From IMG/VR virus record IMGVR_UViG_3300025896_000097, positions 1-34,043 of that record: a DNA stretch of 34,043 nt; one strand, 5' to 3'. The first letter of the stretch is position 1, and every line of letters begins with the position of its first letter. Below the pieces are notes generated by a model, which saw only the letters and a list, made by a program, of their open reading frames with translations, was not told the origin of the DNA and made no database searches. This DNA is from a virus. Both the position numbers and the translations under genes were made by a program. This document shows, piece by piece, positions 1 through 34,043 of this stretch.

Positions 1-220
1 TAATTTAAAACAAGACGGTTCTAAAAAGAGAAATAGATTTCATCACGGGTTTATTGCTCAAGAAGTTAGGGACTTAGGTATTGAATTTGGAGGGTTTCAA
101 GACCATTCTAAAAATGGAGGCGAAGACGTTTTATCTATTGGTTACGACGAATTTATAGCACCAATGATAAAAGCTATTCAAGAATTAAAAGCAGAAATTG
201 AACTTTTAAAAGCTAAATAA
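1..220 (+). CDS. Tail fibre with S74 chaperone domain, C-terminal fragment
   Basis: The reading frame is open from base 2 and gives the last 72 residues of a protein; the start lies outside the window. The fragment has the closing part of the peptidase S74 intramolecular chaperone: the HHGFIAQEV stretch, the IGYDEFIAPMIKAIQELK helix and a Leu/Glu-rich coiled coil. It is the counterpart of the complete gene at 32668-33639 and differs from it by a few residues (HSK for HAK, KAK for KMK at the end) and many silent changes. S74 domains help fibres trimerise and then usually cut themselves off. It sits just ahead of the lysis genes, as its full-length copy does. Confidence 0.88.
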   Translation, partial: NLKQDGSKKRNRFHHGFIAQEVRDLGIEFGGFQDHSKNGGEDVLSIGYDEFIAPMIKAIQELKAEIELLKAK

Positions 221-221
221 A

Positions 222-389
222 ATGAGTCAACAAGATATCAAAACGTATATAATTAACACCACCGCCTTAGCTTTTAGTTTCACACATATGGAAAATACAT
301 TAAAGATTACGCTTTTGATATTTTCAATAATATACACGGTGATTAACATTTATAAACTTTTAACAAAAAAAACAGATGCAAATAAGTAA
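222..389 (+). CDS. Small membrane protein, holin candidate
   Basis: 55 codons, starting one base after the fibre stop and overlapping the endolysin start by 14 bases. The product has a polar N-terminus, a hydrophobic stretch (about residues 24-45, containing LLIFSIIYTVINIY) and a Lys-rich tail (LLTKKTDANK). One or two transmembrane segments are possible. Size, position directly before an M15 peptidase and translational overlap all suggest a holin or lysis accessory protein, but no family motif proves this. The homologue at 33641-33808 differs most in the N-terminal third and keeps the membrane segment and tail. Confidence 0.65.
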   Translation: MSQQDIKTYIINTTALAFSFTHMENTLKITLLIFSIIYTVINIYKLLTKKTDANK

Positions 390-831
390 ACATTTAAGTT
401 TAGCCGAAGCAACACGTTCAGATATGGCTGACAAATTAAAGATAGTTAATAACAACCCTAACCTATCAGTAATTAGTAATATGAAGTTATTAGCTGAAAA
501 GGTATTTGAACCAATTAGAGAGCATTTTAACGTACCTATTTACGTAAGTAGTATGTATAGAGGTTTACCATTAAATAATGCGGTTAAAGGCTCTATTACG
601 TCTCAGCACTGTAGTGGCGAAGCTATGGATATAGATATGGGTGATAAAGGTAAACCGAGTAATAAAGAAATATTTGACTATATCAAAAAGAATTTATCAT
701 TTGATCAGCTCATAAATGAACACGACTACAGCTGGATACACGTATCTTACGAATCAACAGGTAAACAACGTAAACAAATATTAAAAGCAAAAAAAGTAAA
801 TGGACGAACCGTTTACGAAACATTTAAATAA
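376..831 (+). CDS. Peptidase M15 family endolysin
   Basis: 151 residues matching the M15A (D-Ala-D-Ala carboxypeptidase-like) fold used by many phage endolysins to cut peptidoglycan cross-links. The zinc site is visible: SQHCSGEAMDID gives His78 and Asp85, and WIHVS gives His122. There is no signal peptide, so access to the wall would need the preceding holin candidate, whose gene overlaps this start by 14 bases. The start region is an A-rich tract with no Shine-Dalgarno, as is normal for Bacteroidota. Length fits a single-domain M15 lysin. A second, diverged copy begins at 33795. Confidence 0.9.
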   Translation: MQISKHLSLAEATRSDMADKLKIVNNNPNLSVISNMKLLAEKVFEPIREHFNVPIYVSSMYRGLPLNNAVKGSITSQHCSGEAMDIDMGDKGKPSNKEIFDYIKKNLSFDQLINEHDYSWIHVSYESTGKQRKQILKAKKVNGRTVYETFK

Positions 832-837
832 ATAAAT

Positions 838-1047
838 ATGAAAATTAAAGAAGTTTTAAAAGAAGTAGTTAAAGAAGTAGCAATCGAATCAGTTGATCCT
901 ATTAAATCAATGTTAGACGAAGCAGCTAATGCTTATTCAGATAGTCCTGCAACTACAAATGCTGGACGTGTTCTAAGGTTTATAAGTAGGTTTATTAAAC
1001 CAAGTACTATTATTCGACTGTTTGCACATAAATTAAGTAATAAATAG
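838..1047 (+). CDS. Small basic protein after the endolysin
   Basis: 69 residues, starting seven bases after the endolysin stop. The N-terminal part is an amphipathic helix-like run of Lys/Glu/Val (KEVLKEVVKEVAIES). The C-terminal part is basic with scattered hydrophobics (RFISRFIKPSTIIRLF). I do not recognise a family. Being last in the lysis operon, right before a strong terminator, it may be an auxiliary lysis factor, but that is position-based inference only. Confidence 0.6.
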   Translation: MKIKEVLKEVVKEVAIESVDPIKSMLDEAANAYSDSPATTNAGRVLRFISRFIKPSTIIRLFAHKLSNK

Positions 1048-1049
1048 TA

Positions 1050-1079
1050 TTGTTTATCTAAATATTATTTATATCTTTG
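1050..1079 (+). promoter_or_regulatory. Bacteroidota-type promoter
   Basis: TTG at 1050-1052 and TATCTTTG at 1072-1079 are separated by 19 bases, matching the known Bacteroidota primary-sigma promoter pattern (TTG, about 19 bases, TAnnTTTG). Transcription would start near 1085. It begins just after the last lysis gene and points toward the terminator at 1133-1169, so its product would be a short RNA unless the terminator is read through. Confidence 0.6.
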
Positions 1080-1085
1080 GCTCAT

Positions 1086-1169
1086 CAATTGGACTCAACC
1101 TATTGATTTAGGTTTTGACTGATTAAAATCATAACCCTAACAAGATTGAGTCCCTTGTTAGGGTTTTTT
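1086..1169 (+). ncRNA. Candidate small RNA between promoter and terminator
   Basis: About 84 nucleotides between a good promoter match and a strong intrinsic terminator, with no convincing reading frame. It can form a hairpin AACCTA/TAGGTT (1097-1102 with 1109-1114). Segment GGACTCAA (1091-1098) is exactly complementary to TTGAGTCC (1146-1153), which fills all but one base of the terminator loop. The RNA could therefore make a loop pseudoknot or an alternative fold competing with the terminator. Whether it is expressed is inferred from sequence alone; it could also be a leader controlling read-through to the HNH gene. Confidence 0.45.
1133..1169 (+). terminator. Strong intrinsic terminator
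   Basis: A perfect 12-bp stem, AACCCTAACAAG (1133-1144) with CTTGTTAGGGTT (1154-1165), a 9-base loop and a T run to 1169. It ends the lysis operon and the short transcript from the promoter at 1050. Confidence 0.88.
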
Positions 1170-1202
1170 GTTTTTGTCGTAATTCACGTTTTCGAAAAAC
1201 CT

Positions 1203-1421
1203 TTATACTTCCTAAAAAATTCAACGTTAGTTGAGGGTAATGCGAAAGGAAGCACCAGACTAAATCGAAATGGTGGCATCAGTATTTAAGTACTGAAAGT
1301 TCGAGAGCTATTTTAACTTAAATAAAATTTAGCATCTTTCAAACGATGAAACTCAACGGAAGAAAGTAAATAGTACTCAATGGATTTAGCTTTTTTCTTA
1401 GCTACTTCCCTTGGGTTTACT
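1203..1421 (+). other. Structured non-coding leader before HNH gene
   Basis: No gene lies between 1048 and 1482. Beyond the terminator the DNA can fold into several helices: CTTCCT/AGGAAG (1208-1213, 1247-1252) enclosing TCAAC/GTTGA (1221-1225, 1230-1234); CACCA/TGGTG (1253-1257, 1271-1275); CAGTA/TACTG (1280-1284, 1291-1295); GCTA-TTTTA/TAAAA-TAGC (1307-1315, 1323-1333); and AGTAA plus ACTCAA with TTGGGT plus TTACT (1365-1380, 1411-1421). GACTAAATC (1258-1266) can also pair with GATTTAGC (1383-1390) leaving one bulged A. The 12-mer AGAAAGTAAATA occurs at 1361 and 1451. It resembles a structured leader or degraded self-splicing RNA; I cannot assign a class. Confidence 0.45.
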
Positions 1422-1482
1422 ATATCTTTAAAGCAATAAAATCTAACAAAAGAAAGTAAATAATTATATAAATAAGTAGTAT

Positions 1483-2223
1483 ATGAAAATATGTAATAAT
1501 TGTAAAATAGAAAAAGAATTAATTGAGTTTAAAAAACAATTAGAAAATAAAGATGGTTATACAGGTAAATGTAAAATTTGTATTTCTGAATATAATAAAC
1601 AATATAGTTTAAATAATAAAGAAAAACAAAAAGAATATAGATTACGTAATAAAGAAAAAGCAAAAGAATATAATGAAATATTTAAATTAAAGAATAAAGA
1701 TTATCATAAAATATATAGATTAAGCAATAAAGAAATATTAAAACAAAAAGGAAAAAAATATAGTTTAGATAAAGAATATCAAAAAGAATATAGATTAAAT
1801 AATAAAGAAAAAGCAAAAGAATATCATTTATACTATAATATAAATAATAAGGAAAAAAGAAATAAATATCTTAGAAATAAAAGATTAATAAATCCATTAT
1901 TTAAATTAAGTTCAAATATTAGAAATAATATAAATGATGCATTTAAAAGACAAGGATTTACTAAAAAATCACGTACGCATCAAATTTTAGGATGCTCCTT
2001 TGAAGAATTTAAACAACACTTACAAATACAATTCACAAAAGGAATGAACTGGGAAAACGCTGGTAAATGGCATTTAGACCATATATACCCAGTATCATTA
2101 GCAAAGGATGAAGAAGAACTTATAAGACTAAACCACTACACTAATTTTCAACCTTTATGGGCAATAGATAACTTGAAAAAGAGCAATAAAATAATTGACA
2201 ATAAACAACTAAAATTATTATAG
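1483..2223 (+). CDS. HNH homing-type endonuclease
   Basis: 246 residues. The N-terminus has a zinc-finger-like pair of CxxC motifs (CNNC at 4-7, CKIC near 30), followed by a long Lys-rich region of repeated NNKEKxKEYRL-like units up to about residue 135. The C-terminal nuclease part carries WHLDHIYPVS (His197, Asp199, His200) and LWAIDNLKKSNK, the usual HNH pattern. Free-standing HNH enzymes in phages nick or cut DNA and often spread as selfish elements. The gene is even richer in A than its neighbours and stands alone behind a structured leader, both consistent with a mobile intruder between the lysis and early blocks. The cleavage target is unknown. Confidence 0.85.
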   Translation: MKICNNCKIEKELIEFKKQLENKDGYTGKCKICISEYNKQYSLNNKEKQKEYRLRNKEKAKEYNEIFKLKNKDYHKIYRLSNKEILKQKGKKYSLDKEYQKEYRLNNKEKAKEYHLYYNINNKEKRNKYLRNKRLINPLFKLSSNIRNNINDAFKRQGFTKKSRTHQILGCSFEEFKQHLQIQFTKGMNWENAGKWHLDHIYPVSLAKDEEELIRLNHYTNFQPLWAIDNLKKSNKIIDNKQLKLL

Positions 2224-2240
2224 TTAAATAATTCACAATA

Positions 2241-2274
2241 AAATACTATTATATTAAAATAAGTTGTATATTTG
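2241..2274 (+). promoter_or_regulatory. Early promoter, copy A
   Basis: TATATTTG at 2267-2274 is a -7 element. The upstream stretch 2241-2266 (AAATACTATTATATTAAAAT and following) closely resembles copies at 5420-5486 and 11583-11651. The usual -33 TTG is not evident. It would drive the small-gene cluster starting at 2297. Confidence 0.55.
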
Positions 2275-2296
2275 TAGAAATTAAAACACTAAAATT

Positions 2297-2542
2297 ATGA
2301 ATAAAATTTACAGAATTGTAGAAAGTCAAGATATGTTTTACATTGAAAGATATAATGAAGAGTTAATTACAAGCGGTTATTTGTGGTGGAAAAAAACAAC
2401 AGTTAAAGAGCATTGGAGAAGAGTAGATATTTATGGAAATAATACTGCTTTATACACAATTTCATTACGTTCATTTAAAACTCTAAAAGAAGCAAAAGAC
2501 AAAGTAGAATTATTTAAAAAAGAAATAAAATATTATTATTAA
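2297..2542 (+). CDS. Small accessory protein, tandem paralogue 1
   Basis: 81 residues. It begins MNKIYRIVESQDMFYIE, has an aromatic centre (GYLWWKKTTV, HWRRV) and ends in a Lys/Glu helix with a Tyr tail (KTLKEAKDKVELF then KKEIKYYY). The next gene is a clear paralogue with the same start and end and a shorter middle. No known domain is recognised. As the first gene after an early promoter it is likely expressed soon after infection; such small early proteins often act on host functions, but nothing here shows which. Confidence 0.7.
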   Translation: MNKIYRIVESQDMFYIERYNEELITSGYLWWKKTTVKEHWRRVDIYGNNTALYTISLRSFKTLKEAKDKVELFKKEIKYYY

Positions 2543-2554
2543 AACACTAAAAAA

Positions 2555-2764
2555 ATGGATAAAGTTTACAGAATCGTAGAAAAGCAAAATAAATTCTATA
2601 TTGAACTTGAAAAGGAATTGACAATTAAAAGCGGTTTTCTATTTTGGAGAAAAAAAACAGTTACAAAGTACTGGGTAAATTTATGGATACTACCTTTTAA
2701 AACTCTAAAAGAAGCAAAAGAAAAAATAGAATTATTTAAAAAAGAAATAAAATATTATTATTAA
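2555..2764 (+). CDS. Small accessory protein, tandem paralogue 2
   Basis: 69 residues, 12 bases after its paralogue. Shared features are the KxYRIVExQxxFYIE start, the aromatic GFLFWRKKTV centre and the C-terminal KTLKEAKEKIELF/KKEIKYYY end, where the DNA of the two genes is also nearly identical. It lacks about a dozen residues of the middle part. The pair looks like a local duplication within a phage early region. Function unknown. Confidence 0.7.
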   Translation: MDKVYRIVEKQNKFYIELEKELTIKSGFLFWRKKTVTKYWVNLWILPFKTLKEAKEKIELFKKEIKYYY

Positions 2765-2768
2765 AACT

Positions 2769-2906
2769 ATGAAAGACCAAGAAGAACTATTACTACTTTA
2801 TGCCAAGCGTAAAAAGCTATATTTAAAAGGTGGTAATGACGAGAAATTAAACGATAAAATTCGTGAGTTACAAAAGAGTACTAATTATAAAATTAAAGAG
2901 TTATGA
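2769..2906 (+). CDS. Small hypothetical protein
   Basis: 45 codons: a charged, probably helical peptide with a Leu run near the start (EELLLLYAKRKKLYLK) and IRELQKS later. Its stop overlaps the next start (ATGA), and it follows the previous gene by four bases, so it sits naturally in the operon. No family recognised. Confidence 0.55.
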   Translation: MKDQEELLLLYAKRKKLYLKGGNDEKLNDKIRELQKSTNYKIKEL

Positions 2907-3166
2907 AAAACACAGCGGTAGAATTATTATTTAAAGAATTTAAAGAATTAAGTAAAGCATCAAGATTTTCTGGTGATGATTTATCAGCCAATTTAATTGA
3001 TTTTTTATGTGAACGTGAAGAAGTTGCCAAAGAAATGGAAAATCAACAAATAAAAGACGCTTGGATTAACGGTTATAATAGTAGAGGCAATGAAGATATT
3101 ATTGGCGGAACTGGAAATGAAGAAAACGAATACTACGATAAAACATATAAAACTAAAGAGCAATGA
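2903..3166 (+). CDS. Small phage protein, NTAVELL family
   Basis: 87 residues, acidic. It starts MKNTAVELLFKEF, has EVAKEMENQQIKDAWINGYNS in the middle and ends ENEYYDKTYKTKEQ. This pattern (a short amphipathic start, KEMEKxQIxxAxxxGY, then EYYxxTYK) is familiar from many Bacteroidota phages and recurs in the protein at 3464-3658. Role unknown. It overlaps both neighbours by a few bases, a sign of translational coupling. Confidence 0.7.
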   Translation: MKNTAVELLFKEFKELSKASRFSGDDLSANLIDFLCEREEVAKEMENQQIKDAWINGYNSRGNEDIIGGTGNEENEYYDKTYKTKEQ

Positions 3167-3462
3167 AAGTATTAGAAGTAGCAGATATACTCAGAAAAGA
3201 CAATAAGCACCATTTATGGAACAAAAGACTAATAAGCTATACTTTGGTTGACTGGTTAGAAATAGACGCTTTAAAACGAGGTTATGAAGTTAGCCAGCCA
3301 CACGGAAAGAGCCAAGATAAAAAAGTAATGCGTATTTCAGACGGTAAGATTTACTTCAATGGCAAAGAATGCTATTTAGATAATAATATAAATAAATGTG
3401 CTTTTTACGGCTTAATGAACGGTCAATACCCAAACAAAATTAACGACTTTAAATACATATAA
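3163..3462 (+). CDS. Hypothetical early protein
   Basis: 99 residues, overlapping the previous stop by four bases. Sequence is globular, with LISYTLVDWLEIDALKRGY and paired short elements (ISDGKIYFNGKECYLDN) that look like beta hairpins. Two Cys are present (in ECYLD and KCAF). I do not recognise the family. It lies between two members of the NTAVELL family. Confidence 0.65.
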   Translation: MKVLEVADILRKDNKHHLWNKRLISYTLVDWLEIDALKRGYEVSQPHGKSQDKKVMRISDGKIYFNGKECYLDNNINKCAFYGLMNGQYPNKINDFKYI

Positions 3463-3463
3463 A

Positions 3464-3658
3464 ATGAAACAAACAGCAATAGAATATTTAGAAAGTAAAA
3501 TGACAAATTATTTACAAAATTTGTATAAATCTGAAATAGAACAAGCCAAAGAAATTGAAAAGCAACAGATTAGTAGGGCATACTTTTGCGGATATGACGA
3601 AGATTTAGAAAGAAGTGGAGAACAATATTATCAAGAAACATATAAACAAAAATTATGA
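3464..3658 (+). CDS. Small phage protein, NTAVELL family, second copy
   Basis: 64 residues. MKQTAIEYLESKM, EQAKEIEKQQISRAYFCGY and EQYYQETYKQKL line up with the protein at 2903-3166, so the two are distant paralogues. This copy is shorter in the middle. Function unknown. Its stop overlaps the start of the interrupted gene that follows. Confidence 0.7.
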   Translation: MKQTAIEYLESKMTNYLQNLYKSEIEQAKEIEKQQISRAYFCGYDEDLERSGEQYYQETYKQKL

Positions 3659-3939
3659 ATAAGTACGAACCAATATTAAAATAAGTAGCAACAGGATTAT
3701 TAGAAGTTGCAGAAATTAAACCTAACTTTTCAAACGATGCTTTATTAGATGCAACTTTGATTTTTCAGTCTGTATTTATGGATAAATTATATGATAAAGT
3801 TAAAGATAATTCATTAGATTACAACTCTTTAGAATATCAGGAATTTATAGCTAAAAGAGCTGGAGAAGATTTAAGAGAATTAATCTTAAAGAATACAGGA
3901 TTAGATACACACGAACTAACTAAAAACTACGGAAAATGA
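3655..3939 (+). pseudogene. Interrupted small gene with in-frame TAA
   Basis: From the ATG at 3655, which overlaps the previous stop as genes here usually do, the frame reads nine codons (MNKYEPILK), meets TAA at 3682-3684, and stays open to 3939. The sequence after the stop (VATGLLEVAEIKPNFSNDAL and so on) looks like the natural continuation, and the whole would be about 94 residues. The first ATG after the stop is at 3757, which would give only a 60-residue product. Either the gene is broken by one nonsense change, it restarts internally, or the base call is wrong. TAA acts as an ordinary stop elsewhere in the window. Confidence 0.6.
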
Positions 3940-4094
3940 AAATAACAGTAAATAAGATAAAAAGAGAATTAGAAAAAAAAGGTTGGGATACTGAATATTT
4001 ACAAGGTATTTATACATCTGATCTAATTAAAGCAACCAGAGATATAATAGACGAACAACTAAGAATACACAAAAACATAACTATAAAGAAATGA
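3936..4094 (+). CDS. Small hypothetical protein
   Basis: 52 codons, start overlapping the previous stop (ATGA). The product is basic and mostly helical (ITVNKIKRELEKKGWDTEYL, then LIKATRDIIDEQLR). No family recognised. Tight coupling on both sides supports it as a real gene. Confidence 0.55.
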   Translation: MKITVNKIKRELEKKGWDTEYLQGIYTSDLIKATRDIIDEQLRIHKNITIKK

Positions 4095-4186
4095 GCAAAA
4101 AAAATAAAGAATTTACTATTTTAGATTTTATAATTTATTTTACTTTAGGTTTAATATTTTGGCATTACGTAATTAAATACTGGTAA
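4091..4186 (+). CDS. Single-helix membrane microprotein
   Basis: 31 codons, start overlapping the previous stop. A basic N-terminus (MSKKNKEF) is followed by one hydrophobic helix (about residues 10-28, FIIYFTLGLIFWHYVI). It probably sits in the inner membrane. Function is unknown; such tiny phage membrane proteins sometimes block superinfection, which is only a possibility here. Confidence 0.5.
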   Translation: MSKKNKEFTILDFIIYFTLGLIFWHYVIKYW

Positions 4187-4188
4187 AA

Positions 4189-4437
4189 ATGAGTAAAAAG
4201 AAAAATATCGAAATGACAAAATTATACTGCCTTAGTCAACTACTATTAGAATGCTTAGACGAACTTAAACCAACTACCGCTAATATGGTTAAATATAAGA
4301 CTGATTTAACGGCTCTTTGCGAGGAATTGAATAACGTAACTGCAAATAGTGAAACAGTGCTTAAAAGTACTTATTTTAGCTCTATTTGTTCAAAAGTAGA
4401 TACTATTTTGAGAAAACAATTTGAAGAAAATATGTAA
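4189..4437 (+). CDS. Hypothetical early protein
   Basis: 82 residues, mostly helical: Leu-rich first half (LSQLLLECLDELK), then TDLTALCEELNNVTANSE and a C-terminal CSKVDTILRKQFEEN. Similar 80-residue proteins are common next to DNA methyltransferases in Bacteroidota phages, but I know of no assigned role. It ends exactly where the decayed methyltransferase starts. Confidence 0.65.
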   Translation: MSKKKNIEMTKLYCLSQLLLECLDELKPTTANMVKYKTDLTALCEELNNVTANSETVLKSTYFSSICSKVDTILRKQFEENM

Positions 4438-4698
4438 TGATAAAAATAACAAATGAATGTAATATGGCTCTTATGGCTCGTTACCCTGATAATTATTTCG
4501 ATTTAGCTATTGTAGACCCACCTTATGGAATTGATGCTGATGTAAAAAATAGCACTGATAAAATGCAGACTAAAAAATCAGCAACAAAATCTAAAAAATA
4601 TGGTTCTCAATTATGGGATTCAGATATTCCAACAGATGAATTTCGATAAAGCAATGGAACGAATAAACAACCACGTAGCACAGCAAAAACTATTTTAA
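4437..4698 (+). pseudogene. DNA methyltransferase remnant with internal deletion
   Basis: The first frame (4437-4649) has the N-terminus of an N6-adenine or N4-cytosine methyltransferase: a short start, then FDLAIVDPPYGID with catalytic motif DPPY near residues 27-30, then DSDIPTDEFR and a stop. Another frame starting at 4636 gives NFDKAMERINNHVAQQKLF, which looks like the C-terminal tail of the same enzyme family. Everything between, normally well over 100 residues including the SAM-binding FxGxG motif, is missing. The simplest reading is an internal deletion that joined the ends out of frame. The remnant cannot be an active enzyme. Confidence 0.7.
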
Positions 4699-4699
4699 T

Positions 4700-5314
4700 A
4701 TGAAACCTAAAAAATGCAAAGTATGCCTAACAACTTTTGAACCTAAACAATTTGCCCAGTGCATTTGTTCAATTCCTTGTGCAATTATACACGCTAAAAA
4801 CTTAAAAACACAAAAAGAGCAAAGAGAATGGAAGGTGGAAAAGAAAATAATTAAAGAGAAATTAAAGACACTTTCTGAGTACGTTAAAGACTTACAAATA
4901 GAAATAAATACAATAGTTAGGTTAATAGACAAAGGACACCCTTGCATAGCAACAGGCTCTTATAACGGTAAAGTAAACGCTGGTCATTATATTGGAACAT
5001 TAGCAAATCCTACCATTAGATTTCATTTAGAAAATATATGGTTGCAGTCGGAACATTCGAACACTTGGAAATCAGGCGATACAATTAGATATCAAACAGG
5101 AATTATTGCTTTATTCGGCAAAGAGTACTTAGACTATATGAATAGTTTGCAATCTATAAAGCCAATAAAATTAACAATTGAAGAGCTAAAAGAAAAAATA
5201 AGCATTTCACGTGGTATAATTAAATGGTTAAAATTGCAAGAGCGAAAGTTCACAATAGGCGAAAGAGTTGAGTTAAGAAATAAATTCAATAAAGAAATAG
5301 GAATATATAAGTAA
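4700..5314 (+). CDS. ninG: NinG/Rap-like recombination nuclease
   Basis: 204 residues. The N-terminus has a Cys cluster (Cys6, Cys9, Cys23, Cys27) as in NinG, then a basic coiled region to about residue 70, then the conserved LQxxINTIVRLIDKGHPCI segment and a C-terminal domain with HYIG and RFHLENI-like motifs. Lambda NinG (Rap, PF05766) acts on branched recombination intermediates. It lies in the same broad early region as an ERF annealing protein (6646) and an SSB-like protein (7505), which fits a phage recombination set. It is the last gene before a terminator. Confidence 0.85.
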   Translation: MKPKKCKVCLTTFEPKQFAQCICSIPCAIIHAKNLKTQKEQREWKVEKKIIKEKLKTLSEYVKDLQIEINTIVRLIDKGHPCIATGSYNGKVNAGHYIGTLANPTIRFHLENIWLQSEHSNTWKSGDTIRYQTGIIALFGKEYLDYMNSLQSIKPIKLTIEELKEKISISRGIIKWLKLQERKFTIGERVELRNKFNKEIGIYK

Positions 5315-5321
5315 TTAATTG

Positions 5322-5329
5322 TATATTTG
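5322..5329 (+). promoter_or_regulatory. Promoter -7 element before a terminator
   Basis: TATATTTG is a good -7 match, but no clear TTG lies about 19 bases upstream. Transcription from here would reach the terminator at 5378-5410 after roughly 70 bases, so it would make a short RNA only. Confidence 0.4.
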
Positions 5330-5335
5330 TTAGCG

Positions 5336-5410
5336 GTATTTAATAGTTATCTTTTTTAGTTTTGGTTTTAGTTAGTTGAACCCGTGATTGTACGTCACGG
5401 GTTCTTTTTT
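5336..5410 (+). ncRNA. Candidate short RNA
   Basis: About 75 bases between the -7 element at 5322 and the terminator, without a reading frame. It is U-rich (TTTTTTAG, TTTTGG, TTTTAG runs) before the terminator stem. The layout repeats that at 1050-1169. It may be a small RNA, or only a coincidence of a TATATTTG match at a gene end. Confidence 0.3.
5378..5410 (+). terminator. Strong intrinsic terminator
   Basis: Stem GAACCCGTGA (5378-5387) with TCACGGGTTC (5395-5404), a perfect 10-bp helix with a 7-base loop, then T6 to 5410. It ends the operon that closes with the NinG-like gene. Confidence 0.9.
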
Positions 5411-5419
5411 GCTTAGTAC

Positions 5420-5486
5420 CTAAATGTTAAAATTATGTTAAATAAAAATAAGATAGTAGAATATTAATATAGTAGTTGTATATTTG
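5420..5486 (+). promoter_or_regulatory. Early promoter, copy C
   Basis: TATATTTG at 5479-5486 preceded by about 60 bases that align with 11583-11651 (CTAAATGTTAAA, ATAAGATAGTA and ATATTAATATAG shared). The palindrome ATATTAATAT lies at about 5461-5470, where the usual -33 region would be approached, and may be an operator. It drives the early/replication block beginning at 5537. Confidence 0.65.
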
Positions 5487-5536
5487 CTAAAGAATTAAGG
5501 AAGTGATTTACACAGCAAATTCTAAAACTAAACAAA

Positions 5537-5719
5537 ATGAAAAATTTAAATGTAAATACAATATCAGAAGGAATTGAAATTTTAACTTCAAAATTTGGAG
5601 CAGTAGAATTTGAAACAAGAAACGAAGAAAATTATAGCTCTGGAGAGCAAACAATTAAAGTTGTTGGAATGGATGTTGATTTTCAAGTTTTAGGTTATGC
5701 AACTATTGAACTTAACTAA
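5537..5719 (+). CDS. Small hypothetical early protein
   Basis: 60 residues: an acidic protein with alternating hydrophobics in the C-terminal half (TIKVVGMDVDFQVLGYATIE), suggesting a small beta sheet. First gene after the promoter ending at 5486, with a leader of about 45 bases. No family recognised. Confidence 0.6.
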   Translation: MKNLNVNTISEGIEILTSKFGAVEFETRNEENYSSGEQTIKVVGMDVDFQVLGYATIELN

Positions 5720-5720
5720 A

Positions 5721-5804
5721 ATGAAACATACACTAAAAGACTTCGCATTAGCATTCACATTATGGATAGCTTTTTTCACAGTAATAATTTTAACAAATAA
5801 ATAA
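5721..5804 (+). CDS. Single-helix membrane microprotein
   Basis: 27 codons, one base after the previous stop and directly abutting the next start. MKHTLKDF then a hydrophobic helix (ALAFTLWIAFFTVIIL) and a TNK tail. Predicted to be an inner-membrane peptide; its role is unknown. Confidence 0.45.
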   Translation: MKHTLKDFALAFTLWIAFFTVIILTNK

Positions 5805-5957
5805 ATGAAACACGAAAAGGCAGGACAGCCAAAAAAGTTTAAAGACGGAACAGCAACAAAAAGATTGCAGACTTTAGTTCCTATTGAAAAATTATCTGAA
5901 GTAAAAAATTGCGTAGAAATAATATGCGCTGAGTATTTAAATAAAAAAAATAATTAA
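5805..5957 (+). CDS. Small basic protein, possible DNA-binding
   Basis: 50 codons. It has a GQPKKFKDGTATKR start followed by LQTLVPIEKLSEVKNCVEII. A basic, GRPKKF-like arm followed by a VP-type strand and two helices resembles ribbon-helix-helix regulators of phages. This is a resemblance only. If real, it is a candidate regulator for the shared early promoter elements. Confidence 0.5.
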   Translation: MKHEKAGQPKKFKDGTATKRLQTLVPIEKLSEVKNCVEIICAEYLNKKNN

Positions 5958-5958
5958 A

Positions 5959-6429
5959 ATGGAAATTACAAAAGAGCAAGAAGAAAGAATTTTAGCATTA
6001 GACCCTAATTTTTTTAAAGTAGGGTTAGAAGTTGGTAAGTGGTATAGTCATAGAAGTGATGGGTTTAATTGGCTTATGAATTATCAAGGAACGGAAGCAG
6101 AATGTTATGGATTTAATACTTCAAGAAATTATGGAGAAACTTATCTTATGGATTTAAGTGAAACAGATTGGACTTTAGCAACCAACCAAGAAGTAGAAAA
6201 TGCTTTAACAATAGAAGCTGAAAAAAGAGGGTATGCAAAAGGGAATTTTATTTCTTTGACTACTGGTTTAATTAGCAACCAAGATTGTTATGAAGTTGTT
6301 TTTGATGATGTTAAAAACAGATTTTGGAATAAATTAGGATCTGTTTTCGAAAACGGAAAATGGGCGGAAATTATAAAAACAATTACAAAAGCAGAAGCGG
6401 AAAAACTATTAAATAAAATTATAATCTAA
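5959..6429 (+). CDS. Hypothetical phage protein (EVENAL type)
   Basis: 156 residues, rich in Trp and Tyr, with DWTLATNQEVENALTIEAEKRGY near the middle and SVFENGKWAEI near the end. Proteins with a WxxATxxEVExAL segment are common in early regions of phages of many hosts and have no assigned role as far as I know. The stop overlaps the next start region by one base. Likely soluble. Confidence 0.7.
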   Translation: MEITKEQEERILALDPNFFKVGLEVGKWYSHRSDGFNWLMNYQGTEAECYGFNTSRNYGETYLMDLSETDWTLATNQEVENALTIEAEKRGYAKGNFISLTTGLISNQDCYEVVFDDVKNRFWNKLGSVFENGKWAEIIKTITKAEAEKLLNKIII

Positions 6430-6644
6430 TGAGCAAACAAAACGAAAACTGGGGAAGTAAAGACTTACTAAACTATCAAAGTCAAAGAATAGAAGCTTTA
6501 AGACTTGAAAACACACGTTTAATGGACGAAAACGAAAGATTGATAAATAGTATTGAAGTTGTTGATGCAATGAATGTAAGCAACGAAATGACACACTATT
6601 ATCAGTTTATGAATAACTTTAATTACACACTTAAAAATAAATAA
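6429..6644 (+). CDS. Small coiled-coil protein
   Basis: 71 residues; the central part (QRIEALRLENTRLMDENERL) has heptad spacing typical of a short coiled coil, so it probably oligomerises. It ends with an aromatic, non-charged segment (HYYQFMNNFNYTL). Placed directly before the ERF gene. Function unknown. Confidence 0.65.
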   Translation: MSKQNENWGSKDLLNYQSQRIEALRLENTRLMDENERLINSIEVVDAMNVSNEMTHYYQFMNNFNYTLKNK

Positions 6645-6645
6645 A

Positions 6646-7191
6646 ATGGAATTAGGAGCAAAATTAGCAAACATTCAAATTGAATTTAAATCAAAAAAGA
6701 GCAAGTATAATTCTTTTGGAAAATATAACTTTAGAAGTGCTGAGGATATATTGGAAGCATTAAAGCCATTTATTAAAGAGTACAAAGTTTACTTTACAAT
6801 TAACGAACAACTAATAAATGCAAACCCGCCAATGATGAGTAGTGTTGCAACGATTTGGGATTGCGAGAGCGCAAGTTCAATAGATTGTCAAGCGGTCGTA
6901 GGAATAGATTTAAATCAAAAAGGAATGCAAGTTCCGCAACAGTTCGGTACAGCTTCAAGTTACGCTAAGAAATACGCATTAGGTAACTTATTATTAATAG
7001 ACGATACTCAGGATGCAGACCACGCAAAGCCAGTTGAACCAAAAGAGCCAAAAGAAAAACCTATTTTAATTTTAGATTCACCAGAATTTTTAAAAGTAAA
7101 AGAATATATTACAGGCGGTGGAGAAATAGCAATGGTAGAAAAGAAATATATTTTAACAGCTGAAGTAAAAACAGCACTAACAAACAAATAA
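6646..7191 (+). CDS. erf: ERF-family single-strand annealing protein
   Basis: 181 residues. The core matches the ERF recombinase family: YNFRSAEDILEALKPFI near the start and the hallmark QQFGTASSYAKKYALGNLLL then DDTQDAD at about 100-125. ERF proteins coat single-stranded DNA and anneal homologous strands, for phage recombination and for circularisation of permuted genomes. A Lys/Glu/Pro linker (EPKEPKEKP) leads to a short C-terminal domain. Neighbours include an SSB-like protein (7505) and an ATPase (7872). The family fits the idea that this genome is circularly permuted. Confidence 0.9.
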   Translation: MELGAKLANIQIEFKSKKSKYNSFGKYNFRSAEDILEALKPFIKEYKVYFTINEQLINANPPMMSSVATIWDCESASSIDCQAVVGIDLNQKGMQVPQQFGTASSYAKKYALGNLLLIDDTQDADHAKPVEPKEPKEKPILILDSPEFLKVKEYITGGGEIAMVEKKYILTAEVKTALTNK

Positions 7192-7192
7192 A

Positions 7193-7420
7193 ATGAAAAA
7201 AGCAATATTAATTTTAGCAATAGCATTATTTGCAAGTTGCACGAAAGATGAATGCCCAAAAGATGTAGTAGACGAATGCCCAGTGGTTTTAAAGAACACG
7301 TACAGGGGTGATAATGGAGTTGTTTTAGGTTTCTTTTTAGAACTAAGCAACGGGAAAACAGTTCAAGTAAATCAGGGTGAATGGTATATATATTTACCCG
7401 GAACAGAATATTGTAAATAA
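7193..7420 (+). CDS. Phage-encoded lipoprotein
   Basis: 75 residues with a textbook lipoprotein signal: MKK, a hydrophobic core, and a lipobox FASC with Cys16 as the lipidated residue. The next residues (TKDE) resemble the Lys/acidic signal that sends lipoproteins to the cell surface in flavobacteria. The mature part is only about 60 residues, with extra Cys that could form disulfides. The gene is placed between recombination genes, so it is early. Small early lipoproteins in other phages (T5 Llp, for example) block the receptor against further infection; the same role is plausible here but unproven. Confidence 0.75.
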   Translation: MKKAILILAIALFASCTKDECPKDVVDECPVVLKNTYRGDNGVVLGFFLELSNGKTVQVNQGEWYIYLPGTEYCK

Positions 7421-7436
7421 TTAAACAAAAATAAAA

Positions 7437-7502
7437 ATGAACGTACAAGGAAAAATCAAAGTTATCGGAGCAACTGAAATATTAATAAATAATTTAAAAT
7501 AA
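7437..7502 (+). pseudogene. Possible truncated DUF3127 gene
   Basis: 21 codons encoding MNVQGKIKVIGATEILINNL plus Lys. The first 14 residues look like the start of DUF3127 proteins, OB-fold-like proteins common in Bacteroidota and their phages, in which the sequence continues with a longer beta-barrel. Here it stops, and the SSB-like gene starts two bases after the stop. It may be the stub of a deleted gene or a real short peptide. Confidence 0.4.
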
Positions 7503-7504
7503 AA

Positions 7505-7825
7505 ATGGGAGTATTACTAAATTTAAGTTTAAGAGTTGACAAACTACCAAAAGAAAAGTTTGTACAAGGAAAAGATGGAGCAGTTTATTATAATTTCACA
7601 ATTGGAATAAACGACGAAACAAATCAATTTGGGCAAAATGTAACAGCAACGGATAGCCAAACAAAAGAAGAACGAGAGGCAAAAAAACCAAAGTCTTATT
7701 TAGGAAATGGAACAGTTGTATGGACAGATGGAAACATTAAAGTAGCTGATAAAAAAACAGATGCAAACCAAAAACCAACTAACAACGCTTTGCCACAAGT
7801 TGAGGAAGACGACCTTCCGTTTTAA
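7505..7825 (+). CDS. SSB-like single-stranded DNA-binding protein
   Basis: 106 residues. The N-terminal 80 have alternating strands (LNLSLRVDKL, YYNFTIGIND) compatible with an OB fold. The C-terminus EEDDLPF is the acidic tail ending in Pro-Phe that bacterial SSBs use to bind partner proteins. A Gln/Asn/Pro-rich linker precedes the tail. Length and the KTKEER-like central motif fit a phage-type SSB substitute and not the classic SSB. It follows the ERF block and precedes the ATPase, forming a replication/recombination group. Confidence 0.75.
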   Translation: MGVLLNLSLRVDKLPKEKFVQGKDGAVYYNFTIGINDETNQFGQNVTATDSQTKEEREAKKPKSYLGNGTVVWTDGNIKVADKKTDANQKPTNNALPQVEEDDLPF

Positions 7826-7840
7826 AATAATAAATTTAAC

Positions 7841-7860
7841 GGGGTGTAAAAACCCCTTTT
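7841..7860 (+). terminator. Weak hairpin with short T run
   Basis: GGGGT (7841-7845) pairs with ACCCC (7852-7856) with a 6-base loop, then four T. A 5-bp stem is weak, so it probably attenuates rather than stops transcription into the ATPase gene. Confidence 0.5.
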
Positions 7861-7871
7861 AAAATAAAAAA

Positions 7872-8705
7872 ATGGATGCAGAGGGTTTAAGAGAATTAAT
7901 GATAATGTATGAAGAGGATTGTTTTATAAATCCTTTGGAAAAAATAGAACATCCTGAGCCAGCAATTTCATTTGGATTTAAAAGTTACGAAACAAAAGAT
8001 GGAAATATTAATTATCCAACTCCAATTGGAACTTACGGAAATTTTAGTTTTATTCAAGCACCACCAAAATCTAAGAAAACGTTTTTTGTATCATTGCTTT
8101 CTGCGGTTTATTTAGCTGAAAATTTAGAGCCATTTTGTGGAGATTTAAGAGCAAATAGAAACGGTAAACATCTTATTCATTTTGATACTGAACAAGGAAA
8201 TTTTCACGCTGCTATGGTATTTAAAAGACCAATTGATATGACAGGAATTAAGACCGACAAATATCACACATTAGCATTAAGGCAATTATCTTTTAAGAAT
8301 CGAATAGATTTTATTGAATATTATCTTTACGACAAATTAGAAAAAAAAGATATTGGTTTAGTAATTATAGATGGAATAGCTGATTTATGTTCGGATGTAA
8401 ACAATATTGAAGAATCAAACAATGTAGTACAGAAATTAATGAAATGGACAAAAGAATTGAATTGCCACATAATAACTGTTATTCACTCAAATTTTGGAAC
8501 TGATAAACCAACGGGGCACTTAGGAAGTTTTTTAGAAAAGAAAGCAGAAACTCAAATACAATTAGAATTAAACACGGTTAATAAAGGATTAGTAACTGTA
8601 AGCTGCAAAAGAAGTAGAAACGCTTCATTTGAAAATTTTAGCTTTAAAGTTAATAAATCTGGATTGCCACAAATGGAGGGCGCATTTTACGACCCGTTAA
8701 AATAA
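7872..8705 (+). CDS. RepA/RecA-like AAA ATPase
   Basis: 277 residues with a RecA-type ATPase core. The P loop is unusual: APPKSKKT at 63-70 has Ala and Lys where the consensus GxxxxGKT has Gly, a variant familiar from Bacteroidota RepA-like ATPases. Walker B is LVIIDG with Asp167, followed by a motif with HIITVIHSN, as in hexameric RepA/DnaB-like proteins. It most likely works in phage replication as a helicase or helicase loader. Neighbours SSB and sigma factor fit this. Helicase activity is inferred from the family and not directly seen. Confidence 0.8.
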   Translation: MDAEGLRELMIMYEEDCFINPLEKIEHPEPAISFGFKSYETKDGNINYPTPIGTYGNFSFIQAPPKSKKTFFVSLLSAVYLAENLEPFCGDLRANRNGKHLIHFDTEQGNFHAAMVFKRPIDMTGIKTDKYHTLALRQLSFKNRIDFIEYYLYDKLEKKDIGLVIIDGIADLCSDVNNIEESNNVVQKLMKWTKELNCHIITVIHSNFGTDKPTGHLGSFLEKKAETQIQLELNTVNKGLVTVSCKRSRNASFENFSFKVNKSGLPQMEGAFYDPLK

Positions 8706-8732
8706 AAGAATCACAATTAAACTATTTATAAA

Positions 8733-8963
8733 ATGAAAAAACAATCAACATTAAAAGAATTATGTTATGAATATTCTGAAGATGATTTAGATTTAGAACC
8801 AACAGAATGGCATTCAGCAGATTGTTTAGTTAGAATATTTGATGAATTTGCTATTGGTTTTATGAACTGGTGCATAAAAAATTATCATACTGAAGGAATA
8901 TTTACAGGAATTTTAGATGATAAAGAATTATTAGAAATCTATAAAAAAGAAAATAATCTGTAA
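8733..8963 (+). CDS. Hypothetical acidic protein
   Basis: 76 residues, strongly acidic in the first third (YSEDDLDLEPTEW), then a helical segment (LVRIFDEFAIGFMNWCI). The stop overlaps the start of the sigma-like gene (TAATG), so the two are probably co-translated. Family unknown. Confidence 0.65.
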   Translation: MKKQSTLKELCYEYSEDDLDLEPTEWHSADCLVRIFDEFAIGFMNWCIKNYHTEGIFTGILDDKELLEIYKKENNL

Positions 8964-9526
8964 TGAATATATTAGAACTACTTTATGCCAAACATTTTAT
9001 GTGGTTAAAATATATTCGCTCTTTCGGATGCAACGACCATACAGCCGAAGACTTTGTTCACGAAATGTATATTAAGATATTTCTTTACAGTCAGAAAAAA
9101 GACAATAGCATAATGTACAATGAGCAAGAGCTGAATTACTTTTTTGTATATGTAGTCCTTAAGAATATGTGGTTAGATAATGTTCGTAAACAAAGGAAAC
9201 TAATTACAGCCGATTTAAGCGACGATTTAATTCAAGATGAAACAGAATACATAGAAGACGATTTCGACCTTAAAAACGATGCAGTTAATGCGTGGGTAGT
9301 TAATTTAGATTTAGAAATAGAAAGTCTAAAAGAATACACCAGAGAAAAAGCCAGCTTACTATATTTTAAGTTCATTTACGAAAAGATATTTTTAGAAAGA
9401 ATTTCAATTAGTGAATTGAGCCGAGAGGTTGGAATAACTTATTTTAGTTTACGAAACACAGTGTTAATAATTAAAGAACAAATCAAAAATGAAGTACAAC
9501 TTATACGACCAGTTCAAACCAGCTGA
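8963..9526 (+). CDS. Sigma-70-like RNA polymerase factor
   Basis: 187 residues. Region 2 is visible: AEDFVHEMYIKIF at 28-40 and YFFVYVVLKNMWLDNVRKQR at 59-78, the latter corresponding to the core-binding and -10-recognition helices of ECF-type factors. An acidic linker (about 88-105) follows. The C-terminal ISISELSREVGITYFSLRNTV is the helix-turn-helix of region 4. Phages of Bacteroidota often carry such proteins; they probably redirect host polymerase to middle or late genes. No promoter recognised by it can be named here. It overlaps both neighbours. Confidence 0.78.
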   Translation: MNILELLYAKHFMWLKYIRSFGCNDHTAEDFVHEMYIKIFLYSQKKDNSIMYNEQELNYFFVYVVLKNMWLDNVRKQRKLITADLSDDLIQDETEYIEDDFDLKNDAVNAWVVNLDLEIESLKEYTREKASLLYFKFIYEKIFLERISISELSREVGITYFSLRNTVLIIKEQIKNEVQLIRPVQTS

Positions 9527-9689
9527 AAGAGCCTTACTACTTTTAAATAAATATCCACTTAACTATTTAAAACAAGTAATTAACGGTAACATTAAAAAGA
9601 GCCGAGATTTAAACGAAACAGAAATATGCAACTATTGGAATGAAGTAGCAGTTGAGGTAAAAAGAATTTTAAAAAATTATGAATTATGA
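9489..9689 (+). CDS. Small hypothetical protein after sigma factor
   Basis: 66 residues, starting 38 bases inside the sigma-like gene in another frame. Helical, with a basic middle (GNIKKSRDLNE) and a WNEVAVEVKRIL helix. Similar small proteins commonly follow sigma genes in related phages. Function unknown; possibly a partner of the sigma factor. Confidence 0.6.
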   Translation: MKYNLYDQFKPAERALLLLNKYPLNYLKQVINGNIKKSRDLNETEICNYWNEVAVEVKRILKNYEL

Positions 9690-9919
9690 AACAAGAAACG
9701 ATTGAACAAGCTTTTAAATATTGGTCAGATAAGCAATACAGTTATTGTAAATCAGATATAATAAATTTTTGTGCTAAATGGCAACAAGAAAGAAGTTATA
9801 GCGAGCAAGAGGTAAAAAAAATCATTAATGATATAGTTGAAAAACATTGTACCTACTTTGAACAAAATATAAAAAATGATATTAAATTAGAATGGTTTGA
9901 AATTTTTAAAAATAAATAA
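9686..9919 (+). CDS. Small hypothetical protein (KWQQERSYSEQEV type)
   Basis: 77 residues, overlapping the previous stop. FCAKWQQERSYSEQEVKKII is a recurring motif in small phage early proteins, often paired with the NTAVELL family found at 2903 and 3464. Mainly helical; no function known. Confidence 0.65.
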   Translation: MKQETIEQAFKYWSDKQYSYCKSDIINFCAKWQQERSYSEQEVKKIINDIVEKHCTYFEQNIKNDIKLEWFEIFKNK

Positions 9920-9920
9920 G

Positions 9921-10097
9921 ATGACTAAATTAGAAGAATTAAAACAGTACCACCGAGAGATAAGACTTGGTGATAAATTAGAATGGATTTTTAAACTATT
10001 TGGAATTAATTATCTATTTAAAAAAATATATCCTAATTGCAAATGCGAGCAAAGAAAAGACTGGTTAAACGGTGAACTTAATTTAAAAAGAAAATGA
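9921..10097 (+). CDS. Small protein with CxC and KDWLN motif
   Basis: 58 residues from the ATG at 9921, chosen over an upstream TTG (9897) because it follows the previous stop by one base. The C-terminal NCKCEQRKDWLNGEL resembles a cysteine-containing tail seen in many Bacteroidota phage proteins, possibly one half of a zinc site. Function unknown. Confidence 0.6.
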   Translation: MTKLEELKQYHREIRLGDKLEWIFKLFGINYLFKKIYPNCKCEQRKDWLNGELNLKRK

Positions 10098-10369
10098 ATA
10101 AACAAGACAAAGAATGGATGTTAAATTTTCGAGGTCGTACTGGTTCAGTAACCCACGAAGAGTACAAAATGATATGCGAAATACACTCAAGGGTATTTAA
10201 CCACGAATTAGTTTATGTATCTAAATGCCCAAGCTGCGGATATGTTCAGGAATATTTAAACCAAATTAACGAGGTTTATCTAAATGAAAAGACTTGGTAC
10301 AACGAAGAGCAAACAACTAAACGAATGAATATAATAGGACAAAATGGAAACGATGGCGAACACTACTAA
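10094..10369 (+). CDS. Hypothetical protein with CxxC motif
   Basis: 91 residues, overlapping the previous stop by four bases. SKCPSCGYVQEY gives one CxxC knuckle; no second pair is present, so a zinc site would need a partner or dimer. The rest is helical and Asn/Glu-rich. Function unknown. Confidence 0.62.
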   Translation: MNKQDKEWMLNFRGRTGSVTHEEYKMICEIHSRVFNHELVYVSKCPSCGYVQEYLNQINEVYLNEKTWYNEEQTTKRMNIIGQNGNDGEHY

Positions 10370-10777
10370 ATGATAGATAAAACACATATTTGGGAACAAG
10401 GAATAGTCCAGCTTCTAAACCTTGATGGTTGGGAGTTGGAGTGGTGCGGAGGTTCATTTGAACACTATGATGCAATAGGTAAGACCCCGAAAGGATTTGA
10501 TTGTATAATTGAATTTAAACTTAGGTCCGCATACTATCCGACAAAGGTATTAGAAGTTTATAAGTTTGAAAAGCTAATGAGCGAAAATAAGGCACATAAA
10601 TTTTATTATGTATTCGATGCTAAGGGTAATTATTTGTATCATTTAAACACGCTTAAACTACCTGAAATAGAAACATTAATAGCAAGTTCAACTACTTATT
10701 TTGAAAACACTAATAAGATAAACAAGCCAGTATATATGTTGTCAGAAAGTCAAGCATCAATTTCAGTTAAATATTAA
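10370..10777 (+). CDS. Possible PD-(D/E)xK nuclease-like protein
   Basis: 135 residues. YDAIGKTPKGFDCIIEFKLR gives Asp34 or Asp44 followed by Glu48-x-Lys50, the spacing of a PD-(D/E)xK nuclease active site on two adjacent strands. The N-terminal EQGIVQLLNLDGW helix fits the first helix of that fold. There is no obvious DNA-binding domain. It begins directly after the previous stop and lies two bases before the PAPS-reductase-like gene. A nuclease role is inference from a short motif; a nucleic-acid-processing protein without cleavage is possible. Confidence 0.5.
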   Translation: MIDKTHIWEQGIVQLLNLDGWELEWCGGSFEHYDAIGKTPKGFDCIIEFKLRSAYYPTKVLEVYKFEKLMSENKAHKFYYVFDAKGNYLYHLNTLKLPEIETLIASSTTYFENTNKINKPVYMLSESQASISVKY

Positions 10778-10779
10778 AT

Positions 10780-11586
10780 ATGAAAACAGTAAATTCAGTA
10801 TCAGGAGGTAAAACTTCAAGTTATTTAGCAAAGCATTATCCAGCAGACTATAATATATTTTCTTTAGTTAGAATTGAGGATATAAGATGCACGCCAAAAG
10901 ATAAAGGATTAATAAAATTAGTATCGGATAAAATAGGAATGGAATTTATTGCAACTGCTGAAAACGATAAAACTTTAAAAGTTGTTTTAGACTTGGAGCA
11001 AGTTATAGGTTCAGAAATTACGTGGCTAACTGGTGAAACTTTTGAGCAAATTATATCAAAAGGATTTTTGCCAAATCAAAGAACTCGTTTTTGTACAACT
11101 GAAATGAAAATAAAACCTATTGCAAACTATTGTAGAAATGAAATAAAAGAAATAGTTAGAACAAGATTAGGTATTCGATACGACGAAGAAAATCGAGTAA
11201 ATTATGAAAATACAGATTTTAAGTTTCATAATGGATATTCAAAAAATGGGCGTAATAAATGGATTGTTGAAAAATACCGTGAATTAAGTTACCCGTTAGT
11301 GCATCAAAAAATAGACCATTATCAAATTTACTTATGGAGTTTATCTACAAAATTAGATTTTCCAAATGATAGTAATTGCGTTGGATGTTTTCACAAACCT
11401 AAACAACAACTTCGCAAAAATTGGGATGATGAGCCTTTAAAAATGCAATGGTTCGCAGAGCAAGAAGCAAATAGAAAAAAATGGAAACACGGTACGTCCT
11501 ATTTTAATATTCAAAAAATAGGACTTCAAACTGATTTTATTTTTGGTGGTGGTTCAAGTTGCAATAGTGGAGGATGCACTGACTAA
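10780..11586 (+). CDS. PAPS reductase-like PP-loop protein
   Basis: 268 residues of the adenine-nucleotide alpha-hydrolase superfamily. The PP-loop SGGKTS at 8-13 binds the pyrophosphate of ATP or PAPS. RFCTTEMKIKP in the middle fits the 'CT..K..P' signature of the family. Cysteines in CVGCFHKP and at the end (SSCNSGGCTD) could bind metal or an Fe-S cluster. Phage members are widespread with uncertain roles; sulfate reduction, DndC-like DNA sulfur modification or nucleoside modification have been proposed for the superfamily. Last gene before a promoter. Confidence 0.8.
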   Translation: MKTVNSVSGGKTSSYLAKHYPADYNIFSLVRIEDIRCTPKDKGLIKLVSDKIGMEFIATAENDKTLKVVLDLEQVIGSEITWLTGETFEQIISKGFLPNQRTRFCTTEMKIKPIANYCRNEIKEIVRTRLGIRYDEENRVNYENTDFKFHNGYSKNGRNKWIVEKYRELSYPLVHQKIDHYQIYLWSLSTKLDFPNDSNCVGCFHKPKQQLRKNWDDEPLKMQWFAEQEANRKKWKHGTSYFNIQKIGLQTDFIFGGGSSCNSGGCTD

Positions 11587-11651
11587 ATGTTAAAGTTTTC
11601 TTAATTTATTTAATAAGATAGTATTATATTAATATAGTTGATGTATATTTG
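11583..11651 (+). promoter_or_regulatory. Early promoter, copy D
   Basis: TATATTTG at 11644-11651 with an upstream stretch aligning over about 65 bases to 5420-5486. A perfect 12-bp palindrome TATATTAATATA lies at 11625-11636, and may be an operator. It drives the gene group starting at 11682. Confidence 0.65.
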
Positions 11652-11681
11652 TACTCAGATAACAACAAACAAATAAATAAG

Positions 11682-11930
11682 ATGAAAACATCGTCAATAA
11701 AACAAGAAATATTTGAAGAACAAACTGTTTATTCATTTAATACTATTTCAGAAAAAAATAATTCAATTATTGGAACTCCATCCGTTTTTATTACTAAATA
11801 TGATAACAATGAATTTTTCTTAATAACTGAAGATTTTGATAATGATATTGAAAAAACATTTAAAAATGAAGATAATGCATATTTATTTGCAATGAAAATA
11901 TTATTAAAATATAAAAATACTTATAATTAA
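11682..11930 (+). CDS. Hypothetical early protein
   Basis: 82 residues from the ATG at 11682. An upstream in-frame TTG at 11649 is rejected because it lies inside the promoter -7 element. Acidic, with beta-like stretches (SVFITKY, EFFLITEDFDND) and a C-terminal helix (AYLFAMKILLKYK). Family unknown. Confidence 0.65.
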   Translation: MKTSSIKQEIFEEQTVYSFNTISEKNNSIIGTPSVFITKYDNNEFFLITEDFDNDIEKTFKNEDNAYLFAMKILLKYKNTYN

Positions 11931-11932
11931 TT

Positions 11933-12121
11933 ATGAAAACTAGCGATTATTTAGATATAATAGAAGGTGTTTTAGGAAATTCAGTACCATTATATGATGA
12001 GGAATATTTCAAAGAAACTAAAGATATTGGAATTAGATTAATTGATTATTTTATATTGGAATTTAATAATATAACAATAGAAGATTTAGAAAAAATTAAA
12101 TTAGAAATACAAAGAAGATAA
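11933..12121 (+). CDS. Small hypothetical protein
   Basis: 62 residues, acidic and helical (DYLDIIEGVLG, IRLIDYFILEF, IEDLEKIKLEI). Two bases after the previous gene. No family recognised. Confidence 0.6.
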   Translation: MKTSDYLDIIEGVLGNSVPLYDEEYFKETKDIGIRLIDYFILEFNNITIEDLEKIKLEIQRR

Positions 12122-12141
12122 CAACAACTAAAACAAATATT

Positions 12142-12354
12142 ATGAAAACACTATTAGAAAGCCTAAAGCCTGAAATACTAAAAGCAATTGATTTAGAAAT
12201 AGACTTATACCCAACTATGATTGCAAACGTAAAAGCGGAACTGGAATGTAATTATAGTTGGTTAAGTTTAACAGTAAACACAGCCAGTCACATTTGTACT
12301 TATGGCAAATTTAATTTATCTATTTCAGAATTATCTAACTGTTTCACTGAGTAA
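12142..12354 (+). CDS. Small hypothetical protein
   Basis: 70 residues. First half helical (LLESLKPEILKAIDLEI), second half with strands (SWLSLTV, GKFNLSI). The stop overlaps the next start as TAATG. No family recognised. Confidence 0.6.
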   Translation: MKTLLESLKPEILKAIDLEIDLYPTMIANVKAELECNYSWLSLTVNTASHICTYGKFNLSISELSNCFTE

Positions 12355-12527
12355 TGACTTCAGAAACTTGGCAACAGATATACGTCGAAATGATAGACGT
12401 AATAAAAAGAGATTCAACTATAACACATATAGACCTTTCGTTTCATATATCGAAAGTAATTACCGAACCAAAAAGAGCAAAAATAAACATTAAAACATTT
12501 AAAGATGAGCACAAAAGCAAGTATTAA
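12354..12527 (+). CDS. Small hypothetical protein, TAATG-coupled
   Basis: 57 codons starting at the ATG embedded in the previous stop and ending 23 bases inside the next gene. The product (MTSETWQQIYVEMIDVIKRD, then HIDLSFHISKV) is well balanced in composition. I prefer it to an Arg-rich overlapping frame at 12302-12493, because of the coupled start. Function unknown. Confidence 0.5.
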   Translation: MTSETWQQIYVEMIDVIKRDSTITHIDLSFHISKVITEPKRAKINIKTFKDEHKSKY

Positions 12528-12717
12528 TTACAAAGGATTTGATTTTGATTTTGAGTATAACTATTCTAAAGGTTTACCAGCTACCCACGATGACCCAGCA
12601 GAATATGAAGATTTCGAAATTTACAATATAACTTTAAACGGAATAGATGCTGAGGAGTTATTAGAATCAACTATTACGGAATTTGAAGACGAAGTAATTA
12701 AACAATTAAAAGACTAA
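12505..12717 (+). CDS. Small acidic protein
   Basis: 70 residues. ASINYKGFDFDFEYNYSKG and a DPAEYEDFEIYNITLNG stretch suggest a small beta sheet followed by a C-terminal acidic helix (ELLESTITEFEDEV). Proteins of this shape are common in phage replication regions with no assigned role. Confidence 0.65.
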   Translation: MSTKASINYKGFDFDFEYNYSKGLPATHDDPAEYEDFEIYNITLNGIDAEELLESTITEFEDEVIKQLKD

Positions 12718-12720
12718 GTT

Positions 12721-12927
12721 ATGAGTCAAAATAAACGCTGGGTTTTATTAGAAAACAACGAACCACATACAGTATTACTAAATAGAATACAAGTAATGCA
12801 AGCAATGGTAAAATATAAGTCAATGTATCCAAAAAAAAGATTTACATTATTCTTTGACGAATATTACGAATACATAGACTATTATTCAGATGAAGAGAAA
12901 GAGCAAATTAACCGATTAATACCGTGA
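12721..12927 (+). CDS. Small hypothetical protein
   Basis: 68 residues: Lys-rich middle (YKSMYPKKRFTLFF) and an aromatic/acidic end (DEYYEYIDYYSDEEKEQ). It overlaps the GTG start of the exonuclease by four bases. No family recognised. Confidence 0.62.
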   Translation: MSQNKRWVLLENNEPHTVLLNRIQVMQAMVKYKSMYPKKRFTLFFDEYYEYIDYYSDEEKEQINRLIP

Positions 12928-13634
12928 TAGTTTTAGTAGATGCAGACAGCCTAATATGGTCAAGCTGCTATAAGCGAAAAGAGCAACCCGAAGACGAACA
13001 ATATCATTCGATAGAAAATGCTAAGTTAAAGTTTGACGAAGTGTTTATGGCTATTATAAATACGATTGAAGAGACCCACGAAATAGATAAGGTTTTAACT
13101 TTTGCAAATGCATTAGGTAATTTCAGAAAGCAAATATCTAAAAGCTATAAAGCTAACAGAATAGGACGTGAAATACCACCGATACTAAATGAGTTACAAG
13201 CATACGTAAAAGAGCAATATGAAAGTATAGCTGGTTATGGAGTTGAAACAGATGACGTAGTAGCCACGTACTGGACAAACTTAACAAATACGTTTGGACG
13301 TAATGAAGTTATAATAGTATCGATTGACAAAGACTATAAGCAACTACCTTGTTTGATGTACGATTACCATATTAAAAAACAATGCTATTACGATATAAGC
13401 AAAGAGCAAGCTTTATATAACTTTTACGAACAAATGATAATAGGCGATACTGCTGACAATGTAAACTTCTGCAAAGGTTATGGTTTAAAGTACGTTCATA
13501 AAGCATTTAAAGACTGTTTAAGCGAATATTCTTTAGTTAAAGTAACATTTAGCTTATTTAAAAAGATATACAAGCACAAGGCACGTGAGAAGTTTATTGA
13601 ATGTAAATTATTATTAAAATTAAAAACCGAATGA
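12924..13634 (+). CDS. 5'-3' exonuclease / FEN-like nuclease
   Basis: 236 residues, read from GTG at 12924, which overlaps the previous stop. The catalytic acidic residues of the FEN/5'-nuclease family are visible: VDAD (Asp6, Asp8), ETDDVVA (Asp110, Asp111), SIDKDYKQL (Asp135, Asp137) and GDTADN (Asp175, Asp177). NFRKQISKSYKANR matches the basic arch region. The helix-hairpin-helix part (CKGYGLKYVHKAF) is short, as in T4 RNase H-like enzymes. It probably removes RNA primers or 5' flaps during phage replication. Confidence 0.85.
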   Translation: MIVLVDADSLIWSSCYKRKEQPEDEQYHSIENAKLKFDEVFMAIINTIEETHEIDKVLTFANALGNFRKQISKSYKANRIGREIPPILNELQAYVKEQYESIAGYGVETDDVVATYWTNLTNTFGRNEVIIVSIDKDYKQLPCLMYDYHIKKQCYYDISKEQALYNFYEQMIIGDTADNVNFCKGYGLKYVHKAFKDCLSEYSLVKVTFSLFKKIYKHKAREKFIECKLLLKLKTE

Positions 13635-13795
13635 TAATTTATTTTAAAGACGGTAGAAAAGAAGTAGTAAGAAAAGATGTAGGGGAAGGAATATTAAAAG
13701 AGTTTGAAAAAGGTAGATTTCATTTTATGATTTGGACACCCTTTGGAAATAAAACCTACGAAATAAATAAAGACGAAATAATTAAAATAAATTAA
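13631..13795 (+). CDS. Small hypothetical protein
   Basis: 54 codons, start overlapping the exonuclease stop (ATGA). Composition suggests short strands (MIIYFKDGRKEVV, HFMIWTPFGN) and a Lys/Ile tail. No family recognised. Confidence 0.5.
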   Translation: MIIYFKDGRKEVVRKDVGEGILKEFEKGRFHFMIWTPFGNKTYEINKDEIIKIN

Positions 13796-13796
13796 A

Positions 13797-13940
13797 ATGG
13801 AAATAATTGAAAAAACAACATTAGCAAATAGCGTTAAAAATTTTTTAGTTTCAAATAAGTTTAAAAATATAACAAAAGAAAAGCCTAAAAGAAATCAAAT
13901 GAAACATTTAATTCCTAAAAAAAATAAACGTAAAAAATAA
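13797..13940 (+). CDS. Small basic protein
   Basis: 47 codons, one base after the previous stop. Strongly basic C-terminus (HLIPKKNKRKK), which could bind nucleic acid. No family recognised. Confidence 0.42.
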   Translation: MEIIEKTTLANSVKNFLVSNKFKNITKEKPKRNQMKHLIPKKNKRKK

Positions 13941-13944
13941 AGTA

Positions 13945-14079
13945 ATGAAATATACAAAGAGCCAAGCAGCAAGACTAAAAGCAAAAGGAATGAATGGCTA
14001 TACAGCAACTAACAGACCATTGCCCGATGTAATAATAAAAGATGGTTATTATATTATCGAAAGTAAAATGAATAAATAA
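13945..14079 (+). CDS. Small hypothetical protein
   Basis: 44 codons. A basic start (MKYTKSQAARLKAKGMNGY) and a C-terminal DVIIKDGYYIIESK pair of strands. Just before the promoter for the packaging operon. Function unknown. Confidence 0.45.
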   Translation: MKYTKSQAARLKAKGMNGYTATNRPLPDVIIKDGYYIIESKMNK

Positions 14080-14083
14080 ACGT

Positions 14084-14091
14084 TATATTTG
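14084..14091 (+). promoter_or_regulatory. Promoter -7 element before terminase genes
   Basis: TATATTTG lies 15 bases before the terminase small-subunit ATG, implying a very short leader. No TTG lies 19 bases upstream. The preceding AAACGTTA also occurs near 22747, and a related TTAACGTTA near 15711. It could be read by the host sigma factor with help from a phage factor. Confidence 0.45.
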
Positions 14092-14106
14092 TTTAAATAA
14101 ATAATT

Positions 14107-14511
14107 ATGCACCCAACAAGAATATTCAAAGAGCCCAAAGACTTAATGCAAGCTTGGGAAGAGTACAAAGAGCACTTAAAGATAGAAGCTTTACAATGGA
14201 CTAAGATACAATATGTAGGTAAGGAGGGAGAAAGAAAGTCAGACCCTTATAAACTACCTTATACAATGGAGGGCTTTAGTGTTTTTTGCTTTAATAAATA
14301 CGGAAGTGTAAAAGCATATTTTATAAATGAAAGACAATTATATGATGACTTTACGACTATCTGTTCGCATATAAAAGAAGAAATAAGGTCAGACCAAATA
14401 ACTGGAGGTTTATTGGGAATGTATAACCCAAGTATAACACAAAGACTTAACAGCTTAGTAGAAAAGAACCATACTGAAGTAAGCGTTACCAAATTTGAAT
14501 TTGATGAGTAA
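14107..14511 (+). CDS. terS: Terminase small subunit
   Basis: 134 residues. LPYTMEGFSVFCFNKYGSV, ICSHIKEEIRSDQI and GGLLGMYNPSITQRLNSL are characteristic of the small terminase proteins of Bacteroidota phages. The small subunit recognises phage DNA and brings it to the motor. It precedes and overlaps the large-subunit gene, the usual arrangement. No pac or cos site can be recognised by eye. Confidence 0.85.
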   Translation: MHPTRIFKEPKDLMQAWEEYKEHLKIEALQWTKIQYVGKEGERKSDPYKLPYTMEGFSVFCFNKYGSVKAYFINERQLYDDFTTICSHIKEEIRSDQITGGLLGMYNPSITQRLNSLVEKNHTEVSVTKFEFDE

Positions 14512-15700
14512 TGTAAAAGGATACAAGCCACATATAAACCAACGGTTAATTCACGATTCAATTAACAACGATGCTTATAAATACTATATCTTAAATATAG
14601 GTAGGCAGTTTGGAAAAACTATGCTCGGAATTAACCAAATGTTATATTGGGCAATTAATAGTCCAGGTTGTAATATTGCTTGGGTAACACCCGTATATAA
14701 GCAAGGTAAAAAGGTATTTGCAGAATTAGAAAAAGCTACTCGATTGAGTGGCTTTTTTGAGTTTAACCAAAGCGAACTAACAGTTAAAGGATTTGGTAGT
14801 ACTATATCATTCTTTTCAGGTGAGAGACCAGATAACATTAGGGGTAATACATTTGACTATCTTATAATAGATGAGACAGCATTTACACGTGAGGAATTAT
14901 GGAGTGAAGTCTTAAGTGCAACCGTATTGGTAAAAGGTAAAAAAGTTCTATTTATTAGCACACCCAAAGGTAAGAACCATTTTTATAAACTATCATTACA
15001 ACCTAATTACGATAATAGATATAAGTACTTTCACTTTACTTCGTATGATACACCATTCATTAATGATTTAGATTTAGAAGAGCGAAAACGATCGTTACCG
15101 AATCATATATTCAAACAGGAATATTTAGCGGAGTTTTTAGACAATGCAAGCGGGTTATTTTCAAACGTTAGGGAATGTATTAAAGAGCCATCAAACTCAA
15201 CAAAATATTACGGTGGTTTAGATATTGGACGGGCGGATGACTACACTGTACTTACAATTATAAACGAGCACAAACAAATAGTTTATTGTGAACGTTGGCG
15301 ACAAGACGAATGGACCAGAATTATAGAGAAAGTTGGTTTAAAGATAAATGAATTTAATGCGAAGGTATATGTAGAGGTAAACAATCAAGGTGATGTGTTT
15401 TACGAAATGCTTAAAAAGATATGCGGTCAAAAGATATTCCCGTTTGTAACTTCAAGTAAAACCAAGCCAATAATGATTGAAGAGTTGGCGGTTTGTTTTG
15501 AGCAAAAAGAAATAAGTATCTTAGATATAAATTGGCTTATAGACGAATTAGAAGCATTCACATACATATACAACCCAAACACTCGTAACGTTCAATACAG
15601 CGCACCTCAGGGCGTCCACGATGATAGTGTTATTAGTTTAGCATTAAGCATACAAGCGCATAAAGAATTAAAGAACAAGGGTACGTATGCAGTTCGATAA
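14504..15700 (+). CDS. terL: Terminase large subunit
   Basis: 398 residues from the ATG at 14504, preferred over a TTG at 14495; it overlaps the small-subunit stop. ATPase domain: Walker A GRQFGKT (33-39) and Walker B YLIIDET (Asp123, Glu124). Nuclease domain: GLDIGRADD (Asp240) and HDDSVISLAL (Asp373, Asp374). The protein drives DNA into the prohead and cuts it. Length and motifs are complete. The portal gene, normally next, lies about 14 kb downstream here. Confidence 0.93.
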   Translation: MSNVKGYKPHINQRLIHDSINNDAYKYYILNIGRQFGKTMLGINQMLYWAINSPGCNIAWVTPVYKQGKKVFAELEKATRLSGFFEFNQSELTVKGFGSTISFFSGERPDNIRGNTFDYLIIDETAFTREELWSEVLSATVLVKGKKVLFISTPKGKNHFYKLSLQPNYDNRYKYFHFTSYDTPFINDLDLEERKRSLPNHIFKQEYLAEFLDNASGLFSNVRECIKEPSNSTKYYGGLDIGRADDYTVLTIINEHKQIVYCERWRQDEWTRIIEKVGLKINEFNAKVYVEVNNQGDVFYEMLKKICGQKIFPFVTSSKTKPIMIEELAVCFEQKEISILDINWLIDELEAFTYIYNPNTRNVQYSAPQGVHDDSVISLALSIQAHKELKNKGTYAVR

Positions 15701-15735
15701 AAGATAAAAATTAACGTTACATATAAAAATATAAA

Positions 15736-16380
15736 ATGAAAGTAATAGTTCCAGAAAGTTTAAAAGATATAACCTTAGGTCAATACCAAAGATACCAAAT
15801 TGAATTGGATGCTTCAAAGAATAGACCAGACCAATTAGAATATTTAAACATAAAAAAGATTGAAGTATTTTGCAACTTAAGTCAAGCTGAAGTATATAAT
15901 ATTCAATTAGGTGACGTATATTCTATATCGGAAAAGATAGATTTAATATTAGAAGAGCAACCACAAAGAGTAGAAAGATTTAGTTTGAATGGAATTAAAT
16001 TTGGGTTCGTACCTGAGTTAGACAAACTATCATACGGTGAGTTTTTAGATTTAAATAGCAATATTTCAGAATGGGAAACAATGCAAGTAGCAATGGGTGT
16101 GTTATACAGACCTATCAAAAATGAAGCAGCGGGCTTATATAACGTCGAGGAATACAAAGGTGATAAGTATCATTCAGTATTAAAAGATATGCCCTTAGAT
16201 GCAATTATTGGTTCAATGGTTTTTTTTTGGAATTTAGGACTGGATTGTGTGACAGCTATTACCAAGTCTTTGGAAGTGGAACAGATGCTGGAGAATCAAC
16301 TGAATTTAGTCGACAATGGAATTGGTATTCGACAATCGATGAACTTGCTTCAGGCGACCTTACAAAGTATGAGGATGTGA
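15736..16380 (+). CDS. Tail assembly chaperone-like protein, frame 1
   Basis: 214 residues. IVPESLKDITLGQYQRYQIE at the start and MVFFWNLGLDCVTAITKSL toward the end resemble the tail chaperone-type proteins that sit between terminase and tape measure in Bacteroidota siphoviruses. Its last 50 codons overlap a second conserved-looking frame (16227-16487). A run of nine T at 16220-16228 marks the place where a -1 frameshift could join the two frames, as in the lambda G/GT system. The shorter product would be made by normal translation. Confidence 0.68.
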   Translation: MKVIVPESLKDITLGQYQRYQIELDASKNRPDQLEYLNIKKIEVFCNLSQAEVYNIQLGDVYSISEKIDLILEEQPQRVERFSLNGIKFGFVPELDKLSYGEFLDLNSNISEWETMQVAMGVLYRPIKNEAAGLYNVEEYKGDKYHSVLKDMPLDAIIGSMVFFWNLGLDCVTAITKSLEVEQMLENQLNLVDNGIGIRQSMNLLQATLQSMRM

Positions 16381-16487
16381 CCAAATTAAACTTACATACT
16401 TGTTTGAATAATTTATGTTACAAAATAGACAAAAGGAAAAAAGAGAACGAGGAATTTAAAAAACAACAAGCAAAAAATGGTAGATAA
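16227..16487 (+). CDS. Tail assembly chaperone extension, -1 frame
   Basis: The frame is open from the T9 run and gives about 86 residues, including FSRQWNWYSTIDELASGDLT and a helical, Lys-rich end (CYKIDKRKKENEEFKKQ). The WxWYSxIDxLAxGDxxK pattern is typical of the second tail-chaperone part in related phages. The only start codon near its beginning is TTG at 16227, inside the slippery run, so expression as a frameshift fusion is more likely than independent initiation. It overlaps the next start by 11 bases. Confidence 0.62.
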   Translation: MEFRTGLCDSYYQVFGSGTDAGESTEFSRQWNWYSTIDELASGDLTKYEDVTKLNLHTCLNNLCYKIDKRKKENEEFKKQQAKNGR

Positions 16488-16953
16488 TTTAAGAGGAGTA
16501 GAAGCGGTTTATAGAGTAGTTCAAAGTTTGAATGATGAGCTATTAAGCAATCCATTTTGCAACACGGTTACCTTAGGCGAACTTACTGAAATTGATTTGG
16601 CTAAGATGACTATTTTTCCGATGGCTAATATCACAATGAATAACGTCACACATAATGATAATAGTTTATCTTTTGATATTACAATAGTCAATGTGGATGT
16701 AGTAGAAATAAGCAAAGAGCCAATAGAAAATAACCTATACGGTAATGATAACCTATTGTATATATGGACAAATCAACTGTACGTAATTAACAGACTTCTA
16801 AGCCGTTTAAAACAAAGTTTAATATATGACGATAGCTGGGAGTTAGACGGCACACCAAACAGTGAATTTATAAACAAAGAATTTGAAAATATGCTTGCTG
16901 GGTTTACAACTTCATTTACTTTAACCGTTCCAAATGATATATCAACTTGCTAA
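16477..16953 (+). CDS. Neck/tail completion protein candidate
   Basis: 158 residues, acidic. Contains NLLYIWTNQLYVINRLLSRL, a segment found in putative tail-terminator or neck proteins at the same place in Bacteroidota phages, and strand-rich ends (TSFTLTVPND). Such proteins finish the head-tail joint or cap the tail. The assignment rests on gene order and this one motif. Confidence 0.58.
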   Translation: MVDNLRGVEAVYRVVQSLNDELLSNPFCNTVTLGELTEIDLAKMTIFPMANITMNNVTHNDNSLSFDITIVNVDVVEISKEPIENNLYGNDNLLYIWTNQLYVINRLLSRLKQSLIYDDSWELDGTPNSEFINKEFENMLAGFTTSFTLTVPNDISTC

Positions 16954-17495
16954 AGATAAACAACCTCAAACAAGCCTTAAATGACTTCAGTAATAGTATT
17001 GTTGAGGATGCAAGAGCGAACTTAGCTAGTAGCGGTAAAGTAGATACAGGGAAGTTAAAAGATAGTTTGGTAAACAAAGGCGCAAAGGTATCTAAGAACT
17101 CAATCGAGATTAATATATTGATGTCTAAATACGGAGCATTTGTTGATAAGGGTGTTCGTGGGGTTGGTGGGGTTAGAAAACAAACATCAACTTTTAAACG
17201 CACGAACAACAAGGGTAAAATGTGGAAGCAAAAAGGTAAAGGAAGTCCTTATTCATACAAAGAGGGAATAAAGCCAAGTGTTAAACATTTTATCGAATGG
17301 TCAAAGAAACGAGGGTTAAGTCCGTATGCAGTTCGTGAATCAGTTTATCGACAAGGTATCGAACCGAATCACTTTTTAGAAAAAGCAGTCAAAAAAAATA
17401 TGAGTTCGCTAAGTGAAATAATACAGAAATCATTTGCTTTAGATGTAGAATCTACAGTAAACTTTTTAATCAAATCAAATTTTAAAAATCAATGA
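16947..17495 (+). CDS. HK97 gp10-like neck protein
   Basis: 182 residues, apparently starting at TTG 16947, which overlaps the previous stop; the first in-frame ATG is more than 50 codons in. ARANLASSGKVDTGKLKDSL and KYGAFVDKGVRGVGG match the pattern of HK97 gp10/lambda gpZ-like neck proteins (a 'TGxLxxS' region and 'Y..fvd.GtkG' strand). Basic, as is usual for proteins at the head-tail joint. Confidence 0.7.
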   Translation: MLKINNLKQALNDFSNSIVEDARANLASSGKVDTGKLKDSLVNKGAKVSKNSIEINILMSKYGAFVDKGVRGVGGVRKQTSTFKRTNNKGKMWKQKGKGSPYSYKEGIKPSVKHFIEWSKKRGLSPYAVRESVYRQGIEPNHFLEKAVKKNMSSLSEIIQKSFALDVESTVNFLIKSNFKNQ

Positions 17496-18661
17496 AAGCA
17501 ATATTCGTTCGAAGTCCCTACTCAATAGTTGTAAATAATGCAACACAAATAGAAACTAAATTGGAGTTGTATTTATGGAACAAACCAAATTCAGTTCCAA
17601 GTTTACCTACTTATACATTCAGTAATTTAGTGCCAAGTTTAACTCAAAGAATTGCATATTACAATATAGCAAATGAGTGCCAAGAATTTATAGAAAACAT
17701 TAACCCAATAGTAAACGGTACGCAAACTGAACAAGACAAAATGTGGGCGTATGCTCAAGCTATTACAAGTTATAGAACGGTTTCAGGTGGCACGTGGACG
17801 CAATATAGCAATGAAACATTTATTTGTCTTTACGGGTACTCAGAATACAAACAAGGGGTTAACTATTCTTTGAACCAAGAAATAACAATGCTTAACAGTG
17901 GGGTCACTTCGCAAAATATACCACAGTCAATTGGTTTAAGATTTACAGTTGATACAACGAGCACACGTGCAGACTCAACTTTAATAACAGCGGATAGGTT
18001 TGCAACTATTACAGACTACAGTAATTCATTAGATGCTTATGTTAATGTAATGATACAACAGGTGTCGGGCTCAACTTATTCTATTGTTTATCAAAATAAT
18101 ATTAAAACGGTTACGGTTGCTCTTACAACTGTAGGAACTGAAACATTAATTAAGATACCATTAGAGCCGACCACGTACACATACAACACACCGTTTACAG
18201 TTAGTTTAATAAAAACAAACGGAGGCACAACAACTTTATTCTCAAGACTTATAACACCAATATGCGAGCCTAAATATACACCGTTGCTTTGCTCTTTTAT
18301 AAATAAGTTAGGAGGTTGGGAGAATTTATGGTTAATGAAATTGAGTGAAAATAGTGTAACCTCAAAAGGAACAGAATACAATATAGCACCAAGTACATTT
18401 AATTATAACATATACAAGGGTCAAAGTAAATCGTTTAATAGAAACGGTAAAAAGAGCACTAAAACTAATACAGGATGGGTTGATGAAAGTACAGGGGTTT
18501 TAATAACTGAGTTGTTAATGAGTGAAACAATATTATTGAACAACGAGCCCGTTATGTTAAAAGGCGAAAGTCAAATAATAAAGCAGTGGGTGAAAGATAA
18601 GAATATAAACTACACATTAGATTTCGAAAGTAAAAATAACTTAATAAACAATGTAGTATGA
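17492..18661 (+). CDS. Tail protein with RADST motif
   Basis: 389 residues, mostly beta. It begins KAIFVRSPYSIVVNNATQ, a start typical of a large tail protein conserved in Bacteroidota siphoviruses. Residues 154-169 (DTTSTRADSTLITADR) share a repeat-like motif with the next protein. The C-terminal part (NYTLDFESKNNLINNVV) completes it. Likely part of the tail tip or baseplate region. The stop overlaps the next start. Confidence 0.62.
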   Translation: MKAIFVRSPYSIVVNNATQIETKLELYLWNKPNSVPSLPTYTFSNLVPSLTQRIAYYNIANECQEFIENINPIVNGTQTEQDKMWAYAQAITSYRTVSGGTWTQYSNETFICLYGYSEYKQGVNYSLNQEITMLNSGVTSQNIPQSIGLRFTVDTTSTRADSTLITADRFATITDYSNSLDAYVNVMIQQVSGSTYSIVYQNNIKTVTVALTTVGTETLIKIPLEPTTYTYNTPFTVSLIKTNGGTTTLFSRLITPICEPKYTPLLCSFINKLGGWENLWLMKLSENSVTSKGTEYNIAPSTFNYNIYKGQSKSFNRNGKKSTKTNTGWVDESTGVLITELLMSETILLNNEPVMLKGESQIIKQWVKDKNINYTLDFESKNNLINNVV

Positions 18662-20829
18662 TAACAGTTGGAGTTTACATTGGTAAACAAAACACACGAA
18701 CGGTTAATTTAACTGCTGATCTAACAAATTACACCACCGATAAAACAACTTTGTCGGCTGATGTAATTTCTATTGCTGAATTATTTTATGAGTACAATAG
18801 ACTTGACTTATTTAACGATGAAACTATTTCTATAACGTCCGCCATTCAAGATGTAAATGATATTTCAAAGACTAAAACTGATTTCAGTCAGTCGTTTACA
18901 GTGCCAGCTAACAATAATAATAATTCTATTCTTTCGCATTGGTACGATAACGGAGTTGACAATGGATTTAATGCATTAAAAAGAAAGGAAGCATACGTAA
19001 CATTAGATACAAAAGTGTTTCGAGTAGGCAAAATGCAACTTGAAAAGGCTGAAATTAAGGATGGTTTACCGCAAAGCTATACTTTGACTTTCTTTGGCTC
19101 TTTAGTTAGCTTAAAAGACACGTTTAACGGCTTATTATTAAAGGATTTAAACACGGGTGAGTTTGATTTTAACTATACAAGCACAGACGTACGTACAAAA
19201 GTAACTACTCAAACGACCTCAGATATTAAATTCCCTTTAATTACGTCATTAAGACAATGGAATTACGGTAAAACAGGTGCGGATGATATATCATTAGCAG
19301 CTGGAACAATTAATTATGGCGAACTATTCCCAGCATTAAGGTTAAGAAAGGTTTTAAAACTAATTGAGAATAAATTTAACATAACTTTTACGGGTACATT
19401 TGTCGATTCAGATAGTAAATTCCTAAATGCATATTTACTTTTGAAAAATAGTGAAGCGTTTAAGCCGAGAGGTCAACTGCAAAAGATAAACTATCAAACA
19501 CAAACAGGAACAGCTAATGGAATCACTTTTAATTTAGCAACGGATATATTAAACTTTACAACTTTAGATGCTTCGTATGATGCAGCGGTTCGAACGGTAA
19601 CCTTAAACATTACAACAGCAGTAGCTGGAATTAATTACTCAGTATTTTGTTTTAAAGACGGAGTGCAAGTCACAAAAGCAGATGCGACCTCAATAGTTGG
19701 AACTCAAAGCATATTGATGTTTACTAAGAATGGAGTGAGTTCAGATACGGGTTACGATTTTTATCTGAGTTCAGAAAGCCCTATCTCTTTCACGAGCACA
19801 GGAACTTTGTATTCTCAGTTTAGAGTAGGCGGGATGTCTTTAGTAGTAACGACTTCGACTATAACACAATCGACTTCACAAAATACAGCTTCAGTTTTAG
19901 CTGTTGCATCATATATGCCCGACCAAAAGATTGAAGACTTTTTTAGTGGTATTTTAAAAATGTTTAACCTTGCTTGTTATTCAGAAGTAGCGGGGGTTTA
20001 TATCTTAGAACAATTAGAAAACTTCTATTCAAGTGGCAATACAATTGATTTGACGAAGTATTTAATTACAGATAAAAAAGAAATAGAGCGAACAAAACCT
20101 TACAACAAGATTAATTTTCAACACGAAAAAAGCGAAAGCATAAACTCAGTTAATTTTCTGTCAAGTAGTAGAATTGCGTATGGAGATATACAAGCTGAGT
20201 TCGATGTGAACGGATCTGGTTATGATTTAAAAGTTCCATTTGAGAATCCATTGTTTAGTGGGTTGACTAAAAACATTAGCTTTAGAACGGCAGCAGACAC
20301 AACAACGATAAGAGCCGATTCAACAAATGTAAGAGCGGATGCAGATATACTAAACACTAATTTAAGTGTAGGCTTTTTAATTAAAACAGACCTTAAGCCT
20401 TACATTCCAAAGCCTATAATATTATACGACTACGGGGTATTAGCTTCGGTTTCTACTTACTATTTTAACGGGACAGCTGCAACTAAGTATAATGCTTTTG
20501 GTGCTGAGACTGCTATCAATGGATCTACTTATTCGTTAAATTTTAACAACGAACAGAGCCCTATGACAAATACGTTAATTCCAAATTCGTTATACAGTCA
20601 ATATTATCAAAATTATCTAAATAATATCTATTCAGTTAAAGGTAGAATTATTAAAGTTGACGTTATACTACCGCCTAGTTATTTGACTTCAAGTTCAACA
20701 ACTTGTTTGAAATTAAACAGCAAAATAATTATAAGCGGTAAAAGATATATCATAAATTCATTCAATACAAACTTAATAAGTGGAGTGGTTGCATTAGATT
20801 TAATGACTGATTTTAGAACCGCTATTTAA
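18658..20829 (+). CDS. Large tail tip/baseplate protein
   Basis: 723 residues. DISKTKTDFSQSFTVPANNN and LSHWYDNGVDNGFNALKRKE near the N-terminus are highly characteristic of a Bacteroidota phage tail protein next to the tape measure. The remainder is beta-rich with several Thr/Ser stretches. Residues 547-561 (DTTTIRADSTNVRAD) repeat the RADST motif of the previous protein. Position upstream of the tape measure and size suggest a tail-tip or baseplate hub component; no enzymatic motif is seen. Confidence 0.68.
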   Translation: MITVGVYIGKQNTRTVNLTADLTNYTTDKTTLSADVISIAELFYEYNRLDLFNDETISITSAIQDVNDISKTKTDFSQSFTVPANNNNNSILSHWYDNGVDNGFNALKRKEAYVTLDTKVFRVGKMQLEKAEIKDGLPQSYTLTFFGSLVSLKDTFNGLLLKDLNTGEFDFNYTSTDVRTKVTTQTTSDIKFPLITSLRQWNYGKTGADDISLAAGTINYGELFPALRLRKVLKLIENKFNITFTGTFVDSDSKFLNAYLLLKNSEAFKPRGQLQKINYQTQTGTANGITFNLATDILNFTTLDASYDAAVRTVTLNITTAVAGINYSVFCFKDGVQVTKADATSIVGTQSILMFTKNGVSSDTGYDFYLSSESPISFTSTGTLYSQFRVGGMSLVVTTSTITQSTSQNTASVLAVASYMPDQKIEDFFSGILKMFNLACYSEVAGVYILEQLENFYSSGNTIDLTKYLITDKKEIERTKPYNKINFQHEKSESINSVNFLSSSRIAYGDIQAEFDVNGSGYDLKVPFENPLFSGLTKNISFRTAADTTTIRADSTNVRADADILNTNLSVGFLIKTDLKPYIPKPIILYDYGVLASVSTYYFNGTAATKYNAFGAETAINGSTYSLNFNNEQSPMTNTLIPNSLYSQYYQNYLNNIYSVKGRIIKVDVILPPSYLTSSSTTCLKLNSKIIISGKRYIINSFNTNLISGVVALDLMTDFRTAI

Positions 20830-20852
20830 CCCAAATAAAAAACACATAAACA

Positions 20853-20999
20853 ATGTTAGAACAAATATTTCAATGCCTTAAATTAGACTTAAAACACGAA
20901 AGTGAATTGATGAAATTAGCAAAAGGAAAAAACAAATTACCAGAAACGTTTAAAGAAACTTTTAAATTTATAAAATTATTACAATGGCACAAGAAATAG
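20853..20999 (+). CDS. Small protein overlapping tape-measure start
   Basis: 48 codons, helical and basic (EQIFQCLKLDLKHESELMKLA and KFIKLLQWHKK). It ends 16 bases inside the tape-measure gene in another frame. A small gene in this position is common in related phages. It could help tape-measure folding; no evidence beyond location. Confidence 0.5.
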   Translation: MLEQIFQCLKLDLKHESELMKLAKGKNKLPETFKETFKFIKLLQWHKK

Positions 21000-22729
21000 A
21001 GGTTAAGGTTAAGGTTGTAACGGAACAAGCGGTTAACAATGTAGATGCTTTAGGTAACGCATTCGATGCAACAGCAAAGGATGCACAAGATGCACAAAAA
21101 GTTTTTGCTAAGGCTGGTAATGGAGTTGTAGTTGAGGAATCAATTGCGGGGTTAAAACAGTTAAAAAGAGAATTAAAAAATGTAGCGGTTGGTAGTGAAG
21201 AGTTCAAAAAACTTTACAATGATATTGACGATTTAGAAGACAAATTAAAGTCTGCTAAAAATACTTCAAGTGATTGGGTAGATAGTTTAGAGAGTGCGGG
21301 CGGTCCTTTGGGAATGTTAGGTCAAGGAATTAACAAAGTTAAAGTAGCTACTCAAACTTTTGGCGGTGCATTAAAAGCAACAGGAATTGGTTTAGTGGTT
21401 GCATTATTAGCTGGCTTAGCAGGTGCTTTTGCAAACAACGAGGGAGCAATGAAAAAACTACAACCGTTATTAGACGGGGTTTCTAAATTGTTTCAAGGGG
21501 TGTTCCGTGCAGTTGAGCCTTTGTTCAATACATTAGTAGATTTAGCAGTAAGTGCTTTGCCTATGGTATCAAAAGCGTTTAGTGTTGTTTACTCAACTAT
21601 GACTGCTACACTTCAATCATTCGGAGCTATTGGTGCTGCTATTGGTAAACTAATTAAAGGCGACTTTTCGGGTGCGTGGGAAACTGCTAAAAGTTCAGTA
21701 AATGACTTTGGTAAAAATTACGATGCAAGTTTAAAAAGATTTGAAGCAGGTGCAAAAGAGTTGACTAAAACTGAAAAGCTAAGTGCTGATGAACGACAAA
21801 AAATAAGAGACAAAGAAATAGCGGATAAAGTAATAAGAGACGAAAAAGAAAAAGCAAGACGTGAAAAATTAGCTGAGGAAGAAAAAGCAAAATCGGACGC
21901 ATTACGAACTGGTTACGAAAAAGCAAGAGACGATTTAGAAAATCACGAAAAAGCAGTTGCTGAATTAAATAAAAAATATGACGAAGAAAAAGCAATTCGT
22001 TTAGCAGATACAGCTGTAAAAAAAGAGGAACTAGATTACGAAAAAAGAGTTTTAGAAATTGAAAACTTAGCTACAAACGAACTTGAAAGACAAACTTTAA
22101 TTGAGAAATTAGATGGAGAACATAAAGTTAGATTAGGAGTTGCACAAAAAACTGATAATGATAAAAATTTAGCGGATGAAAAGAAATTAGCGGATGAAAA
22201 ATTAGCTATAAAATATAAAGCATTAAACGATTTGCAAACAATTTTTGGAGCAGAAAGTACTATGGGAAAAGCTTTATTAGTTGCTAAACAGATGTTAATG
22301 GCTAAGGAGTTAATAATGGAGGTTAGTAAGACTATTACATTTTCCGCCCAAGCAGCGGCTAGGTCAACGGTTGCATTAGCTGAAGGAGCAGCGCAAACAG
22401 CTAAGATAGGTTTTCCTCAAAACATACCTTTATTAATTGGATATGCAGCCCAAGCAGTTGGTATCTTTTCCGCAATTAAAGGAGCGGTTTCTGCATCAAA
22501 AGCAAGTGGAGTTTCAATGCCATCAATGAGTATTCCAAGTTCAGGAGGTGGAATAGCAACACCAACAACAATACAAGCGAGCCCCTCAGTTGTAGCACCA
22601 AGTGGAGTTAATCAATTAGCTTCTACCTTGGGTCAAAACGTCCCTATAAAGACTTATGTAGTGTCAAAAGAAATGACTACTCAGGCTGCATTAGATAGGG
22701 CAATAGAAGATACTGCTTCATTAGGATAA
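20984..22729 (+). CDS. Tail tape measure protein
   Basis: 581 residues. Helical N-terminus (EIEVKVKVVTEQAVNNVDAL), a hydrophobic segment at about 134-150 (GIGLVVALLAGLAGAF) typical of tape measures that enter the membrane, then a long Lys/Glu coiled coil (about 265-410) and a Ser/Thr/Pro-rich end (SMPSMSIPSSGGG). It sets tail length and helps DNA cross the envelope. At the usual rule of about 0.15 nm per residue the tail would be near 85 nm. Confidence 0.88.
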   Translation: MAQEIEVKVKVVTEQAVNNVDALGNAFDATAKDAQDAQKVFAKAGNGVVVEESIAGLKQLKRELKNVAVGSEEFKKLYNDIDDLEDKLKSAKNTSSDWVDSLESAGGPLGMLGQGINKVKVATQTFGGALKATGIGLVVALLAGLAGAFANNEGAMKKLQPLLDGVSKLFQGVFRAVEPLFNTLVDLAVSALPMVSKAFSVVYSTMTATLQSFGAIGAAIGKLIKGDFSGAWETAKSSVNDFGKNYDASLKRFEAGAKELTKTEKLSADERQKIRDKEIADKVIRDEKEKARREKLAEEEKAKSDALRTGYEKARDDLENHEKAVAELNKKYDEEKAIRLADTAVKKEELDYEKRVLEIENLATNELERQTLIEKLDGEHKVRLGVAQKTDNDKNLADEKKLADEKLAIKYKALNDLQTIFGAESTMGKALLVAKQMLMAKELIMEVSKTITFSAQAAARSTVALAEGAAQTAKIGFPQNIPLLIGYAAQAVGIFSAIKGAVSASKASGVSMPSMSIPSSGGGIATPTTIQASPSVVAPSGVNQLASTLGQNVPIKTYVVSKEMTTQAALDRAIEDTASLG

Positions 22730-22760
22730 ACAAAAATTAATTAATAAACGTTAAAAGAAT

Positions 22761-23405
22761 ATGATACGAACAATAGAGTTGATAATAGACGAAACAATGG
22801 AACTTAGCGGAATAGATGCAATTAGTATTGTAGAAAACCCTGCTATTGAAGAAAATTGGATAACGTTAAAAGAGCAAAAAGAGTACAAGTTTGCAGAAGT
22901 TGACAAAGAAAAAAAGATAATTATGGGTGCTCTTTTAGTTCCTGATAAATTAATCTTTAGACGTGACGGTGAAGGCGAATATAATATATTCTTTTCCAAA
23001 GATACTATAAGACAATGTATGGAATTGTTTTTTCAAAACGGTAACCAATCGAATGCAACTTTTGAACACTTAGAAAAAATTAGTGGTTTGACTTTAGTCG
23101 AAAGTTGGATAGTTGAAGACTTAGACAAAGACAAAAGCAAACTTTATAACTTGAATGTTCCGATAGGTACGTGGATGGGTACAATTAAAGTTAACAACGA
23201 GGTTATTTGGAACGACTTTATTAAAACGGGTAAAGTGAAAGGATTTTCGATTGAAGGCGTTTTTGCTGACAAAGGTAAGATACCATTAAAAAAAATAGAG
23301 CAAATAGAATTAACAGACGAAGAGCAAGAAGTAGAAGTACAAATTTTAGCTGGTTTGGAATTATTAGAAATTCGTGAATTAATTCGATCCTATGAAAAAA
23401 AGTAA
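22761..23405 (+). CDS. XkdF-like prohead protease
   Basis: 214 residues. The start (IELIIDETMELSGIDAISIV) and the segments NATFEHLEKISGLTLVESWI and VKGFSIEGVF match the XkdF-like putative serine protease family (PF14550). His103 and Ser163 are the likely catalytic residues by comparison with other prohead proteases. The enzyme would trim scaffold and capsid precursors. Unusually, three or four genes including two fibre proteins lie between it and the scaffold. Confidence 0.82.
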   Translation: MIRTIELIIDETMELSGIDAISIVENPAIEENWITLKEQKEYKFAEVDKEKKIIMGALLVPDKLIFRRDGEGEYNIFFSKDTIRQCMELFFQNGNQSNATFEHLEKISGLTLVESWIVEDLDKDKSKLYNLNVPIGTWMGTIKVNNEVIWNDFIKTGKVKGFSIEGVFADKGKIPLKKIEQIELTDEEQEVEVQILAGLELLEIRELIRSYEKK

Positions 23406-23628
23406 CGGGTTTAGAGTACCAAGTTGGACAAGTCCAAAGGGAGGCAGTAGAGGTTGTTTATGTGACGATAATACTTATAATGTTAAATGCTGTGACGGTT
23501 CATTACAAGCGCAAGGAATAGGCAACATTACAGGCTTAGCAAGAGTTGCACCAGTAATGTTACAAGAAAATGGAGACAAGGTTTTACAAGAAAATAATTC
23601 AACTATAATAATAGAAAATAATGGATAA
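23392..23628 (+). CDS. Small Cys-rich structural protein
   Basis: 78 residues, overlapping the protease end by 14 bases and the fibre start by eight. GFRVPSWTSPKGGSRGCLCD and VKCCDGSLQAQGIGNI form a strongly conserved small protein of Bacteroidota phages, with CxC and CC pairs that could bind metal. It is found near capsid and fibre genes; role unknown. Confidence 0.72.
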   Translation: MKKSNGFRVPSWTSPKGGSRGCLCDDNTYNVKCCDGSLQAQGIGNITGLARVAPVMLQENGDKVLQENNSTIIIENNG

Positions 23629-26458
23629 AAAGATTTCAGGATTAGACCCAGTAATTCAATTAGCGACAACGGATGCATTACCGATTGTAAACTTAGGTAC
23701 GACAAGAAAGGTAAGCATTGAACAATTACAAGACTTTTTAACACCTAATGTTACTGGAGTTGAATTATTAGCTAACAAACAAAACAGTTTAGAAGTTGAC
23801 GAAACAGGTACGAAATACCCAACAGTTGATGCGGTTAATATTGGACTTGCAAATGTAAACACAAATGCAGTTGATAGGGTAACAGTAAAATTAGGTAGTG
23901 CTATAAATAAAGGACAAGCAGTTTATGTAAGTAGTGCAGAGGGTACTAATATAGTTGTTTCTAAGGCTTCAAATTTAACAGAGGCAACAAGTAGCAAGGT
24001 TATAGGTTTATTAGAAACTACTGGGGTTTTAAATGATATTGTAAACGTGGTTAAAGATGGCTTATTAGCTGGCTTAAATACTTCAACTGCTTTAATTGGC
24101 GACCCTGTTTTCTTAGGCTCAAACGGAGAATTAATTTATGGTTTAGCAAACAAACCATTTGCACCCGCACATTTAGTTTCTATTGGAATAGTTACAAGAG
24201 TAAATATAAATAATGGAGAAATATTAGTCAAGATACAAAACGGTTATGAACTAAACGAAATTCACGATGTAAGCGCACAGACCCCAAGTAATAAGGATGT
24301 TTTATCTTTTGATTCGGTAACGGGCTTATGGAAAAATAACACACTTTCAAGCATTTTACCAGCAATTACAATTACAGATACATTTGTGGTTGCAAGTCAA
24401 ACAGCTATGTTAGCTATTGTAGGAGAAACAGGCGATGTAGCTGTTAGAACAGATATTAGTAAAACATTTATTTTAAAAGGCACAAACCCAACTGTATTAG
24501 CTGACTGGCAAGAGATATTAACCCCGACGGGCGGAGCGGTTTCAAGCGTATTTAATAGAACAGGAAATGTAGTATCTGTAAGTGGCGACTATACAGCCGA
24601 CCAAATAACAGAAACAGCAACACGAAAGTTTCAAACAGCAAATCAAAACACATTTAATGATGCAACTAGTTCAATACAAACTCAGTTAAACGGAATAGCA
24701 ATAAAAGCTATTGACGAGGGCAACGGAATAGGTTATGTAATAGCAAATAGAAACCCTTTGAGATTTGGAAATGTAGGGTTAGGAGCGATAGATTTGAGTA
24801 GTTCTGCTTTTAACAGTACGATCAATGGAGCAACTGGAAAAGGTAGTTTTGCTGTTGGAGAAAGTCAAATAGCATCTGGGGAAGGTTCCGTTGTAATAGG
24901 AGGAGCAAATACAGCAGATGGATATCAAGCGATAGCTATTGGAAATTCTAATATTGTAAAAGATTATAGCGTGGCTATTGGAAATGTAAACGAAGTATTA
25001 GGTAATCAATCCGTTGCTATTGGCACTGATTTAAAAACATTTTCTTATGCAGAAATAGCGATTGGAGGTTCAAATACGTCTTATATCCCAATTTCCGCAA
25101 CCTATTTTGAACCTTTAGATAGACTAATTGTAATTGGAAACGGAAATGCTATTAATAGTGAAGTTTCAGACGCTCTTATCATTCTAAAAAACGGTTTAAC
25201 AACACTACCAAGTGTAACCAATGCTTTAATAGCAGCAGAACCAACAGGTAAAGCGGTTGTAACTAAGGAGTATTTAGAATCTAAGTATTCTCAAATTCAA
25301 CTTATAGATAATACAGATACAGCATCAATATTAAACGAGGGTTTACTAAGGTATAGTAGTAATGCTACAAGTAGCTATGTAGATATAGTTATGCAAACTG
25401 CTCCTTCTATATTCGAATGGGTTAATATTGTAGCTAATACAGATACGCCTATTGATGAGGGTAATACAGTTCCTTCTGTAACTTATTATAGTGACTATGT
25501 AACAGCAAATAGTGAAATATCTACAACATCTTTAACGGACGTAACGGCAACAGGAATGACAATAACACCGCCAGCTGGGGTTTATAAAGTTGATTTTAGT
25601 GCAAATTATGGGATTATTGCTGGTAATATATGTGATATTGCTACAATAGATTTACAGACTTTGTACTTAGATTTATTAACTATGACTGCAACAGCTACAC
25701 ACGGGTTAACTTTTGGTAGCGGAGAAATATTAACCGCTGGAATTTATACGGTAGCTGGAGCTATGAGTGTAGCTGGAACACTTACTTTAGATGGCGGAGG
25801 AAATGAAAACTCTTTATTTGTAATTCGTGCAACGGGTGCAATTAATACAGCTATATCTACTTCAATAGTTTTAGCAAATGGTGCTAATGCTGCAAATGTT
25901 TTCTTTGTTGCCTTAGGAGCAGTAGGAATTGGAGCAGACAATGAAATTAACGGTAACTTTATTGCTTATGGTGCTGCTGCTGCTTTAGGTGCTAACTGTA
26001 TTTTTACAGGTCGTTTATTCTCTACAAGTGGTGCTATTGCTTTTGGAGCTGGTATCTTAAAAAGACCAACTTTAACAAGTGTTGTAAACGTTGGAATACT
26101 TGAAAACTTTTTATGCTTTACAAGCGATGGTGATGTAGCCAATACAGCTATTGCAGTTGTAACGGGTGACTTAGGAACTAATTTAGGTTTGGTTTCTGTT
26201 TTTGCAAATACAGTCTTTAACGGTAGTGCGTACGATAATACTCAACAACTTGGAATTACAAATGTATTCAGTATTTACGTGGGTAATCAAAGAGTAATGA
26301 ATAGCGATAGAACAAGGCGTTATTCAAACTATACGGAGGATATAACATTAACAGGTATAGCGGTCACAGATGGCACGCAAGCTATAACAATTAAATGGAG
26401 AACTGACTTAGGTCGGGTTTTATTAAACAATAGAATTTTAACAGTAAAAACATTTTAA
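23621..26458 (+). CDS. Fibre/adhesin with YadA-like and DUF3494 domains
   Basis: 945 residues. The start (KISGLDPVIQLATTDALPIV) and SSVFNRTGNVVSVSGDYTADQ (about residues 306-327) are typical of Bacteroidota phage tail fibres. Residues about 405-475 hold YadA/Hep_Hag-like repeats (SVVIGGANTADGYQAIAIG and similar). Residues about 625-668 look like the first strands of a C1q-like jelly-roll. Then comes a DUF3494 ice-binding-like solenoid (about 669-805), its N-terminal cap motif placed after it (ENFLCFTSDGDV, GDLGTN, 828-860), and the last jelly-roll strands (884-945). Likely a host- or surface-binding fibre. Its C-terminal 300 residues are paralogous to the next gene. Confidence 0.78.
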   Translation: MDKKISGLDPVIQLATTDALPIVNLGTTRKVSIEQLQDFLTPNVTGVELLANKQNSLEVDETGTKYPTVDAVNIGLANVNTNAVDRVTVKLGSAINKGQAVYVSSAEGTNIVVSKASNLTEATSSKVIGLLETTGVLNDIVNVVKDGLLAGLNTSTALIGDPVFLGSNGELIYGLANKPFAPAHLVSIGIVTRVNINNGEILVKIQNGYELNEIHDVSAQTPSNKDVLSFDSVTGLWKNNTLSSILPAITITDTFVVASQTAMLAIVGETGDVAVRTDISKTFILKGTNPTVLADWQEILTPTGGAVSSVFNRTGNVVSVSGDYTADQITETATRKFQTANQNTFNDATSSIQTQLNGIAIKAIDEGNGIGYVIANRNPLRFGNVGLGAIDLSSSAFNSTINGATGKGSFAVGESQIASGEGSVVIGGANTADGYQAIAIGNSNIVKDYSVAIGNVNEVLGNQSVAIGTDLKTFSYAEIAIGGSNTSYIPISATYFEPLDRLIVIGNGNAINSEVSDALIILKNGLTTLPSVTNALIAAEPTGKAVVTKEYLESKYSQIQLIDNTDTASILNEGLLRYSSNATSSYVDIVMQTAPSIFEWVNIVANTDTPIDEGNTVPSVTYYSDYVTANSEISTTSLTDVTATGMTITPPAGVYKVDFSANYGIIAGNICDIATIDLQTLYLDLLTMTATATHGLTFGSGEILTAGIYTVAGAMSVAGTLTLDGGGNENSLFVIRATGAINTAISTSIVLANGANAANVFFVALGAVGIGADNEINGNFIAYGAAAALGANCIFTGRLFSTSGAIAFGAGILKRPTLTSVVNVGILENFLCFTSDGDVANTAIAVVTGDLGTNLGLVSVFANTVFNGSAYDNTQQLGITNVFSIYVGNQRVMNSDRTRRYSNYTEDITLTGIAVTDGTQAITIKWRTDLGRVLLNNRILTVKTF

Positions 26459-26459
26459 A

Positions 26460-27527
26460 ATGAGTAAAGACTATACAGCGGACAGATTTATAAAAAGAGG
26501 TGGTTCAACAAATGATATATTAATGGCTAATGGTTCGGTTAAGCCTTACTTACAAAGTTATAGTGAAACAGTATCGAGTAACGTTTACTTTCAAAATTCA
26601 AGTTTAGACACAACTTTAATTAGTCAAATGAAAATTATACCTACAACAGCGGGTATATTTAACGTAACTTTTAATGGTCAATTTAACACGCAATTATCAA
26701 ACATTACCCAACAATCGGTAGTGGATTTAAATGCATTATATTTAAACTTAGCTAGTCAAACAGTAACAAATCCATTATTCCCTACTTTCGGAGCAAATAC
26801 AACTATAACACCAGGCGTTTATGAAACTTCGGTTGCAGTTGGTCCAGTTGGAGCTATAACATTAGACGGTGGCGGTAATGTAAATTCTATTTTTATATTT
26901 AGAATTGGCGGAGCCTTAACAGTTGCCGCTGCTTGCGTTTTTAATTTAACAAACGGTGCAACTTCAAACAATATATTTTTCATCTCAAATGGTGCAATAA
27001 GTTTAGGAGCGAATTGTAATATAGCTGGGACATATATTTCGCCCTTAGCAGCGGTAGGAATAGGTGCTGGTGCTACTCTAAGTGGCCGAGCGTTTTCGCA
27101 AGTCGCAGCTATAACAAATAACGGTAATATATCAGTACCACTTTTACCAAGTCCATTCCCGATGGGTATCATACCAAACTTTGCAATTTTTACAAGTGTT
27201 GGAGCGGTTGTAAATATAGGGGCAAATATAGTTGTTGGTGATATTGGAACAAATAACGGTACGGTTACAGGTTTTGAAACAGCTACATTATCAGGTTATA
27301 TTTATTTGCCCGCACAAGGTTCATCTAATTGTAAGATATCAATATATGTAAATGATGTTATTGTTCCAAATTCAACACGTGAAAGAGTTAACGCAATTAC
27401 AAAAGATGATGTTATTCTAAATGAAACAGTTACTATAACATTAGGTCAGTCTATATCTGTTAAAGTTCTTAATTCAATAGGTATAAGTAGGTTCTACAAT
27501 AGAAGTTTAACAATTACAAAAGTTTAA
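26460..27527 (+). CDS. DUF3494 (ice-binding-like) adhesin
   Basis: 355 residues, starting one base after the previous gene. N-terminus DYTADRFIKRGGSTNDIL is a short fibre-type attachment segment. Jelly-roll strands end near GIFNVTFNGQF (about 65-75). The DUF3494 solenoid runs about 80-235, with ITPGVYETS, ITLDGGGNVNSIFIFRIGGA and LSGRAFSQVAAI (Gly209, Arg210). The cap motif FAIFTSVGAVVN (from 241) and GDIGTN (260-265) follow it, then SIYVNDVIVPNSTRER (294 on) closes the jelly-roll. DUF3494 proteins include bacterial ice-binding proteins; on a phage it more likely serves surface adhesion. Ice binding cannot be judged from sequence. Confidence 0.8.
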   Translation: MSKDYTADRFIKRGGSTNDILMANGSVKPYLQSYSETVSSNVYFQNSSLDTTLISQMKIIPTTAGIFNVTFNGQFNTQLSNITQQSVVDLNALYLNLASQTVTNPLFPTFGANTTITPGVYETSVAVGPVGAITLDGGGNVNSIFIFRIGGALTVAAACVFNLTNGATSNNIFFISNGAISLGANCNIAGTYISPLAAVGIGAGATLSGRAFSQVAAITNNGNISVPLLPSPFPMGIIPNFAIFTSVGAVVNIGANIVVGDIGTNNGTVTGFETATLSGYIYLPAQGSSNCKISIYVNDVIVPNSTRERVNAITKDDVILNETVTITLGQSISVKVLNSIGISRFYNRSLTITKV

Positions 27528-27577
27528 AAACACAAAATAAAATAACAAATAGTTATATAAACAATTAATTTAAAAAT

Positions 27578-28144
27578 ATGAAAAACACAGACATCTTAAG
27601 TCGCATAACTGCTCTTTTGAATAAGAAAGTAAGTTTAGCGCAAATGGAATTAGAAAATGGAACGGTTGTAGAATCGGACTCATTTTCAGTTGGAGATCCA
27701 ATTTTTGCAATCAATGGAGAAATCAAAGAGCCTTTAGAAGTTGGTAGCTATACATTAGCCGACGGAACTGTATTAGAGGTTATGGAAATCGGAGTAATTG
27801 GAGAAATTGCAGAAGCAAAAGCAGAAGCAACAGAAGAGGAAATGAAAGCTTTAGAAACTGCTGAACTTGCTCGAATTGAAAGTGCTGAACTTGCTAAAAC
27901 TGAAAGCGAAAACGAATTGATTTTAAAAGTAGTTGAGATTTTGAAACCAACCTTTGACGAATTAAATTCAAGAATTGAAAATCTTTCAAAAGAGAATGTA
28001 GGTTTAAAAGAAACACTTTCAAGTGTAACAGCTACAAAACCAACGGTACATAAACCAACTGAAAAAGTGGCACTTGGAAAACAAAACACTGGGGCAAATA
28101 TTTCAGGTACTGAAGCAAGAATTATGGCAATGTTGTCAAAATAA
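27578..28144 (+). CDS. Capsid scaffold protein candidate
   Basis: 188 residues. N-terminal beta part (MELENGTVVESDSFSVGDPI, LADGTVLEVME) then an Ala/Glu-rich helix (about 85-110) and a coiled coil (VEILKPTFDELNSRIENLSK), ending with a basic Lys/Thr region. This two-part layout just before the major capsid gene is common in Bacteroidota phages and fits a scaffold cut by the prohead protease. Assignment by position and shape. Confidence 0.7.
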   Translation: MKNTDILSRITALLNKKVSLAQMELENGTVVESDSFSVGDPIFAINGEIKEPLEVGSYTLADGTVLEVMEIGVIGEIAEAKAEATEEEMKALETAELARIESAELAKTESENELILKVVEILKPTFDELNSRIENLSKENVGLKETLSSVTATKPTVHKPTEKVALGKQNTGANISGTEARIMAMLSK

Positions 28145-28171
28145 AAATAACAATTTAAAAATAAAAAACTT

Positions 28172-29080
28172 ATGGCTAATCAACCTACGATTACATCAAA
28201 TTACGCTGGAGAAAGTGCTGGAAAATATATTGCAATGGCAGTATTATCAGCTAATACTTTAGCAAACAATGGAGTGACTATCATTCCTAATGTTAAATTT
28301 AAAGCAACAATTAAAAAATTAACTAACAGTGGTTTGGTAACTTCTGCAACTTGCGACTTTACCGATACTGGAGTTGTATCTTTAGCAGACAAAGTATTGA
28401 CTGTTAGTGAAATGCAAGTGAATTTACAAGTTTGTAAAACACCGTTTCAATCAGATTGGGAAGCAGCATCAATGGGATATTCCGCATTTGATTCTTTACC
28501 TTCGACTTTCTCAGATTTCTTTATCGGTAAAGTATTAAAAGATATTGCTTTAGATACTGAAACTTTCCTTTGGAATGCAACAAATGGTTTAGGAAAATTA
28601 CTAAGAACTGACGGTTCAGTTATAGTTACTACACCCGTAGCTATTACATCTGCAAACGTACAAGCTGAAATGGCTAGATTAGTAGCTCTTATTCCTGATT
28701 CAGTATTTGGAACTGAAGATTTAAGACTATTCGTCCCTATCGGAGTTCAAAAAGCATACATTGCTTCTTTGGCTGGATTTGGTGCATCAGGTTTAGGTGC
28801 TAACGGATTTAACGCTCAAGGTACAAATCAAAAGATTGACGCTGTATATTTTAATGGAGTGCCTATTTTCGTTGCAAATGGAATGCCTGCAAACACAATG
28901 ATTGCTGCTGAAATTTCTAACCTTTACGTTGGATTTGGTTTACAAGACGATCAAAATGTAATCCAAACAATTGATATGGCTGATATTGACGGGTCTAAAA
29001 ACGTTCGTTTTATTGCACGCTTTACAAGAGGTTTGCAAGTAGGTATCGGTGCTGATTCAGTTACTTACGGTATTGTATAA
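28172..29080 (+). CDS. Major capsid protein
   Basis: 302 residues. ANQPTITSNYAGESAGKYIA at the N-terminus, KTPFQSDWEAASMGYSAFD and LRLFVPIGVQKAYIASLAG are hallmarks of a major capsid family of Bacteroidota siphoviruses, expected to have the HK97 fold. DIDGSKNVRFIARFTRGLQV near the C-terminus fits the conserved strand of that fold. A terminator immediately after it suggests that this gene is the last of its transcript and abundant. Confidence 0.85.
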   Translation: MANQPTITSNYAGESAGKYIAMAVLSANTLANNGVTIIPNVKFKATIKKLTNSGLVTSATCDFTDTGVVSLADKVLTVSEMQVNLQVCKTPFQSDWEAASMGYSAFDSLPSTFSDFFIGKVLKDIALDTETFLWNATNGLGKLLRTDGSVIVTTPVAITSANVQAEMARLVALIPDSVFGTEDLRLFVPIGVQKAYIASLAGFGASGLGANGFNAQGTNQKIDAVYFNGVPIFVANGMPANTMIAAEISNLYVGFGLQDDQNVIQTIDMADIDGSKNVRFIARFTRGLQVGIGADSVTYGIV

Positions 29081-29088
29081 ATTTAATT

Positions 29089-29113
29089 GGGGTTATTAAT
29101 TTAACCCCTTTTT
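29089..29113 (+). terminator. Intrinsic terminator after capsid gene
   Basis: GGGGTTA (29089-29095) with TAACCCC (29102-29108), 6-base loop, then T5. It lies nine bases after the capsid stop and may set capsid expression apart from downstream genes. Confidence 0.8.
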
Positions 29114-29135
29114 ATTAACTTTTAAATAAAAATAT

Positions 29136-29672
29136 ATGAGTACTTGTTTAATGACAACAGGGCGTAAATTAGCTTGTAAAGATGCGGTTGGGGGTATTCA
29201 AAAGATATTCTTTGCCGACTATGGTACACTTGGTAACGCTACAATAACAGCTGGTTTAGTTACTGCATTTAGCGGAGCTGCATACACGCTATACCAATAC
29301 GATGTAAAGAGCGCATCAAATTTAGAACAAACTATCACTTCAAGTGGAGACAATGGAACTACTTTTTTCGCTCAATCAATTACACTTGTTTTGACGAAAT
29401 TAGATGCTGCTTCAAATGTTGAGTTACAGAAACTAATTGTTTCAAGACCACACGCTTTTGTAATGGATAATAACGGGAATTACTTAGCAGTTGGAATGAC
29501 ACGTGGATGCGACACAAACGGAACTATCTCAACAGGTACTGCATTAGGCGACTTGAACGGATATACTTTGACTATTACAACTGAAGAGCCGTTAATGGCG
29601 CAATTTGTAACACCGTTATTAATTACAGATAAAATTGCTGGAGGTGCAACACCTACTCAAATAGTACCGTAA
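29136..29672 (+). CDS. Probable major tail tube protein
   Basis: 178 residues, beta-rich and without charged helices. TGRKLACKDAVGGIQKIFFA at the start and LNGYTLTITTEEPLMAQFV near the end resemble the tail tube (major tail) proteins of Bacteroidota siphoviruses. It is flanked by terminators, as abundant structural genes often are. Located between capsid and portal, away from the rest of the tail genes, which is unusual. Confidence 0.68.
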   Translation: MSTCLMTTGRKLACKDAVGGIQKIFFADYGTLGNATITAGLVTAFSGAAYTLYQYDVKSASNLEQTITSSGDNGTTFFAQSITLVLTKLDAASNVELQKLIVSRPHAFVMDNNGNYLAVGMTRGCDTNGTISTGTALGDLNGYTLTITTEEPLMAQFVTPLLITDKIAGGATPTQIVP

Positions 29673-29691
29673 TTAAATAAAATTTGTGATT

Positions 29692-29750
29692 GGTTAAGTT
29701 GAGTAAATTTAACCTTTTAAGAGCATCGATTTACTTCGGTGCTTTTTTTT
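29692..29750 (+). terminator. Tandem intrinsic terminators
   Basis: First hairpin GGTTAA/TTAACC (29692-29697, 29709-29714) followed by T4. Second, stronger hairpin AGCATCGA/TCGGTGCT (29722-29729, 29736-29743, one G-T pair) followed by T8 to 29750. They follow the tail tube gene. Confidence 0.85.
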
Positions 29751-29781
29751 GCAAAAACATTTTTTTTCTCGTTAAATTGAT

Positions 29782-30135
29782 ATGATAGTACTTACAACAC
29801 AATTAGCACAAAATTTCGAAATTATACCAACTAAACAAAGTGACACCGCTTTAAATACTATTTACTTTGAATTTAAAGACGAAACTACTCAAATAGTACA
29901 TAATAGGTTGGTTACGTATGAAAGTACTTTAAACGACTTGTTTATAGTAGGTAGTGATAATTTTGACTTTCTAATTGAAAATAATTTCTATGAGTTGACT
30001 GTTATGTTTTCAGTTACAAATGAAATAATTTATAAGGATAGAATTTTTTGTACAAATCAAACGGTCAAAGAATATTCCATTAATCAAAACGAATATTTTT
30101 TGCCAAACATTGATAATAATTTTTATAAAATCTAA
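29782..30135 (+). CDS. Hypothetical protein before portal
   Basis: 117 residues, acidic, with strand-like segments (IVLTTQLAQNFEIIPTKQ, TIYFEFKDET, YELTVMF). A beta-sandwich-like small protein at this place (before the portal) recurs in Bacteroidota phages without known function. The stop overlaps the portal start by one base. Perhaps a neck or decoration protein. Confidence 0.6.
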   Translation: MIVLTTQLAQNFEIIPTKQSDTALNTIYFEFKDETTQIVHNRLVTYESTLNDLFIVGSDNFDFLIENNFYELTVMFSVTNEIIYKDRIFCTNQTVKEYSINQNEYFLPNIDNNFYKI

Positions 30136-32003
30136 TGAGAAAAATAACGAGAAAAATAGAGCCTAAAAAATCGGTTGGTATTGGAATAGTAAATTTGTCA
30201 ACTTATACAAGCCCAAAGGTAGTTGAGGTTAGAGGTCAAGAGTGGGTTAATTACGGGGAGGATAACGACTATTTTGGTTACTTACAGGATAGGATAAACG
30301 GTTCGCCAACTAACAACGCTATTGTCAATGGTATTAGTCAAATGATTTTCGGTAAAGGCTTAGATGCTTCGGACAAACTTATTAAACCCGATGAATATGC
30401 CCAAGCTATGTTATTGTTCGACAATGATACAGTTGAAAGACTATGCTCAGACCTTAAAGCTATGGGTAATTGTGCTATTCAAATTGTTTATTCAATCGAT
30501 AAAAGCAGAATTTTAGAATGTAACCACTTCCCTATTGAAACTTTAAGAAGTGGAAAATGCAACGAGGATGGGGACGTTGAGACTTATTATTATGCTGAAG
30601 ACTGGAAAAAAATAGGACGTTCAAATAAACCTTTAGAAATTCCCGCTTTTGGTTTTGGAAACGGTGGCGAAGAGATACTATTTATCAAACCTTATAAGAC
30701 TGGGTTCTATTTTTATGCTCCAGTTGACTATACGGGTTGTTTGCAATATTGTGAATTAGAGGAAGAGATAAGCAATTTTCATTTAAACAATATAATGAAT
30801 GGAATGGCACCGTCAATGCTTATTAATTTCCTTAACGGAACCCCAACAGAGGACGAACAAAGAAACATTGAGCGAAGTATTCAAAATAAATTTAGTGGGA
30901 CTTCAAGTGCTGGTAAGTTTATTTTAAATTTCAGTGACGGAGCAAATACAGCTGCTACTATTACACCCGTTCAATTATCAGATGCACATAATCAATACCA
31001 ATTTTTAAGCGACGAAAGTATGCGTAAAATTATGGTAGGACACCGTGTAATTTCTCCGATGCTTTTAGGTATTAAAGACAATAGTGGGTTTGGTAATAAT
31101 GCTGAAGAGTTACAAACAGCTACTATTTTAATGCAAAATACAGTTATTAAACCGTTTCAAAACCTATTAATTAAAGAGTTTGACAAGATTTTAGCAATAA
31201 ACAACGTTAGTTTAAACCTATTTTTCAAAGAATTACAGCCTTTAGACGTAAATAATGAACTTACAATTACGGAAAAGACCAACACTATTATAGATGGTAT
31301 CAATTCATTAAGTCCTTTAGTAGCAAATAAGGTATTAGAATCAATGACAGCTGACGAAATTAGAGCATTAGTAGGCTTGAAAAGTGCTATTATAGCAGAA
31401 ACACCCGTAGAAACAGCTAATTTAAGCGAGCATAATATCGATTTATCGGAGTTTGGCGAAGAAATAGACTTGGAAAAGTACGAATTAATTGATTCAAAAC
31501 CCGTAAATTATGATACTGAATTAGAATTAGACACTGAAACTACAAGGTTAAACACTGTTTTTTTAGCTGAAGTATCAACTGGAGTGGCAAAAACTAAAAG
31601 TGTTTCTGAACAAGATAGTCCATTATACATAACACGTTACCGTTACGGTGGCAATGCTTCGCCTGAAAGAACATTTTGCAAAAAAATGATGGGAGCTAAT
31701 AAATTATACAGACGTGAAGATATTGCATTGATGAGTGAAAGAAATGTAAATCCGGGATTTGGTATGAGTCCAGACCCTAACAAGCCTTATGATATATTTT
31801 TATGGAAAGGTGGCGGTTTATTAAGTGAAGATTTCCCAAATGGTACTTGCAAACATTATTGGATGCGTGAAATGTACAGAAAAATAGGAAGCGGTAAAAA
31901 TACAGCAGCACAACCATCAACACCAGCGGATGTTCGCAAAGCTGGAGAAATTGCACCAACAAATGATAACCGAGCATATAAAGCTCCACACGATATGAAA
32001 TAA
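30135..32003 (+). CDS. Portal protein with C-terminal extra domain
   Basis: 622 residues. The portal core (about 1-430) is seen in VRGQEWVNYGEDNDYFGYLQ, CAIQIVYSID and SMRKIMVGHRVISPMLLGIK, all typical of portal proteins of Bacteroidota phages. An acidic linker (EFGEEIDLEKYELID) leads to a C-terminal domain (about 500-590) with RYRYGG, TFCKKMM, REDIALMS, YDIFLWKGG and CKHYWMREMY, which resembles the domain found in Mu gpF-like minor head proteins. The portal forms the ring at the head vertex. Whether the extra domain is cut off is unknown. Confidence 0.85.
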   Translation: MRKITRKIEPKKSVGIGIVNLSTYTSPKVVEVRGQEWVNYGEDNDYFGYLQDRINGSPTNNAIVNGISQMIFGKGLDASDKLIKPDEYAQAMLLFDNDTVERLCSDLKAMGNCAIQIVYSIDKSRILECNHFPIETLRSGKCNEDGDVETYYYAEDWKKIGRSNKPLEIPAFGFGNGGEEILFIKPYKTGFYFYAPVDYTGCLQYCELEEEISNFHLNNIMNGMAPSMLINFLNGTPTEDEQRNIERSIQNKFSGTSSAGKFILNFSDGANTAATITPVQLSDAHNQYQFLSDESMRKIMVGHRVISPMLLGIKDNSGFGNNAEELQTATILMQNTVIKPFQNLLIKEFDKILAINNVSLNLFFKELQPLDVNNELTITEKTNTIIDGINSLSPLVANKVLESMTADEIRALVGLKSAIIAETPVETANLSEHNIDLSEFGEEIDLEKYELIDSKPVNYDTELELDTETTRLNTVFLAEVSTGVAKTKSVSEQDSPLYITRYRYGGNASPERTFCKKMMGANKLYRREDIALMSERNVNPGFGMSPDPNKPYDIFLWKGGGLLSEDFPNGTCKHYWMREMYRKIGSGKNTAAQPSTPADVRKAGEIAPTNDNRAYKAPHDMK

Positions 32004-32005
32004 TT

Positions 32006-32509
32006 ATGGCTACAACACTTTTTATAACCCCGAAAGACCTAAAAGCAAACACTATCTTAAACGGTAATGTAGATACTGATATGTTTATTCAGTTTATTAA
32101 GATTGCTCAACAGATGCACGTTCAAAACTATTTAGGTACGCAATTATATGATGCAATTACAAATAAAATAAACACTTCTACTTTAACAGGCGACTATTTA
32201 GACTTAGTAAATGAATATGTACAACCTATGCTTATTCACTATGCTATGGTGGACTATTTGCCTTTTGCAAACTATCAAATTAGAAACGGTGGAGTGTTTA
32301 AGCATAAAACTGAAAATTCTGAAAGTACAACTAAAGAGGAACTTGATATTTTAGTTCAAAAGCACCGAACATTTGCCGACTTTTACGCTAAACGATTTGT
32401 AGATTACGTGGCTATAAATGCAAGTGCTCTTTTTCCTGAGTACTTCCAAAATTCAAACTCGGATATGTACCCAGATACAAACCCAAATCCAAGTGGGTGG
32501 GTATTATAG
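32006..32509 (+). CDS. Head-tail connector candidate
   Basis: 167 residues, helical: LFITPKDLKANTILNGNVDT, FIKIAQQMHVQNYLGTQLYD, VQPMLIHYAMVDYLPFANYQ. This order of helices fits a DNA-packaging/adaptor protein (gp6-like) directly after the portal in many Bacteroidota phages. It would join the portal to the tail. Assigned by position and helix pattern. Confidence 0.7.
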   Translation: MATTLFITPKDLKANTILNGNVDTDMFIQFIKIAQQMHVQNYLGTQLYDAITNKINTSTLTGDYLDLVNEYVQPMLIHYAMVDYLPFANYQIRNGGVFKHKTENSESTTKEELDILVQKHRTFADFYAKRFVDYVAINASALFPEYFQNSNSDMYPDTNPNPSGWVL

Positions 32510-32538
32510 CATATTTAAGCAACTATTTTTAATTTAAT

Positions 32539-32664
32539 ATGAAAACATATACAAAAATGAATAAACAAGCGGAAACAAGCGTTAAACAGGTTAAATTAAC
32601 TACTTATAAGGTTAAAGAATCGAATATCAAAAAAATGAACGAATATTTAAACAAACAAAAATAA
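32539..32664 (+). CDS. Small basic protein before fibre
   Basis: 41 codons; Lys-rich and helical (KTYTKMNKQAETSVKQVK and SNIKKMNEYLNKQK). Three bases before the fibre start. No family recognised. Coding status is supported only by its clean start and placement. Confidence 0.45.
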   Translation: MKTYTKMNKQAETSVKQVKLTTYKVKESNIKKMNEYLNKQK

Positions 32665-32667
32665 ATT

Positions 32668-33639
32668 ATGGCAACAATTCAAACAATAAACATCGGTGCA
32701 GCTGCAAATGATAACACGGGCGATCCGTTAAGAACTGCATTCGACAAACAGAATCAAAATAATACGGCTTTGAATAATGATTTAGCATCAAAAGCACCTT
32801 TAGCAAACGCAAGTTTTACAACCGATATAGTTGTAAATCAAGTTAGAGTAGGTAAAGGTGGAGGTGGCTTAGTAGCTAATACGGTTGTAGGTTTTAGTTC
32901 GGGTCAATCAGGAACCACTGGACAATCAAATACTTATTTTGGTAACAATTCAGGATATTTTAACCAATTTGGCAACTCAAACACTTGTTTAGGTGCAAGT
33001 GCTGGCTATAATAACATTTCAGACGATAACACATTTGTAGGCTCGGGTGCTGGAATTGTAAACACAAATGGAACTAAAAATACTTATTTAGGTAAAAACT
33101 CAGGCTCAACAGTAAACAATACTAATTGCACGGCACTTGGCAACACTTCTACAATAACAGGCGACAATCAAGTACAATTAGGCAACGCATCAACTACTAC
33201 ATACGTTTACGGAACTGTGCAAAACCGTTCAGATTTACGGGACAAAGCAGACGTTCAAGACACAGTTTTAGGTTTAGATTTCATATCTAAATTAAGACCA
33301 GTAGATTACAAGTGGGATATGCGTGAAGACTACAAAGACGAATTTCCTATTCAAGGCGAATTATCAGACGAAGATTTTAAAATTGAAATGGATTTATGGT
33401 TAGAAAACGGTAAACTTTCTAATTTAAAACAAGACGGTTCTAAAAAGAGAAATAGATTTCATCACGGGTTTATTGCTCAAGAAGTTAGGGACTTAGGTAT
33501 TGAATTTGGAGGGTTTCAAGACCACGCTAAAAATGGTGGTGAAGATGTATTATCGATTGGTTATGATGAGTTTATAGCACCAATGATTAAAGCTATTCAG
33601 GAATTAAAAGCAGAAATTGAACTTTTAAAAATGAAATAA
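32668..33639 (+). CDS. Tail fibre with S74 self-cleaving chaperone
   Basis: 323 residues. N-terminus IGAAANDNTGDPLRTAFDKQ is the attachment segment of many phage fibres. The middle (about 70-180) has Asn/Gly/Ser-rich turns typical of a trimeric beta-roll tip. The C-terminus is the peptidase S74 intramolecular chaperone, starting NRSDLRDKADVQ with Ser188 as the expected nucleophile, then LDFISKLRPVDYKWDMRED, HHGFIAQEV and a closing coiled coil. The chaperone helps trimerisation and is normally released by self-cleavage before Ser188. The last 72 residues reappear, diverged, at the start of the window. Confidence 0.88.
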   Translation: MATIQTINIGAAANDNTGDPLRTAFDKQNQNNTALNNDLASKAPLANASFTTDIVVNQVRVGKGGGGLVANTVVGFSSGQSGTTGQSNTYFGNNSGYFNQFGNSNTCLGASAGYNNISDDNTFVGSGAGIVNTNGTKNTYLGKNSGSTVNNTNCTALGNTSTITGDNQVQLGNASTTTYVYGTVQNRSDLRDKADVQDTVLGLDFISKLRPVDYKWDMREDYKDEFPIQGELSDEDFKIEMDLWLENGKLSNLKQDGSKKRNRFHHGFIAQEVRDLGIEFGGFQDHAKNGGEDVLSIGYDEFIAPMIKAIQELKAEIELLKMK

Positions 33640-33640
33640 G

Positions 33641-33808
33641 ATGAGCCCACAGGATTTAAAAACTTACCTACTAAACACATTCGCTTTAGCGTTTACCTTT
33701 ACCAATATGGAAAATACATTAAAAATTACTTTGCTTATATTTTCTATTATTTATACAATAATAAACATTTATAAACTTTTAACAAAAAAAACAGATGCAG
33801 ATAAGTAA
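33641..33808 (+). CDS. Small membrane protein, holin candidate, second copy
   Basis: 55 codons, homologue of 222-389 at exactly the same spacing from its neighbours. The membrane segment and C-terminal KKTDADK tail are kept, while the N-terminal third differs by several residues. It overlaps the following M15 start by 14 bases. Confidence 0.65.
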   Translation: MSPQDLKTYLLNTFALAFTFTNMENTLKITLLIFSIIYTIINIYKLLTKKTDADK

Positions 33809-34043
33809 ACATTTGAGTTTAGCCGAAGCAACACACTCGGATATGGCTGACAAATTAAAGATAGTCAACGACAATCCTAACCTATCAGTAATTAGTAATA
33901 TGAAGTTATTAGCTGAAAAGGTTTTTGAACCAATTAGAGAGCATTTTAACGTACCTATTTACGTAAGTAGTATGTATAGAGGTTTACCATTAAATAATGC
34001 GGTTAAAGGCTCTATTACGTCTCAGCACTGTAGTGGCGAAGCT
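33795..34043 (+). CDS. M15 endolysin, N-terminal part, second copy
   Basis: The first 83 codons of an M15 peptidase, cut by the window end. Almost identical to 376-624; the last 120 bases are identical. Includes the first zinc ligand region SQHCSGEA. Confidence 0.88.
   Translation, partial: MQISKHLSLAEATHSDMADKLKIVNDNPNLSVISNMKLLAEKVFEPIREHFNVPIYVSSMYRGLPLNNAVKGSITSQHCSGEA

Follow-up and report, generated by a model that had tools for sequence, protein, structure and literature searches.

Two adjacent open reading frames of a tailed phage, ORF1 (945 aa) and ORF2 (355 aa), each were predicted to end in one C1q/TNF-like jelly-roll that is interrupted by a circularly permuted DUF3494 (PF11999, Ice_binding) domain of ~215 aa. 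This architecture, a permuted ice-binding-like domain inserted into a loop of a fibre head domain, was proposed in a preliminary description of the sequence, and both the permutation and the insertion were supported by sequence analysis, by structure prediction and by natural uninterrupted homologues of the host domain. The architecture was not confined to phages, since secreted proteins of Bacteroidota carried the same unit, and permuted, inserted DUF3494 domains also were found in an unrelated host protein, the phage tail sheath. No description of the permutation or of the nesting was found in the open-access literature that was searched.

Genomic context and organization of the two proteins

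The window, that is the whole stretch of DNA that was analysed, is a linear IMG/VR virus record of 34,043 nucleotides. It encodes terminase small and large subunits, an XkdF-type head protease, a portal protein, a tail-spike-like protein with an S74 chaperone domain, and NinG, and so represents a tailed phage. ORF1 and ORF2 are located between the head protease gene (22761-23405) and the downstream head genes. The features of the two proteins were as follows.

23621..26458 (+), ORF1, a 945 aa fibre-like protein, the last ~320 aa of which are the nested unit
23621..24358 (+), ORF1 N-terminal module (aa 1-246), shared with many viral contigs
25484..25618 (+), ORF1 predicted jelly-roll, first half (aa ~622-666), ending in AGVYKVDFSANYG
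25628..26086 (+), ORF1 inserted DUF3494, long helix plus solenoid (aa ~670-822)
26087..26245 (+), ORF1 DUF3494 cap, first in canonical order but last here (aa ~823-875)
26258..26455 (+), ORF1 predicted jelly-roll, second half (aa ~880-945), SIYV...NSDRTRR...NNRILT
26460..27527 (+), ORF2, 355 aa, a short leader plus the nested unit
26550..26693 (+), ORF2 predicted jelly-roll, first half (aa ~31-78), ending in AGIFNVTFNGQF
26703..27143 (+), ORF2 inserted DUF3494, long helix plus solenoid (aa ~82-228)
27159..27311 (+), ORF2 DUF3494 cap placed after the solenoid (aa ~234-284)
27324..27524 (+), ORF2 predicted jelly-roll, second half (aa ~289-355), SIYVND...NSTRERV...YNRSLT

The motifs on which the preliminary description was based were present in both proteins in the order that it had given, with the exception that ORF1 reads GIY and not GVY. 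A search of IMG/VR with ORF1 gave 295 related stretches, the best 80 of which were kept and mostly matched aa 2-246, while aa 222-385 of ORF1 matched a PHROG of unknown function and, more weakly, PHROGs annotated as minor tail protein and tail protein. Incorporation of ORF1 and ORF2 into virions is inferred only from this N-terminal module and from the gene context. There was no match to ORF2 in 50,697 phage records and no match to the ORF1 unit in 72,556 plasmids.

The DUF3494 domains are circularly permuted

PF11999 matched both proteins (E = 1.9e-21 for ORF1 and 2e-27 for ORF2; 77.2 and 96.6 bits, compared to a Pfam gathering threshold of 28.7 bits), but the matches started only at profile position ~36-55. 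To determine if this result reflected a change in the order of the domain, a profile was built from 36 canonical-order Bacteroidota domains. In single form this profile matched each protein in two pieces that were in reversed order. In ORF2 the solenoid at aa 64-223 corresponded to profile positions 38-197 (iE = 1e-38) and was followed by the cap at aa 235-296, corresponding to positions 3-67 (iE = 7.8e-14); in ORF1 the match to aa 628-811 (iE = 3e-39) was followed by a match of aa 823-875 to positions 2-54 (iE = 2.3e-11). When the same profile was duplicated in tandem, one continuous hit across the junction was obtained for each protein (178 and 170 bits). Canonical phage controls stayed essentially within one copy of the duplicated profile, moving the ORF2 cap to the front in silico restored one canonical hit, and the best of 50 shuffled sequences scored 5.7 bits. 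Consistent with these results, a phmmer comparison placed the ORF2 cap at chain index 6-44 of 5uyt. The two domains therefore are regarded as circular permutants that are homologous to the DUF3494 family, and not as ordinary members of it, since the cap follows the solenoid in both proteins.

Predicted structures of the nested units

Structures of ORF2 aa 10-355 and ORF1 aa 570-945 were predicted with AF2, using an alignment of 33 relatives, and gave pLDDT values of 88.7 and 86.7, respectively. These models are of monomers and were built with relatives of the same architecture in the alignment. Structural comparison with VIA-align matched the helix, solenoid and cap to the tandem ice-binding protein IBPv of Flavobacteriaceae bacterium 3519-10 (PDB 5uyt), with Z scores of 19.8 for ORF2 and 21.3 for ORF1 (rmsd 1.4 over 155 residues for ORF1); the chain range in 5uyt ran from domain 1 into domain 2, as expected of a permutant. 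The Z scores to all of the DUF3494 structures listed were 16-21. IBPv was the closest known protein by both sequence (36% identity) and structure, and shared the triangular beta-solenoid with a parallel long helix, the cap, and the motifs LDGGGN, NGAxxxNVFW and GRxFS. In contrast to IBPv, the chain order in the phage proteins is helix-solenoid-cap and not cap-helix-solenoid, the domain has no free termini and is inserted in another domain, and there is no evidence of ice binding.

The outer parts of both models matched whole TNF-like jelly-rolls across the insert. For ORF2, model residues 23..346 aligned with residues 2..134 of the TNF-like lectin PLTL (113 aligned residues, rmsd 1.7, Z = 15.7); for ORF1 the alignment to PLTL spanned model residues 54..376 (Z = 16.2). 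Z scores to the BC2L-C N-terminal domain were 15.6 and 15.7, with BxpB (BxpB/ExsFA), BclA and C1q domains below. Overall, the matches to these jelly-rolls had Z scores of 13-16 and rmsd values of about 1.7-2.5 over ~113 residues, at 8-16% identity. Two separate DUF3494 domains in normal order were not seen in either model, and in both models the jelly-roll halves closed into one fold. A shared fold shows no function. A short S-x-R resemblance to the fucose site of PLTL was noted, the fucose-binding residues of such lectins being known (PMC12914763), although the sugar site was not tested.

The link to the jelly-roll fold was weaker by sequence. The joined flanks of a relative matched BclA_C (PF18573) at 9.6e-5, but the best score of 22.7 bits was below the gathering threshold of 38 bits. 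The joined jelly-roll profile found no solved structure by sequence, nor did one uninterrupted jelly-roll, and the fold link rests on the predicted structures together with the sub-threshold BclA_C hit. Compared to phage fibre and receptor-binding proteins with C1q-like heads, ORF1 and ORF2 have a C-terminal head, on a fibre-like protein whose N-terminal module is shared with many phage contigs in the case of ORF1, but the head is split by a second, permuted domain.

Uninterrupted homologues of the jelly-roll

To determine if the host domain occurred without the insert, 296 Bacteroidota genomes were surveyed with the joined flanks (loci from this and the other surveys are numbered with the prefix L). 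An uninterrupted copy was found at L246, where one stretch covered positions 7-105 of 106 (E = 3e-14). In one Bacteroidetes MAG a tandem array of nested genes contained one paralogue of 222 aa, L242:17481-18146, in which the jelly-roll was uninterrupted. This protein reads GTYLVTFESDCKSLNASSALVLGTFSIYANG, with a short loop where its neighbours have 214-257 aa (median 222). L242:17481-18146 and L246 scored 49 and 43 bits, respectively, compared to 10.7 bits for the best of 400 shuffled sequences. By homology with the strands of C1q, the insertion site is inferred to be the loop between strands C and D. By strand parity this loop is inferred to lie at the end away from the termini, and hence probably at the distal tip.

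Distribution and origin of the nested unit

A first scan of genome contigs found nothing, but a second scan, carried out with a different query, found 80 loci. Scans of IMG/VR and GTDB contigs, followed by a profile-based test of domain order, gave about 35 distinct ORFs with the cap after the solenoid, nearly all of which had jelly-roll halves on both sides. Three further loci, L115, L216 and L240, were flagged as permuted by a coordinate rule; the L115 and L216 sequences showed canonical order when they were read, and L240 was excluded with them on its coordinates. The permuted ORFs included proteins from phage contigs of up to 130 kb (L004, which encodes a 1718 aa fibre, L088, L100 and L104) and secreted Bacteroidota proteins with apparent signal peptides (L163, L164, L165 and L168). 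Two MAGs had 13 and 15 matches, many of them in tandem. The array in one genome, G001, was flanked by LpxD, MutS-like, YceI, nitroreductase and Cas9 genes, and L164 was flanked by amylase and permease genes, so these loci are chromosomal and not obviously prophage. The architecture is therefore shared between phages and Bacteroidota cells.

In a tree of solenoid plus cap, the 34 permuted jelly-roll sequences required 4 changes of label, compared to a mean of 28.9 when labels were shuffled, and were located in a supported group with Flavobacteriaceae tandem IBPv-like domains. A route through tandem duplication and trimming is therefore plausible, although it is an inference.

Permuted DUF3494 domains in phage tail sheaths

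Crystal structures show that canonical DUF3494 coils are stacked in the order b1-b6-b5-b4-b3-b2 and that the N-terminal part, which stacks on the last coil, runs straight into the long helix (PMC7966756). Cutting between cap and helix and joining the old ends gives a solenoid whose coils run in sequence and whose new ends, formerly bonded neighbours, lie side by side, so that the domain can be plugged into a hairpin of another protein without disturbing either fold. That this geometry is the reason why permutation and insertion go together is an inference, but it predicted further insertions, and these were found.

One viral ORF of 954 aa (L122, the same as L252) was a tail sheath (PHROG 279, 1.7e-25) with a permuted DUF3494 domain at aa ~161-376. 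The sheath homologues L255, L256 and L262, which are 68% identical, lacked exactly this stretch (SSAPFDVTG-DVATETLVLRVQGG compared to SSATPFDLT...[insert]...GGASLVLRIQG), while L253 and L254 had it. The cut was again at the cap/helix junction. To determine if all cases could be derived from one permutation event, the sheath and jelly-roll permutants were constrained to form one clade; this arrangement was rejected (log-likelihood 116.7 lower, p-AU = 1e-7). A further scan identified permuted domains in the same kind of sheath (L266 and L273-276), in more distant sheath-like proteins at a different site (L290-L298, L305 and L336/L338), and in another phage protein without a PHROG match (L334/L337). 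Canonical-order DUF3494 also was common in phages in these sets, with 132 matches against 43 permuted, although these counts were not de-duplicated and were biased by the queries.

It is likely, though not proven, that circular permutation at the cap/helix junction is the general route by which DUF3494 becomes insertable, and that it arose at least twice independently, with insertion into unrelated virion proteins (jelly-roll fibre heads, tail sheaths at two different sites, and probably a further phage protein), so that phage particles are decorated with ice-binding-type solenoids. DUF3494 is a well-studied fold, and the proteins described here show a natural circular permutant of it, with uninterrupted homologues that reveal the insertion point in two unrelated hosts.

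Possible functions

We consider it likely that the nested unit works as the distal binding head of a virion fibre or, in Bacteroidota, of a secreted adhesin. In this inferred model the jelly-roll probably trimerises and the solenoid presents a flat face of small residues to a repetitive ligand, most likely a host or surface glycan, possibly ice.

The principal alternative, that the domain is a working ice-binding module by which virions and Bacteroidota cells stick to ice or frozen particles, is possible but less likely, and ice binding was neither shown nor excluded. The ice-binding face of IBPv domain B has a row of residues, A364, A391, A410 and G429, mutation of which to Leu abolishes most activity (PMC5673226). 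By alignment these residues fall on Ala in ORF2 (GGAL, NGAI, LAAV, VAAI), the row is also Ala in ORF1, and the corresponding columns are 77-100% Ala in the permuted groups. However, the nearest canonical Bacteroidota clade is equally Ala-rich, so this conservation may be inherited. Neighbouring columns had lost the Thr seen in most other canonical sequences, but since the Ala row was retained no conclusion could be drawn as to whether the permuted group had lost an ice-binding face. DUF3494 has no consensus ice-binding motif (PMC7966756), so sequence cannot decide, and the habitat of the window is unknown. Conservation of the flat face of small residues permits, but does not show, ice binding.

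It is less likely still that the domain is a structural spacer or stabiliser of the fibre head without a ligand of its own. The presence of DUF3494 in tail sheaths, where a receptor role is less obvious, is in agreement with this suggestion, but the faces of the fold stay flat and conserved, and the strong diversification in tandem arrays (L162/L163) looks more like ligand diversification.

PF11999 genes in polar viromes have been read as host cryoprotection genes (PMC11515562). For this window such an auxiliary metabolic role is very unlikely, since the domain is nested in a predicted jelly-roll at the end of a fibre-like protein next to head and tail genes, there is no signal peptide in ORF1 or ORF2, and permuted domains also are located inside tail sheaths. 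PF11999 hits in phage genomes should not automatically be read as cryoprotection genes, since many are parts of structural proteins. Finally, although a tandem pair trimmed at both ends is the likely route by which the permutation arose, the possibility that the proteins contain two partial DUF3494 domains in normal order, or are assembly chimeras, was refuted in silico by the single compact solenoid in both models, the same order in about 35 distinct ORFs from unrelated contigs, and flanks that close on each other and occur uninterrupted elsewhere.

Permuted DUF3494 domains in other proteins

A permuted DUF3494 domain was found inserted in phage tail sheath proteins, namely the viral ORF L122:4294-7155 (= L252:3001-5862) and the proteins of contigs L253, L254, L266 and L273. 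Sheath homologues that were 68% identical (L255, L256 and L262) lacked the insertion, and the sheath insertions were independent of the jelly-roll group. In addition, a permuted DUF3494 domain was present at a different site of more distant sheath-like proteins of ~907-995 aa, which were encoded on contigs L290 (3230-6175), L298 (3341-6325), L305 (1832-4552) and L338 (167-2920). Permuted DUF3494 also was detected in phage proteins of ~530-540 aa, encoded at L334:3302-4927 and L337:3455-5044. These proteins are of unknown function, with no PHROG match, and probably represent a further host protein.

A permuted DUF3494 domain was also observed in a 475 aa lipoprotein-like ORF (L107:3492-4916 and contigs L108-L110), which had no recognisable jelly-roll; these contigs are classed as viral, but may be cellular. 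When the predicted structure of ORF2, the second of the two nested fibre-like proteins, was compared with viral structures in BFVD, the top matches were A0A481Z347 (Mimivirus LCMiAC02) and A0A481YXR3 (Marseillevirus LCMAC201). These matches spanned 333-336 alignment columns of the ORF2 model, although at a low TM-score; giant viruses may have similar nested heads.

Nested paralogues in Bacteroidetes genomes

Tandem arrays of nested secreted paralogues were identified in two Bacteroidetes MAGs, G001 (contig C1, locus L242:393-19636) and G002, with 13 and 15 matches per genome, and with one empty-site copy. At another locus, L244:1351-1731, a 127 aa ORF located next to a complete nested gene resembled a signal peptide fused to the end of the cap and the second jelly-roll half, and is a probable deletion product. 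In an Arcicella MAG (L180:1960-2834) the nested unit was split over two reading frames, due to either a frameshift or an assembly error.

Genomic context of the fibre-like ORFs

Within the window, the two fibre-like ORFs are located between the head protease and the downstream head genes, after a tape-measure-like ORF. This is an unusual place for tail fibres, so it is possible that they are head fibres. The relevant features were as follows:
20984-30135, the region in which the two fibre-like ORFs lie between the head protease and the downstream head genes
24872-24949 (ORF1 aa 418-443), YadA-head-like repeats in the shaft of ORF1, the first fibre-like protein (E 6.6e-5, just under the Pfam cut-off)
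32668-33639, a tail-spike-like protein with an S74 intramolecular chaperone domain (PHROG 4636, 3.4e-77)
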